From Synechococcales cyanobacterium bin31.maxbin.ball.101 (GTDB taxonomy: Bacteria > Cyanobacteriota > Cyanobacteriia > Leptolyngbyales > Leptolyngbyaceae), in NCBI GenBank assembly GCA_013298165.1, contig JAAFJU010000004.1:1-64000 (forward strand): a stretch of DNA of 64,000 bases, read 5' to 3'. Both the position numbers and the translations under genes were made by a program. Under the pieces are notes generated by a model. That model made no database searches. It saw nothing but the letters and a program-made list of their open reading frames with translations, and had not been told where the DNA came from. Shown piece by piece: positions 1 through 64,000 of the stretch (position 1 is its first letter; each line of letters starts with the position of its first letter).

Positions 1-1975
1 ACCCAAAGGCGACCAGCCCACTGCGATCGCAGCTATGGTGAAGTCGATCGAAAGTGGGGTTCAGTATCAGACTTTGCTGGGTGCAACGGGAACTGGGAAA
101 ACCCATTCGATCGCCCGTGTGATCAATCAAGTCAACAAGCCAACCCTGATTTTGGCTCACAATAAAACGCTTGCAGCCCAACTCTGTAACGAATTGCGCG
201 AGTTTTTTCCCGATAATGCGGTGGAATATTTCATTAGCTATTACGACTACTATCAGCCCGAAGCCTACATCGCTGTCAGCGACACCTTCATTGAAAAAAC
301 CGCTTCGATCAATGAAGAAATTGACATGCTGCGTCACTCTGCGACTCGATCGCTGTTTGAACGACGGGATGTGATTGTGGTGGCCTCGATTAGCTGTATC
401 TATGGTCTGGGAATTCCGACGGAATATTTGAAGGCGGCGATTCCGTTTCGGGTGGGGGAGGAGGTGAATCAGCGACAGATTCTGCGGGATCTGGCTTCGA
501 TTCAATATACGCGGAATGATTTGGACTTGGGGCGGGGGAAGTTTCGGGTGAAGGGGGATGTCTTAGAAGTGGGTCCTGCCTATGAAGATCGGATTATTCG
601 GATTGAGTTCTTCGGCGATGAAATCGATGCGATCAAATACGTTGATCCGGTCACAGGCGCGACGTTGCAAAATTTGGAAACAATCAATGTCTATCCTGCC
701 CGTCACTTTGTCACCCCAGAAGACCGACTGGAAGAGGCTTGCAATGCGATCGAAGCTGAGATGAAAGTTTCGCTTGAGATTATGGAAGCGGAGGGAAAAC
801 TCGTGGAAGCGCAACGCTTAGAGCAACGGACCCGCTATGATTTAGAATTGCTGCGGGAAGTGGGATTTTGTCAAGGGGTGGAGAACTATTCCCGACATCT
901 GGCGGGACGGGCGGCGGGGGAGTCCCCGGAATGCCTTGTGGATTACTTCCCGTCGAATGAATGGCTTTTGGTGGTGGACGAATCCCATGTGACCATTCCC
1001 CAAATTCGGGCTATGTATAACGGCGACCAAGCGCGTAAAAAGGTGCTGATTGATCATGGTTTCCGATTGCCGAGTGCGGCGGACAATCGACCGTTGAAGG
1101 CGGATGAGTTTTGGGAGAAGGTGAAGCAATGTATTTTCGTTTCGGCGACACCGGGGGATTGGGAGCAGGAGATTTCGGGGGAGCATATTGTGCAGCAGGT
1201 GATTCGGCCTACGGGGGTGCTTGATCCGGAGGTGTTTGTGCGGCCTAGTGAGGGGCAGGTGGATGATTTGCTGTCGGAGATTCAAATGCGGGTGCCGAAA
1301 AAAGAGCGGGTTTTGATTACCACTTTGACGAAACGAATGGCGGAGGATTTGACCGAATATTTCCAGGAACGCAGTGTGCGGGTGCGCTATTTGCATTCGG
1401 AAATTACGTCGATCGAACGCATTGAAATTCTTCAAGATTTGCGTGAAGGGGTGTTTGATGTTCTGATCGGGGTGAACCTATTGCGAGAAGGATTGGATTT
1501 GCCGGAGGTTTCGCTGGTTGCCATTTTAGATGCCGATAAAGAAGGCTTTCTCCGAGCCAGACGATCGCTGCTTCAAACCATTGGCCGTGCGGCTCGCCAT
1601 GTGGAAGGGAAGGCGATTTTGTATGCCGATCGAATGACGGACAGTATGGCGATCGCGATTGAAGAGACGGCTCGAAGAAGAGAAATTCAGATTGCTTATA
1701 ATGAGAAGCATGGGATTACGCCGACTGCGATTATTAAACGATCGACCAATTCAATTTTGGCATTTTTGGATGTGTCGAGACGGCTCAATTCTCAGGAATT
1801 GGAACAGGTGGTGGAACATGTTTCGGATATTCCATTGGAAAATATTCCTGCGTTGATTCAGCAGCTTGAAGCATTAATGAAAGAGTCGGCGAAGAAGCAG
1901 GAGTTTGAAGAAGCGGCGAAATACCGCGATCGGATTAAGAAGTTGCGGGATAAGCTGACGGGGACGCGATCGTAG
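1..1975 (+). CDS. uvrB: UvrABC system protein B (5' end outside window)
   Basis: Excinuclease subunit B, the damage-verifying helicase-like component of nucleotide excision repair. The frame is open from base 2 and reads [12 protein letters not shown], the conserved start region of UvrB, so the true start lies left of the window and the first in-window ATG at 35 is internal. Visible motifs are Walker A GATGTGKT (about 79-102), the beta-hairpin signature [10 protein letters not shown] (about 238-270), DESH (about 973-985), helicase motifs V and VI ([22 protein letters not shown]) and a C-terminal UVR domain that contacts UvrC. The C-terminus is complete. No strong terminator follows; the next 230 bases are repeats. 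Confidence 0.97.
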
Positions 1976-1984
1976 GTTGGGTTT

Positions 1985-2195
1985 GGGCTTCGGCTCCGCT
2001 CAGCCCGCGAGATTGGTCCGCGAGCATTTTGAGTTCTAGAGTTGAGGGGTTCCAGATTCGAGGGGTGAGCGGAGTCGAACCCCGGCTGGGTTTGGGCTTT
2101 GCTGACGCAACGCTTCGCGAACGGCTCCGCTCAGCCCACGAGACTTCTTTGAGGGGTGAGCGGAGTCGTAGCTTGCGTCCGTAAGGACCACCCCG
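1985..2195. repeat. Cluster of GGCTGAGCGGAGTCGAAGCC-type palindromic repeats
   Basis: The gap between uvrB and dacB is filled with alternating inverted copies of a short motif (GCTCCGCTCAGCCC and its complement GGTGAGCGGAGTC) plus a linker of the GCTTTGCTGACG..GCGAACG type. The same motifs recur at 13430-13556. These are dispersed repeats of the kind common in cyanobacteria. A minus-strand reading frame spans them but has no protein-like character. Confidence 0.75.
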
Positions 2196-2203
2196 GGCTA
2201 CGT

Positions 2204-3760
2204 TCACTCACAGCTATTCAACTTCGCCGATCGAACCACGATCGCATTCACGGCTTTCATCTGTTCACTCAGTGGAACGGTGGCGTGATTGAGTAAAATG
2301 CTAAAGACGATCGGTTGAGTGTCTTTCGGTGTCACATAACCGGAAAGTCCGATCGCACCTGTGAGGTAGCCTGTTTTAGCGCTGACGATGCCTTCTGCAG
2401 CGGTGCCTTTGAAGCGTTTGTGTAATCCGCCGCCAGTGCTACTGCTGGGTAATGATTTGCGAAAGGTTTCATCATCTTTCATCGCTTGTAAGACTTGGAC
2501 GATCGCCTCCGCACTGACCCAATTGCGCCGAGCTAGGCCCGAGCCATCCACTAATTTATAGCTATCGGGATCGACCCCCATTTTCGTTAACGTTTGAGTC
2601 AAAACCGTAAGACCCCGATCGGACGTGAAACCATTGCCGATCGGTTGATTATCAGTTGTGCCCAATTGTCGCAGGAGACTTTCCGCATAGAGGTTGTTGC
2701 TGCTCTGATTGGTTTCTTGAATCCAATCGGAGAGTGGGGGGGAGGTGATGGTTGCGATCCCCCTAGCCCCCTTGGGAAGGGGGGACATGAGGGAAGAAGA
2801 ATTGATAGTTGTAGGTGCGGTCGGTTCGGAAATCCCCCTTGGGAAGGGGGATTTAGGGGGATCGATCGTCCCCACAACAATACCAACCGATTCAAATACC
2901 CGTCGGAGTCGATCGGCGAAATTCTGAGTTGGTTTTAGCACTGAAATGCCCACAGATTCAGCTTCTGCGCCGACGTGTAATTGTGCTGTAATTCTGACGA
3001 GTCCAGGTTCAGGTTGCGTGATCGTGACGGATTCGGGTTGGTCGATCGCAACGGTTTTTGTCAAATTCTCAACGCGGTAGTTCTTTGCGTTCTCGGGTTC
3101 GTTCCATTTGATGATCAATGGCTGGCCGATCGTTGTGGGCGTTAAGGTCAGTCCGATCGCGTTTTCATTCAGAATTAACCCGCTAATCGGTGGAGCATAA
3201 TCTGCTTGAATATCTTCCCATTCCCAAGATGGATTAATCCAATCATTGCCGTAATAGCGATCGTCCAAAGTCAACGTTTTTATTTGGGTGATATTTCGAT
3301 CTTTTAGAGATTTTGCTAACTGTTCTAGGTGCTTATCTTGAAGCGTCGGATCGCCTTGACCCACTAGGCGAAACTCGCCGTTTCCGAGATCATAAATTGA
3401 GGTGTTAACCGTGAAACTTAAGGGAAGCGATCGGAGCGCGGCGGTTGTGGTGAGAATCTTTGCGTTAGAAGCTGGGATGAGGAGTCGCTCTGCATTGTGG
3501 CTGTACAATGTGTTGGACTTGCTATCTTGGATTAAGACCCCAAACTGGGCATAACGAAACTTTGGCTGCTTAACGATCGCATCTATATCTCGCACGAATG
3601 CCGGACAGCGCCTCGCATCAAAGCCCCCAGAATTGGGGGTTTGGGGGCCTGGGTCTGTGGCAACAACCGATCGGATTTGCGGTGCAGCGATCGCAGGCAA
3701 TCCTAAGGCCAGAATTGCGCTAATTACGGGCATAATGAGTAAACTTGAGCGACAAATCAT
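2204..3760 (-). CDS. dacB: D-alanyl-D-alanine carboxypeptidase/endopeptidase (PBP4, peptidase S13)
   Basis: Periplasmic penicillin-binding protein 4-type DD-peptidase that trims or cleaves peptidoglycan cross-links. A signal peptide covers about residues 1-25 (MICRSSLLIMPVISAILALG, then AIAA). The active-site motifs are all present: SxxK as SNAK (S98, K101), SxN as SNN (S354) and KTG (K462). At 518 residues it is a normal S13 length but includes two segments encoded by dispersed repeats: about residues 36-47 (GPQTPNSGG) and about 298-335. The second lies between the large insert domain and the SNN motif. The rest of the fold reads through normally, so the gene is probably functional. It is divergent from the glycosyltransferase at 3785 with only 24 bases between. 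Confidence 0.93.
   Translation of the reverse strand: MICRSSLLIMPVISAILALGLPAIAAPQIRSVVATDPGPQTPNSGGFDARRCPAFVRDIDAIVKQPKFRYAQFGVLIQDSKSNTLYSHNAERLLIPASNAKILTTTAALRSLPLSFTVNTSIYDLGNGEFRLVGQGDPTLQDKHLEQLAKSLKDRNITQIKTLTLDDRYYGNDWINPSWEWEDIQADYAPPISGLILNENAIGLTLTPTTIGQPLIIKWNEPENAKNYRVENLTKTVAIDQPESVTITQPEPGLVRITAQLHVGAEAESVGISVLKPTQNFADRLRRVFESVGIVVGTIDPPKSPFPRGISEPTAPTTINSSSLMSPLPKGARGIATITSPPLSDWIQETNQSSNNLYAESLLRQLGTTDNQPIGNGFTSDRGLTVLTQTLTKMGVDPDSYKLVDGSGLARRNWVSAEAIVQVLQAMKDDETFRKSLPSSSTGGGLHKRFKGTAAEGIVSAKTGYLTGAIGLSGYVTPKDTQPIVFSILLNHATVPLSEQMKAVNAIVVRSAKLNSCE
2756..2866. repeat. Family A G/C-rich palindromic repeat inside dacB
   Basis: Two inverted arms face each other: GATCCCCCTAGCCCCCTTGG at 2756 and AAGGGGGATTTAGGGGGATC ending near 2862, each itself palindromic, with about 45 bases between. 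The same arms form the elements at 13353, 16402 and 24804. Here the whole element keeps the dacB reading frame open and adds roughly 37 residues. Confidence 0.85.
3620..3653. repeat. Family B half-element inside dacB
   Basis: AAGCCCCCAGAATTGGGGGT followed by TTGGGGGCC matches one arm of the family B elements at 25739 and 36860. It codes GPQTPNSGG in dacB just behind the signal peptide. Confidence 0.75.
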
Positions 3761-3784
3761 AGAACGGCTCAGGATAAGTCAGAC

Positions 3785-5020
3785 ATGAGCCATCATAAAC
3801 CAAAATCAATCCCCACTTGGACGCCGATCGCTGTGCGGTCTGTGGAATTGAGTCGTCCGTTAGTGGCGATCGAGGATGTGCAAGCGTTTGCGGTGGTTCG
3901 ATTGTTTTTGTTTTGGAACGATGTTCCGGTGGCTTGGGTTGATTTTGCCAATCAATACCAAACGATTTCGGTGGCGCGATTAGAACCGATTATTGCTGCA
4001 CAGTCCTGGGAAAAGCCTGTTGAAACCGATCGGCTCAGCGATGCCATTCCGGTTTCGATCGTGATTGCAACTTGCGATCGGCCCGAAGCGCTAACCCAAT
4101 GTTTAAGGGCGATTCTGGCACAGCGGACGATGCGATCGGTTCAAATTCTCGTCATCGATAACCGACCGGATTCTGGCCAAACCAAACCTGTAATCGATGG
4201 GCTTGAAGTTCCCAAACCATTTACGCTGACCTACATTGCAGAATCCCGTCCCGGGGGATCGTTTGCTCGGAACGCGGGATTTCGGGCTAGCACGGGTGAG
4301 ATTGTGATGACGGTGGATGATGACGTGACGGTGCCACCGGACTGGTTAGAACGAATCCTAACCCCTTTTAATGAGTTGTCTGTTGCGGTCGTGACCGGAA
4401 ACCTGTTGCCGGGAGAACTTGATACCCGATCGCAGCAAATCTTTGAAAACTACGGCAATGGTGGCTTAGGTCGTGGATTTAAATCCTTTGAAGCCGATCG
4501 CGCTTGGTTCGATCGGCAGCGCTTAGCCGTTCCGACGTGGGAATTGGGGGCGACAGCGAATGCGGCGTTTCGATCGGAGATTTTTCGCGATCGGCGCGTT
4601 GGTCTGATGGATGAAGTCTTAGGGCCAGGAATGCCATCGGGCGCAGGTGAAGACCTGTACTTTTTCTATCGCATTTTAAAAGCAGGCTATCGTCTGCGCT
4701 ACGAACCCCTTGCCTGGAGCTGGCACCAGCACCGTCGCACCATGGCTGAACTCAAACGTCAGTTGTTTAACTATGGCAAAGGCAACATTGCTTATCATAG
4801 TACGGCTTTGATCTACGATCGGGATCTGCGAGTATTACCCATGGTATTTATTTTTCTACCCATTTATTATTCCAAACAAATTCTGATTGCCATGTTTATC
4901 GATCGTCGCTATCCATTGTCCTTAAGATTAACTGAAATTGCAGGACTCTTTGCAGGGCCTTGGGGTTACTGGCGATCGGTCCGATTGATTAAACGGATTG
5001 GGCGAGGCGATCGGTTCTAA
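3785..5020 (+). CDS. Glycosyltransferase family 2
   Basis: Probable inverting glycosyltransferase with a GT-A fold, transferring a nucleotide-sugar to a surface polysaccharide or glycolipid. An N-terminal extension of about 85 residues is followed by the GT2 start PVSIVIATCDRPEALTQCL, then the ARNAG nucleotide-binding segment and the metal-binding DDD motif in MTVDDDVTVPPDWLERI. A GAGEDLYFFYRIL segment (the ED region that binds acceptor) and WSWHQHRR follow. A hydrophobic stretch near the C-terminus (VFIFLPIYYSKQILIAMF) suggests membrane attachment. Start ATG at 3785. Acceptor and sugar cannot be told from sequence. A TPR glycosyltransferase lies 2 kb away on the other strand, so both may serve envelope glycans. 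Confidence 0.85.
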   Translation: MSHHKPKSIPTWTPIAVRSVELSRPLVAIEDVQAFAVVRLFLFWNDVPVAWVDFANQYQTISVARLEPIIAAQSWEKPVETDRLSDAIPVSIVIATCDRPEALTQCLRAILAQRTMRSVQILVIDNRPDSGQTKPVIDGLEVPKPFTLTYIAESRPGGSFARNAGFRASTGEIVMTVDDDVTVPPDWLERILTPFNELSVAVVTGNLLPGELDTRSQQIFENYGNGGLGRGFKSFEADRAWFDRQRLAVPTWELGATANAAFRSEIFRDRRVGLMDEVLGPGMPSGAGEDLYFFYRILKAGYRLRYEPLAWSWHQHRRTMAELKRQLFNYGKGNIAYHSTALIYDRDLRVLPMVFIFLPIYYSKQILIAMFIDRRYPLSLRLTEIAGLFAGPWGYWRSVRLIKRIGRGDRF

Positions 5021-5039
5021 CCACACTGCCTGATATCCC

Positions 5040-5405
5040 TCAAGGTTCTTCGATAGAATCAGAATCCATCGATAACAACTGTGATACTTGCTTCGAAATT
5101 TCAGGCAATATGTCATTGACAATGCTCCACAGAAGTTCATGATCAACTTCAGAATAACGATGAGCAATAATATTGCGAAGACCAATGGTATTGCGCCAAT
5201 CAATCTCTGGATGCGCTTGTTGAAAGTCCCGCGAGACATGCCGTGCAGCCTCTCCCAAGATTTCAAAATTACGTTCCACAACGCGCTGTAACCAAAGTGT
5301 CTCTAAATATGAATCTTCAGAAAATCCCACCATAAAGCTCTGGATTTCCTCGATCGCCTTTTTCATATCCCACAAGGCTTCAATTTCGTCCTCATTAGGC
5401 TGCAT
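5040..5405 (-). CDS. hepT: HepT-like RNase toxin (DUF86)
   Basis: Toxin of a MntA/HepT (nucleotidyltransferase/HEPN) type II-like system. It is a 121-residue all-helical HEPN protein carrying the catalytic R-x4-H-x-Y pattern in RNIIAHRY, followed by the usual SEVDHELLWSIVNDILPEI helix. It lies directly downstream of mntA and overlaps it by 11 bases, the standard order. In the family, MntA adds AMP to the Tyr next to the HEPN His to silence the toxin; that Tyr is present. Confidence 0.9.
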   Translation of the reverse strand: MQPNEDEIEALWDMKKAIEEIQSFMVGFSEDSYLETLWLQRVVERNFEILGEAARHVSRDFQQAHPEIDWRNTIGLRNIIAHRYSEVDHELLWSIVNDILPEISKQVSQLLSMDSDSIEEP

Positions 5406-5778
5406 AAATCACTCGGTTCGATCGTAAAATTTTGGCTCGGCGGTAAGGATTATTGAGCAGGTTTTTGCGAACGATATCGACTTCCCGCTGGAAGACCGAT
5501 CGGAGCCTCGACTCAAGTGCCGTCCAATCGTTCCAGGACAACCGATATCCCGATCGAAAGACGACTAACAGATCGACATCACTGGGATCATCCCCGCCCA
5601 TCCGAAAGTCCTCACGCAACGCAGACCCAAACAGTCCCATTTCTACAATTTGAAACTGCTGACAAATCGCAGTTAGATCCTCCGGATTAACGTTCAACCG
5701 TGATTGTAGGATTTCCTCAACAGTCATTTCTAGGACTGAATTAGACGGTGGCTGCAATTGTTCTGAGAGAAATGTCAT
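5395..5778 (-). CDS. mntA: MntA-like minimal nucleotidyltransferase antitoxin
   Basis: Antitoxin partner of HepT, expected to AMPylate the toxin. The nucleotidyltransferase signature is GSALREDF..DPSDVDLLVVF: GS followed by DVD. The gap between GS and DxD is 14 residues here, longer than the roughly 10 of the minimal family, through an RMGGDDPS loop. At 127 residues it has a short N-terminal extension of about 45 residues before the core. ATG at 5778; the stop overlaps the hepT start. Confidence 0.88.
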   Translation of the reverse strand: MTFLSEQLQPPSNSVLEMTVEEILQSRLNVNPEDLTAICQQFQIVEMGLFGSALREDFRMGGDDPSDVDLLVVFRSGYRLSWNDWTALESRLRSVFQREVDIVRKNLLNNPYRRAKILRSNRVIYAA

Positions 5779-5836
5779 CTTTCACCTCAAGCTAGATGTC
5801 TTCAAGCTAGATGTCTTTGTCCTTATTTTAGCTGAA

Positions 5837-7804
5837 TTAAGGATTCCTTGGATGCTCAAGCTCAAACCGATCGATCGCCGCCGCAAAAATCGCCGCCCAA
5901 TCATACTGCTTCTCCACCAGTTCCCGCCCCCGTTGTCGAAACGCTTGACGCCGATCGCGATCCTTCAGTAACTCCAGCGTCGCATTGGCAAACTCCTGAG
6001 GCCGATCGCGCACCCACAACTCCCGACCATCTGTCACCCTAATTCCCTCACAGCCCAAACTCGTGGTGACGATCGGCAACCCCAGCGCCATCCCATGCAA
6101 GATCTTGATCCTCGTGCCACTGCCGATTCTCAAGGGCACCACCGTAACACAGCATTGTCTGGCCACTTGGGTCATATCGGCTGGATTTGCGATCACCTTA
6201 ATGCGCTTGTCCTGGGCCAAATCCAGCATCATCTGCGGTGGCTCTGCACCCGCAATCCAAAACTGCACCTTGGGATCTTGTTCCCAGATCAATGGCAGAA
6301 TGTCTTCAACAAAATACTGCACGCCATCAATATTGGGATAATAGCTCAGCGTTCCGATGAATAGCACAATCTTATTGGCATTGTCGGGTAATGGTGAAAT
6401 AGTTTGGGTGTCAACGCCATTGCTGACCACGATCGTCTTCCCAATCCCACAGTGTTGCTCTAGTATTTCTCGATCGAGTTCACTCACCACCATTCTTAGC
6501 GGGAACTTGGGCCAAAGCGATCGTTCATACTCCGCTAATAAATCTGCTTCCTGCAATCCCCCGAGGAATCCTTGAAACGCAGCGTTCTGACTGGAGAGAC
6601 GCTGAAGCTCGGTTTCGCTCTGGCGTTGGACCGATCGTCTGAGCAGTTCTGATTCAATGTTGTGTTCGCCTAAAATGTGAAATGCATTGGGAAACCGATC
6701 GTGGTACTGAGCCATTTGGATAAAGTCTGTCAATACAAAATCAAACGGGACTTGGCTCAGTTTTTGTAGTACCCGATCCATTCGCGCACTGCTGTAGCGA
6801 TGGATGAGACGTGGTTGATTCGCGATTTTGGGCGGACAGTCTCCCATGAGAACTGTTGCCGAAAATTGACAGTATTGCGACAGCGGTTGTTCAATCCAAA
6901 AGCCACGCTTCTGAAAAATAAATGCAACCACCGTCACATCATAGGTCTGACTCATCGCCTTAATTTCATTAAACATCCGAACAATGCCGCCCGTTGTGGG
7001 TGGGTAAGGCGGATAGGGCATGATCATCAGCATTCGACGTTTTGCCGATCGCTGTGTTTTTGCGAGGTTGCAAAATTCATCAAGGCGTTGATCTTGTTTT
7101 CGGATATGTTTGGCATAGATCAGACATATGTGCAGATAGAGAAACCAAGGCGATCGGCGCAGGGTTTTACGATATAACCGAATCGCGGACTCCGTGTCTC
7201 CGATCGCCAACCAAGCCTCTCCTAAAAAGTAACTAATCCAAGCCTCATGCGGCAGCGATCGTTGCGCGAGTAGTAAGGTTTGGATCGCAGCTTGCCATTG
7301 CCCTGTTTTGACGTAAGCAATTCCTAAACTGTAATGAAGGTGTGGATTTTCCGGATCAAGGCCGATCGCAGTTTGATAAGTATCCAGTGCCTTCTGCCAT
7401 TCTTCTTGCTGACCGTAACATTGCCCAAGCTTGTGATGAAGATGGGGATTGTTGGGCGCTAGGTCGATCGCCCCTTGATGCGCTTCGATCGCGGCTTCCC
7501 ACTGTCCAATCGATTGATACGCCTCGGCTAAAATATGCTGACGTTCAATCTGAAGCTCGGGGTTTTCCAATCCTTGAAGGGACTGACAAAGTTCGATCGC
7601 TCTATGGGGTTGACCTGATTTAAAAAAAGCTTGAGCGAGGTTCAACACCTCACGAGTTTTGTGGCTGGATTTGCGGAGGAGGAGATGGAGTCGTAGTCTC
7701 CAGAGACGCTGATGAAATTTGGGCAGATGGGTGGCCTTTACCTCATCTAGGAAATCGATCAAGGCAGTGGTTAAGACTTGGCGGAGCGGCAGACGATCGT
7801 TCAT
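5837..7804 (-). CDS. TPR-repeat glycosyltransferase (group 1/GT4)
   Basis: Two-part protein of about 655 residues. The N-terminal third holds tandem tetratricopeptide repeats (for example AEAYQSIGQWEAAIEAHQGA and LGQCYGQQEEWQKALDTYQT), a protein-binding scaffold. The remainder is a GT-B glycosyltransferase: MPYPPYPPTTGGIVRMFNEI at the start of the acceptor domain, then VVSNGVDT, FIGTLSYYPNIDGVQYF and the C-terminal VPLRIGSGTRIKILHGMALG/LPIVTT donor-binding region. No transmembrane segment is seen. An in-frame TTG at 7822 could add six residues, but neither start has a clear ribosome binding site; the ATG at 7804 is preferred. Substrate unknown. Confidence 0.85.
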   Translation of the reverse strand: MNDRLPLRQVLTTALIDFLDEVKATHLPKFHQRLWRLRLHLLLRKSSHKTREVLNLAQAFFKSGQPHRAIELCQSLQGLENPELQIERQHILAEAYQSIGQWEAAIEAHQGAIDLAPNNPHLHHKLGQCYGQQEEWQKALDTYQTAIGLDPENPHLHYSLGIAYVKTGQWQAAIQTLLLAQRSLPHEAWISYFLGEAWLAIGDTESAIRLYRKTLRRSPWFLYLHICLIYAKHIRKQDQRLDEFCNLAKTQRSAKRRMLMIMPYPPYPPTTGGIVRMFNEIKAMSQTYDVTVVAFIFQKRGFWIEQPLSQYCQFSATVLMGDCPPKIANQPRLIHRYSSARMDRVLQKLSQVPFDFVLTDFIQMAQYHDRFPNAFHILGEHNIESELLRRSVQRQSETELQRLSSQNAAFQGFLGGLQEADLLAEYERSLWPKFPLRMVVSELDREILEQHCGIGKTIVVSNGVDTQTISPLPDNANKIVLFIGTLSYYPNIDGVQYFVEDILPLIWEQDPKVQFWIAGAEPPQMMLDLAQDKRIKVIANPADMTQVARQCCVTVVPLRIGSGTRIKILHGMALGLPIVTTSLGCEGIRVTDGRELWVRDRPQEFANATLELLKDRDRRQAFRQRGRELVEKQYDWAAIFAAAIDRFELEHPRNP

Positions 7805-7845
7805 AAAGCCGTAGCAATGCAATACCCGACATCATACTCGAAGGC

Positions 7846-7878
7846 AAAAAATAAAAAACCTCAACCGAAGTCGAGGTT
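7846..7878 (-). terminator. Rho-independent terminator of the cry-DASH gene
   Basis: On the minus strand a 9-bp stem AACCTCGAC/GTTGAGGTT closes on a TTCG tetraloop and is followed by TTTTATTTTTT. It lies about 90 bases past the photolyase stop and before the glycosyltransferase start. Confidence 0.85.
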
Positions 7879-7970
7879 CATCATCAGGGTGCATCTACCA
7901 TTCCTCTATACCCATAGAAGGAGACGTTATCCGGAAGAAATATTGGGTTCTCAAAAAAAACTTTTGCAGA

Positions 7971-9539
7971 TTAGTCCGATCGTTTTCGCGGAACAGGTTT
8001 TGAAGATCCGTTCTTCTGGCCTGGGCGACTGGTCCGATCGTTCCGACTGCCCCGATCGCCCTTATCCCGTTTCACAATCCCAAATGCCTCATTGTAAACC
8101 CGCTCATTCGCTTCGGCGGATTGAAACAGATCGACGATCGGCGCTGGATAATCGACCCCCAGCCGCAGATCAAACCGTTCCTGTTCGACCTTTTGCAACT
8201 GCCAGACTTCATGGATCTTAGCGCCAGGAACCTTGGCCAGCACAGGGAGCCAATGCTTAGCGTAGTCACCTTGCGGGTCGTAATCCTTGGACTGCTTGGT
8301 GATATTAAAAAACCTGAATCCGCGAGCATCATTGCCTACGCCTGCGGTGTAGTTCCAGTTGCCCCAATTGCTGCATACGTCATAATCAACCAGCAGCGAC
8401 TCAAAATACTCCGCTCCCATCCGCCAATCAATCCCCAGATTTTTCGTGAGGAAACTCGCCACATTTTGCCGTCCGCGATTTGACATAAAGCCCGTCGCCG
8501 CTAGCTCCTGCATATTCGCATCCACCAACGGAAACCCCGTCTTCCCCTCACACCACAACTCAAACCGCGTCCAATCCTGCTTCCAAGGAATCCTAACACC
8601 CTGCAATCCTTCAACTTTAAACAGTTTCGAGCCATGTTTTTCGCAGATAAAGCGGAAGTAATCGCGCCACAGCAATTCAAAAATCAACCAATAGGTCGAG
8701 TCATTGCGCACCTTTTTATCTTCATACTCATCCACCTGCCAATACAAATACCGGGGCGACAGACAGCCGATCGCCAGCCAAGGTGAAAACTTCGTCGAGT
8801 CGTTCGGGTCGAGCATTCCATTGCGCGTCTCTTTGTACACCCGCAACCGATCGCGCTGCCAAATATAGTCCTTCACCCGATCGAATCCCGCCGTTTCGCC
8901 CCCTGTAAAGCTCATCTGCTGCCGAGAATCCGGTTCTGCTGCCACGAGTCCAAACGTTTCTAGCGTTGGAATCTCGCCCGGTTCAATCGATTCAGGCAAG
9001 GCCGAAAGGCGCTGCGGCGACGGTAATAGCGATCGGACGTTACAGCCTTGTTCGACCTGTTTGCGAAAGCTGGTAAATAACTCGGGTAACTCACTCACCG
9101 AAAACGGCAACTCATCGGGATGGTACAGCGTCTGTCCCCAAAATGATTTGGTGGGAATCCCAAGTGGCTCTAATACTTGCTCTAGCCCTTGCTCAACCTT
9201 AAGCTCTTCCGCCGTGACTTCCTTGTGAAAGTAGACGGCGGATACTTCTAATTCTTGCGCTAATTTTGAGACTTCTACTTCCGGCAAGCCCGATCGCACC
9301 ACCAGGTCACTGCCCAATGCTTTCAGCGAAGCTCTCAAATCCGCTACGGCTTCCAGCAAAAACTTCGCCCGAAACGTCCCCGTCTTCGCAAACCCAAAGC
9401 TGGTTTTACCAAACTGCCGATCGTCAAAGCAATAAACCGGAATCACCTTCGCGCCGGATTTGGTTGCCTTAACGAGAGGTTCATGGTCATGAATCCGCAA
9501 ATCATTGCGATACCAAAGGATGATGCGTTTTTCTGCCAT
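7971..9539 (-). CDS. DASH-type cryptochrome / DNA photolyase
   Basis: Flavoprotein of the cryptochrome/photolyase family, DASH clade, which repairs cyclobutane dimers mainly in single-stranded DNA and may sense blue light. The alpha/beta antenna domain starts WYRNDLRIHDHEPLVKA. The DASH hallmarks FGFAKTGTFRAKFLLEAV and SFWGQTLYHPDELPF are visible. The FAD domain includes TGFPLVDANMQELAATG, MSNRGRQNVASFL and the DASH-specific RFFNITKQSKDYDPQGDY. At 522 residues it is slightly long because of a basic, low-complexity tail (about the last 35 residues, rich in R, K, G and S). ATG at 9539. Confidence 0.93.
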   Translation of the reverse strand: MAEKRIILWYRNDLRIHDHEPLVKATKSGAKVIPVYCFDDRQFGKTSFGFAKTGTFRAKFLLEAVADLRASLKALGSDLVVRSGLPEVEVSKLAQELEVSAVYFHKEVTAEELKVEQGLEQVLEPLGIPTKSFWGQTLYHPDELPFSVSELPELFTSFRKQVEQGCNVRSLLPSPQRLSALPESIEPGEIPTLETFGLVAAEPDSRQQMSFTGGETAGFDRVKDYIWQRDRLRVYKETRNGMLDPNDSTKFSPWLAIGCLSPRYLYWQVDEYEDKKVRNDSTYWLIFELLWRDYFRFICEKHGSKLFKVEGLQGVRIPWKQDWTRFELWCEGKTGFPLVDANMQELAATGFMSNRGRQNVASFLTKNLGIDWRMGAEYFESLLVDYDVCSNWGNWNYTAGVGNDARGFRFFNITKQSKDYDPQGDYAKHWLPVLAKVPGAKIHEVWQLQKVEQERFDLRLGVDYPAPIVDLFQSAEANERVYNEAFGIVKRDKGDRGSRNDRTSRPGQKNGSSKPVPRKRSD

Positions 9540-9561
9540 GAAACCTCACAAGAGCTAAGAA

Positions 9562-9849
9562 TTAGTACATGCCGGAACTAAAGAGTCCCGCCTGAGATTG
9601 AACCAAATTTTGAGCAAACTGAAGCGCAAAAATGGCCAACATTGACGAAATATCGAAACCACCCAAGGGAGGAATGATCGATCGGAAAATATTCAAGTAG
9701 GGATCCGTCAACTGGGCCAAGGTTTCCCAAGGTTGGTCGTACCAGTTGATGCTGGGCAACCAAGTCAACAGCACGCGAATCAACAGTAGGGTGCTGTAGA
9801 TGCCCAAAAATGCAGAAATAACGGTGATGGGATTTAAACTTGCACTCAT
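9562..9849 (-). CDS. YggT family membrane protein
   Basis: Small integral membrane protein of 95 residues with two hydrophobic regions, one near residues 6-28 and one around residues 65-85. It shows the YggT pattern LLIRVLLTWLPSINWYDQPW..LTDPYLNIFRSIIPPLGGFDISSMLAI. Family members are linked with cell division, thylakoid/nucleoid organisation or osmotic balance in different bacteria; the biochemical role is unknown. It is 22 bases upstream of the cry-DASH gene on the same strand, so they may be cotranscribed. Confidence 0.9.
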   Translation of the reverse strand: MSASLNPITVISAFLGIYSTLLLIRVLLTWLPSINWYDQPWETLAQLTDPYLNIFRSIIPPLGGFDISSMLAIFALQFAQNLVQSQAGLFSSGMY

Positions 9850-9989
9850 GGCGCGATCTCCTTCAAATGAAATGGATTAGAACAATCTGTTTAATAGTAA
9901 CGAGTTTCCCATGGTTCAAGCAAAATTTGCTACCTAGCCGAACCCCAGATATCCCCACCCCAATGCGTCCAGCGGGTTTGGAAGATGGT

Positions 9990-10343
9990 TTAGGAATCGT
10001 CTGAATGGGAGTGATCCAAGACCGATCGCACGGCATCCGGTCCCTGATTGACCTGTTTAAGCTGATCTCGGACATCATCGATCGCATCATTGAGTTGCGC
10101 AATTTTGTCCTCTAAGCTTTTCCGCGCCGACTCCGCCGACACTTCAAAACTCTCTGAGGGCGCGACGCGCAGCGATCGTTTGGCAGATGACTTGGGCTTG
10201 AGGTCCGGCGGACTCTTTGCTTCAAACTCGTCGGCATCCATCTCAACTCGATTTGCCAAAATCGATCCCAGCACACCGCCCACCACACCACCCAGCAAAG
10301 CACCCAATAGAAACCCGCCAGAAAAATTGTCCTGCTGACTCAT
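9990..10343 (-). CDS. YtxH-like small membrane-anchored protein
   Basis: 117 residues. A glycine-rich hydrophobic segment (GGFLLGALLGGVVGGVLGSI, about residues 9-28) is followed by a charged, probably coiled-coil C-terminal half (SARKSLEDKIAQLNDAIDDV). This is the general architecture of YtxH-domain proteins. Function unknown. It lies 29 bases downstream of upp in the same direction. Confidence 0.7.
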   Translation of the reverse strand: MSQQDNFSGGFLLGALLGGVVGGVLGSILANRVEMDADEFEAKSPPDLKPKSSAKRSLRVAPSESFEVSAESARKSLEDKIAQLNDAIDDVRDQLKQVNQGPDAVRSVLDHSHSDDS

Positions 10344-10372
10344 AATTCCATCCTCTTCCTATTAGAATCCCG

Positions 10373-11023
10373 TTAGGTCCCGAAGGTTCGATCGCCCGCA
10401 TCCCCCAGACCCGGCGAGATGTAACCCTGTTCATTTAAGGTCTCATCGATCGCGGCGGTAAAGATCGTCAGGGTCGGGTAGGTGACGCTGAGCTTTTGCA
10501 GAGCTGCATGGGCTGCAACCACGGACACAATCCGCACGTTAGCCGGATCAATGCCACGGGTCGTCAGCTCATCCATCGCCACCGTAACAGTGCCTCCGGT
10601 CGCCAGCATGGGATCTGTAATCACCACGCGGGTCTGGGGATTAAACCGTTCTGGGAATTTATTTAGGTAGCATTTAGGCTGAAGAGTCGCCTCATCACGA
10701 ACAATCCCCAAATGGTAGATCGAAGACAGCGGCAGTAGCGCCTGTGCCCCATCCAAAAGTCCCAATCCCGCCCGCAAAATCGGCACAACGACCACCGGAA
10801 TTTCCGGATTAATAAAGGTGGCAGGACAAGGTGCGAGGGGCGTCTGCACTGTGGTGTCCGTCGTGGGAAGCCAGTCACGCACGGCTTCATAGGTCAACCA
10901 TCGGCCTAATTCTGTCATGGCACTTCGGAATAATGCAGAAGGAGTCCCAGCATCACGAGCCACTCCAAGCCAATGCTTAATTAGAGGGTGCGGGGGGACG
11001 TAAACACGAAGTTGAAGGGTCAT
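10373..11023 (-). CDS. upp: Uracil phosphoribosyltransferase
   Basis: Pyrimidine salvage enzyme: uracil + PRPP gives UMP + PPi. The typical start LRVYVPPHPLIKHWLGVARD, the PRPP loop region VITDPMLATGGTVTVAMD and the uracil-binding C-terminal YISPGLGDAGDRTFGT are all present. The frame extends upstream to a TTG at 11059, but the ATG at 11023 places the protein at 216 residues, the usual size for the family. Confidence 0.95.
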   Translation of the reverse strand: MTLQLRVYVPPHPLIKHWLGVARDAGTPSALFRSAMTELGRWLTYEAVRDWLPTTDTTVQTPLAPCPATFINPEIPVVVVPILRAGLGLLDGAQALLPLSSIYHLGIVRDEATLQPKCYLNKFPERFNPQTRVVITDPMLATGGTVTVAMDELTTRGIDPANVRIVSVVAAHAALQKLSVTYPTLTIFTAAIDETLNEQGYISPGLGDAGDRTFGT

Positions 11024-11259
11024 GACAGTATTTTTATCTCGATCGAGAGATTCAGGCAAACGAATGGCTCAATTTAAGCCAAAATCATCATACTGCCTTC
11101 CTGTCCGATTTCCGATCCAACTCTCGCCTGAGGTTGTGAGGTGACAAGATGGTGACGAAATCAGAGTCATGGGCTATTCACGAGCCATAACGATCGCCCC
11201 GCAATTAAGCTCCAGCCCATCGACTCAAATCAATGATTATTCAAGTATTGTGCAAAACG

Positions 11260-11273
11260 GTATCAACTGATAC
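11260..11273. promoter_or_regulatory. Candidate NtcA-type site GTA-N8-TAC
   Basis: GTATCAACTGATAC fits the cyanobacterial nitrogen regulator consensus GTA-N8-TAC and is nearly a full palindrome. It lies in the 466-base gap between upp and the Mo-dependent-nitrogenase-C gene, 217 bases before the latter's start. A GTA-N8-TAC match is expected by chance about once in 4 kb, so this is suggestive only. The rest of the gap outside 11427-11470 shows nothing I can name. Confidence 0.3.
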
Positions 11274-11426
11274 AAATTAATTCTGGTTTCTGTAACGACT
11301 ATGGTTGCGGTGTAAATGGTAATTCTGCAGCCGATATATTTTCATTCCTTCTTCTTACAAAATCCGGGTTTCCGCTACGAACTTTACGGAATTTGAAGAG
11401 AGGGATGGGTATCTTGGATTTATGAA

Positions 11427-11470
11427 ACCGGATACGCAATCCTGCGGGATAACTGTTACCGGATACGCAA
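11427..11470. promoter_or_regulatory. Two 13-bp direct repeats ACCGGATACGCAA
   Basis: Perfect copies at 11427-11439 and 11458-11470 have starts 31 bases apart (about three helical turns). They end 19 bases before the next start codon, overlapping where a promoter or operator would be expected. No known factor is assigned. Confidence 0.45.
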
Positions 11471-11489
11471 CGTTCAGGTGATACCTTCT

Positions 11490-11816
11490 ATGTCCGAATT
11501 GAACATGTCTGACTTAAATTTAGCTTCTCCCTTTCATGCTCCGTTGGGTGCTCCAAACCCTACTTTTCTAGATACCATTCTCAAGCCCGTTCGCAACTGG
11601 CTTGATGGCGTGGAAATCGCCGATCGAGATACAGCACATCTGCTCTGCAAGCTGATTCCAGCCCAATGCCCGTTTGAACGGGACATCGTGGTTTTGGGTC
11701 ACAAACTAGCCCATATTCCGCCCATGTGTAAGATCAATCCGCTCTATGAGCAACTGGTTGGATTACGCTTTCGATCGCTCTGTTATCTCGTTGATGTCTG
11801 CGGTGAAAACCTGTAG
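11490..11816 (+). CDS. Mo-dependent nitrogenase C-terminal-like protein
   Basis: Short cyanobacterial protein of about 108 residues matching the family named Mo-dependent nitrogenase C-terminus: a variable N-terminus, then PVRNWLDGVEIADRDTAHLL, IPAQCPFERDI, LAHIPPMCKINPLYEQLVGL and RFRSLCYLVDVCGE. The family occurs in non-fixing strains too and no nitrogenase gene is visible here, so the name should not be read as nitrogen fixation. Several conserved Cys (IPAQC, PPMC, RSLC, DVC) could bind metal; that is inference. ATG at 11490 is preferred over GTG at 11478 because AGGTGA precedes it at the right distance. Confidence 0.8.
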   Translation: MSELNMSDLNLASPFHAPLGAPNPTFLDTILKPVRNWLDGVEIADRDTAHLLCKLIPAQCPFERDIVVLGHKLAHIPPMCKINPLYEQLVGLRFRSLCYLVDVCGENL

Positions 11817-11894
11817 ATTGTTGACTTGGATTTCAGATTTAGTGACGAAAGATACGGAATGGATTTCGATACATATTGCGACACATAAGGATGT

Positions 11895-11943
11895 ATCCAA
11901 TACGTCAAACTAATTACACAACGGATGTAATTAGTGATTGGAT
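11895..11943. other. Nested inverted repeat (possible terminator)
   Basis: An inner perfect stem CTAATTACA/TGTAATTAG (11910-11918 and 11926-11934) is enclosed by an outer pair ATCCAAT/ATTGGAT (11895-11901 and 11937-11943). It lies between two convergent genes and a T-run follows at about 11957. Probably a transcription terminator. Confidence 0.5.
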
Positions 11944-11984
11944 ATCAGGGTTTGATGTTTTTTAACAGTTTGACCAAGGCTTCC

Positions 11985-13034
11985 TTAAGCCTTTAATATT
12001 TTTTCAATTTCAGTTTGATTGATTTGTTTTCCGATAAAGACAAGTTTGGTGAGTCGGGGTTCTTCGACTTTCCAGGGACGATCGTAAAAATCTTCAAACC
12101 GCGATCCCACCCCTTGGACCACTAGACGCATCGCTTTATTGGGAACCGAGACAAATCCCTTGACTCGATACACCTCCTGAGCCGCCACGATCGCTTCTAA
12201 TCGTTGGCGTAGTACGGCGGGATCGAAGCTGGCTTCAAGCACAATGTGCGTGGAGTCAATTTCGTCGTCGTGGTCATGCTCTTCTTCAAAGTCGTGGTGG
12301 CTAGGCCGATCGTCCAGATGATCTTCGACAGCGGCATTGAAGCCCAAGAGCAGGTCGTTGGGTAGGTCTGCGCCTGTGCGACCATGGGCAACCATCTTGA
12401 CGGCGCGGGGCAGTTCGGCCTGGACGAGGGTTTGGACGGCGGCGAGTTCGGTGTCTGTGACGAGATCGGTTTTGTTCAACACCACGAGGTCGGCGCAGGC
12501 GAGTTGATCTTCGAAGAGTTCCTGGAGAGGTGTCTCGTGGTCGAGGTTGGGATCAGCTTTGCGCTGGGCTTCTAGGGCCGCGAGGTCCTGGGCTAAGGTT
12601 CCGGTGGAGACGGCTTCGCAATCGACGACGGTGATGACGCCATCGACGGTTAAGGCATGGCGAATGTCTTGCCATTTGAAGGCTTTGATCAGCGGTTTGG
12701 GTAGGGCGAGTCCGGAGGTTTCGATTAGGATGCAGTCGATTTGATCCCGGCGTTGCAATAGCTCCTGCATGACGGGGTAGAACTCTTCTTGGACGGTGCA
12801 GCAGAGGCAGCCGTTGGTGAGTTCGACGATGTTGCTGCTGGCGATCGGGCTACCCTCTTCGTCACAGACCTGGCAGGATTTCAGCAGTTCGCCATCGATC
12901 CCCAGTTCCCCAAACTCGTTGACGAGAACGGCAATGCGGCGGCCTTGATTATTTTGGAGGAGATTGCGGATGAGGCTGGTTTTTCCGCTGCCGAGAAAGC
13001 CTGTGATGATGGTGACGGGAATTTTTGCGGCCAT
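11985..13034 (-). CDS. cobW: CobW-family GTP-binding metallochaperone
   Basis: G3E GTPase thought to deliver metal (cobalt for cobalamin synthesis, or zinc in related ZNG1/YeiR proteins). Walker A is GFLGSGKTS near the N-terminus, the metal-binding CxCC motif is GCLCC, then ETSGLALPKPLI and the guanine-specificity motif NKTD. A His/Asp/Glu-rich segment (residues about 240-258, HHDFEEEHDHDDE) precedes the CobW C-terminal domain. Length 349 is typical of the CobW subgroup. No other cobalamin genes are near, so the metal is not settled. ATG at 13034. Confidence 0.85.
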   Translation of the reverse strand: MAAKIPVTIITGFLGSGKTSLIRNLLQNNQGRRIAVLVNEFGELGIDGELLKSCQVCDEEGSPIASSNIVELTNGCLCCTVQEEFYPVMQELLQRRDQIDCILIETSGLALPKPLIKAFKWQDIRHALTVDGVITVVDCEAVSTGTLAQDLAALEAQRKADPNLDHETPLQELFEDQLACADLVVLNKTDLVTDTELAAVQTLVQAELPRAVKMVAHGRTGADLPNDLLLGFNAAVEDHLDDRPSHHDFEEEHDHDDEIDSTHIVLEASFDPAVLRQRLEAIVAAQEVYRVKGFVSVPNKAMRLVVQGVGSRFEDFYDRPWKVEEPRLTKLVFIGKQINQTEIEKILKA

Positions 13035-13069
13035 GGAGATATTTTCAACGGGAAGGTCTGTTCATCCTC

Positions 13070-13321
13070 TTAGAAATCCGGTTCATCCGTCAACTGCTCG
13101 ATCAGGAGTTCGACTTGCGATCGACGCTCTCCTAGGAAGCGATCGCATTCCTTCAGGTAGCTGGCGGCGACCCCGAACTGTTCAAACACATCGTTGAGGC
13201 TCATGGTGCCGGATTCCATGAGGTCGAGGATTTCTTCGATTTTTTCGACGGTGGCTTCGTAGTTGAGGGCTTCGGTGGTGGATGCGGTTTCGGTGGCTTT
13301 GGGTTTGCGAGAGACGGGCAT
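13070..13321 (-). CDS. xseB: Exodeoxyribonuclease VII small subunit
   Basis: 83-residue partner of XseA. The helical core NYEATVEKIEEILDLMESGT followed by SLNDVFEQFGVAASYLKECD matches the small subunit, which packs along the large subunit in the exonuclease VII complex that degrades single-stranded DNA. ATG at 13321 has GGAGG five bases upstream. It lies downstream of xseA, separated by repeats. Confidence 0.92.
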   Translation of the reverse strand: MPVSRKPKATETASTTEALNYEATVEKIEEILDLMESGTMSLNDVFEQFGVAASYLKECDRFLGERRSQVELLIEQLTDEPDF

Positions 13322-13352
13322 GATTGATTCCTCCTGGTTGGTTGTTGCTGTG

Positions 13353-13409
13353 GCCCGATCCCCCTAACCCCCTTAAAAAGGGGGGACCGGATTAAAAGGG
13401 GGGACCGGA
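13353..13409. repeat. Family A repeat, one arm with a partial tandem copy
   Basis: CCCGATCCCCCTAACCCCCT runs into TTAAAAAGGGGGGACCGG, and the last part (TTAAAAGGGGGGACCGG) is repeated at once. It lies between xseA and xseB. Confidence 0.8.
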
Positions 13410-13429
13410 TTGGGGCGTTTCATAATGTT

Positions 13430-13556
13430 GGGCTTTGCTGACGTAACGCGATGCGAACGACTCCGCTCAGCCCACTAGATCCTGGGTCGAGGGCTGAGCG
13501 GAGTCGAAGCCCGTCTGGAATTTGGGTCGAGGGCTGAGCGGAGTCGAAGCCCGTCT
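13430..13556. repeat. GGCTGAGCGGAGTCGAAGCC-type repeats at the xseA 3' end
   Basis: Two perfect 34-bp copies, 13483-13516 and 13523-13556 (period 40), are joined to an inverted arm around 13433-13475. The cluster encodes the last 30 or so residues and the stop codon of xseA. Same family as 1985-2195. Confidence 0.85.
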
Positions 13557-14981
13557 TGATAACTCGCAAATCTCTGTAATCTGCGCGATCGCCCTCCCCT
13601 GACCCAGTTGAATCTCCACCGTTTGGCCGATCGCCAGTTCATCTACCGATCGCACCACGCCTTGATCAGCTAATTCTGCGCGAACGACGGCATATCCGCG
13701 TTCTAAGACAGCGTGGGGATCAAGGGCGGTGAGCTTGGTTTGGAGACGATCGTGGGTGGTTTGGCCTTTGATGAGGTGCGATCGGATCGATTGGATCATC
13801 TGCTGTTTGAGCCAGTGGAGCTTCTCTTGGGCTTGGTCAAGTTGCCGATCGGGACGAATCAGGTGCAGACGGCGTTGCAGGGTTTGTAGATGGGTCTGGT
13901 GCCGATCGAGGACTGCGTTCATGATGTCCTGGGCCAAAATTGCTCGTTGTAGATGCTGCATTGCTAGGTCTGTCAAATCCGGGACTACCGTTTCAGCGGC
14001 GGCGGTGGGGGTGTGGGCGGCGTAGTCGGCGGCGAGGTCGGCGAGGGATTCGTCGCGATCGTGGCCGATCCCCGAAATGACGGGAATGGGACAGGTGGCG
14101 ATCGCCCGCACCACGCGCTCATCGTTGAAGCAAGCCAAGTCTTCCACTGCCCCGCCGCCCCGAGCTACGATGACAACCTCGGCTCGACCGTCATCGATGA
14201 CCCGATCGATCGCCTTGGCAATCGACGGCGGCGCAGTGTCGCCTTGGACCGTGGCGGGGGAGAGCAACACCGTGAGACCGGGATAGCGCTGCAGCAGGGT
14301 GGTTTGGATATCGCCCCAGGCGGCGGCGTTGGGGGAGGTGACGACGGCGATCGTTTGGGGATGGGATGGCAATCTTTGTTTATTCTCGGGGTCAAATAAT
14401 CCTTCTGCGGCCAGCCGATCGCGCAGTTGCTGATAGCGCAAGGCTTGGAGTCCCTCGCCCGCCGATCGGATTTGGATGACCTGGAGCTGATACTTACTCT
14501 GTGCGCCGTAGGTCTTGATATTGGCTAGGACGAGGACCTGTTCGCCTTGCTGAGGCTTGGTTTGCAGGCGATCTGCGGTGCTGTTCCAGACGACGCAGGC
14601 GATCGATTGGCTAGATTCGGGGTCCTGCAGCGTAAAGTAGGTGCCCTTGGCGCTGCGACTGACGCTGGAAATTTCGCCTAAGACCCAAATCCGTTGAAGA
14701 TTGGGGTCGTCTTCTAGGCTGCTCTTGATGTAAAGCGCCACACTCTCCACGGTCAGGGTTCCGGGCGGCATTCCAGGCGGTAGCGATCGATCGGGTTCTT
14801 CCACCTCAAAGGCATCGAGTCTCAACGTCTCCAGCGTGATCCCGTCAAATCCTGCCGTTTCCAACCCCAACGCCCGCAGCAGTTCCGCTTCATCCACCTT
14901 CAAGGCATCAAATCCCGGCTGATAGGCCGCAGACTTTATTTTTTTTGCAGGTGTTTTACCTGGCTGATCCGCTGATTTCAT
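13467..14981 (-). CDS. xseA: Exodeoxyribonuclease VII large subunit
   Basis: Catalytic subunit of the single-strand-specific exonuclease VII. The N-terminal OB-fold begins LTVESVALYIKSSLEDDPNL and continues WVLGEISSVSRSAKGTYFTL; the catalytic domain has AVVTSPNAAAWGDI, VIVARGGGAVEDLACFNDE, SGIGHDRDESLADLAADYAAHTPTAAAE. The ATG at 14981 is chosen because GGAGG lies six bases upstream; the frame stays open to a TTG at 15062. About 75 residues precede the OB-fold, which is unusual. The last 30 or so residues are read from a dispersed repeat (13467-13556), replacing the native C-terminus. Confidence 0.92.
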   Translation of the reverse strand: MKSADQPGKTPAKKIKSAAYQPGFDALKVDEAELLRALGLETAGFDGITLETLRLDAFEVEEPDRSLPPGMPPGTLTVESVALYIKSSLEDDPNLQRIWVLGEISSVSRSAKGTYFTLQDPESSQSIACVVWNSTADRLQTKPQQGEQVLVLANIKTYGAQSKYQLQVIQIRSAGEGLQALRYQQLRDRLAAEGLFDPENKQRLPSHPQTIAVVTSPNAAAWGDIQTTLLQRYPGLTVLLSPATVQGDTAPPSIAKAIDRVIDDGRAEVVIVARGGGAVEDLACFNDERVVRAIATCPIPVISGIGHDRDESLADLAADYAAHTPTAAAETVVPDLTDLAMQHLQRAILAQDIMNAVLDRHQTHLQTLQRRLHLIRPDRQLDQAQEKLHWLKQQMIQSIRSHLIKGQTTHDRLQTKLTALDPHAVLERGYAVVRAELADQGVVRSVDELAIGQTVEIQLGQGRAIAQITEICELSRRASTPLSPRPKFQTGFDSAQPSTQDLVG

Positions 14982-15075
14982 CGCAACCTCCAAAAACCGA
15001 TCGCTCCAACGCCCCTCAAAATCATGCCGAACTCCGATCGAATTCATGCGGCCTGTAAGCAATTATTAATTATTG

Positions 15076-15119
15076 GAGTATGTTTGTTCTACTTTCAAGA
15101 GTCTATGATATGTTTGTTC
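15076..15119. promoter_or_regulatory. Two LexA-like boxes between xseA and recA
   Basis: AGTATGTTTGTTCT (15076-15089) and GATATGTTTGTTCT (15106-15119) share TATGTTTGTTCTA with a 30-base period. Both resemble the cyanobacterial/Gram-positive-type LexA box (AGTAC-N4-GTRCT), and they lie 41-84 bases before the recA start. SOS-type or LexA control is plausible but not proven; LexA in cyanobacteria also regulates other processes. Confidence 0.5.
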
Positions 15120-15159
15120 TATTGATGAACAACTGTGATATAAGAGTGAGGTAAGAACC

Positions 15160-16401
15160 TTGGCTAAAGAATTGCTAGACTTAGAAACGCCCGTGACTGA
15201 TGAGGTCGTAGAGGTCGATCTGTCAGTGGCTGAAACCTTGCCAAGTTCCAAGAATTCTACACGTTCTAAGGACAGTTCCAGAATGCCACCCAAAGCATCC
15301 TCTTCCGCTGCGGATAACGCAGCTAGCAAAGCCAGCGCTGAAAAACAAAAGGCGCTCAGTCTCGTACTCGGACAAATTGAACGAAATTTTGGTAAAGGCA
15401 GCATCATGCGCCTGGGTGACGCCACCCGCATGAAGGTTGAGACCATTCCCACGGGCGCTTTGACGCTTGACTTGGCTTTGGGTGGCGGTCTACCTAAGGG
15501 TCGTGTCGTGGAAATCTACGGTCCTGAAAGTTCGGGTAAAACGACGGTGGCACTCCATGCCGTCGCAGAAATTCAGAAGATGGGCGGGACTGCCGCATTC
15601 GTTGATGCGGAACATGCTCTGGATCCGACCTATGCGGCGGCGCTCGGGGTGGATATTGGCAACTTGCTCGTGTCTCAGCCGGATACGGGTGAAGCGGCGC
15701 TGGAAATCGTGGATCAATTGGTTCGATCGGCGGCCGTAGACATTGTGGTCATTGACTCCGTGGCGGCCTTGGTCCCCCGCGCTGAAATCGAAGGCGAAAT
15801 GGGCGATACCCACGTCGGCTTGCAGGCTCGTCTGATGAGCCAAGCGCTGCGGAAGATTACCGGAAGCATTGGTAAGTCTGGCTGTACAGTTGTATTTCTG
15901 AACCAACTCCGTCAGAAAATCGGTGTCACCTACGGCAGTCCCGAAACCACGACCGGAGGCCAAGCGCTGAAGTTCTATGCGTCGGTTCGCTTGGATATCC
16001 GTCGGATTCAAACCTTGAAGAAAGGGAATGAAGAGTATGGGATCCGCGCCAAAGTGAAGGTGGCTAAGAACAAAGTCGCACCGCCGTTCCGGATTGCGGA
16101 GTTCGATGTCATTTTTGGTAGAGGGATTTCGACGATCGGCTGTCTGGTCGATTTGGCGGAAGAGACGGGCGTGATCACTCGGAAGGGTGCTTGGTACAGT
16201 TACAACGGCGACAACATCAGTCAAGGTCGTGACAATGCCATCAAGTACGTGGAAGAGAAGCCTGATTTTGCCAAGGAAGTTGAGGTCCTAGTGCGTCAAA
16301 AGCTGGAAATGGGGGCGCAGGTTTCTGCGAACTCGGTGGTTCAGCCTGATCCTGAGGATCTCGACGAGGATGATGACGAGTTCGAGCCTGAGGATAAGTA
16401 A
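15160..16401 (+). CDS. recA: Recombinase RecA
   Basis: ATP-dependent strand-exchange protein and coprotease. Walker A is [59 protein letters not shown] and [22 protein letters not shown] are all conserved, and the tail is acidic ([17 protein letters not shown]). The TTG at 15160 is preceded by GAGG and gives an N-terminal, Ser-rich extension of about 60 residues before the usual [18 protein letters not shown]. An ATG at 15283 (MPPKASS), preceded by AAGGA, would give a more normal length. Either start may be used. No intein. Confidence 0.95.
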
Positions 16402-16573
16402 TACCAAATCTTCTAATCATTGCTACAGACCCGATCCCCCTAACCCCCTTAACAAGGGGGAACTAGAAAAAGAGTATATTGACTCCAAATCTTTTAATCT
16501 TACTCAAAGTCCCCCTTTTTAAGGGGGATTTAGGGGGATCGGGATGTGTCGCAATAATGGATTGATTTGGTAT
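16402..16573. mobile_element. MITE-like element, 172 bp, directly behind recA
   Basis: The element starts ATACCAAATC immediately after the recA TAA and ends GATTTGGTAT. Its outer arms of about 40 bases are imperfect inverted repeats that run into the family A arms (CCGATCCCCCTAACCCCCTT and AAGGGGGATTTAGGGGGATC). It encodes no protein. The flanking TA suggests a TA target, as for IS630/Tc1-type transposases; no transposase gene is in the window. Confidence 0.75.
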
Positions 16574-16595
16574 AAGAGCCGATCGGCTAAAACTT

Positions 16596-16633
16596 AAAAA
16601 ACCGGGTTGCTAAATTTGCAACCCGGTTTTTTA
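16596..16633. terminator. Bidirectional rho-independent terminator
   Basis: AAAACCGGGTTGC and GCAACCCGGTTTT form a long stem around TAAATTT, flanked by A-run and T-run. It separates the convergent recA and the gene at 16657. Confidence 0.9.
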
Positions 16634-16656
16634 TTGGATGGTTTGGATGGGATTGC

Positions 16657-17010
16657 CTACGATCGTCGCCAAAATGCCATGCTGTCTTTCAGCGTATTCC
16701 AATCCCACTTCATTTCAGGCTTATTCCGAGCGTTTCGCATCCGGGCATAGTTCCGCCGTTTGCGTTTACGAGTTTGAGCGACTTCTTCTAGGCTCGCTTC
16801 CTCAACGTCTTCTTCAACCACCGCTTTACCGGGTTTCCATTCCCACCAGCCCACAATAAACCCTGCCGCAACGCCTCCCATTGCGCCCAACAAAATGCTC
16901 AAGGGCACGGGATAGCGGAGTAAATAGAATGCCAACAGAAAGAATAGCCAAACCTGAATACCAGCGCCAAAGCCCTTCGAGAATACATCATTCGCTGGAG
17001 GAAGACTCAT
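16657..17010 (-). CDS. Conserved hypothetical membrane protein
   Basis: 117 residues, not assigned to a named family. Two hydrophobic helices (VWLFFLLAFYLLRY, about residues 20-33, and PLSILLGAMGGVAAGFIVGW, about 36-55) are followed by an acidic stretch (EEDVEEASLEEV) and a very basic one (RKRKRRNYARMRNARNK). The tail is probably cytoplasmic. It looks like a lineage-specific cyanobacterial protein. Confidence 0.65.
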   Translation of the reverse strand: MSLPPANDVFSKGFGAGIQVWLFFLLAFYLLRYPVPLSILLGAMGGVAAGFIVGWWEWKPGKAVVEEDVEEASLEEVAQTRKRKRRNYARMRNARNKPEMKWDWNTLKDSMAFWRRS

Positions 17011-17142
17011 AGATACAGACCACTAGATACGACTAGATTTGATGCAGCCAGAGACTAGCCACAGTTTCCTTTATTATTTTGTCCTAAGTTTTGGCTTTGG
17101 CGGCAATCATTTTACCGATCGCCGCCAAACCCAGCAAAGGAT

Positions 17143-20100
17143 TTAGTACTGCTCGTCTTGAGCCTCGTCTTTGGTGTTGGTTTTCCGCAGAGGCGTGGAT
17201 CGGTCAAAGGTCATGCGGATTTGGCGCATTTGCTCGCCGTCTTTGGCGATCGCCATGATTGGGAAGTCCAGATTGCCGTCTTGGAACGACATTTGCATCC
17301 TGAAGGTGCCGTCTGCACTGAGCTGCACAGGCACGCCGCCGATCGTCAATTGGGCATCGGGTTCCGTTGCGCCGTAGATAATCAGCTCTGCGTCCGCCAC
17401 CAGCCAGAACTTGCGCGATCGGTTCGGCGGCATCGAAGCGCCCATGCCAATGCCTGACATGCCTCGGCCCGACATGGTGTAGCCCACACCCGACATGCCC
17501 ATTCCAGAAGGTGTTGGCAAGCTCCAGAACTCGCCGCCCAGGAATTCTTCATTGGCCCAAAGTCCAGCCCCAGAAGGGAACACAAAGGAACTTAAGGACT
17601 CAGCGGGGATTTGGTGCATGGAGCCAAAGAGAGATCCGGCCATGCGGGCCGCTTGGTCGGCTTGGGAAACCCCGAAGACAGGGTTGTTAAATTCGTTGCG
17701 GCTGGGTGGGGTGACGGTTCCTGGTGGGACGAGCTGTAGGAAGGTGCGTCCTTGAAGATTTTCTTCAAAATCGACGGTAATAAACTGGTCATCCATCCAG
17801 TCCGACGGATAGACCGGAGGAATGCGGACGGTGTTCGATCGGGCCAACAGCAGCCATCCGCCCGTCGCGGTCAGGTAGCCAATTTCGGTGAGGTATTCCC
17901 GATCGCTGACGGGAATCGGCAAGTACCAATCCCGCGCCATTTCATCACAGGAATACTGCTGAAGACTGTGGGGATTTTGACTGTTGATGTCTAGATCGGT
18001 GACATCGTACAGTCGGAGGGCAAGCTGCTGTCCACCTTGATTGCGCAGGGCTTGACGGTGATCGTCCGGTACATCCCAGTAGGTGTAGCCCCACTGCGGG
18101 TCACGGGCCATTAAGACGATGCGGCTTTCTCCGTAGCCCGCTGGTAAGTCGGGTAAATCCCGATCGACATCCGCCAAATCTTCACGGCTTAAGGGTGTTT
18201 TGCCGATCGCAATGCCTGTGGCAACGCCCGCTGCGATTCCAGCGGCAACGCCTGCTGCTGTGCCAAGGTCGATGGGATTTTGGGGAGCGGGGGTGTTTTC
18301 AGGAGAATTCGTTGGCATGTCGCTAGATGAGGGGCTAGAAGGATCAATGGGATTAGCCCCCTGTCCGATCGGTTGATGGATGTCGGGAGGGAGTTGAGTA
18401 ATGGGTTCGTGGGGCAGTGTGACTGCTGGGACAGAGCCGATCGTCTCGGTGGCGGCTCCCGTGGTGACACCTGCGGCAATGACGGCTCCGGCGAGACCTG
18501 CGGTTCCGGCGGCGATCGCTAAAGGATCCAGTCCGGCGGAATCCGGTCCTGGGAACTGTAATCCGCCTGCTTCGCCCTGAACGCCTCGGGGATTGACTTC
18601 GGCGGAACCGATGCCATGGACTTCGACATCATGGTCGATCGCCAGGGTTTCATCGTCGAGGTCGGACACAATGGCCGCAGCGGCTTGATTGCGAGGATCG
18701 GCTTCGACGATCGGTTGTCCGGCGGCGGCGACGGCAGCGGCTCCAGCCACTACGGCGGCGGCTCCAGCCACTACTCCACCGATCGGCGCGAGGTTAGGCG
18801 ATTGAATTTCGGTATCCGGTTCATCGGTTTCGCGTTCTGGCGTTCCGACAGCAGCGGCAGCGCCTCCAATGGCTGCGGTGCCGATCGCGGCCCCTGCTGC
18901 TGCGACTCCGGGATCGATCGTGACACCGACTGGATTCGTTGGGGCTGGAGGATTGACGGTGGCAGCGTCACCGATCGGCGCACCTGTTGCATTGGCCGAA
19001 CCCATCGCACCTGCATCACCTGCTGCGCCACCTCTACGACCTTTTAATAACCACCAAGCCAGTCCTGCCGCTGCTAATGCAATGGGAAGCCAAGGCCACC
19101 AAGGAAATCCAGCCGCCGCTGCATCAGACGCACCGTTAGAAACCGCTGCGATCGGAGCCACACTGGCGGGCGCACTATTGGGAACAGCCGCTACTGGACT
19201 GCTGCTCGGACTGGCAACAGCCACCGCTGCGGGTGTCGCAGTGGCGGTCGCTCCAGCCACCGCTGTCGCAATCAAGGCCGCTGAATCGTCGATGACTGCA
19301 CCAGGAGAACTCACCGATTTGATCGCGGCTTTGGCTTCTTCCGTGCCGATGTAGCCTAAGAAGGCGGCAGCGGCGGGGGAGAGACGGCCTTTTTTGTAGA
19401 CGTAGGCGATCGGTTGAGAGAAGGGATAGCGCTGATCGTCGGGCTGGGTCTTGTGCATGTCCAAGGCCCGCACCCCTTTGAGGTTTTTAATCCCATCGGC
19501 GGTAATGTACCCCAGCCCGTCATCGCCTAGTTTTGCGGCGACATCTTCGGGGTTTTCAGAACCGGAGGCCACGGCGCTGGTCACGGCTTGGAATGGCGCA
19601 GATTTGAAGACGGGATAGTTGGGGAAGGCGTTGCGGGTGTCGCTCACGTCGGGTTGGTCGATTAGACGGATGGGCTTATCGGGTCCACCGACTTCATTCC
19701 AATTGGTGATTTCGCCTCGAAAGATTTTGGCGAACTGCTGAATGGTCAAGCTCCCTTTAAACGGGTTGCTTTCGCTGACCAGCATGGCGATTTTTTCGCG
19801 CTTGATGGGAATCGCGATAAACCCTTTGGCGATTTCATCTGGGGTCAAGGCCCGTCCGATCGAAGCCAAGTCAACTTTTCCAGCTTCTAATGCCTGCAAT
19901 CCTGCCGCCGTTCCTCCGGTCCCGAAGGTCACAGGCGTGCCTTTGTACTTCGCTTCATATTTCTCTTTGAGGGCCTGGTTCATCGCCGCTAGGCTACCGG
20001 AACCGTCGATCGCGAGTTTAGATCCTTGGGGAAGAGACGTTGGCAAAACCGGGGGCGTCGCGGTCTGAGCCAGGAGTTTTGGGTTTGCCTGGGCGATCGT

Positions 20101-20292
20101 CCCTTGTAAATTCCCCAACCGTAACTCCGTCATCATCGACGGCACACCCAAAACCGTGGCACAGGTGACGGTACTCAACAACGCCGTCCAAACCCCTTGG
20201 GCCAAAGGGCGTGAGTTCTGCGGCAGACGCAGGGCGCGTCGGATAGCCGTTTTCGGTGAACTCAACCCAGTGATCGATCTTTTGTATGCCAT
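17143..20292 (-). CDS. Membrane-anchored PstS-like binding domain fused to DUF4912
   Basis: About 1049 residues. After a basic N-terminus and a hydrophobic export segment (GVWTALLSTVTCATVLGV) comes a PBP-like domain related to PstS (about residues 86-325: KLAIDGSGSL, TGGTAAGLQALEAGKVDLAS, FRGEITNWNEVGGPDKPIRL, SDTRNAFPNYPVF). An Ala/Pro/Ser linker leads to one transmembrane helix (WWPWLPIALAAAGLAWWLL, about 395-415) followed by KGRRGG, then roughly 300 low-complexity Ala/Gly residues and a DUF4912 domain (about 720-850, with MARDPQWGYTYWDVP). The positive-inside rule puts the binding domain in the periplasm and DUF4912 in the cytoplasm. The TTG at 20304 is a less likely start. It is divergent from gvpA. 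Function unknown; a paralogue lies at 34025. Confidence 0.8.
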   Translation of the reverse strand: MAYKRSITGLSSPKTAIRRALRLPQNSRPLAQGVWTALLSTVTCATVLGVPSMMTELRLGNLQGTIAQANPKLLAQTATPPVLPTSLPQGSKLAIDGSGSLAAMNQALKEKYEAKYKGTPVTFGTGGTAAGLQALEAGKVDLASIGRALTPDEIAKGFIAIPIKREKIAMLVSESNPFKGSLTIQQFAKIFRGEITNWNEVGGPDKPIRLIDQPDVSDTRNAFPNYPVFKSAPFQAVTSAVASGSENPEDVAAKLGDDGLGYITADGIKNLKGVRALDMHKTQPDDQRYPFSQPIAYVYKKGRLSPAAAAFLGYIGTEEAKAAIKSVSSPGAVIDDSAALIATAVAGATATATPAAVAVASPSSSPVAAVPNSAPASVAPIAAVSNGASDAAAAGFPWWPWLPIALAAAGLAWWLLKGRRGGAAGDAGAMGSANATGAPIGDAATVNPPAPTNPVGVTIDPGVAAAGAAIGTAAIGGAAAAVGTPERETDEPDTEIQSPNLAPIGGVVAGAAAVVAGAAAVAAAGQPIVEADPRNQAAAAIVSDLDDETLAIDHDVEVHGIGSAEVNPRGVQGEAGGLQFPGPDSAGLDPLAIAAGTAGLAGAVIAAGVTTGAATETIGSVPAVTLPHEPITQLPPDIHQPIGQGANPIDPSSPSSSDMPTNSPENTPAPQNPIDLGTAAGVAAGIAAGVATGIAIGKTPLSREDLADVDRDLPDLPAGYGESRIVLMARDPQWGYTYWDVPDDHRQALRNQGGQQLALRLYDVTDLDINSQNPHSLQQYSCDEMARDWYLPIPVSDREYLTEIGYLTATGGWLLLARSNTVRIPPVYPSDWMDDQFITVDFEENLQGRTFLQLVPPGTVTPPSRNEFNNPVFGVSQADQAARMAGSLFGSMHQIPAESLSSFVFPSGAGLWANEEFLGGEFWSLPTPSGMGMSGVGYTMSGRGMSGIGMGASMPPNRSRKFWLVADAELIIYGATEPDAQLTIGGVPVQLSADGTFRMQMSFQDGNLDFPIMAIAKDGEQMRQIRMTFDRSTPLRKTNTKDEAQDEQY

Positions 20293-20334
20293 CCCGAATC
20301 TCAAACCCTAAAGACTGATAAAAATATTGCCTGC

Positions 20335-20340
20335 ATTATA
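20335..20340 (-). promoter_or_regulatory. Candidate -10 element TATAAT for the PstS-like/DUF4912 gene
   Basis: A perfect TATAAT on the minus strand lies 43 bases upstream of the ATG at 20292. No convincing -35 hexamer is seen at 16-18 bases. The rest of the 311-base divergent region to gvpA shows no element I can name. Confidence 0.4.
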
Positions 20341-20603
20341 CAGGTCTTCCTGAACGCCTAGACCAGGATGATCCGGCATTCTACGGGATCACACTGGAAA
20401 ACCCTATCTCCCTTCGTAGGATTTTGTCTTGGGGCTGTTGCAAATCGGGTGGTTTCACTTAGCACATCTGGGCGATCGATCGGCCATCTTGTAATCACTG
20501 AGGTGATGAACATGGACGCCCTTGAAACGGCGGACAACCTTCTCATCCTACGCATGGCTACAACTCATTTGTTATCAGGTCTCTGGACCTACGAGGATTT
20601 ATC

Positions 20604-20822
20604 ATGGCTGTTGAAAAAGTGAACTCTTCTTCTAGCTTGGCAGAAGTGGTCGATCGGATTTTGGATAAGGGCATCGTGATTGACGCTTGGGTCCGCGTGT
20701 CCTTGGTGGGTATTGAATTGCTTTCGATCGAAGCCCGTGTCGTGATCGCATCGGTGGAAACCTACTTGAAGTACGCCGAAGCCGTTGGCTTGACGTCTCA
20801 AGCGGCTGTCCCTGCTGCTTAG
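20604..20822 (+). CDS. gvpA: Gas vesicle major structural protein GvpA
   Basis: The 72-residue rib protein that builds the gas vesicle shell. The core [40 protein letters not shown] and [14 protein letters not shown] is essentially the cyanobacterial consensus. A single copy is present, whereas many cyanobacteria have several. ATG with GAGG eight bases upstream. It is the first gene of a co-directional cluster running to 27218; a 104-base gap follows. Confidence 0.98.
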
Positions 20823-20926
20823 TTTTTTGGTATCCGAACGATGAATGGTGGTCAGAGGCAACATGTCTTCTGGCCACTTTTATTTTCTAATTTGTTTGTA
20901 CGAAATTATTTGTAAGGCAATTGATC

Positions 20927-21913
20927 ATGGCGCTTAAAGATATTTGGCAACAGGACCGACAGACTCGACAAGCTGAGTTGAAAATCCGTCAGGAAGCCGT
21001 CGTTCAACTCCGATCGCAACACCAATCCGAACATGCTGCCATGGCCACTCAACTTCGGGCAGAACTCAGCCAAGTGTTACCGAAACTGCGCCGAGACGAG
21101 TCGGAACGCCAGCTAGAAGCTCAGTGCGCTCAAGCAGGTCGGGAAATAGAAGCAGCGGCTCGTCGTCAAGAGGTCCAGCAGTTTCTCTACGATCTTCACC
21201 AGCGTCGATGCGAAGCTGCGGATGATTTGCGCTTGCTCCTCGAAGAGTTTCGGGCCGATCGTCACGCCCAAAGTGCCGCCATCAACCTCATGCTGCAGGA
21301 AACTCGCAAAACCCGTGAAGCAGAAGTGGCCGCTCTCTTTGAGCGATTTGCTGAGGAAACCCTCGATCGTCAAGCCGCTGTCCAAGCGATTCGGGACTAC
21401 GTCTGGGGCGATGCTGCACCGAGACCTGTGAATGCCGATGCGATCGACGCCATTTTGGAACTGGCCTTCCAAGAGATGCCCAAGCCTGAAGCAAAGCCTG
21501 AAGCGAAATCTGGCGTTTCGGCTGCTGCGAAACCTGCTGTGAAACCTGAAGCAAAGCCTGACGCAAAACCCGCTGTTTCTTCAGGAGCAAAACCTGCGGT
21601 GACGCCTGCGGTCAAAGCTGCGGTCCAAACCGAAGTCAAAGCTGAAGTCAAAGCCGAAGTCAAAGCCGAAGTCAAAGATGAAGTTTCTGAGCCGATCGCC
21701 GAGATTTCACTGAGTGAACAACTACTGGCAACCGTGAATTCGCTATCCGGTGTTCGTTTATCGGATCTTGAGTCCACTTTAAACGTAACCCGCAGTGAAC
21801 TGGTGCAGGCATTGCAGCAACTCATCCGATCGGGCGACATCGTTCAACGCGATCGAGCCTACTACTCCAAATCCCAGCTCAAGACCCAAACCCCAGCCTC
21901 TGCAACCGTTTAG
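20927..21913 (+). CDS. gvpC: Gas vesicle protein GvpC with a C-terminal winged-helix-like domain
   Basis: Outer reinforcing protein of the vesicle. The start MALKDIWQQDRQTRQAEL is typical GvpC, followed by degenerate helical repeats to about residue 165. Then comes a Lys/Ala/Pro/Glu linker of about 80 residues with KPEAK units and tandem VKAE units (a 12-base DNA repeat near 21640-21680). The end, about residues 261-315, reads LSEQLLATVNSLSGVRLSDL..VTRSELVQALQQLIRSGDIV..RDRAYY, a winged-helix-like fold also found at the end of GvpN in this cluster. The ATG at 20927 is chosen over a TTG at 20921 because it gives the family N-terminus. At 328 residues it is longer than usual because of linker and domain. 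Confidence 0.9.
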   Translation: MALKDIWQQDRQTRQAELKIRQEAVVQLRSQHQSEHAAMATQLRAELSQVLPKLRRDESERQLEAQCAQAGREIEAAARRQEVQQFLYDLHQRRCEAADDLRLLLEEFRADRHAQSAAINLMLQETRKTREAEVAALFERFAEETLDRQAAVQAIRDYVWGDAAPRPVNADAIDAILELAFQEMPKPEAKPEAKSGVSAAAKPAVKPEAKPDAKPAVSSGAKPAVTPAVKAAVQTEVKAEVKAEVKAEVKDEVSEPIAEISLSEQLLATVNSLSGVRLSDLESTLNVTRSELVQALQQLIRSGDIVQRDRAYYSKSQLKTQTPASATV

Positions 21914-21971
21914 CAGAGAGTTTCACCCTCGATCGATTCATTAGCCCCCTTGAATTTTAGGACTTTTAACC

Positions 21972-23840
21972 GTGGCGACTGTTCTTCGTACTAGCTCCCG
22001 TCGATTTGTCAGTACTCCCGCGATCGATCGCTTGACGGTCCGCGCGTTGCGTTACCTTCAGTCTGGTTTCTCCGTGCATCTACGCGGACCCGCAGGTACC
22101 GGGAAGACCACTCTGTCGCTTCATCTCGCGGACCTGTTAGAGCGGCCCATGATGCTGATGTTTGGCGATGACGAAGCCAAAACCTCGGACCTAATTGGCA
22201 AACAGTCCGGCTACACCCGCAAAAAAGTCGTGGATAACTACATCCACAGCGTCCTAAAAATCGAAGACCAAGTCCGCCAAACGTGGGTTGACTCGCGCCT
22301 GACCCTCGCCTGCCGTGAAGGCTACACGCTGATCTACGACGAATTCAACCGATCGCGCCCCGAAGTCAACAATATTTTGCTCTCGGTTTTAGAAGAAAAA
22401 CTGCTGATTCTGCCGCCCGAAAGCAACGGCGTTGAGTACATCAAAGTCAGCCCCAATTTCCGCGCTATCTTCACCTCGAACCCGGATGAATACTGCGGCG
22501 TCCATTCGACTCAAGACGCCCTCATGGATCGGCTGATCACCATTGATGTGCCGGAACCGGATGAACTGACTCAGCAAGAAATCGTCATCCAAAAAACCGA
22601 ACTCGATCGCGCCACAGCCAGCACCATTGTCAACGTCGTCCGCGCCTTCCGCCAAGGCACGTTGAGTGCGACGGATTCTGGCATTGGCGCTTCGGGATTA
22701 CGGTCTTGCCTGATGATTGGCAAAATCTGCAAGGATCATGAGATCGAAGCAACTTACGACAACGCAGAATTCCGTGACCTGTGCTTGGATATTTTACGAT
22801 CGCGATCGCCCCTGTCTGTGGCAGATTCCACGACTTTGATTTGGGAAATTCTTCGACCTGAATCCAACTTGATCCAAGAGTCTTCGGTCCTGCGTGAGTT
22901 GATTCCGGTGGTGGTCAAGCCCAGTGAGGATTTGACGAATCAAGACTTAACGGTTGAAGCGCTAGAAGAACCGATCGCTGAAACAATTGAGCCAATGTCT
23001 GATGAAGCGCTTGGTCAAGCGTTTGATCAAACAATTGATGAACCTTTAAATGCAGCATTTGATGAAACTTTGATTCAATCTGTAGAGGAACAAAGCCCCG
23101 ATGAAGCTTACGAGTCAGCGCTAGAGGAACGGTTTGACTCGATCGCACAACGCTTTGAAGCTGCTGTGGAGTCTGCTGAAGAGACCCCCGACGAATGGGG
23201 CAGCGATTCTGCCAGTAATTTGACTCACGATTTGACGCATGATTTGACTCACGGCTTGGCGGATGATTTAGCTGAAACTGTGATTGAGCCTGGTTTGGAT
23301 AGTCTCTTAGAAGAACTCGACCAGACGACTGAACTGGAATTTATGCCCTCGATCGAAGCGGTTTTTGAGGAAGCGGTGGAGGAGACGATCGCTCGTCTGG
23401 ATGAGGAGACGATGAAAGCGGTGTTGGAAGAGGCGGATGACAGTCTCAATGTTTCGGACCAGGATTTGCTGTTGAGAAATGACACCTTTCTTGCATTAGA
23501 AGCAGAACTGTTTGATATTCCACCCACAGAATCCGAGATCGCTGAAAGCCCCGAAAGCGCATCAACGTTCGATTCCAGCTTTGATGCCGAGTCTGATTTT
23601 AACTCAGAGGCAATGGTTGCGATCGAACCCAGTCCCACCGCGAAGAGCGAGAAACCTACGGAGCTTTCCATCGAAGATCAACTCTATGTCTATCTCAAAA
23701 CCTGCGATAACGGCGCTAGATTATCCCAAATTGAAAGCGACCTCCGACTGCCTCGCAGCAAAGCCGTAGAAGCCATTCGCATTCTCGCCAAAACCGATCG
23801 CCTTGCCCAACGCGATCGTCATTTCTTCGCCCTAGGTTAA
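21972..23840 (+). CDS. gvpN: Gas vesicle AAA+ ATPase GvpN, extended
   Basis: MoxR-type AAA+ protein needed for vesicle growth. GTG start with TAGGA upstream. Walker A is GPAGTGKT (39-46); [40 protein letters not shown] (Walker B) and [20 protein letters not shown] (sensor) follow. At 622 residues it is much longer than the usual 350-400: between the ATPase (to about residue 310) and the end lies a very acidic, repetitive region of about 250 residues (for example [17 protein letters not shown]). The last 58 residues ([31 protein letters not shown]) form a winged-helix-like domain similar to that of GvpC. Confidence 0.95.
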
Positions 23841-23906
23841 GACCCGATTGGGTTTCTTGACCCAGATTTGATTGTTTCCCCCCAAACTCCGTTACCCCCA
23901 AACCCC

Positions 23907-24287
23907 ATGAATCTCCCTCAACACAACCCGGCCCAACGCGGTCCGATCGCCACGAATACGGGCGGTTCTAGCCTCGCGGATGTATTAGAACGGGTATTAG
24001 ACAAAGGCATTGTCATTGCAGGCGATATTTCGGTTTCTGTCGCGCAGACTGAATTGCTCAACATTCGGATTCGGCTCTTGATTTCATCGGTGGACAAAGC
24101 CCGTGAAATCGGCATTAACTGGTGGGAAAACAATCCTCACTGGAGTGCCCAAGCCGCTCAATTTGATCCGCAGCACCAGCAACAGCAACTCCAGCTTCAA
24201 GCCCAGACCCAAACCCTGCTTGACCAAAACCAAATGCTGACCGATCGCATCGCCGCCCTCGAAGCCCAAGTTAAGCCCCAAGCCTAA
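23907..24287 (+). CDS. gvpJ: Gas vesicle protein GvpJ
   Basis: GvpA-related minor protein required for vesicle nucleation. The core SSLADVLERVLDKGIVIAGD, ISVSVAQTELLNIRIRLLIS, SVDKAREIGINWWENNPHW matches GvpJ, followed by a Gln-rich coiled coil (about residues 90-126). The ATG at 23907 is preferred; the frame is open to a TTG at 23868. The stop overlaps the gvpK start (TAATG), so the two are probably translationally coupled. Confidence 0.95.
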   Translation: MNLPQHNPAQRGPIATNTGGSSLADVLERVLDKGIVIAGDISVSVAQTELLNIRIRLLISSVDKAREIGINWWENNPHWSAQAAQFDPQHQQQQLQLQAQTQTLLDQNQMLTDRIAALEAQVKPQA

Positions 24288-24784
24288 TGAATACTGAAAC
24301 AGCCCCCGTTTTTAGTCTTAGCGATACCAAACTCAGCGCAAAACCCAATACGCTCACCAAAGCTGATTCCAAACCCAATGCAGGACTAGCACCGCTTTTA
24401 TTGACGGTGACTGAATTGATTCGGCAATTGATGGAAGCGCAGGTGATTCGCCGGATGGAGCGTGGAGACTTAACCGATGATCAATTGGATCATGCTTCTG
24501 AAAGTTTGCAAAAACTCGCTGAACAAGTGGTCGAGATTTGCAAAATTTTTGATATTGAACCTGCGAGTTTGAATCTTGACTTGGGTGAAGCGGGAACACT
24601 ATTACCCAAAGAAGGTGGCTACTACCCCGGCCAACCCTCCGCCAAACCTACGCTGTTAGAACTCCTCGATCGGCTCCTCAATACAGGCATCGTCGTTCAA
24701 GGCGAAGTCGATCTCGGTCTAGCCAATCTTGATTTGGTTCATGCAAAACTCCAATTGGTATTGACCTCTCGGACATTGGTATAG
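24287..24784 (+). CDS. gvpK: Gas vesicle protein GvpK
   Basis: 165-residue GvpK: GLAPLLLTVTELIRQLMEAQ, VIRRMERGDLTDDQLDHASE, ICKIFDIEPASLNLDLGEAG and a GvpA-like tail PTLLELLDRLLNTGIVVQGE. Accessory protein in vesicle assembly. It overlaps the gvpJ stop by one base. The 198 bases between gvpK and gvpF contain a family A repeat. Confidence 0.95.
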   Translation: MNTETAPVFSLSDTKLSAKPNTLTKADSKPNAGLAPLLLTVTELIRQLMEAQVIRRMERGDLTDDQLDHASESLQKLAEQVVEICKIFDIEPASLNLDLGEAGTLLPKEGGYYPGQPSAKPTLLELLDRLLNTGIVVQGEVDLGLANLDLVHAKLQLVLTSRTLV

Positions 24785-24803
24785 ACCTGAGTTTTCCCAC
24801 AGC

Positions 24804-24938
24804 GCCCGATCCCCCTAAATCCCCCTTAAAAAGGGGGACTATGAGAAGAATTCTGGTTCCCATAGGGTAACTATGAAGAGAATTCTGGATCTTTCCTTCT
24901 TCCGGTCCCCCCTTTTTAAGGGGGCTAGGGGGATCGGG
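24804..24938. repeat. Complete family A palindromic element in the gvp cluster
   Basis: Left arm CCCGATCCCCCTAAATCCCC then TTAAAAAGGGGGACT; right arm GTCCCCCCTTTTTAAGGGGG then CTAGGGGGATCGGG. The centre has a near-direct repeat (CTATGAGAAGAATTCTGG and CTATGAAGAGAATTCTGG). It lies 20 bases behind the gvpK stop, and its hairpins could attenuate transcription into gvpF. Confidence 0.85.
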
Positions 24939-24982
24939 TTCCCCGCAACGACCCAATCATTTTAAATTACCCCCATTTTCCC

Positions 24983-25738
24983 ATGACCCACGGACTTTAT
25001 CTCTACGGAATTCTCGCTGATAATCAAACGCAATGTGACGAAATTCGATCGCTTCCTAAGGACCTCCAAGGATTAGATCAGCAGCCGATTCAAGCTAAAA
25101 GTTTTGAAAATTTTACGCTGCTTTATTCTGAAGCAAAGCAATCGAAATATCTCGCGAGCCGTCGAAATCTTCTCGGTCATGAGCGTGTCCTAGAAACCGC
25201 CATGGAGTCGGGGTATCGCAACCTTCTGCCCCTGCGTTTTGGTCTGACAGTCGAGAGTTGGAATCAAGTCGAGGAAGAACTCTTCGTGCCCTATCAAGAG
25301 AAGATGCGATCGCTCCTGACCAAGCTCGAAGGTACCCGCGAAGTCAGCGTCAAAATCTTCTGGGAACCCGAAGCAGAACTCCAGCAAATGATGGTGGAAA
25401 ATGAAGAGTTGCGGGCAGAGCGCGATCGTCACCAAGGTCAAGCCATGGGAATGGATACGGTGATTAAGCTCGGTCAAGCGATCGAACAAGCCATGGTGCA
25501 ACGTCGCGACACGATTATCAACGCATTCCAGGATGCACTGTCTCCACTGGCCATTGAACAAATCGAAAACGATGCCCTGAATGAATCCATGATTTATAAT
25601 GCGGCCTTTTTGATTGCTTGGGATCAGGAAGCGGTCTTTTCACAGCAAGTTGAAGCCGTGGATGCGATGTTTCCCGATCGGCTCAAAATTCGTTATAACA
25701 ACTTCACCGCCCCCTACAACTTCGCGCAATTTAATTAG
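24983..25738 (+). CDS. gvpF: Gas vesicle protein GvpF (GvpF/GvpL family)
   Basis: 251-residue accessory protein, YLYGIL start. GHERVLETAMESGYRNLLPL, RFGLTVESWNQVEEEL and SVKIFWEPEAELQQMMVENE are typical of the family, followed by an alpha-helical domain and a C-terminal NAAFLIAWDQEAVFSQQVEA. In other species GvpF binds GvpA and may keep it from aggregating before assembly. ATG at 24983. Confidence 0.93.
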   Translation: MTHGLYLYGILADNQTQCDEIRSLPKDLQGLDQQPIQAKSFENFTLLYSEAKQSKYLASRRNLLGHERVLETAMESGYRNLLPLRFGLTVESWNQVEEELFVPYQEKMRSLLTKLEGTREVSVKIFWEPEAELQQMMVENEELRAERDRHQGQAMGMDTVIKLGQAIEQAMVQRRDTIINAFQDALSPLAIEQIENDALNESMIYNAAFLIAWDQEAVFSQQVEAVDAMFPDRLKIRYNNFTAPYNFAQFN

Positions 25739-25838
25739 GCGTCTGACGAACCGCCCCCCGGCCCCCAATTCTGGGGGAGCCGGAACGTGCTTCTCTAAAA
25801 ATCATGTCCCCCCAGAATTGGGGGTTAGGGGGCCAAAG
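25739..25838. repeat. Complete family B palindromic element in the gvp cluster
   Basis: It begins at the gvpF stop with GCGTCTGACGAACCGCCCCC, then GGCCCCCAATTCTGGGGGAG; the right arm is TCCCCCCAGAATTGGGGGTT then AGGGGGCC. The same 21-base opening occurs in the element at 36860. Confidence 0.85.
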
Positions 25839-25865
25839 GATTCAAACTAAAACTAGGAGCCTATA

Positions 25866-26102
25866 ATGATTTTTGACCTATTGGCTGCACCGTTGACGGG
25901 GTTGACGTGGATTGCAGAACAGGTTCACGATCGCGTCATGGAAGAAGTTGATCAAAAGACCGTTCTGAGTCGGGAATTGCTCAATTTGCAGATGGCCTTT
26001 GATTTGGGGGCGATCGATGAGGAGTCCTTTGAAATTAGAGAAGAAGCGCTCTTGTTGGCGTTGCAGGCGATCGAAGAAGATGCTGAAAATGATCAAAACT
26101 AG
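25866..26102 (+). CDS. gvpG: Gas vesicle protein GvpG
   Basis: 78-residue helical accessory protein. MIFDLLAAPLTGLTWIAEQV is the signature opening, followed by a charged amphipathic half (ELLNLQMAFDLGAIDEESFE). GvpG joins the assembly complex around GvpF/GvpL in studied species. ATG directly behind a family B repeat, with AGGAG at a normal distance. Confidence 0.93.
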   Translation: MIFDLLAAPLTGLTWIAEQVHDRVMEEVDQKTVLSRELLNLQMAFDLGAIDEESFEIREEALLLALQAIEEDAENDQN

Positions 26103-26148
26103 GATTTAATGCAAGGGCAGATCTTAATCCTAAACAGCGAGTCACAGT

Positions 26149-26841
26149 ATGTATCTCTACGGTTTGGTGCATCGCAGTGCGATCGAAGATTTAAAACGCC
26201 TTCCGATCGCAGGCATTGCCAATGATTTAGTCTGGATTGAATCCGGCGATTTGGCGGCGATCGTGGAACCCGGATTTCCCGTTCAGGCTTGTGCGGTGTC
26301 GGAGCAGGCGTTGATTGATGCGATCGTCATTCACGATCGGGTTTTGCTTTCTGCGTTTGCAGTGACGACGGTGTTGCCCTTACGATTTGGCACCGAATTT
26401 GCAAATGATTCGGCCTTGTTGAATCATTTGCAAACTCAGCAATCGACCTATCTCAAAGCTCTCAATCTTCTGGAATCCAAGGCAGAAGTCAGCCTAAAAC
26501 TGTTCGCCGAACAAGCTGAACTCCCGCCTATCCCGGCCAATCTCAAGGGGCGAGACTACTTTATGGCTAAAAAAGAGCAAGCTCAACAGCAACAGCTCAT
26601 GCAACAGAGTTTTGATCTCGATCGGAATGCTTTAATGACCATACTACAAGATCAAAACATTCAGGTTTTTACAAAATCAACCGATCACTATTTGTTGCTG
26701 TGCGATCGAGATTGCAATCTTCAATTACATTTGAACAGTTGGCAGTCTCAGAATCAATCTCAGAATCAATGGAATTGGCAATTGAGTGAACTGCTGCCAC
26801 CCTATCATTTTGCGGCTGAAATGCTGACTTTAATAGCCTGA
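26149..26841 (+). CDS. gvpL: GvpL/GvpF-family gas vesicle protein
   Basis: 230 residues, a second GvpF/GvpL paralogue: MYLYGLVHRSAIEDLKRLPI, then HDRVLLSAFAVTTVLPLRFG and AEVSLKLFAEQAELPPIP. The C-terminal part is less conserved and has a Gln/Asn-rich stretch (SWQSQNQSQNQWNWQ, with a 12-base direct DNA repeat). In cyanobacterial naming this may be what is called GvpW; the position between gvpG and gvpV rather than last is a difference. Forty-six bases separate it from gvpG. Confidence 0.85.
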   Translation: MYLYGLVHRSAIEDLKRLPIAGIANDLVWIESGDLAAIVEPGFPVQACAVSEQALIDAIVIHDRVLLSAFAVTTVLPLRFGTEFANDSALLNHLQTQQSTYLKALNLLESKAEVSLKLFAEQAELPPIPANLKGRDYFMAKKEQAQQQQLMQQSFDLDRNALMTILQDQNIQVFTKSTDHYLLLCDRDCNLQLHLNSWQSQNQSQNQWNWQLSELLPPYHFAAEMLTLIA

Positions 26842-26903
26842 ATTTGTAGCAATTCGATCGAAATCGGGAATTCTAAAACTATATTTAGCAATCGCCTAAC
26901 CCC

Positions 26904-27218
26904 ATGCAACGTCGCCCCATCATCACTCCACCGCGCATCAGCACCATGCCCCGGCCTCAGACAGAAGCTCGGCTGCATTTGGAACGATATCAAATGGCGA
27001 TCGAAAAAAGCCGCCTTGAAAAAGAACTAGAAATGCTAGAGTTTCGTCAGATCCAAATCCAAGACAGACTAAAACAACTGGCACAGCAAGCCGAAACCAC
27101 CGCACAGCTACAGCAACAAGCCGCATCACAACCCGCATCACCCCACTCCATCCCCAAAAAACACCCCGTCAAAACCTTCAACTCTGAATCCTATCAAACC
27201 TTTCTCTTAGATTTTTAA
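26904..27218 (+). CDS. gvpV: Gas vesicle protein GvpV
   Basis: 104 residues: PRISTMPRPQTEARLHLERY, the conserved GvpV opening, then a coiled-coil region (KSRLEKELEMLEFRQIQIQ) and a Gln/Ala/Pro-rich tail. Cyanobacteria-specific accessory protein of unclear role. Last gene of the cluster. Confidence 0.88.
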   Translation: MQRRPIITPPRISTMPRPQTEARLHLERYQMAIEKSRLEKELEMLEFRQIQIQDRLKQLAQQAETTAQLQQQAASQPASPHSIPKKHPVKTFNSESYQTFLLDF

Positions 27219-27251
27219 TTCACCGATATTTAAGAAGATTTTGTAAAAAAG

Positions 27252-27278
27252 ACGCTCAATCAGATTTTGATTGAGCGT
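27252..27278. other. Hairpin behind the gvp cluster
   Basis: ACGCTCAATCA/TGATTGAGCGT is a perfect 11-bp stem with a GATTT loop. The homopolymer run (AAAAAA) is on its left, so it fits a terminator for minus-strand transcription better than for the gvp transcript. It could still cap the 3' end of the gvp mRNA. Confidence 0.55.
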
Positions 27279-27337
27279 TGGATCGACTATGCTCATTTAG
27301 CGTCTAAAAATATCTTTATTGAGTGGGTACCATTATC

Positions 27338-29524
27338 ATGTCTGAGGCTCAGATTCGGTTTACAGATTCTGGATTGTCTATACCGTTGATCTCGTCGATC
27401 GGACCGATTTCACCCCTCTCTCAAGATCAAACTTCAACCGTTAGAAGCCTTCAACCTCCTGTTGACAGCGTCATTGACAATACGATCGCCCAAGCGAATA
27501 ACTTAGGCATTCTGACTGCACCAGTCACCAGAACTGGCTCTGTCGATGGGAATGATCTCGTTGATTTTTATCGATTCTCACTGCCCCAGGATTCATCTCT
27601 CTTAATTACCTTGTCAGGTTTGACGGCAGATGTAGATATGCTTTTGGGGCAGGATCTCAATGGCGATCAGGAAATGGATCGGATTGATTGGTCTCGGGCG
27701 GCGACTTTGGGGGGGCGATCGGAGGATCGCCTTTCGTTTCAGAGTCTAGCTGCAGGGACTTACTTTCTTCGGGTTTATGCTTATAATCCGGACCCAGCCG
27801 ATCGGAGCAAGACGGCGAACAGTAATTATCAATTGCAATTCCAACGACCTGAATTGCTGTTTAATCAGTTTGAATTGCAAGATGCTTCAGGAAATGGCAC
27901 CTTGCAGATTTTAGAGCAGGGCGCACTGCGATTAAATTATGATTTGGTGGGACGGAGTGAGTCGTTGCGCACTGTGAGTCTGGAAGCGCAGCTTGAGGGT
28001 GAGTCTTCGAGTATTGTGCTGGGCAATTGGTCTAGCTTTTCACAGCGTAATACCTTAATTGATCTATCTGGGTTTGACTCGTCCAGTAATACAACCAATC
28101 CAAGGCTTCGATCGGGTCTCTATTCTGTTCGAGCTGTGGCAACCTTGACCAATGGCGATCGGCAATTTTCTAGACCCACTTCGCTGCGTGTCGCACCTTG
28201 GCAACAGATGACGGGAACCCTCGCCCCGGACGTTTTCACGGTCGATCGATCATTAGATCATGCGGTGATTTTGGGATTGGGGGGGAGTGATGTCTTGAAT
28301 CTCTCGGGGATTCGATCGTCGGAAGTGCTGTTCCTGAACCGTGCAAATCTAGATCAATATCGCCCCGATCGGCTGACAAATCAAGCCATTTTTGGCGGGA
28401 CGAGTTTTGATGTATTGCAATTGAATGATGGACGTGAGATCTATTTTCAGGGTTTAGAACGGTTGAATTTTGACGATCGGAGCATTGCGCTAACGTTAAC
28501 ACCCAATGACCCAGGTTATGCCAATCAATGGAATCTCCGCGCCACCGATGTTGAGAATGCTTGGCGATTTAATACTCCCCAAACCAGCCAAGTGTTGTTA
28601 GTCTCACTCGATACGGGGATTTCGCCGACTTTTCAACCGGATCTCGATCGGACAAGATTGGTGTTTGACGCTGAAACTGTGACCGATGATTACAATGATA
28701 ATGGCCATGGACAGCAGGCTGTCAGCATCATGAGTTCTGTGGTTAATAATGGCGATGGCATTGCAGGGATTAATCCCTTGAGTCCTGTATATGTCTGGGA
28801 TCTCTACGGCGGATCTCAAGCCAACCAAAGCCGATCGCCTCTCCAAACAGCCTTGACTGAAACCCTGCGCTATGCCCGATCGAACAATTTGAAAGTCGTC
28901 TTTCAAGGTGGCATTCAAGGCGAAGATTGGTTGACCAACAGTGGTCCCCAGTCCGAATTGGAGACTATCTTATCCAGTAGTGAAAGCGATGCTTTCTATG
29001 CGATCGCAGCGGGCAATGGCGGCATTAATCTTGACAAACCCGCTTTGACCGAAGTTGAGAGTGAGACGAGTGGCGGTGTGGCTCGATTGCAAGGAACCTA
29101 TGGCAATGTGGCTTCAGTGGGTGCTGTGCAACGATCGGAGGTCCAAACCGTCGATGGCTTGGTGAATGCCAAAACCTTCGAACGAGCGGGCTATTCTAAC
29201 TTCGGTCGCAACCTGACTCTGGTGGCCCCGACCTTGGTTCCCAGTTTGACGGCTAAGGGAAGTGAGCAACTTTTTTCTGGAACGTCTGCGGCAAATCCTA
29301 ATCTAGCGGCGATCGCGGCATTAGTCTGGGGTGCTAATTTGAGTTTGACCGGAACTCAGGTGCGCGATATTTTGACAGAGACGGCGATGGATTTGGGGGC
29401 GTTGGGGCGTGATGACTTTTATGGTGCGGGTTTAGTGAATGCAGATGCCGCAGTCAGACGGGCCTATGCGTTGGGTCGTGATTCAGCATTGGCGCGTGGG
29501 TGGAAAATTTTTATTGCGGCTTAA
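27338..29524 (+). CDS. Subtilisin-like (S8) serine protease with N-terminal PPC-like domain
   Basis: About 728 residues. A bacterial pre-peptidase C-terminal-like domain lies near residues 45-160 (VDFYRFSLPQDSSLLITLSG). A middle region of beta-rich sequence follows, including a LNFDDRSIALTLTP segment. The peptidase occupies the C-terminal half, with triad D425 (VSLDTGI), H457 (GHGQQAVS) and S650 (GTSAANPNLAAIAALVWG), and AAGNGG as oxyanion segment. The domain order is the reverse of the common arrangement. No signal peptide is visible, so secretion by a type I system is possible. The ATG at 27338 is preferred over a GTG at 27323. It follows the gas vesicle cluster. Confidence 0.8.
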   Translation: MSEAQIRFTDSGLSIPLISSIGPISPLSQDQTSTVRSLQPPVDSVIDNTIAQANNLGILTAPVTRTGSVDGNDLVDFYRFSLPQDSSLLITLSGLTADVDMLLGQDLNGDQEMDRIDWSRAATLGGRSEDRLSFQSLAAGTYFLRVYAYNPDPADRSKTANSNYQLQFQRPELLFNQFELQDASGNGTLQILEQGALRLNYDLVGRSESLRTVSLEAQLEGESSSIVLGNWSSFSQRNTLIDLSGFDSSSNTTNPRLRSGLYSVRAVATLTNGDRQFSRPTSLRVAPWQQMTGTLAPDVFTVDRSLDHAVILGLGGSDVLNLSGIRSSEVLFLNRANLDQYRPDRLTNQAIFGGTSFDVLQLNDGREIYFQGLERLNFDDRSIALTLTPNDPGYANQWNLRATDVENAWRFNTPQTSQVLLVSLDTGISPTFQPDLDRTRLVFDAETVTDDYNDNGHGQQAVSIMSSVVNNGDGIAGINPLSPVYVWDLYGGSQANQSRSPLQTALTETLRYARSNNLKVVFQGGIQGEDWLTNSGPQSELETILSSSESDAFYAIAAGNGGINLDKPALTEVESETSGGVARLQGTYGNVASVGAVQRSEVQTVDGLVNAKTFERAGYSNFGRNLTLVAPTLVPSLTAKGSEQLFSGTSAANPNLAAIAALVWGANLSLTGTQVRDILTETAMDLGALGRDDFYGAGLVNADAAVRRAYALGRDSALARGWKIFIAA

Positions 29525-29600
29525 TGGGGTTTGGTGATGGGGCTGTGCGATCGGTGATAGGCTAAATCCTAGTTTTGCCCCTGTCATATTCGCTAGTGCC

Positions 29601-29948
29601 ATGATGAATAGCCTCCCCCACGTCACCGTTCAAGACCTTGCTGAAAAGCTTGCTGAGTTGCCATCTACCGACATTCAATTAGTGGATGTGCGCGAAGTTC
29701 AAGAACTGGCGATCGCATCGCTACCGGGATTTATCAATCTACCGCTCAGTCAATCCGAATCCTGGGCGATCGATATTCACGGTTGCCTCAATGCTGAAAC
29801 GGAAACCTGGGTTCTCTGTCACCATGGAATGCGATCGGCCCAAATGTGTCAGTGGCTGATGTCTCAAGGCTTTAGTAATGTGAAAAATATTTCGGGCGGG
29901 ATTGATGCCTATTCGATTCAGATCGATCGGACGGTGCCGCAGTATTAG
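29601..29948 (+). CDS. Single-domain rhodanese-like protein
   Basis: 115 residues with VQLVDVRE-type start (IQLVDVREVQELAIASLPGF) and the active-site loop VLCHHGMRSAQMCQWL carrying the persulfide-forming Cys. Sulfur carrier or transferase of unknown partner. ATG at 29601; 76 bases behind the protease gene. Confidence 0.9.
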   Translation: MMNSLPHVTVQDLAEKLAELPSTDIQLVDVREVQELAIASLPGFINLPLSQSESWAIDIHGCLNAETETWVLCHHGMRSAQMCQWLMSQGFSNVKNISGGIDAYSIQIDRTVPQY

Positions 29949-29961
29949 GCATGAGTTAGAC

Positions 29962-31551
29962 TTACGATCGCTCTAACTTCCGAAGCTGCGATCGGAGTCG
30001 AAGATAGAGAAACCCTATGATTGCAGCTTGGAATCCTAGGACAATACAAGCATCCATTAATAAGATTGGTGGTGGTAATCCATCCCAACTGCCAAGTGTA
30101 AACGGGGCGGTTAAGGGGGACATGAGTAGAATAGCCTTGAGCAAAAAAGTAGGTTTACTTGTCCCAAATCCAAAAATGATCGATAGTAGCAGAGGGAGAC
30201 CGATCGCCCCAAATAATAGGAGATTAGCCCAAGTTTTACGTTTAGGACTTTTAACTAAGAGCATTCCTTGAAAGAGCAAGCTATAAATCATGCATAGACT
30301 GCCCTGAATTAGCAAAACTAATGCGAAATTTTGAGGTGTAATCAAATTTGGCTTTGTATTGAACAAAACTGGAACTGTTAAGATGCCAATCATCATCAAG
30401 ATGTTGATGGCGATCGCCGTAGTCCCAGGACTTCGATCGCCCCAGATTCGATCGTTCCAAGCGTGATCCGATCGAGAATTAATCCAATCTAATGTTGTCT
30501 GACGTGAAGTAGATAATGCCATAATAATGGGCGTCATCACGCTCAAAGAAAAGAGTCCACCGATCACCAGAATCTCGCCTGAAAGTTCCTGTATGGATTC
30601 ATCGTTAAATGGAACTCGACACACAAAACCGATCATCAGAATCGTGAAATAGGGAATTAGAAAATAACTCTGGCGTTTGACTAAAAAATTTGCATTCGGG
30701 TTTTGGAAAGCACGCTGAGTCATCTGCCAAAAAAGGGTTGTCATAATAGCCAGATTCCCTAGAAATAAGCTATGAGACAAGATTGGATGTTGACTTAGGA
30801 TCATCCAAAACCAAGTCATGCTGTTTTGGAAGCCATTCCCATAACGGTTATCTATTATGAACTGAGGAGCAAAATTCCAAAATGTATAGACTCCTAAATT
30901 CTGAACCAATGGAATGAACCCCATCGCCACAGCAAACAGCAGACCCAGGATGTAAATCACGCCTCCTGTATTCTTGTTGTCTTGGGACGATCGACCACTC
31001 AATCCAATCAATAATGACAATGTAAATAGGAATATGGTGCTGCCGATCAAAATTGCGTAATAACTTAGAAAAAATACGATCGGAGCCTGTGCCTTAATTC
31101 CGACAATCACATGTAAGGGCAATAGTAAAAGCACTGCAAAGTATAGGGCGACAGGAACTCCTAGAAGCTTTCCTAGCAGGATGTTTTGGCTCGATCGGGG
31201 ACTAAGCCTTAGAAAGTTAAGGGTTCCCCGTCGTTCTTCTCCCATCAGATCGGTCGTTAGATAGTAAATACCTGGAAGATAGATGATGTAGGGCATCAGC
31301 CAATTTAGGTTCTGAAACACTGCTCGAAACCAACTCTCCCAATTTGTTGGGCAATTGGTGGCACTACAGGGCATTGGGTAGTTTGAAATTTGGTTGAACC
31401 AAAACATCAGAAAGATAAGCTGGCCAATCAAACTCAGTCCGATCGTCACCAAAAACGATCGATCGTTCATTCGTCCTTTCAATTCCCTTAGCAGTTGCGG
31501 ATTCCAGTCACCGAGCCGATCGAGCCATTTGGGAAGCGGTTTAGATTGCAT
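29962..31551 (-). CDS. ABC-2 type transporter permease
   Basis: 529-residue polytopic membrane protein with about 12 hydrophobic segments. The first (LVTIGLSLIGQLIFLMFWF) is followed by a periplasmic loop with two Cys (PCSATNCP), then IIYLPGIYYLTTDLMGEERR/GTLNFLRLSPRSSQNILLGK, the ABC-2 coupling region. It lies 12 bases downstream of its ATPase gene at 31564 and forms an exporter with it. Substrate unknown. Confidence 0.85.
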   Translation of the reverse strand: MQSKPLPKWLDRLGDWNPQLLRELKGRMNDRSFLVTIGLSLIGQLIFLMFWFNQISNYPMPCSATNCPTNWESWFRAVFQNLNWLMPYIIYLPGIYYLTTDLMGEERRGTLNFLRLSPRSSQNILLGKLLGVPVALYFAVLLLLPLHVIVGIKAQAPIVFFLSYYAILIGSTIFLFTLSLLIGLSGRSSQDNKNTGGVIYILGLLFAVAMGFIPLVQNLGVYTFWNFAPQFIIDNRYGNGFQNSMTWFWMILSQHPILSHSLFLGNLAIMTTLFWQMTQRAFQNPNANFLVKRQSYFLIPYFTILMIGFVCRVPFNDESIQELSGEILVIGGLFSLSVMTPIIMALSTSRQTTLDWINSRSDHAWNDRIWGDRSPGTTAIAINILMMIGILTVPVLFNTKPNLITPQNFALVLLIQGSLCMIYSLLFQGMLLVKSPKRKTWANLLLFGAIGLPLLLSIIFGFGTSKPTFLLKAILLMSPLTAPFTLGSWDGLPPPILLMDACIVLGFQAAIIGFLYLRLRSQLRKLERS

Positions 31552-31563
31552 GGGTTTATCTCC

Positions 31564-32502
31564 TTACGCCGTGCGTTGGTAATCCATTTTGAGAAAGATT
31601 GATTCGAGATTTTCTTGAGTGACGTGGAAGTCTGTAATGGGAATCTCCAAAGCGATCGCCGATCGCAACAGCTCCGATCGTTCCAGCGTCGTCCCCGTGA
31701 ACAACGCCCTCAAGGTATTCGGCTGCGGCCCATTCTCAATCTGCGAAATACTGCTATGCCGTCCCAAAAACTGCGCCAAACGCTCGACATTCGACACCAC
31801 GGAAATAATCAAATGCTGACAACTGAGCCGATCGTACAACTCCGACAGCACCGCACTCTCCACCAGCCGCCCCTGCTCCATAATCCCAACCGAACTACAA
31901 AAATCTTCCAAATCACTCAAAATATGAGACGAAATCACGATCGTCATGCCCTCCGCCTGAAGCTGCTTCACAATGGTGCGAAACTGCGATCGGGCCAATG
32001 GATCAAGACCCGACACAGGTTCATCCATCAACAGCAGCGACGGCTGATGCAACACCGACTGCGCCAAACTCAAGCGCTGCCGCATTCCTCGGGACAATGT
32101 ATTGATCAGCGCCCCCTGCTTACTTTCAAGCTGGACCAACGCCAACACCTCTTGAATGCGGTGCGATCGTTCAGGATTTTTTAATCGGTAAAGCCGCGCC
32201 ACATAGTCTAAATAGTCCCGCACTGTTAAATCGTCGTACAGCGGATAATCATCCGGCAGAAAGCCCAGCCGTCGCTTCTGTTGCGGTGCATTGGCCCCAT
32301 ATCGCAACCGATCGTCCCCTAGAAAAATAGAACCCGATGTCGGCTCATCCGCCAAGGCCAAAAGCCTCAACAAGGTCGTCTTTCCCGCACCATTGGGTCC
32401 GATTAAGCCGTAGACTTCGCCTTGGCGGATTTCAAGATTGACAGCGTCGATCGCAAGATGTCGATCGAACTGCTTTGTCAGTGCAACAGTTCTTAACAGC
32501 AT
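31564..32502 (-). CDS. ABC transporter ATP-binding protein
   Basis: 312 residues. Walker A GPNGAGKTT, Q-loop LGFLPDDYPLYDDL, signature LSRGMRQRLSLAQ, Walker B LLLMDEPVSGLDP and switch His in VISSHILSD. CcmA/drug-exporter-like ATPase with a C-terminal domain of about 90 residues. Operon with the permease at 29962. ATG at 32502. Confidence 0.93.
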   Translation of the reverse strand: MLLRTVALTKQFDRHLAIDAVNLEIRQGEVYGLIGPNGAGKTTLLRLLALADEPTSGSIFLGDDRLRYGANAPQQKRRLGFLPDDYPLYDDLTVRDYLDYVARLYRLKNPERSHRIQEVLALVQLESKQGALINTLSRGMRQRLSLAQSVLHQPSLLLMDEPVSGLDPLARSQFRTIVKQLQAEGMTIVISSHILSDLEDFCSSVGIMEQGRLVESAVLSELYDRLSCQHLIISVVSNVERLAQFLGRHSSISQIENGPQPNTLRALFTGTTLERSELLRSAIALEIPITDFHVTQENLESIFLKMDYQRTA

Positions 32503-32689
32503 GAGTTCCTAACCGCAACAGATTGCTTGAAAGCAAGTTTAAACCGTGATGAGCCAAATCCACGAGATTGTGCCTGCGTTCGGGGATCCCTCCTGATTCA
32601 CTTTCGGTCTTGCGGTTTGCGTCTAGGGAACAACGCGATAAAGTAGATAGGTATCGTCCAAGGCGCTGCGGCGCTGCTATGAGGCTGTT

Positions 32690-33664
32690 ATGAGAACCCG
32701 ATTTCAAAAACTTTTAAAACCGATCGTCAGTTCCCTTATGGCGATCGCACTCTTTGTCACCCTCTGGATTGGTCAGCCCACCCCCGCCGATGCGGCGTCC
32801 TATGGTGGACGGATGGGCGGCGGGAGCTTCCGATCAGCTCCCCGGAGCTACAGCGCACCCCGTGGCGGCGGCAGCATGGGCGGCGGCTACAATCGCGGCT
32901 ATGGCGGCGGTATGGGCGGCGGCAACTTCTTCTTCTTTCCATCGCCTTGGATGTTCTTCGCAGGCGGCGGATTGGGTGGAGGCTTGTTCTCCTTAATGCT
33001 GTTTGTCGCAGTGGCGGGTGCAGCGGTACAGGCATTTCAGCGCTATCAAGGCGAAGATGGCTCCCTAGACTTCGGCGTCAACAACAACCCCAAAGTCTCT
33101 GTTACCAAACTTCAAGTCGGTCTTCTCGCTGAAGCCAAAAGCCTTCAAGAAGACCTGAACCGGATTGCACAAAAAGCCAACACAGGCTCCAGTGCAGGAC
33201 TCACTCAAGCGCTTCAAGAGACCACCCTTTCCCTACTGCGCCATCCCGAATACTGGGCCTACGCAGGTGGAGAAAGTAAGCAATCTCCCCTCCTCGCGGC
33301 GGAAACTGAATTCAATCGGATGATTCTGTCAGAGCGCAGTAAGTTCCTGGGAGAAGCGGTTTCTAATGTGTCCGGGCAACTGAAGCAAGCAGGTAAGGAA
33401 GCCTTAGTGGTTTCGCCATCCGGTGAACTGCTTGAGCAATCTAGCGAATACATCGTTGTGACGGTGTTGGTCGGCGCTCAAGGGAAGGTTGAACTGCCTG
33501 AGATCAATAATGCTAGCGATTTGCGACGGGCATTGAGTACTTTGGGTGCGGTGTCTAGCGATCGGCTCCTGACCATGGAAGTCCTTTGGCAACCTGGAAC
33601 GGTCGATGGCGTCCTGACCAGTGATGACATGCTGGAATACTATCCAAAGCTAAAATTGGTCTAG
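32690..33664 (+). CDS. DUF1517 domain protein, secreted or membrane-anchored
   Basis: 324 residues. Signal peptide (about residues 12-35, SSLMAIALFVTLWIG..ADAA), a Gly/Ser/Arg-rich segment (about 38-78), a hydrophobic helix (LFSLMLFVAVAGAAVQAF, about 98-115) and then DUF1517 (NPKVSVTKLQVGLLAEAKSL, LLRHPEYWAYAGGE, TMEVLWQPGT). Conserved in cyanobacteria and plastids; function unknown. A clear terminator follows. Confidence 0.85.
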   Translation: MRTRFQKLLKPIVSSLMAIALFVTLWIGQPTPADAASYGGRMGGGSFRSAPRSYSAPRGGGSMGGGYNRGYGGGMGGGNFFFFPSPWMFFAGGGLGGGLFSLMLFVAVAGAAVQAFQRYQGEDGSLDFGVNNNPKVSVTKLQVGLLAEAKSLQEDLNRIAQKANTGSSAGLTQALQETTLSLLRHPEYWAYAGGESKQSPLLAAETEFNRMILSERSKFLGEAVSNVSGQLKQAGKEALVVSPSGELLEQSSEYIVVTVLVGAQGKVELPEINNASDLRRALSTLGAVSSDRLLTMEVLWQPGTVDGVLTSDDMLEYYPKLKLV

Positions 33665-33695
33665 AAACGTTCTGCAAATCTAGATTTGATTGAGG

Positions 33696-33738
33696 CAAAC
33701 CCTCTATGTTGTTATCGCGACATAGAGGGTTTGTTTTT
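33696..33738 (+). terminator. Rho-independent terminator of the DUF1517 gene
   Basis: CAAACCCTCTATGT pairs with ACATAGAGGGTTTG around a 10-base loop and is followed by TTTTTGG. Confidence 0.9.
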
Positions 33739-33912
33739 GGTTTTGGACTAGAAATCGGGACAATTAGGACGTAAAGATTGACGTGGGATACCAAGATTTT
33801 TGGGATTTATTGGTATTTTTTAAGGGTTCCTCACAGAATTTAACGATCGGCAAGGGTGAATCCGAAAAAGACTGTTAAGCCCAGCGCTTCTCCGCTTAGA
33901 ACGAAGGTACAT

Positions 33913-33940
33913 TTAAGCGCAGATTTAACAACAGGCTTAA
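33913..33940. promoter_or_regulatory. Three TTAA boxes at 12-base intervals
   Basis: TTAA occurs at 33913, 33925 and 33937 (TTTAAGCG, TTTAACAA, CTTAATTC) about 85 bases before the PstS-like gene. Cyanobacterial Pho boxes are tandem YTTAAYYW units spaced 11 bases; the spacing here is 12 and the matches are partial. The remainder of the 360-base gap, apart from the terminator, shows nothing else. Confidence 0.3.
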
Positions 33941-34024
33941 TTCGGATATGCCGCTGAGTAATCTGGCTAACAGTTTTTTGCTTCTCCTTTCCAATCGACT
34001 GTTTGTTCCCCTGTTTTTGATCGG

Positions 34025-36271
34025 ATGAGTCACCTGATGAAAAAAAGTCTTCAATCTAAAAGTTTGTCGTTAATTGTATTAGCGACGATCGCGCTTCCGC
34101 TCTCCCAGAGCCTAGTTCGAGCGCAAGAAAAAACTGCTACTCCGGCTAGTAGTCCGACGCTGACTATTCCCGATACGCTGCCTGCCGACACTAAAATCAA
34201 GGTCGATGGCGATACCAGTATGAAGGGCATCAATGCACTTCTAAAATCAAAACTTGAATCTAAGTTTTCTGGTTCTAAAGTTGAACTCGCTGAAAGTACG
34301 TCCACGGGTGCGTTACAAGCTTTAGAAGAAGGTAAGTTGGATATTGCGGCGATCGGTCGTCCCTTAACCGAAGATGAAAAAGCCAAAGGCTTCACCGAAG
34401 TCCCCGTCGCCTTTAATAAAATCGGCATTTTTACTGGCGCTGAAAACCCGTTTGCTGCGAGCCTCACCAACGCTCAATTTGCCAAGATTTTCCGAGGCGA
34501 GATTACCAATTGGTCTGAAGTGGGCGGTCCTGATGCGTCGATCGTCCTGGTCGATCGGCCTGACAGCAGCGACACCCGCGTTTCCTTTTCTCGCTATCCC
34601 GTCTTTAAAGAAGCCGCGTTTGCCGCCGGAAGCACCGCCGCAAAACTCGACGCCGACACCAACGACGCGGTGATTGCAAAACTCGGTAAAACCGGAATTG
34701 GTTACGCGCTAGCGGAACAAGTCGTCGGGAAATCAGACCTCAAAATCATCCCGCTTCACAAAGTCCTGCCCGACGACAAGCGCTATTCCTTCTCCCAGCC
34801 GCTAGCCTACGTCTACAAAACCATGACGCCTGCGGTACAAGCCTTCTTGGGCTTAGCGCAAGATCCTAGTAACCTTGCCGATATCGAAACGGCCCGGAAA
34901 TCCGGCGTGTTAGGGGCCGACGCCCCCGTCGCCGCAGCGGCCATGAAACCTGCCGCGAAGTCTGCTGAATCCCCCGCTGCTAGTGAATCTCCTGCTTCTA
35001 CGGCCGTGGCTCAAGCACCCAGTGCGGACGGTGCCGCAGCGGCTCCTGGATTTAACTGGTGGCTGTTGCCCTTGCTGGGGATCCCGCTCCTAGGAGCCGC
35101 CGCCCTCCTGCTAAAACCCGGCGCACCCGCCGCTGCGCCCGTGGCTGCCGCTGCCACGGGACTGGCCGCTGGAGCAGGCGCACTGAAAAGTCGTCTTGTC
35201 GCTGTGCCTCGGGATTGCCAAAACGGGTATGCCTACTGGGAATTAGATGACCAGCAGACCCGCGATCTGCGATCGCAGGGTGGCAAAAAGCTCGCCATGC
35301 GCCTTTATGATGTGACGGATGACGATCTAAAACGTCCCGATCGCAGTCAATTCACCCAATTTGATCTCACCGATCGCGACACTGATTTGCACTTCCCGAT
35401 TCCCCGCGACGATCGGGACTACATGACGGAATTGGGCTATCTCAATTCTAAAAATGAATGGCTGCGAGTTGCGACCTCCGATGTCATCCATTGCCCCTCC
35501 TGTGCGATCGCCCCTGCAGGTGAACGCACAAGTTCCCAATCGATACCTGAAGATCCGGCCACCATGCGACAAACGGCACAAAGCTTCAAAATGCCCAATC
35601 TGCCCAACTTAGGCGGGATTGCGGGTGGAGTTGTTGCAGGGGGTGTAGCCGCAGGTGCAGCAGCGGCAGGCATGATGAACAGAGGCGATCAAGCCAAGCT
35701 TCCTGACGTTAATATGCCTGACGTTAAGCTACCTGAAGTCTCTGAACCCGACATCATGCGAATTGCGCCGAATCTACCCGACATGAATCTGCCGGATGTG
35801 AAAGGTGCTGCGATCGCAGGAGCCGCCGCCGTGGGAGGACTCACCGCCGCTGCTTTAAACCGTCCGTCCGGATCGGTGGCCGCATCCAGCGATGCCTCAG
35901 TTGGCGGAATCTCAGTTGGCGAAACTTCAGTCGGACCGAAGGTTAGCCACATCATCCTGGTCCCCAGAGATAAGCAAACCGCCTACGCTTACTGGGAACT
36001 CAATGCCGAAGAACGCGATCGGGCGATCGCTCAGGGCGGACAGCAGTTTGTGCTGCGAGTCAGTGACGCCCATGGCCAAGTCCTGGATGGCCAAAACCAT
36101 CATAGTTTCCGACAGTATGATTTAAGTGCAGGCGACAACGACCACCACTTCAACCTTCCCGCGACCGATCGGGACTACGTCGCAGAAGTCGGCTACCTGA
36201 CCCGCGACCAGCGTTGGATTGGCCTCGCCCGATCGACCGCCGTTTACTGTGGCTCAAACCAATCAACCTAA
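34025..36271 (+). CDS. Membrane-anchored PstS-like binding domain with two DUF4912 domains
   Basis: 748 residues, paralogue of the protein at 17143. Signal/anchor SLIVLATIALPLSQSLVRAQ, PBP-like domain (about 52-295; KIKVDGDTSMKG, STGALQALEEGKLDIAAIGR, FRGEITNWSEVGGPDASIVL), an Ala/Pro/Ser linker, a transmembrane helix (WWLLPLLGIPLLGAAALLL, about 344-365), DUF4912 copy 1 (about 389-494, GYAYWELD), a linker with LPDV/MPDV repeats, and DUF4912 copy 2 (about 639-742, AYAYWELN). Predicted topology: binding domain outside, DUF4912 inside. ATG at 34025, or 34037 in frame. The 163-residue gene behind it may be in the same unit. Function unknown. Confidence 0.8.
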   Translation: MSHLMKKSLQSKSLSLIVLATIALPLSQSLVRAQEKTATPASSPTLTIPDTLPADTKIKVDGDTSMKGINALLKSKLESKFSGSKVELAESTSTGALQALEEGKLDIAAIGRPLTEDEKAKGFTEVPVAFNKIGIFTGAENPFAASLTNAQFAKIFRGEITNWSEVGGPDASIVLVDRPDSSDTRVSFSRYPVFKEAAFAAGSTAAKLDADTNDAVIAKLGKTGIGYALAEQVVGKSDLKIIPLHKVLPDDKRYSFSQPLAYVYKTMTPAVQAFLGLAQDPSNLADIETARKSGVLGADAPVAAAAMKPAAKSAESPAASESPASTAVAQAPSADGAAAAPGFNWWLLPLLGIPLLGAAALLLKPGAPAAAPVAAAATGLAAGAGALKSRLVAVPRDCQNGYAYWELDDQQTRDLRSQGGKKLAMRLYDVTDDDLKRPDRSQFTQFDLTDRDTDLHFPIPRDDRDYMTELGYLNSKNEWLRVATSDVIHCPSCAIAPAGERTSSQSIPEDPATMRQTAQSFKMPNLPNLGGIAGGVVAGGVAAGAAAAGMMNRGDQAKLPDVNMPDVKLPEVSEPDIMRIAPNLPDMNLPDVKGAAIAGAAAVGGLTAAALNRPSGSVAASSDASVGGISVGETSVGPKVSHIILVPRDKQTAYAYWELNAEERDRAIAQGGQQFVLRVSDAHGQVLDGQNHHSFRQYDLSAGDNDHHFNLPATDRDYVAEVGYLTRDQRWIGLARSTAVYCGSNQST

Positions 36272-36352
36272 TCGAATTTAGCCCTAGTCCCCAAATGCTA
36301 GGGCTAAATTCTCCATTTCAAATTCCAAATTCTTCATTCCCCGAGGCATCTT

Positions 36353-36844
36353 ATGGGCTTATTTTTTGAAATGCTCAACAGCATCAACGATCCGAAACAG
36401 TCCGGCAACATCGACCAACTTTCCGGCGTTCTCACCGCCGCCACCCACGTCGCCCAGCAAAACAATCTCGACCCTGGCATGATGCAAACCGTCCTCTCTG
36501 CCATGAGTGGACCTATGCGATCGACCCTCCAAAGCGGCGGCAATCCCATGGACATTCTCAGCAGCGTCATGAGTGGCAACCCCAGCGCGATCGGCAATCT
36601 CTTCACCCCTCAACTCCAGCAACAAATGGTCCAGACCGTGGCCCAAAAAACTGGAATTAGCAGCAGTGTCTTGCAGATGGCGATTCCGCTTTTAATTCCA
36701 GTGGTTTTGAATGTGTTTAAAATGGGCGGTGGCAGCGCTGGCCAATCCAGTACCAATAGTTTGTTTAATGCCTTCCTACAGGGCGATCGGGCGGATTTGG
36801 GGCAAGTGATGAAATATGCCGATCGGTTTTTAAATCCGGCATAA
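36353..36844 (+). CDS. Conserved hypothetical protein (DUF937-like)
   Basis: 163 residues without signal or clear membrane anchor. Helical and rich in Gln, Gly, Met and Ser: LSGVLTAATHVAQQNNLDPG, LFTPQLQQQMVQTVAQKTGI, then a hydrophobic stretch AIPLLIPVVLNVFKMGGG and FNAFLQGDRADLGQVMKYAD. The pattern recalls DUF937 proteins, but I would not insist. It lies 81 bases downstream of the PstS-like/DUF4912 gene, same strand. Confidence 0.6.
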   Translation: MGLFFEMLNSINDPKQSGNIDQLSGVLTAATHVAQQNNLDPGMMQTVLSAMSGPMRSTLQSGGNPMDILSSVMSGNPSAIGNLFTPQLQQQMVQTVAQKTGISSSVLQMAIPLLIPVVLNVFKMGGGSAGQSSTNSLFNAFLQGDRADLGQVMKYADRFLNPA

Positions 36845-36859
36845 TAGTCTGACGACTAA

Positions 36860-36958
36860 GCGTCTGACGAACCGCCCCCCAGCCCCCAATTTTGGGGGAG
36901 TCAAGCCGAAGAACCTGACTCTCAAAGTCCCCCAATTTTGGGGGATTTAGGGGGCCAA
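36860..36958. repeat. Complete family B palindromic element
   Basis: It starts GCGTCTGACGAACCGCCCCC, then AGCCCCCAATTTTGGGGGAG; right arm AGTCCCCCAATTTTGGGGGA then TTTAGGGGGCC. Located 15 bases behind a stop codon, as is the copy behind gvpF. Confidence 0.85.
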
Positions 36959-36998
36959 GGCTCTGATAATCATTCAAGATCTATTATTTGAAATCGCT

Positions 36999-38087
36999 AT
37001 GCAGTCCGAAAAAATTGGTGTCGCGCTTATCGGAACTGGATTTGGACAAAAAGTTCATCTTCCAGCGCTCCGATCGAACCCCCACCTCGAAGTCCGTGCC
37101 ATTTACCATCGCGATCCCAACAAGGTTACTGCGATCGCTCAGCAACACAACATTCCGATCGCTTGTAGCACGATCGACGAAATCCTTGCTTTGAGAGAGA
37201 TTCAGGCAGTTAGTATCTCTACGCCGCCCTTTCTTCACTACGACATGGCGATCGCGGCCCTCAACGCCGGAAAACACATTCTGCTAGAAAAACCCACAAC
37301 ACTCAACGCATCACAAGCAAGAGAACTCGCAAACCTCGCAGAGACTCAAAATTTGATCGCAACGATGAATTTCGAGTTTCGCTACATTCCCGCTTGGCAA
37401 CGGCTTTCGGAATTACTTCAGGAACAATACATCGGCAATCTTCGCTACGCCAAAGTCGATTGGCTCGTGTCCAGTCGAGCCGATGCCAGTCGTCCTTGGA
37501 ACTGGTATGCTCAAAAATCTTGTGGTGGTGGGGCTTTAGGTGCGATCGGCTCCCATGCCTTTGACTACATTACCTGGCTCATGGGTGATATCAAACGGGT
37601 TTCTGCCAGACTCAGCACCTCCATTGCAGAACGCCCGGACCCGGCTGAGAATAACCAACTCAAACCCGTCACCGCCGATGACACCTGTAATATTTTGCTA
37701 GAACTCGCGAATCAAGTTCCCGTCCAAGTCTGCCTCAGTTCCGTTGCCATGCAAGGTCGGGGTCACTTCGTCGAACTCTACGGCGATCGGGGCACCCTCG
37801 TCCTCGGCAGCGACAACCAAAAAGACTACGTCCATGGATTCAAACTGTTTGGCAGCCAAGCGAATCAACCGCTGCAAGAACTCGAAATTCCCGATCGTCT
37901 CGCCTTTGCTAAAACCTATGAGGATGGCCGCATTGCGCCGATCGCCCGAGTTGTAGATCAATGGGTCCAAAGTATCCAAACCGGACAGCCCCATTCCCCA
38001 TCGCTCAAAGATGGCGTGGTGTCTCAAATCATCATGGACGCTTGCCACCAATCCCACGAAACCGATCGTTGGGTGACGATCGGTTAG
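36999..38087 (+). CDS. Gfo/Idh/MocA family oxidoreductase
   Basis: 362-residue NAD(P)-dependent dehydrogenase. Rossmann start GVALIGTGFGQKVHLPALRS, then VSISTPPFLHYDMAIAALNA, the conserved GKHILLEKPTT (EKP motif with catalytic Lys) and a C-terminal alpha/beta domain (GGGALGAIGSHAFDYITWLM, with GxxxDH-like GSHAFD). Acts on a sugar or sugar-like substrate, not identifiable. ATG at 36999. Confidence 0.9.
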   Translation: MQSEKIGVALIGTGFGQKVHLPALRSNPHLEVRAIYHRDPNKVTAIAQQHNIPIACSTIDEILALREIQAVSISTPPFLHYDMAIAALNAGKHILLEKPTTLNASQARELANLAETQNLIATMNFEFRYIPAWQRLSELLQEQYIGNLRYAKVDWLVSSRADASRPWNWYAQKSCGGGALGAIGSHAFDYITWLMGDIKRVSARLSTSIAERPDPAENNQLKPVTADDTCNILLELANQVPVQVCLSSVAMQGRGHFVELYGDRGTLVLGSDNQKDYVHGFKLFGSQANQPLQELEIPDRLAFAKTYEDGRIAPIARVVDQWVQSIQTGQPHSPSLKDGVVSQIIMDACHQSHETDRWVTIG

Positions 38088-38125
38088 GATTTTTAAAATT
38101 GAGGGATTGTGAATTCAGGTGCAGT

Positions 38126-38446
38126 CTAGTGAAACTCACCCAAGGAGTTCTCTAGATCCAATCGCTGCTCTGCATTACGCAAGAAATAGCCACTCATCAT
38201 CGCCGAGGCCAAAAGCTGACCCAACTGCTCGCGGGTCGTCGCGATCGTCACATCAAATCCCGCACTTGGCAACCCACCTAAAAGCCCACCGATATTGCGT
38301 TCCATCACCTGGATGACATCTTTGGAGCCAGGTTGAGAGAGTTGTGCGATGGTCTCGGGCTGAAGCTTCTGCACATATTGCCAGAGCTGGCCGGGTTCGT
38401 TGCTGGGAGTATTGTTGAAGTCAGACAGATTAATTGCGTCGTTCAC
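38126..38446 (-). CDS. DUF760 domain protein
   Basis: About 106 residues: LWQYVQKLQPETIAQLSQPG, VIQVMERNIGGLLGGLPSAG, TREQLGQLLASAMMSGYFLR and NAEQRLDLENSL match DUF760, a family of cyanobacteria and plants with unknown function. The start is taken as GTG at 38446 because GGAG precedes it; the frame is open to 38488. Confidence 0.82.
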   Translation of the reverse strand: MNDAINLSDFNNTPSNEPGQLWQYVQKLQPETIAQLSQPGSKDVIQVMERNIGGLLGGLPSAGFDVTIATTREQLGQLLASAMMSGYFLRNAEQRLDLENSLGEFH

Positions 38447-38605
38447 AGTTGTCTCCGTTGCATAAGGGCTTATTTTCAATGAACCCAATGTAGCAACTGA
38501 TCGATTGAACGGCAGTGAGTGTAACCGAACCTATCAAGGGAGAGAGTTCCCACCTGGTCGCCATCAGTGCAACGGTCCACTCAGATGCTCTCTGTCATTC
38601 TAAAA

Positions 38606-38676
38606 AGCGGGTAGCGAGAATCGAACTCGCAACTAAAGCTTGGGAAGCTTTCGTTTTACCACTAAACTATACCCGC
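38606..38676 (-). tRNA. trnG: tRNA-Gly (anticodon CCC)
   Basis: 71 bases on the minus strand. Acceptor GCGGGTA/TACCCGC with discriminator T, D-arm with TTTAGTGGTAAAAC, anticodon arm AAAGC-TTCCCAA-GCTTT giving anticodon CCC, and T-arm with GTTCGATTC. CCA is not encoded. Confidence 0.95.
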
Positions 38677-38824
38677 GTAAGCTAAATTTCATCTTAGCCC
38701 AGCCATTGTAGACCAAGTGGTTCCTTTTTGACGAATTATTAGTTTTGTAATTTAATCTGGTAGTCGTATGAAATTTCGACAGACAGGGCATACTAAAGAG
38801 ACCCGATAGTCTGTCTACCTTGGA

Positions 38825-39685
38825 ATGTTTAACGCAACTGAACTACTCATCAATGACTTTGTCAAAACCCTCCGTGAGGGCTACCGCCGCACCTATGGCG
38901 GGCTAAAGTCGGATTATGAAGAAGTAATAGGATGGGTGGGTGCTATGGCGATGGAGAATGTCGCCAATAGTGACGCCCTCTATCACAATGTCGAGCATTC
39001 TATCTTGGTCACTCTGGTGGGCCAAGAACTCTTGCGCGGGCGACATATCCGCGAAGGAGGTGTCTCCTGTGATGATTGGCTACACTTTGTGATTTCCTTG
39101 GTCTGCCATGATATCGGCTACGTCAAGGGCGTCTGTCGTCAGGATCGCAATGGCTACTATGCCACAGGTATTGGCGATGAGATGATTAAGTTACCACCTG
39201 GGGCAACGGACGCGGCTTTAACGCCCTACCATGTCGATCGGGCGAAGCTATTCATTGATGAGCGCTTTGGTAAGCATGTGTTCATCGACTCAGAGCGCAT
39301 TAAGTACAACATTGAACTGACGCGATTCCCCGTGCCTTTGGAGAATGACAAGGCGTCAACTGCTGACTATCCCGGCCTGATTCGAGCTTCGGACTTAATT
39401 GGTCAACTCAGCGATCCCCGCTATCTGAAAAAAATTAGTGCGCTGTTCTATGAGTTCGAGGAAACGGGGGTCAATAAAGCGCTCGGGTATAATAATCCCG
39501 GTGATCTGCGTCTGAACTATCCGAAGTTCTATTGGCAGGGGGTTTATCCGTTTATCCAGGATGGGTTGCGGTATCTGTCGGTGACGCAGGAGGGCAAGCA
39601 GATTATTGCGAACCTCTATTCCAATGTGTTTGTGGTGGAACATGCGGATTTTGAGGAGCTTTGGCAGTTGCATGTGGAGATTTAG
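38825..39685 (+). CDS. HD domain metal-dependent phosphohydrolase, Npun_R2479 family
   Basis: 286 residues. H and HD ligands are seen in YHNVEHSILVTLVGQELL and LHFVISLVCHDIGYVKGVC; the downstream part GNYYATG-like (NGYYATGIGDEMIKLPPGAT) and YHVDRAKLFIDERF are typical of this cyanobacterial group. Substrate unknown; a phosphodiesterase or phosphatase is likely. ATG at 38825, preceded by TTGGA. Confidence 0.88.
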   Translation: MFNATELLINDFVKTLREGYRRTYGGLKSDYEEVIGWVGAMAMENVANSDALYHNVEHSILVTLVGQELLRGRHIREGGVSCDDWLHFVISLVCHDIGYVKGVCRQDRNGYYATGIGDEMIKLPPGATDAALTPYHVDRAKLFIDERFGKHVFIDSERIKYNIELTRFPVPLENDKASTADYPGLIRASDLIGQLSDPRYLKKISALFYEFEETGVNKALGYNNPGDLRLNYPKFYWQGVYPFIQDGLRYLSVTQEGKQIIANLYSNVFVVEHADFEELWQLHVEI

Positions 39686-39770
39686 CGGCCATCGCCTGTA
39701 GGATTATAGAGAGATTGCTAGGCTTTGAGTAAGCAGAGGCAATTCTGTTCGTCAATCGTATGGTGCGGTC

Positions 39771-40838
39771 ATGAGCTGGTGGGAACGACTGAAGGAAAAT
39801 CATCTGGCACGGTGGGGTGGGGCGATTTTGGCGCTGCTCTATGCGATCGCCCTCTTTGCGGAATTTGTAGCGCCCTACGAACCCTACGAACCGCAAGTAG
39901 ACGGTGCCTTGCTTCCTCCCACACCCATCCAGTGGAAGAGTCCTTCGGGGGGCTTGAGCTGGCCCTTTGTGTACCCAGTGACGCAGGGGGCGATCGATAT
40001 TGAGACGGGGCTGCGATCGGTGAAGGTCGATCGGACTTCTCCATCGCCTGTGAAGCTTTTTGTCTCAGGATTTGAATACAAGTTATTTGGGTTGATCCCC
40101 AGTCGGTTGCACTTGTTTGGGGCTGAGGGGAAGGGTCGGGTGAATCTTCTTGGGACGGATGAGCAGGCTCGTGATCAGTTGAGCCGCTTGGTGTATGGCA
40201 GTCGGGTGAGTTTGTTCATTGGGTTGTTAGGAATTGGGATTTCGTTTCCGCTGGGGCTGCTGGCGGGCGGGGTTGCCGGGTATTTTGGAGGATGGGTGGA
40301 TTCGGTGGTGATGCGGTTTGTGGAGGTGCTGATGACGGTGCCGGACATTTATCTGCTGATCGCGCTGTCGGCGGTGTTACCGAATAATCTGAACAGTGCC
40401 CAGCGCTTTTTACTCGTGACGGTGATTATCTCCTTTGTGCGCTGGGCGGGTCTGGCGCGGGTGATTCGCGGTCAGGTGCTGTCGATTAAGGAGCGGGAGT
40501 TTATTCAGGCGGCGCGGGTGATGGGCGGCAAGCCTTTGTATATTATTTTGCGCCATGTGCTGCCGCAGACGGCGACCTATGTGATTATTACAGCGACGCT
40601 GACGATTCCGAGTTTTATTGTGGCTGAGGCGATTTTGAGTTTGATCGGGTTGGGGATTCAGCAGCCGGATCCGTCTTGGGGAAATATGCTGTCGCTGGCG
40701 ACGAATGCGTCGATTTTGGTGTTGCAGCCTTGGTTGGTGGCGGCTCCGGCGGTGTTGATGGCGTTGACGGTGTTGGCGTTTAATCTTTTGGGTGATGGGT
40801 TGCGCGATGTGTTGGATCCGCGCGGTGTGGAGCGGTAG
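39771..40838 (+). CDS. ABC transporter permease, DppC/OppC family
   Basis: 355 residues with six predicted helices. The N-terminal helix (AILALLYAIALFAEFVAPYE) precedes a periplasmic region of about 90 residues, then LGTDEQARDQLSRLVYGSRV, the typical DppC motif, and the EAA coupling loop EREFIQAARVMGGKPLYIIL. Uptake of peptides or similar solutes. No binding protein, partner permease or ATPase is adjacent, as is common for this transporter in cyanobacteria. Confidence 0.9.
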   Translation: MSWWERLKENHLARWGGAILALLYAIALFAEFVAPYEPYEPQVDGALLPPTPIQWKSPSGGLSWPFVYPVTQGAIDIETGLRSVKVDRTSPSPVKLFVSGFEYKLFGLIPSRLHLFGAEGKGRVNLLGTDEQARDQLSRLVYGSRVSLFIGLLGIGISFPLGLLAGGVAGYFGGWVDSVVMRFVEVLMTVPDIYLLIALSAVLPNNLNSAQRFLLVTVIISFVRWAGLARVIRGQVLSIKEREFIQAARVMGGKPLYIILRHVLPQTATYVIITATLTIPSFIVAEAILSLIGLGIQQPDPSWGNMLSLATNASILVLQPWLVAAPAVLMALTVLAFNLLGDGLRDVLDPRGVER

Positions 40839-40840
40839 AG

Positions 40841-40868
40841 GCCCCCTAGCCCCCAACTTTGGGGGAAC
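40841..40868. repeat. Family B half-element
   Basis: GCCCCCTAGCCCCCAACTTT followed by GGGGGAAC, three bases behind the permease stop. Confidence 0.7.
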
Positions 40869-40887
40869 ATGAGTAGGAGTAGAGAGG

Positions 40888-41106
40888 TTACGCCCATTCT
40901 AGAGACGGTTTGCGATTCGACTTGGCACAGTGTTGCAAATATAGATTGATTAGGGTTTGGTAGGGGATTCCGGTTTTGTCAGCTAATGCTTTGAAATAGC
41001 CAATTATGTCTTCTTCTAAGTGAATCGTGATTTGTTTTTTGAGATTTTTGACGTAAGGATTGGGTACGGAATTGGAAAAGTCGCCTAGCGATTCAAATCT
41101 CCACAA
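40888..41106 (-). CDS. BrnA/CopG-like antitoxin
   Basis: 72 residues: NPYVKNLKKQITIHLEEDII, then GYFKALADKTGIPYQTLINL, a ribbon-helix-helix pattern as in BrnA-type antitoxins. TTG start at 41106. No BrnT toxin frame is visible next to it, so it appears orphaned, or the toxin is unrecognised. Divergent from the Uma2 gene at 41177. Confidence 0.7.
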   Translation of the reverse strand: MWRFESLGDFSNSVPNPYVKNLKKQITIHLEEDIIGYFKALADKTGIPYQTLINLYLQHCAKSNRKPSLEWA

Positions 41107-41176
41107 CGCTTAATAAAAGACGATCGAGTACAATATGCCTAAGATTAATCCTCATGTCCGCACGGAGTAACGCCCT

Positions 41177-41767
41177 ATGTCGGTCCTCGAATATCCTCTT
41201 ACATTTAACTTAGATGGTGTGCTGCTGACAGATGAGCAGTTTTATAAACTGTGCATCAATAATCCTGAAATGAACATTGAGCGTAATCCCAAAGGATTGG
41301 TAATCATTATGCCACCCGTCGGAGGAGAAAGCGGAAATCGTGAATCTGAATCCATGATTGACCTTGGAATTTGGAATCGCCGAGAACAACGTGGATATGT
41401 TTTCAGTTCCTCGACTATTTTCAAATTGCCGGGTGGAGGCGATCGTTCTCCTGATGCCGCATGGGTCGAACGATCGCGCTGGAATCAACTCACCTCAGAA
41501 CAAAAAAAGAAATTTCCGCCGATCGCCCCTGACTTCGTACTAGAGATTCGATCGCGGACAGACAACCTGACAAAACTTCAGGAAAAAATGCAAGAGTATA
41601 TCGATAGTGGGGTTCGACTCGGATGGTTATTTAATCCCCAAGATCAACAAGTCGAAATCTACCGACCCAACCAAACTAAGGACGTCAGATCATTACCAAC
41701 AACACTTTCCGGAGAAGAGATTTTGGTTGATTTTGAATTACCGATGCCATTATTTGTTGACTTGTAG
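41177..41767 (+). CDS. Uma2 family (DUF820) putative endonuclease
   Basis: 196 residues with the PD-(D/E)XK-like DUF820 pattern: LTDEQFYKLCINNPEMNIER, PPVGGESGNRESESMIDLGI, SPDAAWVERSRWNQL and PDFVLEIRSRTDNLTKLQEK (D..E-x-R where many members have E-x-K/R). Highly multiplied in cyanobacteria; function unproven. ATG at 41177. Confidence 0.88.
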   Translation: MSVLEYPLTFNLDGVLLTDEQFYKLCINNPEMNIERNPKGLVIIMPPVGGESGNRESESMIDLGIWNRREQRGYVFSSSTIFKLPGGGDRSPDAAWVERSRWNQLTSEQKKKFPPIAPDFVLEIRSRTDNLTKLQEKMQEYIDSGVRLGWLFNPQDQQVEIYRPNQTKDVRSLPTTLSGEEILVDFELPMPLFVDL

Positions 41768-41841
41768 CGCCATGGCTCAAAGTCCCCCTTCACCTCAGGC
41801 GTTAGACGTTCCAAAGGGTAGAGGGATTCAGCGGAATCGGC

Positions 41842-42633
41842 TTACTTAGACCCTCGGAAAATCCGATCGGCCTGAGCAGGCGAAACCCAACTGGCACCGA
41901 TCGAATCTGCATAGCTCGGTTCTTTGGCCACAGGTTCAGTCTGCTTCACAGGCGGCGCATCGGTCTTAACGAACTCTCCAGGCCGGATTTCGGTTTTGTC
42001 CTCGGGGTAGAGAAGACTTTGGGGCGGGGCAAAACTGTTGGTCGCCGGGTTGTAGGCGAGGATTTCGCCCGTTTCGATTTCGTAGATCCAGCCGTAGATG
42101 TTGAGCGTGCCTTGGTGCATTCGCGATCGGACCACCGGATGGGTTTTGAGGTTTTCCATTTGGGTCAGGATATTTTCAGCGACCGCAATGTCCAGCAGCT
42201 CTTCGCCTTCGTAATCCGCATAGTTTTCCTTGAGGAGACGACGAGTCGCGTCCGTATGCTTCAGCCAGTCGTACACCAGAGGCATACTTTCCTGGAGAGA
42301 ATTCAGTTTGAGTAGCCCTTTCATCGCGCCGCAGTGGTTGTGGCCACAGATGATGATCTGGGTAATGTTGAGCGCATGGACCGCGTACTCGATCGAAGCT
42401 CCTTCGCCGCCGTTCGCCGCGCCGAAGGGGGGCACGATATTGCCCGCATTGCGGATGACGAAGAGATCACCTGGATCCGCGTTGACCATACGGCTAGGGA
42501 CGATGCGGGAGTCCGAGCAGGTGATGAAGAGGACGGCGGGGCTTTGGCCTTCGCCGAGTTGTTCAAACAGGTCTTGGTTGCTGACGAAGTAGTTGGACTG
42601 AAATTCGCGCAATCCTTGAATAAGTTTTCTCAT
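41842..42633 (-). CDS. icfA: Beta-class carbonic anhydrase
   Basis: 263 residues; interconverts CO2 and bicarbonate, likely in the carbon-concentrating mechanism. Zinc ligands and dyad: C39, D41, R43 (ITCSDSRIVP), H98, C101 (ICGHNHCGAM). FVIRNAGNIVPPFGAANGGE and ASIEYAVHALNITQIIICGH are conserved. The C-terminal extension of about 60 residues resembles the cyanobacterial IcfA/CcaA type. ATG at 42633. The 354 bases to the next gene (42634-42987) hold no feature I can name; a frame across them is not protein-like. Confidence 0.93.
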   Translation of the reverse strand: MRKLIQGLREFQSNYFVSNQDLFEQLGEGQSPAVLFITCSDSRIVPSRMVNADPGDLFVIRNAGNIVPPFGAANGGEGASIEYAVHALNITQIIICGHNHCGAMKGLLKLNSLQESMPLVYDWLKHTDATRRLLKENYADYEGEELLDIAVAENILTQMENLKTHPVVRSRMHQGTLNIYGWIYEIETGEILAYNPATNSFAPPQSLLYPEDKTEIRPGEFVKTDAPPVKQTEPVAKEPSYADSIGASWVSPAQADRIFRGSK

Positions 42634-42987
42634 CGCTGTTGGGCCGATCGCCTAAAGGTGCCGCTCTCTATTGTCGAGTAAGTGGTGCGATGGGGCAAGA
42701 AAATGGCGAAGTGTTAAATCGTCGGATTTCTCAATCATTGACCTCATTCGTAAACCGAACCTCCCCGTTACGGTCGCCCAAAAGCCCGATCGGCGGTTAC
42801 TTCACCCTTTTACTTCGGTTGCCCTCAATGTTGCTATCTAGAGATTCAGCCTACATTGAATTCATGGAAAAACAAGCGAAGGAGCAGCCCATCGGCAAAC
42901 AAAAATGATTGAATTTCAAACCAGAATCTAACCCTTCACAATTCACAATTCTACATTCACATCTACAATCACAATTCGGAGTCACTT

Positions 42988-43509
42988 ATGTCTATCTCAT
43001 TCGTCCGCTGGCAACCTTGGCAAGAAATGGAAACCGTTCGTCGTCAACTCGATCATCTCTTCGAAGAAATGGCTCCCTTAACGCGAGACTCCCTGAGTAC
43101 CACCGTTAACCGTGCCGTCCGAGTTCCCGCGATCGAACTTCTCGCCACCGACAATGCCTTAACGCTGCGCGCTGAACTTCCCGGACTTGAAGCCTCGGAC
43201 CTCGACATTCAAGTCACCCGCGAAGCCGTTTCCATTAAGGGGATCAAACAATCGCCCTTTGCCAGCATCCCAACCGTAACGTCAGATGCAAAACCAGAAA
43301 CGCCTGTCGTAGAAAATGCAGAAACCCCTGCCCCTCACCTCTACCGATCGGAATTTCGCTACGGTGCATTCCATCGCGTGATCGAGCTTCCCGTCGAAGT
43401 GGATCCTGACCAAGTCGTTGCTGACTTCAAGCAAGGCATCCTGACCTTGACCTTGCCGAAGCTGCATCACGATCGTCATCGGGCCGTGAAAGTCGCACTA
43501 GAAGGCTAA
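42988..43509 (+). CDS. Small heat shock protein (Hsp20/alpha-crystallin)
   Basis: 173 residues. N-terminal FVRWQPWQEMETVRRQLDHL, alpha-crystallin domain VPAIELLATDNALTLRAELP, with an insertion of about 35 residues (KPETPVVENAETPAPHL) before YRSEFRYGAFHRVIELPVEV, and the C-terminal GILTLTLPK (the I-x-I/V-like anchor). ATP-independent holdase. GGAG eight bases upstream of ATG. It is 287 bases upstream of dnaK. No CIRCE element seen. Confidence 0.92.
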   Translation: MSISFVRWQPWQEMETVRRQLDHLFEEMAPLTRDSLSTTVNRAVRVPAIELLATDNALTLRAELPGLEASDLDIQVTREAVSIKGIKQSPFASIPTVTSDAKPETPVVENAETPAPHLYRSEFRYGAFHRVIELPVEVDPDQVVADFKQGILTLTLPKLHHDRHRAVKVALEG

Positions 43510-43516
43510 TCCAGCC

Positions 43517-43540
43517 GACCGTCCCACCCTCGGGACGGTC
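43517..43540 (+). terminator. Hairpin behind the hsp20 gene
   Basis: GACCGTCCC/GGGACGGTC with a six-base loop starts eight bases past the stop. No T-run follows, so termination strength is uncertain. The rest of the gap to dnaK shows no promoter I can identify. Confidence 0.5.
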
Positions 43541-43763
43541 TCGGTTCGGTAAATACCCCTTCATCAAAAACCCACACCCAGACACCATATTAGGGTTAGG
43601 GAGTGCATTGTCAAACATCTGCCAAGTCCTTGGCGTTCATGACAATCTCCGGTGTGACTGGTGCGAATTTCCCACGTAGCACCTACTTCTCAGCTCATCA
43701 CGTTAATACTGAAGCGTCGGCTCAGCCCGCACAACTTCAGTCCCTTCCCTCTCAACAATGTAA

Positions 43764-45698
<1,935 letters not shown>

Positions 45699-45722
45699 GT
45701 TTAGTCGGTCAATCATCTAAAT

Positions 45723-45761
45723 AAAAAGCGGGGGATTTTGATTCAAGATCCCCCGCTTTTT
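45723..45761. terminator. Bidirectional terminator between dnaK and the VanZ gene
   Basis: AAAAAGCGGGGGAT and ATCCCCCGCTTTTT form a perfect 14-bp stem around an 11-base loop. Confidence 0.92.
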
Positions 45762-45773
45762 AATGCGCCAAAC

Positions 45774-46136
45774 TTATGGGTTTACTTTTGGCTTCGATCG
45801 TTCACAGAGCCACCAGCCGATCGCAATCCCCGCAAAACTCGCCACTAAATCGCCCACATCAAAGGTTCGATTGGGTGACAGAGATTGAGCGAATTCTTCC
45901 GCAACTGTAAAGATCCCAAACAACGCTGGAAACAACGGCAAGCGTCGCCAACCCGATCGAAAATTGAACACCCGATGCCCCACAAACGTCGCAATGCCAT
46001 ACAAAATTACATGGGCCGCCTTATCATTCGCCGTCAAAAATCCTGGTAACTTCCCCTGATAGGCCAGCCACAGAATCAACCCAAATACCATCAAATAGAA
46101 AAATCCTAAAATCTGCCATCGCCGCTGCATTGCCAT
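45774..46136 (-). CDS. VanZ-like membrane protein
   Basis: 120 residues with about four hydrophobic helices. NDKAAHVILYGIATFVGHRV and AEEFAQSLSPNRTFDVGDLV carry the VanZ pattern (H, E, Q, D-x-x-D positions). Function unknown outside glycopeptide resistance. ATG at 46136. Confidence 0.85.
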   Translation of the reverse strand: MAMQRRWQILGFFYLMVFGLILWLAYQGKLPGFLTANDKAAHVILYGIATFVGHRVFNFRSGWRRLPLFPALFGIFTVAEEFAQSLSPNRTFDVGDLVASFAGIAIGWWLCERSKPKVNP

Positions 46137-46371
46137 TCAAAATCCATCCTAAAAACCGAACGATCGTCTTGATTCATATCGGTTCATTCCGTCGGACGAT
46201 CGGAGCTTATGCACCCAATCCACAATCACAACAACTCCACATAGAGACTTCAAATCTACGTGAAGTTACGTAATTTTAATCTATCCATAAGAGTATAGTC
46301 ATTTCATCTTAAACCTCGACCGATAATCTCAGGTTATCCCTGTATTATTCGACACCTGGAATCGCTCTAAG

Positions 46372-49101
46372 ATGATGAAACTAAAGTCGATCGCGCCCCT
46401 GTCAGCCACGCTTTTGTTATCAGGATTGCTTCCCTTAAGTGCTAGCGCTCAAACACTCCCCTCGAATCCTGCGCCGATCGTTCAGCCTCGCCTCAGTATT
46501 TACACAGGTACCGCAGGTTCAGGATTTAACTCATCGATCGATTTGGGTGCCTTTACGCCATTATTCCAAACCCCAGGACAAACCCTTACTTATTTAGATG
46601 GCAAATTGCGGATCGACACAGGGAGCAGCGTCTTAGGTGGTAATCTGTTGTTCGGGCATCGCTTTTTGAATGATGCAAAAACTCGGGTCATTGGTGGTTA
46701 TGTGTCTTACGACACCCGTAATACAGGAGCCACGGTTTTTAATCAACTCGGAGCTGGATTTGAAGTCCTGGGGCAGAACTGGGACTTTAATACCAATGCC
46801 TACCTGCCGATCGGAAATAATAATGTTCAACTCGCCGGAAGTGCCACGGGATTTGGATTTCAAGGGAATTCACTGCTCCTCGATCGCACCCGCGTTTTAC
46901 AAGATGCCTTAGCCGGATTTGATGCTGAAGTGGGAACGCCATTGATGCGTTGGAAGGGCGGTGGATTGAAGGGCTATGCTGGGGGCTATCTGTATTCTGG
47001 AGAAGGCATTCCTAGTTTTGCAGGCGTGAGAGGTCGGTTGGTCGGGACTTGGGGTGGAATGACTTCTGGGTTGAGCATTCAAAATGATCCCAGATTTGAT
47101 ACCCGCATTGTTTTTAATATTGGCGCAATTTTCGGGGGACCTAGCAGTTCTTCAAATTCTGACGATCGCATCAACATTGCCTCTCGGCTCGGCGATCCGG
47201 TTCAACGTGAGTCAAATATCCTAGTCGATAACCAAACCATCAGGGACACGATCGTTGCCATTAATCCTGCCACAGGTAAACCCTGGGTCTTCCAACAAGT
47301 CACCCTCGGTGCGATCGCAGGAACTGGAACGGCTGAAGCACCCACGGGAACCGTGGCAGCGGCTTTGAGTAAAACGTTATCTGACGGCAACGGCATTGTC
47401 TATGTTAAATCCGGTAGCAATCCTGGAATTCCCGCTTTCACCGTTCCAACTAATGTTCAAGTTCTCTCCACAGGTCCCGTTCAGAAGCTCAATACACCTC
47501 AAGGTGTCATCAATCTCCCCGGTTCCGGCACAGGGGTTAATCCCAACTCCGGGACCGTCACCTTAGCGACCAATGGCTCAAATCAAGTCATCTCTGGATT
47601 TAACATTGTTAACACCGCAGGCAATCCCGCGATCGTCGGAACCAATAATACTAACGCCACGATCGCCAACAACACCATTGTGATTAATGCTCCTAACACC
47701 GCCGCTAGCCAGAGTCTTGGGCTTGCAGGGCGCGGGATTGTTTTAATCGGGGCGAACAGTACGGGAGACGGACAGACGACGATCGACAACAACACTGTAC
47801 GGAATGCAATCGGGGAAGGTATTCGACTTGAGAACGTCAGCGGAAAAGCTTTCATCACCCGCAATACAGTTTTAAACACGATTCAACCCTATAACCAAAC
47901 TGGTATTGAATCCAGCATCTACGTTCGTAACAATAAAGGCGATGTCGATCTGACGATTGCTAATAACTTAGTGGGAGACAACAATACCCGATCGACTACA
48001 GGCTATACCTCTGTAGTGGGCAGCGGGGTTTACACCTCGGTTCCCTTAGTGGGCAACGAAGTCGATGGTATCGAGTTCAGTCTATGTCGCAGCTATGCAG
48101 GGGGCTTACCGGACACCTTTGCCGCCTGTAGTGGCACTGCAACCGCGAAGGTTACGATCGCCAATAACACCATTCGAAACATTGGAGTGGTTGGTACTGA
48201 TGGATCGGATGGAATCGACATCAACCTCAACAATGGCGATGTGGATTTGCTTCCTGATAAAGGAGCGCGGGTCAGTAGCCTCTCGATCACAGGCAACACC
48301 ATTACAAATATTGCCGATAAGGGCATTAGCTTTGGGTCGGATGGAGATGCTGTGCTGGGTCTAGGGACGGTATCTAACAATACGATTACGAATGTAGGCG
48401 ATATCGGCATCGCACTTCGCTCTCGCCAAACCTCCAATACGAATTACGTTGCCACTAATAATGTCATTACTAGAGCGGGGACTAGTGGTATCGAGTTTGC
48501 ATTAACCCGAGCTGACAATGCTGCGATCGCTTCGGCAATTATTTCGAATAACATAATCAACAATAGTGGAACAGCCGGAATTAATATCCGATCGCGCATC
48601 AATGGCCAAGCCAAAGCAACCGTTACAAATAACAGCATCAACAACAGCGATCGCACCACAGGCAACGTTATCGGTATCGCTGTCAGTGCAGAAGAAGCCA
48701 GTAAACTGCAAGTGACGATCGACCAGAACACCATCACAGGCAACCGGAGAGAAGCCATTGCGATCGGAGCTAACACGACGGCAGCAGGGGGAACCTCTCC
48801 AGTGAATGCGATCGTCACCAATAACACCCTCACCGGAAATAACACCACAGGCGCGGCGAGTGGCGCATTCACCGCCAGAGCTGCCAGCAATACCAACCTC
48901 TGCCTACAACTCCAAAACAACACCGCTGGAACAACGGCTACCACGGGATACTTCCTCAATCGTGCCGCCACGACAGCCACCGCGAATCCAATCTTCCGCA
49001 TTGAAAGCTCTCTGCTCGTCAGCAACACCGGAAGCTTCACGCCCACCATCCCCTTACCTGCCACCTTTACCTCGATCGCAACGGGGACTTGTGCCTTCTA
49101 G
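46372..49101 (+). CDS. Outer-surface protein: beta-barrel-like domain plus right-handed beta-helix
   Basis: 909 residues. Signal peptide (SATLLLSGLLPLSASAQ). Residues about 35-230 resemble the inverse-autotransporter/intimin barrel (LLFGHRFLNDAKTRVIGGYV, QLGAGFEVLGQNWDFNTNAY). Then NDGxGxVYVKxG-like (SDGNGIVYVKSG) and a long series of beta-helix coils of the type NNTIVINAPN, NNTVRNAIGEGIRLENVSG, NNTITNVGDIGIALRSRQTS, about residues 400-850, with an Asn-ladder. Two Cys are near the C-terminus. Predicted to be anchored in the outer membrane and to present a beta-helix, perhaps an adhesin or glycan-binding protein. ATG at 46372; a TTG-rich upstream gap of 235 bases shows no named element. Confidence 0.78.
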   Translation: MMKLKSIAPLSATLLLSGLLPLSASAQTLPSNPAPIVQPRLSIYTGTAGSGFNSSIDLGAFTPLFQTPGQTLTYLDGKLRIDTGSSVLGGNLLFGHRFLNDAKTRVIGGYVSYDTRNTGATVFNQLGAGFEVLGQNWDFNTNAYLPIGNNNVQLAGSATGFGFQGNSLLLDRTRVLQDALAGFDAEVGTPLMRWKGGGLKGYAGGYLYSGEGIPSFAGVRGRLVGTWGGMTSGLSIQNDPRFDTRIVFNIGAIFGGPSSSSNSDDRINIASRLGDPVQRESNILVDNQTIRDTIVAINPATGKPWVFQQVTLGAIAGTGTAEAPTGTVAAALSKTLSDGNGIVYVKSGSNPGIPAFTVPTNVQVLSTGPVQKLNTPQGVINLPGSGTGVNPNSGTVTLATNGSNQVISGFNIVNTAGNPAIVGTNNTNATIANNTIVINAPNTAASQSLGLAGRGIVLIGANSTGDGQTTIDNNTVRNAIGEGIRLENVSGKAFITRNTVLNTIQPYNQTGIESSIYVRNNKGDVDLTIANNLVGDNNTRSTTGYTSVVGSGVYTSVPLVGNEVDGIEFSLCRSYAGGLPDTFAACSGTATAKVTIANNTIRNIGVVGTDGSDGIDINLNNGDVDLLPDKGARVSSLSITGNTITNIADKGISFGSDGDAVLGLGTVSNNTITNVGDIGIALRSRQTSNTNYVATNNVITRAGTSGIEFALTRADNAAIASAIISNNIINNSGTAGINIRSRINGQAKATVTNNSINNSDRTTGNVIGIAVSAEEASKLQVTIDQNTITGNRREAIAIGANTTAAGGTSPVNAIVTNNTLTGNNTTGAASGAFTARAASNTNLCLQLQNNTAGTTATTGYFLNRAATTATANPIFRIESSLLVSNTGSFTPTIPLPATFTSIATGTCAF

Positions 49102-49141
49102 GTCCCGTTGATGATGTCGGTTTAATGATGCTCCAAGTCCC

Positions 49142-49453
49142 TCAATTTTCTGGGGGACTTTTTTGCTTTGTTGAGATACGATCGCCCCCCCTTAATGCTG
49201 CGATCGTCATCGGAATCAGTGGTTCTGTTCGTTGACTTGCATGAAGAATCGTCAAGCCAACAATTTCTTCCCGATCGTCATAGCGAATCACAATGTCATC
49301 ATCAGTCAGTTCGCTATCGTCTGACGATTTGGGTGGATTGTAAAAATCAATGTAGAGGACATCGGCTTTGGGATCGTAGGTTTGCCAACGATCGTCCGGT
49401 AATCGAATCGGGATTCCATTGCGAGAAATTGCGATCATCTCTCCATATCCCAT
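49142..49453 (-). CDS. DUF2283-type small protein with fused N-terminal peptide
   Basis: 103 residues. The core YDPKADVLYIDFYNPP, SELTDDDIVIRYDD and EEIVGLTILHAS fits DUF2283. It is preceded by MIAISRNGIPIRLPDDRWQ, which looks like the first residues of a different cyanobacterial toxin-like family (IRLTDERW type), suggesting a fusion. The C-terminus (KQKSPPEN) is read from a degenerate repeat at 49137-49165. It follows the 81-residue gene at 49479 by 25 bases. DUF2283 proteins are often antitoxin-like. Confidence 0.7.
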   Translation of the reverse strand: MGYGEMIAISRNGIPIRLPDDRWQTYDPKADVLYIDFYNPPKSSDDSELTDDDIVIRYDDREEIVGLTILHASQRTEPLIPMTIAALRGGDRISTKQKSPPEN

Positions 49454-49478
49454 TGAATGGGTTCCTCATTTTCAAAGA

Positions 49479-49724
49479 CTAATCATCAGGAAGACTTAGA
49501 ATTTCGTCTTCGATCAGTTCTGGAAGATCTTCGGTGTGAACATGAAGATGACAGACAGAACCTGTGAGTTCGGCAAGAATATCGCCTCTTTGATCGTCTG
49601 TGAGTGTGGAGAGCTTCAGTTGGTTCAGAAGAATGAGAACTTTCTCGCATTCTTCACCGAGTTCGTCTAGGAGGACGGATAAGGTTGATTGTGTTTGAGG
49701 TAATGGTGCAATGTTAGGAATCAT
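49479..49724 (-). CDS. Small hypothetical protein
   Basis: 81 residues, acidic: LSVLLDELGEECEKVLILLN, LTGSVCHLHVHTEDLPELIE. Probably helical. I do not recognise a family. The ATG overlaps the stop of the broken gene upstream (TAATG), so translation was coupled to it. Likely part of a toxin-antitoxin-like operon. Confidence 0.65.
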   Translation of the reverse strand: MIPNIAPLPQTQSTLSVLLDELGEECEKVLILLNQLKLSTLTDDQRGDILAELTGSVCHLHVHTEDLPELIEDEILSLPDD

Positions 49725-49915
49725 TATTGTCCTCTTCTAAGTCGTTTTTCTGCGCGGGCTAGGCTTTTCTTCAATCCTGCAATTTCTTTCTCCCAGTAGT
49801 AGATTAGGTTTTGGTCTGGACCAGGCTTGTTCTTTTCATCTTCAATTTTTTAATAGTGGATCTCAATTTGACGCTGGATGCTGTTAACTGATTTTTGGAA
49901 TTTCTTTTTTGGCAA
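49724..49915 (-). pseudogene. Small basic protein gene interrupted by an in-frame TAA
   Basis: A TTG start at 49915 has GGAGG eight bases upstream. The frame reads LPKKKFQKSVNSIQRQIEIHY, meets TAA at 49850-49852 (codon 22), then continues in the same frame as KIEDEKNKPGPDQNLIYYWE and KEIAGLKKSLARAEKRLRRG before a normal stop that overlaps the next ATG. Both halves read as one 63-codon coiled-coil protein with a single nonsense codon. A sequencing error is possible; otherwise it is a recent loss. Confidence 0.75.
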
Positions 49916-49985
49916 GACTTTAACCTCCGATCGCATTTTCCTATTTTAATAGATCTTGCGATTCTACGATCGCACCATCCGGTAG
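49916..49985 (-). promoter_or_regulatory. Shared leader, copy 3
   Basis: On the minus strand: GGTGCGATCG, then AGAAT, TATTAAAATAGGAA and GGAGG before the TTG at 49915. The same order of motifs precedes the antitoxin genes at 51029 and, more diverged, 50215. TTAAAAT could hold the -10 element. It joins the truncated PIN frame at GGTGCGATCG. Confidence 0.5.
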
Positions 49986-50000
49986 ATTTAACTGTCCCAT
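49941..50000 (-). pseudogene. Truncated PIN-type toxin remnant
   Basis: ATG at 50000 overlaps the end of the antitoxin gene at 49988 and reads MGQLNLPDGAIVESQDLLK then TAG. The first 12 residues resemble the start of PIN-domain toxins in cyanobacteria (LNLPxGxIVYLD), but the frame leaves the pattern at GATGGTGCGATCGT, where the leader copy begins. The catalytic part is missing. Confidence 0.5.
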
Positions 50001-50215
50001 GAGTCACGCTCCATTCTGAGACTCCGATCGATGTCTTCGATTGAGCGGTGAGGGTGTTTTTGACGGACTTGCTGGATAAATTGTCGGATATTTTTGCGAT
50101 CGCAGGGTATTGGTTTTGATTGAAGCGTTACGGTTGTGATCAATGCTGAAACTTCTTCAAGCTGCTGTTCATCCATGTTGGATAAATCTTGAATGATTTT
50201 CTCTAGAGTAGTCAT
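49988..50215 (-). CDS. Antitoxin-like small protein (orphan)
   Basis: 75 residues: TTLEKIIQDLSNMDEQQLEE, VSALITTVTLQSKPIP, then HRSIEDIDRSLRMERDSWDS. The helical start and SWD ending are those of antitoxins that accompany PIN toxins in cyanobacteria. Its toxin has been reduced to the remnant at 49941. ATG at 50215 with AGGAGGA upstream. Confidence 0.65.
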   Translation of the reverse strand: MTTLEKIIQDLSNMDEQQLEEVSALITTVTLQSKPIPCDRKNIRQFIQQVRQKHPHRSIEDIDRSLRMERDSWDS

Positions 50216-50221
50216 ATTGAA

Positions 50222-50397
50222 GTCCTCCTAATCCATTCTATTTTAAATGATTACGCGCTAATGTAACCGATCGCCCCTCCCTCCCCTTCTACATTCTAAG
50301 TTCCTCATTCTTCATTCTCCACCGCGCCTAATGCCTTAAGAGTCGCGATTCTCCAAAAGGAGAGGCTTTGCCAACGTAGCGGGAGTTAAACCTTTGA
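50222..50397. repeat. Copy of the NACHT-WD40 gene tail plus antitoxin leader
   Basis: 50267-50397 duplicates 51077-51182: CCGATCGC..CTCCCCTTCT, CTCATTCTTCATTCTCCACC, GCGCC.AATGCCTTAAGAGT, GTAGCGGGAGTTAAACCTTT. This includes the last 20 or so codons of the WD40 gene. The copy carries an extra 27-base insert (CTCCAAAAGGAGAGGCTTTG and so on), itself a common cyanobacterial short palindrome. The bases 50222-50266 resemble the leader next to copy 2. Confidence 0.85.
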
Positions 50398-50415
50398 TGC
50401 AAAAAGTTTTTTCAA

Positions 50416-50760
50416 TCATAATTGCAACATTTCAATCAGCTTTTCATTTAAAAGTTGCATTTGATTGGGACCTAATTTCCCGAAATGCCTAATGATACAT
50501 TGTTTAGTGGATGTGGAAATTCGAGTTGTTCTAATTTTAGAGGAGAATTTCAATCCAGTTATAGAGAATTCAGGATCTTGTGGGAAAAGTGGAAGATCTT
50601 CTGGAAAAAGACGATCGATATTTTGGGAGGTAATCGCACAGAGTGTTACATCATCACCGATCGGATTGACCCAGAGAATGACAGCGGGACGGGGTTTAGA
50701 AAGACTAATATCTTGGCTGAAAGGAAAACTAATCAGTACAACATCTCCTTTTTTCACCAT
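50416..50760 (-). CDS. MazF/PemK-family endoribonuclease toxin
   Basis: 114 residues: KKGDVVLISFPFSQDISLSK, PRPAVILWVNPIGDDVTLCA, then SFITS-like TSQN, and TTRISTSTKQCIIRHFGKLG. The conserved R of KPRPAV and the S/T of the ITSQ segment fit the PemK fold; mRNA cleavage is the expected activity. It overlaps the antitoxin stop by seven bases. Confidence 0.87.
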   Translation of the reverse strand: MVKKGDVVLISFPFSQDISLSKPRPAVILWVNPIGDDVTLCAITSQNIDRLFPEDLPLFPQDPEFSITGLKFSSKIRTTRISTSTKQCIIRHFGKLGPNQMQLLNEKLIEMLQL

Positions 50761-51029
50761 TGGATCGGCTCTCCATCTTCAAACGTATACAGATCCGGTT
50801 CATCATGCCAAAAATCAAATGAGCCTCCTCTTTCACTAAGTAGCATGAGTTCTTTAGTGGTGACTTCAGGATATTCGGTTAGTTCTTCATCAGCAAGACG
50901 CTGTTCGAGGACTTGACGCTCTGCGATCGGAAGCGATCGAATAAGCTGAATAATAGATTCAACCATTTGGATATTGATAGTACGATCGTTGGCGTAGCCT
51001 CCCGGAACGGGAATCGTCTCTGTGTTCAT
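50754..51029 (-). CDS. Antitoxin of the MazF-type module
   Basis: 91 residues: IIQLIRSLPIAERQVLEQRL, then ELMLLSERGGSFDFWHDEPD and LYTFEDGEPIQW. The C-terminal aromatic/acidic segment is the usual toxin-wrapping part in this cyanobacterial group. ATG at 51029 with AGGAGGAT upstream. Confidence 0.78.
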   Translation of the reverse strand: MNTETIPVPGGYANDRTINIQMVESIIQLIRSLPIAERQVLEQRLADEELTEYPEVTTKELMLLSERGGSFDFWHDEPDLYTFEDGEPIQW

Positions 51030-51085
51030 TTGCTGATCCTCCTAGTAAGTTCCATTTTAATATATTTTGTAATTCTCCGATCGCA
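51030..51085 (-). promoter_or_regulatory. Shared leader, copy 2
   Basis: GGTGCGATCGGAGAAT, TATTAAAATGGAA and TAGGAGGATC on the minus strand, ending at the antitoxin ATG. Similar to the leaders at 49916 and 50222. Confidence 0.5.
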
Positions 51086-51114
51086 CCTCTCTCCCCTTCT
51101 CCATTCTAAATTTC

Positions 51115-54100
51115 TCATTCTTCATTCTCCACCGCGCCCAATGCCTTAAGAGTCGCGATCGTAGCGGGAGTTAAACCTTTGACCCCAGTGATGTTCATGC
51201 CTTCGTAGGGAAAGCTTTCTGTCAACACGACAACACATTTTCCAGAATTAAAATCCCATACTCTGATACTCATATCTCTGCCACTACTAATAATCTGCTT
51301 TGCATCCTGGTCAAAAACAATTGATTCTATAATGCTAGTATGACCTTCTAGCATCATTACACACTCGCCAGATTTAATATCCCAAATTCTTATCAACGAG
51401 TCATTGCCACCGCTGACAAGTACATCAAGACTAGGATGAAAAGTGATGCAGCGAATCCAATTATCAGATCCTTTCAATATTGAAATACATGTTTCAGAAT
51501 CCAAATCCCAAATCCTTATATTGCCTTCATAACCTCCAGTTGCTAAAATCTTTCCTGAACTGTGAAATGCCACCGATAAAAGTGGCTCTGAGCCTGATTT
51601 GAGAACACTTAAGCATCTACCATTATGTGTATCCCATACTCGAACTGTCCTGTCACTTCCACAACTTGCAATAGAAAGACTGTCAGGACTGAATTGAATT
51701 GATTTAATCCATCCAGTGTGACCTCGTAGATCTCTTACTAGTTGACCAGATAGAGTCCAAATTTTTATACTCATATCGTGATGAGCACTAGCAAATAAAT
51801 TACTGTCTGCGCTTATATCGACTGAATATACTGTGCTATTTACATTGATAACTTTACAGCATGTATAGTTGTTTAGATCCCAAATTCTCACTGTTTTATC
51901 ATAGCTGCCACTGACCATTTTCATCGCATCTTTAGTAATAGAAATTGAGTAGACTGATTGCTTATGACCAGGCATAATGCAGATTTTGTTCTTCTGATTT
52001 TTATCCCAAATTTTAATATCGCCATTATCATCACCACTAGCTATCAATGATGACTGAGAGTATGAAAAAACTGAGCGAATCCATGTGGAATTACCTTGAA
52101 ATATTGCTGCTGACTCAACAGATTCCATATTCCAAAATCGTAAAGACTTATCAAAACTGCCTGATGCGAAATCATTGCTTTCTGATATAAATTTAACTGC
52201 GTGAACAGTGCCAGTATGTCCTTCTAAGGTTGAAATACATTGCTTTGATAAGATGTTCCATATTTTCACTTTATTATCTTTACTTCCACTGACTAAAAAA
52301 TTTCCGTCATAGCTAAAATCGATAGAATATATCCAGTCACGATGTCCTTCTAAACAGCCAATTATGTTTCCATCTATATCGATCAGTTTAATATTATTAT
52401 AATCATCTATTGCGATCATACTATTGTCAGGACTAAGCGCTATGTGAGAAATTCTTCGCGAATTATAGTTGAAGTTTTTAGTGCATACTCCACTAGCAAG
52501 ATCCCATACTCTAACATGACCATCATCGGAACTGCTTACTAGAATCTTATTAGACTTACTAATTTGCATGGACCTAACTGTTGCAGTATGTCCCTTTAAT
52601 ATACTTAAATAAGATCCATCTCTTGAGTCCCAAATTACTATATCTCCGTTATGCCAAGAACTAATTATTGAGTTGTTTGAATTATTAAAGATGACACAGA
52701 AAGGTGTCATATAAAGGCTCTGAACAGATACCGAATAGGCGCTACTAAATTCACTGCCAAACTGATTCCACGATTGCATTGGAGAATCTGTTGGGAATTC
52801 TCTTTGAATGCTAAAACTTGTCTCCTCTTCGATATTCCAAATAATAATTCTCTTGTCATTACTTGCACTAGCTATTAGATTTCCATCTCCACTAAAATCT
52901 AGAGACCAAATTAAGTCAAGGTGCTCTTTTAAGACTAATTTTTCCTGGTTTTTCTGAGTATCCCAAAGCCTGATTGCACCATTTCCATCACCTGTTGCCA
53001 AGATATTCTTAGCCGATATAAATGCTAGTGAAAATATACTACTAAGACAAGTACTGAATCTACAATTTGAAAGAATTGCATTAGAGAAATTGGAATTTAT
53101 GAGTCTTGCATTTATAAAATCGCCTTCAACTATAACTGTCTTACTAAAGTCCTGGGACTCAAAATCAGTCTTATTTTTTGATAGTATACTGATGGCATTG
53201 CCCCCAACATACCGTACATTTTCTTTACTTTGATTTTTAGTCGTCCATATTACTTGGATTAGAGGGTTTTCTTTTGATTGTTCAAGAGGGCTGAGAAGGG
53301 ATACCAGTAGATCAATCACCGCCTTTGCTAAAACCTCCTTCCCAAAGCCCGATCGCAGCACCTCAAGCCCCTCCGTCACAAACCCCTTCAGCGGAGCAAC
53401 AGCCCCACCCCCAAAGTACTCCGACCACGTATAATCCCGAGGCTCCAAGGACCGATCGATCCCCGACTTCATCTGTGCCAACTCCAGAAAATCAGGAGCC
53501 AACGCCCCCAGCTCCGCCGCAAACTTAAACGCCACAAAAAACTCCAAAAGCGATCGATGCGCAGGCGTATAATCCCCATCCGAATTGCGAATGAGCATCG
53601 TCTGACCCATCATGTCGTAATGCCAATGGTCCAGATCCTTCTCCTCCTGCACCGCCGACCCAAACAACGTGCGAATCCGATCGGGAAACTCCCGATAATT
53701 GAGGCTCATGCGATCGTTCGACAACATTTCCCACGACAACTCACAGAGGAAATACAACTTATCTGCCATCGACGTAAACGTCCGCTCCGCCTTAATATCC
53801 CGCTCCATCTTGCGCTTCACCGCATACAAATACACCCGCGACATATCCACAGGTTTCCCCGCCTCAATATCCGGCAACGCCTCCAAAATTAACTCCGTCA
53901 TCACAGGACGCCGTGCCAAATCCAGAAGCTGCGGATTCCCCATCACCTGCTCCACCGTTTCCGATGACGATGCCAATAGCAATACCTCTCGGATTTGCGC
54001 ATCGTCAAACTTCTCAAGTTCTAACACCTCAAACTGCGGCGTCTCTCCTGATAACCCTCGCGTTGACGCTTGCAATTCCGCATTGAGGAGCGATCGACCT

Positions 54101-55608
54101 TCCTTCGCATCGGGAAAGTGTTCCGTCCGACAGGTCAAGATCACCTTAGAACCCGGCACCACCACCTTCGCCAGCTCCCAGAAATTATTAATCATCTGCT
54201 GCTTATCGACCCGTGCCGCCATCTCATCAAAGCCATCAAAAATCAGCAATAACTTACCCATCCGATTCAGCTCCTCAAATGCCGAATACCCCGGAATCGG
54301 AATCTCATGCTTGCGAAAAAAGAACTCCGAAAACAACGACTCCACACTCACCGCCTTCGCATAATCCCGCAGCGGAATCACGATCGGCAACCTCGGACGC
54401 TCGACACCATTCGCTTTCGCCGATCGATACTTCGACACTGCGATCGACGCATAATGCAACGCCAACCAAGTCTTGCCCGTCCCAAACTCCCCCAAAATCG
54501 ACAAATGCTCCTTCGCCGGATCATCCAGCCACAGGTCAATATAGCCCTCCGTCCAGCCATCCCCTTCCCCATACCGACTCATCCCCAACCGCTGATGCGA
54601 AACCGGGTCAAACTCCTCCTTCATACAAGCCAACGGCACATACCGCGCCTCAATTCCCCGCGTCGCAATCTCCGCCTCCAACCAATCCAAATACCCCTCA
54701 AAATCCGCATCCTGATCCAAAAACTCATCAAACGTAAAACAATACAAATCCCCATTCTCCGCTTTCTCCACCTCCGATCGCGCCGCCTTACTAATTCGCC
54801 GCGCCGTCACCAACCATCCCTCATCCACCCGCTGCGCTCCCACCGATTCCCGCAACCCCATGACATCCCGCACCCCCGCCTCCCCCGCAATCCCCCGCAC
54901 AAGAACGCGATCGAACCCCCGACGCTTCGGAATCTCAATCACCCACTCAAAATAATCCGTCTCCCACTTTTCCGTCTTCTCCAACCGATACCCCAACACC
55001 TCAAACCACGATCGCATCCGAAGCGCCAACTCCCCCGCTCGACACCCCGCCGTTGCTAACGCCAGCGTTTCCCCCGATTCGATCGCAGCATTTCCGTTCC
55101 CTGTTAACGCCGGATGATTCGCAATGGCTTCTAACTGGTCAGCAATCTGTTTCACATTGCGATCGACCCGCGATAACTTTTGCGCTTCCAGAATTTCTTT
55201 AGGCGTCTGCGATCGTTTCGCCATCTTCAAAAACGCCGCCGCAAACTCCACCAACTCCCGCTGAACGTCGCCACCCGCCTCCACCACCCGCGCCTCTAGC
55301 CCCTCCTGCCGAACATAAGCCCCAGCCTGCGTCAACCAACCCTGCGGATCATTCCCATCAAAACACTGCCGAAACCCTTGCCGAATCTCCGCCGATCGAA
55401 AAATCTCCAAACAAATCGCAGGCTTTTCAATGCCATACTCTACGATCGCATAGGCATAAATCCCCTCAAAATCCTCCGGTGGATGTTCCGGATCCAGCCC
55501 CACCTGCTTCAGCACCCGAATCACATGCTCATTCCGCTTCAGCTTATCCGTAACAAACGGAGAACCCGCCAACGCCTGAATAGCCTGAAGAAAAAGAGCG
55601 ATCGCCAT
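51115..55608 (-). CDS. NACHT NTPase with C-terminal WD40 repeats (STAND protein)
   Basis: 1497 residues. Residues 1-170 are a helical N-terminal region. About 195-290 has a restriction-endonuclease-like pattern (RMRSWFEVLGYRLEKTEKWE, VLVRGIAGEAGVRDVMGLRE) whose catalytic Lys position seems lost. NACHT core: Walker A GEFGTGKTW (about 375-383), Walker B LLLIFDGFDEMAA, then ILTCRTEHF. After a helical arm and a few pentapeptide-like repeats come about 14 WD40 repeats (about 855-1480; units such as DNKVKIWN, DKTVRIWD, DRTVRVWD), enough for two seven-bladed propellers. Likely a regulated sensor ATPase, plausibly anti-phage given the hsd genes 74 bases upstream. DNA for residues after about 770 is AT-rich and lacks GATCG. 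No effector is certain. Confidence 0.88.
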   Translation of the reverse strand: MAIALFLQAIQALAGSPFVTDKLKRNEHVIRVLKQVGLDPEHPPEDFEGIYAYAIVEYGIEKPAICLEIFRSAEIRQGFRQCFDGNDPQGWLTQAGAYVRQEGLEARVVEAGGDVQRELVEFAAAFLKMAKRSQTPKEILEAQKLSRVDRNVKQIADQLEAIANHPALTGNGNAAIESGETLALATAGCRAGELALRMRSWFEVLGYRLEKTEKWETDYFEWVIEIPKRRGFDRVLVRGIAGEAGVRDVMGLRESVGAQRVDEGWLVTARRISKAARSEVEKAENGDLYCFTFDEFLDQDADFEGYLDWLEAEIATRGIEARYVPLACMKEEFDPVSHQRLGMSRYGEGDGWTEGYIDLWLDDPAKEHLSILGEFGTGKTWLALHYASIAVSKYRSAKANGVERPRLPIVIPLRDYAKAVSVESLFSEFFFRKHEIPIPGYSAFEELNRMGKLLLIFDGFDEMAARVDKQQMINNFWELAKVVVPGSKVILTCRTEHFPDAKEGRSLLNAELQASTRGLSGETPQFEVLELEKFDDAQIREVLLLASSSETVEQVMGNPQLLDLARRPVMTELILEALPDIEAGKPVDMSRVYLYAVKRKMERDIKAERTFTSMADKLYFLCELSWEMLSNDRMSLNYREFPDRIRTLFGSAVQEEKDLDHWHYDMMGQTMLIRNSDGDYTPAHRSLLEFFVAFKFAAELGALAPDFLELAQMKSGIDRSLEPRDYTWSEYFGGGAVAPLKGFVTEGLEVLRSGFGKEVLAKAVIDLLVSLLSPLEQSKENPLIQVIWTTKNQSKENVRYVGGNAISILSKNKTDFESQDFSKTVIVEGDFINARLINSNFSNAILSNCRFSTCLSSIFSLAFISAKNILATGDGNGAIRLWDTQKNQEKLVLKEHLDLIWSLDFSGDGNLIASASNDKRIIIWNIEEETSFSIQREFPTDSPMQSWNQFGSEFSSAYSVSVQSLYMTPFCVIFNNSNNSIISSWHNGDIVIWDSRDGSYLSILKGHTATVRSMQISKSNKILVSSSDDGHVRVWDLASGVCTKNFNYNSRRISHIALSPDNSMIAIDDYNNIKLIDIDGNIIGCLEGHRDWIYSIDFSYDGNFLVSGSKDNKVKIWNILSKQCISTLEGHTGTVHAVKFISESNDFASGSFDKSLRFWNMESVESAAIFQGNSTWIRSVFSYSQSSLIASGDDNGDIKIWDKNQKNKICIMPGHKQSVYSISITKDAMKMVSGSYDKTVRIWDLNNYTCCKVINVNSTVYSVDISADSNLFASAHHDMSIKIWTLSGQLVRDLRGHTGWIKSIQFSPDSLSIASCGSDRTVRVWDTHNGRCLSVLKSGSEPLLSVAFHSSGKILATGGYEGNIRIWDLDSETCISILKGSDNWIRCITFHPSLDVLVSGGNDSLIRIWDIKSGECVMMLEGHTSIIESIVFDQDAKQIISSGRDMSIRVWDFNSGKCVVVLTESFPYEGMNITGVKGLTPATIATLKALGAVENEE

Positions 55609-55682
55609 AGCACTAAATCCTAAAACCTGAGAAGAATCCGAACTTCCTCCCAGTGTAGCGAAATTTAATCGACTGAGTAGAA

Positions 55683-58004
55683 CTAAGCCGCCATAGACTG
55701 CGAATATAAATGCTGTTGAAAGTCAGTAAAGACGGTGCGGATCTGGACAACGCTTCCTAATTCGGCAACGGCATCTCGAATATCGTCATATTTTAGGGTT
55801 AAAAGCTGAGGGAGCTTATCTTGGTCGAGTTCTTCAACGCCTTCTTTTACATATTGATCGAGAACGAAGTCTAGGAATTCTTGCTGTTTGCCAAAATACT
55901 TGGAAAAAATGAGTGGCTTAAAGGCGGTAACTCGATCGGTGCGGCTTATGGGTTCGGTGGCATAGGCGATATAGGTCAACACGTCATAAAGGTCACTTTT
56001 TTCGGCATTGATCAGACGGCTGATTTCGGTGAGTTGGTCTTTGCCGTAGCCTTTTTCTGCTAGTCCTTCCAACAAGGCTTTGCGGGTGTCAGGACGGCTC
56101 CAGAGCGATCGCAATTCGGCTTCATTTTTAAACAGTTCAGGGATTTCGCCGAAGAGTCGCTCGATGAATTCGACGGCAGAGAGTGGCTTTCCGTCAGGAC
56201 TCCAAAAACTTGTGGTTATGCGAGATTCGAGATGACGATCGGTACCATCAGCGAGTTTGATTTTGATGATGGGGGGACGAGTGGATTCGGATGGGGATGT
56301 TGGGGATGTTGGGGTGTAGGGGGCTTGGGGTTCGCGGGCACGATCGCTCACAGGTGTGGGGTCTTGAGGTTCGCCGTCCCATTCGGGGTCGTTGAAGTGT
56401 TCGTAGGCTTTCACGAAGTCGTAGATCGTGAAGTAGTCTTTGCCGTCAAAGAGTCGAGTTCCGCGACCGATGATTTGTTTGAATTCGATCATGGAGTTAA
56501 TGGGACGCATTAGCACGATATTTCGGACGTTGCGGGCATCGACTCCGGTGGAAAGTTTTTGGGAGGTGGTGAGGATGGTGGGAATGCTTTTCTCGTTGTC
56601 TTGGAAAGTTTTGAGAAATTGTTCGCCGAGTTTGCCGTCGTTGGCGGTGACGCGGACGCAGTAGTTGGGATGGGTGCTGATTTTGGTTTGGTTGATTAGG
56701 TTGCGGACGGCGAGGGCGTGAGGTTGGTTGGCGCAGAAGACGATCGTTTTTTGGGTTTGATCGATCGCTTCCATAAAAAGCTGGACTCGATAGCGTTCTC
56801 GTTCTTCGATTTCGATGATGCGATTAAAGTCTTTCTCAGTGTATATTTTTTCTTCGTTTACCATTCCTTCTAGCATTTCGTCTTCGGGGCTGTAGGTATA
56901 CTCGTCCAGGTTGGTTTCTATTTGGCGGACTTTGAAGGGGGTGAGGTAGCCGTCGTTGATGCCGGATTTGAGGGCGTAGGTGTAGACGGGTTCGCCGAAG
57001 TAGGCGTAGGTGTCGGCGTTGTTTTCCCGTTTTGGGGTGGCGGTGAGACCGAGTTGGACGGCTGGGGCGAAGTATTCGAGGATGCTGCGCCAAGTGCTTT
57101 CGTCGGTGGCTCCGCCGCGATGGCATTCGTCGATGATGATGAAGTCGAAGAAGGTGGGCGGATAGTCGAAGAATTTTGGAGCGGGGTTTCCGGCTTCGTC
57201 TTTTCCGGTCATGAAGGTTTGGAAGATGGTGAAGAAGATGTTGCCGTTTTTGGGGACGCGACCTTTTTTGCGGATTTCGTCGGGATCGATGCGGACAAGG
57301 GCGTCGTCGGGGAAGGCGGAGAAGGCGTTGTAGGCTTGGTTGGCGAGGATGTTACGATCGGCCAAAAATAGGATTCGAGGCTGACGTGTTGCGGTGGGGC
57401 TGAGGTTCCAGCGGCTTTGGAAGAGTTTCCAAGCGAGTTGGAAGGCGATGAAGGTTTTGCCTGTGCCTGTGGCCATGGTGAGGAGGATGCGAGTTTGGCC
57501 ACAGCAGATCGCTTCGAGGACGTGTTTGATGGCGTTGTGTTGGTAGTAGCGGGCTTCCCAGGTGCCGCTGCGATCTTCAAAGGGGATGGCGGCGAAACGA
57601 TCGCGCCAGAGATTTTCTTGGCTGAAGGTGAGGTGCCAGAGTTCGTCGGGGGTGGGGTATCGATCGATGTAGCCTTCGACTCCGGTTTGCATGTCGATCT
57701 GGTAGATGCGGCGTCCGTTGGTGGAGTAGGCGAAGCGGGTTTCGAGTTTTTCGGCGTAGTTTTTGGCTTGGGCGACGCCTTCGGTGTCGGGGAGGTCTCG
57801 TTTTTTGGCTTCGATGACGGCGAGTTTTTCGCCTTTGTAGACGAGGACGTAGTCGGCAAATTCTGAGGTGGCGCGTTTGCCAGAACCGAGGAGGCGACCG
57901 GGGGCAATGACTTCGCGACGAATCCTGCTGTGTTCAACGGTGCCCCAGCCTGTGGCTTTGAGGGCGGGGTCGATGAGTTCTGCGCGGGTTTCGGCTTCGT
58001 TCAT
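55683..58004 (-). CDS. hsdR: Type I restriction endonuclease R subunit (EcoEI-type)
   Basis: 773 residues. N-terminal nuclease: D51 (ADYVLVYKG) and E65-x-K67 (VIEAKKRD). Helicase/translocase motor: MATGTGKT (K183), DECH (292-295), TATPKR and QIIGRGTRLFDG (motif VI). The C-terminal part binds the methylase core. The protein is intact. On the minus strand hsdM, DUF1016, hsdS and the repeat pair precede it, so hsdR is separated from hsdS by about 570 bases and may have its own promoter there. ATG at 58004. Confidence 0.94.
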   Translation of the reverse strand: MNEAETRAELIDPALKATGWGTVEHSRIRREVIAPGRLLGSGKRATSEFADYVLVYKGEKLAVIEAKKRDLPDTEGVAQAKNYAEKLETRFAYSTNGRRIYQIDMQTGVEGYIDRYPTPDELWHLTFSQENLWRDRFAAIPFEDRSGTWEARYYQHNAIKHVLEAICCGQTRILLTMATGTGKTFIAFQLAWKLFQSRWNLSPTATRQPRILFLADRNILANQAYNAFSAFPDDALVRIDPDEIRKKGRVPKNGNIFFTIFQTFMTGKDEAGNPAPKFFDYPPTFFDFIIIDECHRGGATDESTWRSILEYFAPAVQLGLTATPKRENNADTYAYFGEPVYTYALKSGINDGYLTPFKVRQIETNLDEYTYSPEDEMLEGMVNEEKIYTEKDFNRIIEIEERERYRVQLFMEAIDQTQKTIVFCANQPHALAVRNLINQTKISTHPNYCVRVTANDGKLGEQFLKTFQDNEKSIPTILTTSQKLSTGVDARNVRNIVLMRPINSMIEFKQIIGRGTRLFDGKDYFTIYDFVKAYEHFNDPEWDGEPQDPTPVSDRAREPQAPYTPTSPTSPSESTRPPIIKIKLADGTDRHLESRITTSFWSPDGKPLSAVEFIERLFGEIPELFKNEAELRSLWSRPDTRKALLEGLAEKGYGKDQLTEISRLINAEKSDLYDVLTYIAYATEPISRTDRVTAFKPLIFSKYFGKQQEFLDFVLDQYVKEGVEELDQDKLPQLLTLKYDDIRDAVAELGSVVQIRTVFTDFQQHLYSQSMAA

Positions 58005-58150
58005 GGGGCGCTGGACTCAGTATGTTGGGAGGTGGGAATGTATCTATTGTAATGGTCTACGCAGTGTGTGGACCGATTTCAGCTTGAAAAGTTGCCTGTA
58101 GAAGTATTAATTCACCTATGATTTTCATTGAGTTAAATCAATGAACTAGT

Positions 58151-58328
58151 TTTACGTTTAAGCACTTTTTTGCTTGTTCTATAAGGGTTTCAGGTTTTTA
58201 GAGGTGGCTATACGGTTTTGCGTTTAAGCACTTTTTGATGGATTGATGACTTTTGTCGGTGTCCATCTCAATTGCGCACACAGTGTATGCGCAATGGCTA
58301 GAGTCAGGTTGTGGGCAATAAAATTCGG
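58151..58328. repeat. Structured direct repeat, unit 1
   Basis: Unit of 178 bases with boxes TTTACGTTTAAGCACTTTTT (58151) and TTTGCGTTTAAGCACTTTTT (58217), 66 bases apart, then a 25-base inverted repeat at 58271-58295 (ATTGCGCA..TGCGCAAT; 11 of 12 pairs). Between the boxes is ATAAGGGTTTCAG. No protein coding seen. Lies in the 572-base gap between hsdS and hsdR. Confidence 0.8.
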
Positions 58329-58480
58329 TTTGCGTTAAAGCACTTTTTTGTAGTTTCCATAAGGGTTTCAGCTTTTCAAGGCTGGCTACATGGGTTTGCG
58401 TTAAAGAACTTTTTGATGACTTGATGGGCGATCGACTCAATTGTGAACACACTGTGTTCACAATTGCTGGATCTAGCTTG
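58329..58480. repeat. Structured direct repeat, unit 2
   Basis: Boxes TTTGCGTTAAAGCACTTTTT (58329) and TTTGCGTTAAAGAACTTTTT (58395) are again 66 bases apart, with CATAAGGGTTTCAGC between, then a perfect 29-base inverted repeat at 58438-58466 (14-bp arms CAATTGTGAACACA). Two arm positions differ from unit 1, and both partners change so pairing is kept. Confidence 0.82.
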
Positions 58481-58576
58481 AGCATTAGTTTATTGGAGAT
58501 GCATCCAGGTTAATCGTCTCCGAAGTGCAGAGACAATCTGTGAATTCGGCAAGATTTTGCAAAATTGAGGCTTTGC

Positions 58577-59848
58577 TCATGGGGTCTCTTGGTCAGCGGT
58601 GAGTTCTCCGGTAAAGGCTTTTTGGAGGATGGATTGTTTGAGTTCGGTGAGGGCGGCGAGTTTTTGGCGGTAGATGGCTTCGAGTCGTTGGGTTTCCGAA
58701 TAAATTTCATTTAGACTTGAGACAATTTGCACTTGATCTTCAAGCTTTTTAGGAATAGGAAGAATGAAATTGACCAGGGTTTTAATTGGCAATTGAGGCT
58801 GTGCTGCACCAGATGTAAATCTTTTAATTTGCGATTTCATAATAGATGATCGCATTAGTTCAAACAGGTATTCCGACTTAAGAATACTCTCATTCGGCCT
58901 TAGAATTAGCATTCCAGAATTAATCCGAATGTGATCAAATTCAACACTATCATCATAAATAGCAATATTGCCGATTGTTCCTCGCGTTGTCAAAAGGACA
59001 TCTCTTCGGTTAAGCTTACCTTTACGAAGCTGATCATCCTTATCTTTTGAAATAAACATCGTAGTATCAAAATTAAAACCATCTGGCCTCACATTTTTTG
59101 TATTCAAGAATAGACAATGACCTTCAACAAGGAAATCCGATTGTTGAGGATAGTTTTTCCCTCTATCCCCATCAATGATTTGTATGATTTGAGTGTCACC
59201 CATTTTTTTTTCATCCCGATCGCCCTTCTGAGTAAAGATCGCATTCAGATAGCTTTCAAAGAGTTCGCGGGCGTTGGCGAGGTTCTGTTTGGTGTTTTCG
59301 ATCGCAACATCGATCGCCTCAAACGCCTGGTCTACGATCGATACAATCCGCTTCTGTTCATCGATCGGGGGAACTGGAATTATGAAATCAACTAATGTCT
59401 TAATTGGTAATTGAGGTTGCGCCGCACCTGATGTATGTCTAACAATCTGCGATTTAATGATCGGCGATAGAAGTATCTTAAATAAGAAATCTGAAGCGAT
59501 TGTACGCTCGTTAGGACGCAAAATCAGCATTCCAGAATTAATTCGAATATGATCAAATTCGACACTATCGTCGTAGATAGCGATATTTCCAATTGTACCT
59601 CTTGTTGTAAGAATAACATCTCGTCGATTCAGTTTTCCTTTACGAAGATGTTCATCTTTCTCCTTATTAATGAACATCAATACATCAAAATTAAACCCAT
59701 CTGGCCTAACATTTTTCGTGTTCAAGAAAATGCAGTGCCCTTCAGATGTGAAATCAGATTGCTGAGGGTAGTTTTTACCTCTATCACCATCAATGATTTG
59801 CATAAGGTCAGGATCGCCAAACTTCTTCTCTATCCAATTTTCTCTCAT
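58577..59848 (-). CDS. hsdS: Type I restriction specificity subunit with two near-identical TRDs
   Basis: 423 residues, DNA-recognition subunit. TRD1 is about residues 17-160 and TRD2 about 223-366; both read QIIDGDRGKNYPQQSDF, FLNTKNVRPDGFNF, RKGKLNRRDV, LTTRGTIGNIAIYDDSVEFD and SGAAQPQLPIKTLV. By hand about 115 of 142 positions are identical. The central conserved helix (IDEQKRIVSIVDQAFEAIDV) and the C-terminal one (YRQKLAALTELKQSILQKAF) are normal. ATG at 59848 with GGAGG six bases upstream, supplied by the duplicated hsdM tail. The gene is more AT-rich than its surroundings. Confidence 0.94.
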   Translation of the reverse strand: MRENWIEKKFGDPDLMQIIDGDRGKNYPQQSDFTSEGHCIFLNTKNVRPDGFNFDVLMFINKEKDEHLRKGKLNRRDVILTTRGTIGNIAIYDDSVEFDHIRINSGMLILRPNERTIASDFLFKILLSPIIKSQIVRHTSGAAQPQLPIKTLVDFIIPVPPIDEQKRIVSIVDQAFEAIDVAIENTKQNLANARELFESYLNAIFTQKGDRDEKKMGDTQIIQIIDGDRGKNYPQQSDFLVEGHCLFLNTKNVRPDGFNFDTTMFISKDKDDQLRKGKLNRRDVLLTTRGTIGNIAIYDDSVEFDHIRINSGMLILRPNESILKSEYLFELMRSSIMKSQIKRFTSGAAQPQLPIKTLVNFILPIPKKLEDQVQIVSSLNEIYSETQRLEAIYRQKLAALTELKQSILQKAFTGELTADQETP

Positions 59849-59918
59849 AACAGCCCTCCAATCTTTATCCCAATCTCTACACTCTCCGTATCCAACAGCC
59901 CATTCAATCTATTCATCA
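59843..59918 (-). repeat. Duplicated hsdM 3' tail in front of hsdS
   Basis: On the minus strand the bases between the DUF1016 stop and the hsdS ATG match the last 70 or so bases of hsdM: TTGGATACGGAGAGTG here, TTGGATGCGGAGAGTG in hsdM; ATTGGAGGGCTGTTATGAG here, ATTGGAGGTCTGTTGTGAG in hsdM. In translation LLDTESVEIG..IGGLL is the counterpart of LLDAESAKIL..IGGLL. Confidence 0.85.
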
Positions 59919-60949
59919 TCAACCTCTCGATCGGCCCAAAGCTGCAACCGTTCCGCGATCGCCTCAGGACTCGGCAACTCATCCCGATAAGCCTCCGGTA
60001 ACTGCGGCACAATCGTATAAGTCGCCACCCCGATCGGTCGAGAAGCCGATCGCAACGCATATTCCACTACAGTCTTGTTTTTCGATCGACAGATGATGAT
60101 GCCGATCGGGGGATTCTCGCCCTCCATTCTCTCTTGACAATCCAACGCCTCCAGATAAAACTCCATCTTGCCCTTGTGTTCTGGCTTGAAGTCACCGATT
60201 TTTAGCTCGATCGCCACCAAACAACGCAACCGTCGATGAAACAAGAGCAAATCGATGAAATATTCTTGTCCACCGACTTCCAGCCGATATTGATGATCGA
60301 TAAAGGCATAGGCACCACCCATCTCAGAGAGGAACGATCGGACATTCTTGACCAATGCCTGTTCTAAATCATGCTCTGAATGTTCATCTGCCAAATCTAA
60401 GAAATCAAAGGTGTAATGATCTTTAACCGCAAGTAACGCTTGATTCTTGATCTTCTCTGAAACTGTCTCATCAAAATTCGTCTGATTTAGCAAATACCTT
60501 TCGTAGCTCTTGTTATCCACCTGATGCTGAAGCACCGCCTTCGTCCAACCAAACCGCGCCGTTGCCCTGAGGTAGAATTCTCGCTCCAAATCGTCCTTAC
60601 AGCGCCCAAAGATGATCAGATTTTTGGTCCAGCTAATTTCTGCAACCAGTGGTTGCAGTTTTGGGCAAGTCGCGTAGCTACAGTAGAATTCCCGCATATT
60701 CCATAGGTTTCTGACCGAAAAGCCATTGCGCCCAGGGAACTCTGCTTGTAAATCTCTCGCCAATGTCTCCACCACCGACTTGCCCCAGCCGAGCGCCGTC
60801 TGTTTCTGGTGAATCATCTCCCCGATCGCCCAATACAGTCCCACTAGTTCACGATTGACACTTCGCATCGCCTGAAGCTGCCGATCGCGAATCTGCTGCT
60901 TAATCTCACGGAGAAAATTGGCATAATCTTGCGGATTCATCTCACTCAC
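59909..60949 (-). CDS. DUF1016/YhcG-family PD-(D/E)XK nuclease
   Basis: 346 residues. N-terminal helical DUF1016_N (INREL-like VNRELVGLYWAIGEMIHQKQ; GFSVRNLWNMREFY) and a C-terminal PDDEXK domain: YFIDLLLFHRRLRCLVAIEL followed by KIGDF, giving D and E-x-K. Often linked with type I restriction loci; role unproven, possibly a nuclease or accessory defence factor. GTG start at 60949 overlaps the hsdM stop by four bases and has GGAGG six bases upstream. Its stop merges with a duplicate of the hsdM tail. Confidence 0.9.
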   Translation of the reverse strand: MSEMNPQDYANFLREIKQQIRDRQLQAMRSVNRELVGLYWAIGEMIHQKQTALGWGKSVVETLARDLQAEFPGRNGFSVRNLWNMREFYCSYATCPKLQPLVAEISWTKNLIIFGRCKDDLEREFYLRATARFGWTKAVLQHQVDNKSYERYLLNQTNFDETVSEKIKNQALLAVKDHYTFDFLDLADEHSEHDLEQALVKNVRSFLSEMGGAYAFIDHQYRLEVGGQEYFIDLLLFHRRLRCLVAIELKIGDFKPEHKGKMEFYLEALDCQERMEGENPPIGIIICRSKNKTVVEYALRSASRPIGVATYTIVPQLPEAYRDELPSPEAIAERLQLWADREVDDE

Positions 60950-62397
60950 AACAGACCTCCAATACCTTCCAAAATTTTCGCACTCTCCGCATCCAAAAGC
61001 GCGATCGCATTCATAATCTCGATCGGCGATCGCAGCGCCACGTCCTCAGCTTTATTTGGATTCTTCACCGACAAATCAAATGACTCCCGATCGATATCAT
61101 TCACATCCACCAACCAAGACTTCTCCGACACCGCAAACGTCGCCTGCAATTCCACAAACTCCCGCAAATCCTCATCATTTAGCGCATTCGTCTTCCCCAT
61201 ATTCCGCCCCGGATCAAGCTGGTAATACCAAATCTTCCGAGTCGCCTCCCCCTTCCCGAAAAACAAAACAACCGTCTTCACCCCCGCCCCAATAAACGTC
61301 CCACTCGGACAATCCAAAATCGTATGTAAATTACAATGCTCCAACAACTCCTGCCGCAACGCCCGAGACGCATTATCCGAATTGGATAAAAACGTATTCT
61401 TAATCACCACCGCCGCCGTCCCACCCGCCTTCAAAATCTTAATAAAATGCTGCAAAAACAGAAACGCCGTCTCCCCCGTCTTAATCGGGAAATTCTGCTG
61501 CACCTCTTTGCGCTCCTTCCCCCCAAACGGCGGATTCGCCAAAATCACCTCGAACCGATGCTTCTCCTGAATATCATTCAAACTCTCGGAGAGCGTATTC
61601 GTATGAATAATATTCGGTGCATCAATCCCATGCAAAATCATATTCATAATCGCAATCACATAGGCAAGACTCTTCTTCTCCTTCCCCACAAAAGTCCCCG
61701 TCTGCAACTGTTGTAACTGCTTCGTCGTCAGATTCCCCCGCCGCAAATAATCATAACTCTCACACAAAAATCCCGCCGACCCACAAGCCCCATCATAAAT
61801 CCGATCGCCAATCCTCGGCTTCACCACCTCAATCATCGCCCGAATCAGAGGACGCGGCGTGTAATACTCACCCCCATTGCGTCCCGCATTCCCCATATTC
61901 TTGATCTTCGCCTCATACAGATGCGATAGCTCATGCTTCTCCTGCTGCGATCGGAACGTCAACTCATCAATATATTCCAACGCATCACGCAGACTATACC
62001 CACTCTGAAAGCGATTCTTAATCTCGCTAAAAATCTCACCAATCTTATACTCGATCGTATCCGGACTCGTCGCCCGCTGCTTAAACCCCTGAAGATAGGG
62101 AAATAGCTGACCATTCACATACTCGATCAAATCCGTTCCAGTCAGCGAATTCTCCTCATCCAACTTGCCATCCGCCGTCTTCGGAGCCGCCCACACCGTC
62201 CACCGATGCGCCTCATCAATAATAAACTCGTATGGCTTCCCGACCAACTCCGCCTCGATCGCCCGCTCCTGCTCCAAATCATCCAGATACTTCAAAAACA
62301 ACAGCCACGACGTTTGCTCGGTATAATCCAGCTCCGTCGTACAGCCCGCCTCCTTCCAGAGTACGTCATCAATATTTTTGAACGTTTGCTCGAACAT
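60946..62397 (-). CDS. hsdM: Type I restriction-modification DNA methyltransferase
   Basis: 483 residues. SAM-binding GACGSAGF (203-210) and the adenine methylase motif NPPF (288-291). The N-terminal helical domain starts FEQTFKNIDDVLWKEAGCTT and includes the GGEYYTPRPLIRAMIE entry to the catalytic domain. Forms the M2S methylase with HsdS and the complete restriction enzyme with HsdR. First gene of the minus-strand operon. ATG at 62397. The 202 bases to the porin gene hold only the porin terminator. Confidence 0.95.
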   Translation of the reverse strand: MFEQTFKNIDDVLWKEAGCTTELDYTEQTSWLLFLKYLDDLEQERAIEAELVGKPYEFIIDEAHRWTVWAAPKTADGKLDEENSLTGTDLIEYVNGQLFPYLQGFKQRATSPDTIEYKIGEIFSEIKNRFQSGYSLRDALEYIDELTFRSQQEKHELSHLYEAKIKNMGNAGRNGGEYYTPRPLIRAMIEVVKPRIGDRIYDGACGSAGFLCESYDYLRRGNLTTKQLQQLQTGTFVGKEKKSLAYVIAIMNMILHGIDAPNIIHTNTLSESLNDIQEKHRFEVILANPPFGGKERKEVQQNFPIKTGETAFLFLQHFIKILKAGGTAAVVIKNTFLSNSDNASRALRQELLEHCNLHTILDCPSGTFIGAGVKTVVLFFGKGEATRKIWYYQLDPGRNMGKTNALNDEDLREFVELQATFAVSEKSWLVDVNDIDRESFDLSVKNPNKAEDVALRSPIEIMNAIALLDAESAKILEGIGGLL

Positions 62398-62532
62398 TAA
62401 TCTCTTTACGTAGCGATGGGTTTAGACACGATCGCAGGGCGGATACAACTCCGGCCATTGGTCATCCCAAATTATAGGACGATTGGCTCATCTTCCTAGA
62501 GCCAATCCCTAAACCATCATCCTGTTCACCTT

Positions 62533-62562
62533 AAAAAAATGGGAGAACGCTAACGTCCTCCC
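62533..62562 (-). terminator. Rho-independent terminator of the porin gene
   Basis: On the minus strand GGGAGGACG/CGTTCTCCC forms a 9-bp stem (one G-T pair) with a TTAG loop, followed by ATTTTTTT, 38 bases past the stop. Confidence 0.9.
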
Positions 62563-62599
62563 AATGTAGCAAACTTAATGTCGCAAAACTCGCGGTTGA

Positions 62600-64000
62600 T
62601 TAGAACGTAAAGGTCGTCCGAATTACACCCATGACCGCATCCGCATTACGATCGTCATGATCCGGAGCCGTTAACCAAATCAAAGCCGGGGTAATGGTGA
62701 TATTGTCATTGACCCGATATTGATAAAAGCCTTCAATATGCAGTGAAGTATCCCGATCGCGCGCCAATCCACCCGTCGCATTGGTGACTTTGGGTTCCAT
62801 CCCAACAATCAAACCACCCAAGTTCCCCTTCTTGCCGAGATCAGGCAATGCCAATCCCACCATCCAATTCCAAATATCCAAATCGCCCGTGCCAATGATA
62901 TTCGATCGGGTGTAGCCCACATTGGCATTCAAGACAATATTGGGATTGAATTGATACGATGCACCTAACCCAAAGGAATTGCTAGCGGAATTTGCAGTGG
63001 GATTTGCAAGGGTGCTGCCCGTAGGACTTCCGGCACTGGCAAACGTGGTGTTGTAGGAATTCAAATAGGTGGCACCGATCTTGAAGTTATCGCTCGCCTT
63101 GAATGTTACCTGTCCGATCAAGCCATAACTGCCATTGAATAATCCATTCCCGGGAGTTGGAGAATTCGCACGACCTGCTAAATAGCCTGCACTCACTTCA
63201 AGCTTTTCACCAAAGGCATGTCTGACCCCAATTCCTGTACCACCCATGAGGTAGTAAATGGGATTACGAGTGGCGAAATGTGAAACCGCACCACTGCCGC
63301 CGTCACCATCTAAAAAGGGATTCAGAGTATCGACAAAATCATCTGCTGCCCCTGCATTGGCTTCGATCGTAACCGTCGTATTCTTACCCAACGGGAATTG
63401 ATAAAGTAATGCATCAATACTGGCACCACTTCCAGAATTCGCCGCTATCCGCAAGGCTCCTTCAGGAATGCCCGTCGCGCCTTGCGTAAAGTCAGAGTTT
63501 CCGGCTTGAATGCGAGTCCGCAGTAAATCTTGACCCGTAAAACTCGTGTCTAAATTCAATCTTGCGCGATAGCCAAAAACCGTGTTGCGGCTCACATCAA
63601 CGCCACCTACTTGACCTGTCGCCACACCCGCTAGACCAAAGATGACTTCGCCATTTAACTTAGTCGTGGTGGAGAACTGCTGCTTTTCTAACGTCGCAAC
63701 CTTAGATTCCAAACCATCCACACGACCGCGCAAGGTTGCGAGTTCTGCCGCAAACTGTTCCTGCAATTTACGCAGCGTCGCCAAATCTTCTTTTTTCACC
63801 ATGTCAGCCGTGGAAGCTGCAATCAGGTCATTCACCCGATCCATACAAGCATTCAACCCCGCCGCAAACTCATAGCGAGTCATGGCCCGATTGCCGCGAT
63901 AGGTTTTGTCAGGATATCCTGCAATACAGCCGTAGCGCTCAACAAGCGACTGCAAGGCTTGGAAGGCCCAATCCGTTGGCTTCACATCACTCAACTGAGA
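62600..64000 (-). CDS. SLH-domain OprB-type porin (5' end outside window)
   Basis: Outer membrane porin of the cyanobacterial type. The visible part starts SQLSDVKPTDWAFQALQSLV, an S-layer homology domain (about 60 residues, with GCIAGYPDKTYRGNRAMTRY) that binds peptidoglycan-linked polymer. Then comes a coiled coil (LRKLQEQFAAELATLRGRVD) and an OprB-like beta barrel ending in a C-terminal Phe (RTTFTF), the usual barrel end. The in-window TTG at 63994 is inside the conserved QLSDV segment, so the signal peptide and true start lie beyond 64000. Members transport inorganic ions or small solutes. Confidence 0.92.
   Translation of the reverse strand, partial: SQLSDVKPTDWAFQALQSLVERYGCIAGYPDKTYRGNRAMTRYEFAAGLNACMDRVNDLIAASTADMVKKEDLATLRKLQEQFAAELATLRGRVDGLESKVATLEKQQFSTTTKLNGEVIFGLAGVATGQVGGVDVSRNTVFGYRARLNLDTSFTGQDLLRTRIQAGNSDFTQGATGIPEGALRIAANSGSGASIDALLYQFPLGKNTTVTIEANAGAADDFVDTLNPFLDGDGGSGAVSHFATRNPIYYLMGGTGIGVRHAFGEKLEVSAGYLAGRANSPTPGNGLFNGSYGLIGQVTFKASDNFKIGATYLNSYNTTFASAGSPTGSTLANPTANSASNSFGLGASYQFNPNIVLNANVGYTRSNIIGTGDLDIWNWMVGLALPDLGKKGNLGGLIVGMEPKVTNATGGLARDRDTSLHIEGFYQYRVNDNITITPALIWLTAPDHDDRNADAVMGVIRTTFTF

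Follow-up and report, generated by a model that had tools for sequence, protein, structure and literature searches.

Orphaned 3′ boxes of a Schlafen-type gene and copies of an intragenic YhcG palindrome lie between hsdS and hsdR of a cyanobacterial type I restriction-modification operon

REP palindromes accompany RAYT genes, which encode Y1 HUH transposases, and carry gene-specific arms beside their gene. The palindromes of DUF1016/YhcG genes described here are similar in that they lie beside a cognate nuclease gene and have arms specific to it: copies near one gene share 7.2 of 9 arm positions, compared to 5.1 of 9 between loci (0 of 2000 label shuffles). In contrast to REP/RAYT pairs, YhcG is a PD-(D/E)XK protein (Pfam YhcG_C; EndoMS/NucS-like fold) and no Y1 HUH transposase, its palindrome is located inside the coding sequence, and many dispersed intergenic copies are lacking (median 3 and at most 6 places per genome in E. 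coli). In systems of the PrrC/RloC type, the gene of an accessory RNase is found between hsdS and hsdR. The slot in the type I restriction-modification (RM) operon is the same here, but the gene is Schlafen-type, and we know of no counterpart of the Schlafen boxes in PrrC/RloC-type systems. Rickettsia palindromic elements are protein-coding, about 100–150 nt long, and inserted in many genes and intergenic regions (PMC4316617). YhcG palindromes likewise lie in frame within coding sequence; unlike those elements, they are short (about 29 bp) and confined to a single position in a single family, in which they recur across phyla. Further, Schlafen-HATPase-wHTH proteins are presented in PMC12839542 as backup or accessory effectors of BREX-related systems. 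Their domain architecture is that of the box-linked Schlafen protein, which is also accessory to a defence operon; the latter often occurs with type I RM and is joined by a 3′ box element, of which we are not aware of any mention there.

The window, i.e. the whole stretch of 64,000 nucleotides that was analysed, contains a type I RM operon with the order hsdM, YhcG, hsdS, gap, and hsdR, followed by a NACHT-WD40 gene (Pfam and ORF reading; Table 1). The gap of 572 bp between hsdS and hsdR holds orphaned pieces of two accessory defence genes that are found elsewhere in this slot. That these parts are Schlafen 3′ boxes on the one hand and YhcG palindromes and fragments on the other is very likely; they differ in kind, and neither is a control element specific for hsdR. 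The boxes alternate twice with the YhcG pieces. The first-pass annotation placed the elements at 58151–58480; they are real, but extend over about 58047–58564 and read on the minus strand, which is the operon direction. Its two 178-base units with boxes 66 bases apart are confirmed as a diverged direct repeat (58144–58248 and 58322–58426; 105 nt, 79% identical, start-to-start distance 178). In relatives, the hsdS-hsdR slot contains either a Schlafen gene (e.g. locus L060; in genome G013 one adjoins hsdR) or a YhcG gene (G092, L133), and the window remnants are best read as marks of an accessory-gene hotspot between hsdS and hsdR.

Two further features of the operon were observed. HsdS is built of two near-identical halves, each with IIDGDRGKNYPQQSDF..LNTKNVRPDGFNFD; thus, both recognition domains are probably alike and the expected target is a palindromic bipartite site. 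The gene directly downstream of hsdR (51115–55608) encodes a NACHT protein that also has NNH5 and inactive restriction-endonuclease domains as well as an extended WD40 region; it probably belongs to the same defence cluster.

Table 1. Positions of operon genes, Schlafen-type boxes, palindromes, and YhcG fragments in the window.
Feature	Position	Strand	Evidence
hsdR, EcoAI-type restriction subunit	55683..58004	-	NCBIfam NF046051, E 3e-251; Pfam
P5, decayed palindrome/YhcG-like fragment VHTLRRPLQ, weak	58047..58073	-	placed as intact palindrome upstream of hsdR in G013
Schlafen-type box A1, one change at near-invariant position	58151..58167	-	box comparison
Schlafen-type box A2, intact, 66 bp from A1	58217..58233	-	box pattern scan
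YhcG coding fragment IAHTLCAQLRWTPTKVI	58245..58295	-	tblastn, E 3e-4
P1, 11/12 pairs (58271-58295)	58269..58297	-	YhcG-only covariance model, 32.4 bits, E 6e-7
Schlafen-type box B1, intact	58329..58345	-	box pattern scan
Schlafen-type box B2, one change at near-invariant position, 66 bp from B1	58395..58411	-	box comparison
YhcG coding fragment IVNTVCSQLSRSPIKS	58417..58464	-	tblastn, E 0.003-0.01
P2, 14/14 pairs	58438..58466	-	YhcG-only covariance model, 36.3 bits, E 4e-8
YhcG coding fragment FCKILPNSQIVSALRRRLTWMHLQ	58493..58564	-	tblastn, E 2.5e-7
P3, inside YhcG fragment FCKILPNSQIVSALRRRLTWMHLQ	58511..58539	-	YhcG-only covariance model, 25.8 bits, E 9e-5
hsdS	58577..59848	-	Pfam PF01420
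Intact YhcG, DUF1016_N + YhcG_C PD-(D/E)XK nuclease	59909..60949	-	Pfam
Intragenic palindrome of intact YhcG, training sequence of the covariance model	60635..60663	-	34.3 bits
hsdM	60946..62397	-	Pfam

The boxes are four AAGTGYTTWANNGCAAA-like copies on the minus strand, arranged in two pairs with 66 bp spacing. A search of relatives with the gap DNA returned homologues in four genomes (G013, G063, G081, and G009), and in each of them the box pair abuts the stop codon of a Schlafen-type gene. The encoded protein of about 472 aa contains Pfam SLFN_AlbA_2 and HATPase_c_4, and its predicted fold matches DIP2311 and the N-terminal domains of Schlafen 11/13/14. All of 20 diverse members retain E16 and E21 of the Schlafen motif. 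Scanning species genomes yielded 80 Schlafen loci, spread over cyanobacteria, proteobacteria, Geobacter, Desulfovibrio, planctomycetes, and others; in most of them, AAGTGYTTWANNGCAAA-like boxes follow the gene immediately on its 3′ side, as a rule two or more and up to eight in tandem. A clear pair is present in 61 of the 80 loci, with a spacing of 66 in 54, 67 in five, and 65 in two; when distances from 26 to 129 are allowed, 66 is the best partner distance in 53 of these 61. The spacer is largely unconserved except for a moderately conserved AAA and a TA-rich stretch. Box pairs with at most two mismatches occur in 11 of 386 genomes of the phylum, compared to none for the reversed-pattern control.

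The Schlafen gene has RM genes beside it in 38 of the 71 loci with enough sequence, and hsdR lies downstream in 35 of 71; in these type I RM operons, about half of the loci, the order is hsdS-Schlafen-boxes-hsdR. Since the box pair travels with Schlafen whether or not hsdR follows, it is a 3′ element of the Schlafen gene and not of hsdR. The window's own genome contains no homologue of this Schlafen family, and no such gene precedes the window boxes, which are therefore orphans. Moreover, an alignment of 58033–58235 to the Schlafen-hsdR junction of G013 reaches about 70%. Judged from this alignment and the missing homologue, the Schlafen gene has most likely been lost here; a search for a Schlafen pseudogene in the hsdS-hsdR gap gave no significant match. 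Of 159 boxes elsewhere, just 3 and 1 are altered at the positions at which two of the window's four boxes are changed, which fits decay of the latter two.

Several box loci deserve mention on their own account. L126 (G272:C38:18101-18183) has a box pair 66 bp apart and no Schlafen gene in the 3 kb examined, and is possibly a second orphan pair. L105 (991-1140) shows an expansion of the box, with four tandem copies of about 19 nt preceding the 66-nt partner box. In L048, L070, L086, L116 (Pseudanabaena), L093, L117, and L015, the Schlafen cassette is flanked by directly duplicated neighbouring sequence of about 45–130 nt; this sequence is the 3′ end of ileS in Pseudanabaena and the 5′ end of hsdR in L093 and L117, and in G009 it is a gene-tail remnant. 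These duplications suggest an unusual insertion mechanism for the cassette. One pattern match, L123, was dropped because it lies inside a repetitive coding region.

The boxes could be bound by the Schlafen protein itself, either as a 66-nt decoy or antitoxin RNA or as the operator of its C-terminal domain, a credible reading to which we give somewhat less than even weight. In type III toxin-antitoxin systems, a repeat RNA neutralises its cognate RNase. The position of the boxes next to that gene, the exact spacing, the long arrays, and the variant bases often shared by copies within a locus argue for it. The RNA version is opposed by the lack of conserved structure: only 3 bp per box are common to the box unit, and the single-sequence z is about -0.8. 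Nor did Rfam searches of the gap region and the box arrays return a relevant family or any match at gathering score, so that the small RNA proposed in the first-pass annotation finds no support. A coding function was considered, as the 66-bp step is divisible by 3 and some arrays form open frames, and rejected, as the boxes keep no constant frame with respect to the Schlafen stop and stop codons occur in some variants.

The second group of elements, the palindromes, leads to the YhcG genes. P1 and P2 pair exactly as claimed before. A covariance model built from YhcG genes only, instead of from the two repeat units as proposed originally, and with the window gap sequences left out, finds P1, P2, and additionally P3, which the earlier count of two had missed. 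Detected by a model built without them, the three are not chance. P5 is not detected by the model. In minus-strand orientation, P2 has the sequence ATTGTGAACACAGTGTGTTCACAAT and P1 the sequence ATTGCGCATACACTGTGTGCGCAAT; they differ at two arm positions at which the partner is changed as well, as claimed, and at a third position on one side only. P1 to P3 align in frame with YhcG, within the same part of DUF1016_N (tblastn, minus strand). The window palindromes are copies of the palindrome inside DUF1016/YhcG genes, here with short gene remnants. A palindrome search of 115 relatives gave matches inside YhcG genes and others just upstream of hsdR. In G013, G085, and G461, the hsdR-upstream copies have no YhcG flanks; thus, they may be mobile palindromes, which counts against their being gene remnants.

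YhcG genes carry a palindrome of 25–29 bp with gene-specific arms at one fixed codon position across phyla. At one aligned position in 38 cyanobacterial DUF1016 genes, 9.4 of 12 pairs form, compared to 5.25 after codon shuffling; this excess of 4.17 pairs contrasts with a standard deviation over positions of 0.26. Five of the 38 genes were first met by similarity to palindromes and the others via protein or family searches, and this codon-null test is less biased than the covariation alignment. The same test reveals no such position in Schlafen, hsdR, hsdS, or hsdM genes (peaks 0.9–1.5). Protein similarity was used to pick 14 yhcG genes of other phyla, from plasmid records and E. coli only; the motif palindrome is best or tied best in 13 of these, and nine are individually significant against codon shuffles. 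In 51 of 53 genes, the palindrome is centred at the same codon phase. The encoded residues, however, vary widely (IVTAVLSQL, ITTALRTQL, KVSPLVRQL, IFQTLSGKF, IWQTLSAKS), and the palindrome is therefore no by-product of the protein sequence. Its fixed position in several phyla bears out the first-pass view that covariation reflects a maintained structure.

In the confidently predicted N-terminal part of the protein, the palindrome segment encodes helix 96–103, between helices 79–93 and 107–116; this predicted three-helix unit would have helix-turn-helix spacing. The fold of the C-terminal domain resembles EndoMS/NucS nucleases. PADLOC lists YhcG relatives as candidate defence proteins only. The window's own 5.4-Mb genome (G000) contains thirteen DUF1016_N matches, most of them with a palindrome of different arm sequence. 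We found no earlier description of the DUF1016/YhcG palindrome in the open-access literature and one RNA library, although it may be known elsewhere, and none in the open-access literature of both arms changing together inside yhcG coding sequence.

The arms change in concert. In an alignment of 40 distinct palindromes, which were selected for at least 8 pairs so that the paired percentage is inflated, 131 pair cells differ from the commonest pair on both sides and 9 on one side, while shuffles of the same set give 39 two-sided cells. Within yhcG of E. coli K-12, three palindromes follow one another at 39-nt intervals, and a fourth lies 14 nt beyond the stop codon. This noncoding 3′ copy reads TGC...GCA in 396 genomes and TCC...GGA in 251, with the same central base and, in one examined pair, identical flanks. 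Each of the four one-sided forms occurs 0 times in 5,426 complete genomes.

Moreover, the palindrome is best read as copying and rearranging together with the yhcG gene. Copies near one gene resemble each other in their arms, as stated above; those of Rickettsiales and G068 have no arms in common within the locus, which counts against it. Palindromes mark the start or the end of deletions in E. coli strains (L236, L239), and in L238 (1057-1480) and L239 (977-1400) yhcG breaks off exactly where palindrome 3 ends on the right, to be followed by foreign sequence. This sequence contains a small gene annotated as transposase, which it did not resemble. K-12 has a further copy after gltD, at the edge of a gltF-yhcF stretch absent from the other strains examined. 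The REP-like unit suggested earlier is apt insofar as the additional copies have the same arms as the yhcG gene beside them, but a genome holds few of them. A high-copy REP was rejected for the window's own genome as well, where the copies lie mostly inside YhcG genes. In a Rhodocyclaceae type I operon (L064:4614-4768), three palindromes lie in a row between a gene of unknown function and hsdS, the first two spaced by 39 nt like those in E. coli yhcG.

As a whole, orphaned Schlafen and YhcG pieces combined with a DNA palindrome that YhcG may recognise is the explanation we favour, and we regard it as rather probable. In this scheme, the palindrome would act as double-stranded DNA, and each YhcG would bind, and perhaps cut, its own palindrome via the helix-turn-helix-like N-terminal region; a dimeric binder with variable half-sites would account for gene-specific arms. 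Cutting or hairpin formation at the palindrome could copy one arm onto the other, giving two-sided changes without intermediates, and could seed extra copies, tandem copies, and deletions. Schlafen and YhcG genes would be lost from the hotspot while boxes and palindromes stay behind. Recognition of its own palindrome by YhcG is, taken singly, possible, though we lean against it; concerted copying of the arms by replication or repair stands at even chances. Both can be true.

In quasi-palindrome correction, template switching in a hairpin copies one arm onto the other. Accordingly, a weak palindrome forced by the protein (motif I-V-x-x-x-x-x-Q-L) might be kept perfect by hairpin template switching, with no binding partner involved. 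This would explain the two-sided changes without intermediates, noncoding DNA included, as well as the deletions and tandem copies at palindromes. Yet it leaves unexplained one fixed position in one family across phyla and none in four other families, and extra 3′ copies with the same arms as the gene. A mutational origin is thus a serious rival for the arm changes and not for the fixed position, and as a complete account we consider it rather unlikely.

Less probable still, with only a slim chance, is an mRNA hairpin that controls YhcG translation or decay, with the orphan copies doing likewise for hsdR. The covariance model does score the coding strand higher for P1 and P3, and the hairpins are stable by inspection. 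However, mismatches at pair positions 2–12 are of the A-C type rather than the G-T type by about 19 to 8, and GU intermediates are rare; moreover, one copy sits after the E. coli yhcG stop. The lack of any preference for G-T type mismatches points to duplex or cruciform DNA and away from an mRNA hairpin.

The control role first suggested, a dedicated element holding back hsdR expression until methylation is in place, is very improbable, since boxes and palindromes occur with their own genes, Schlafen and YhcG, where no hsdR follows, and two of the four window boxes have lost near-invariant bases, even though the elements sit between hsdS and hsdR and boxes precede hsdR in about half of the Schlafen loci.

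A fixed palindrome whose arms change together despite amino-acid change is strong evidence for a DNA-level signal laid over coding sequence. YhcG proteins are common and barely characterised, and the palindrome provides a ready-made candidate substrate for each of them, while the Schlafen box pair provides a second, independent candidate target for a widespread defence-protein family. The E. coli alleles without intermediates allow the question to be asked whether selection or template switching is behind the concerted arm change. Tentatively, and with the odds against it, DUF1016/YhcG may be a family of self-addressed nuclease genes, in which the codons of the DNA-binding-like region hold the product's own candidate recognition palindrome. 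If so, site and protein would change as a unit, and the palindrome would copy itself around the gene.
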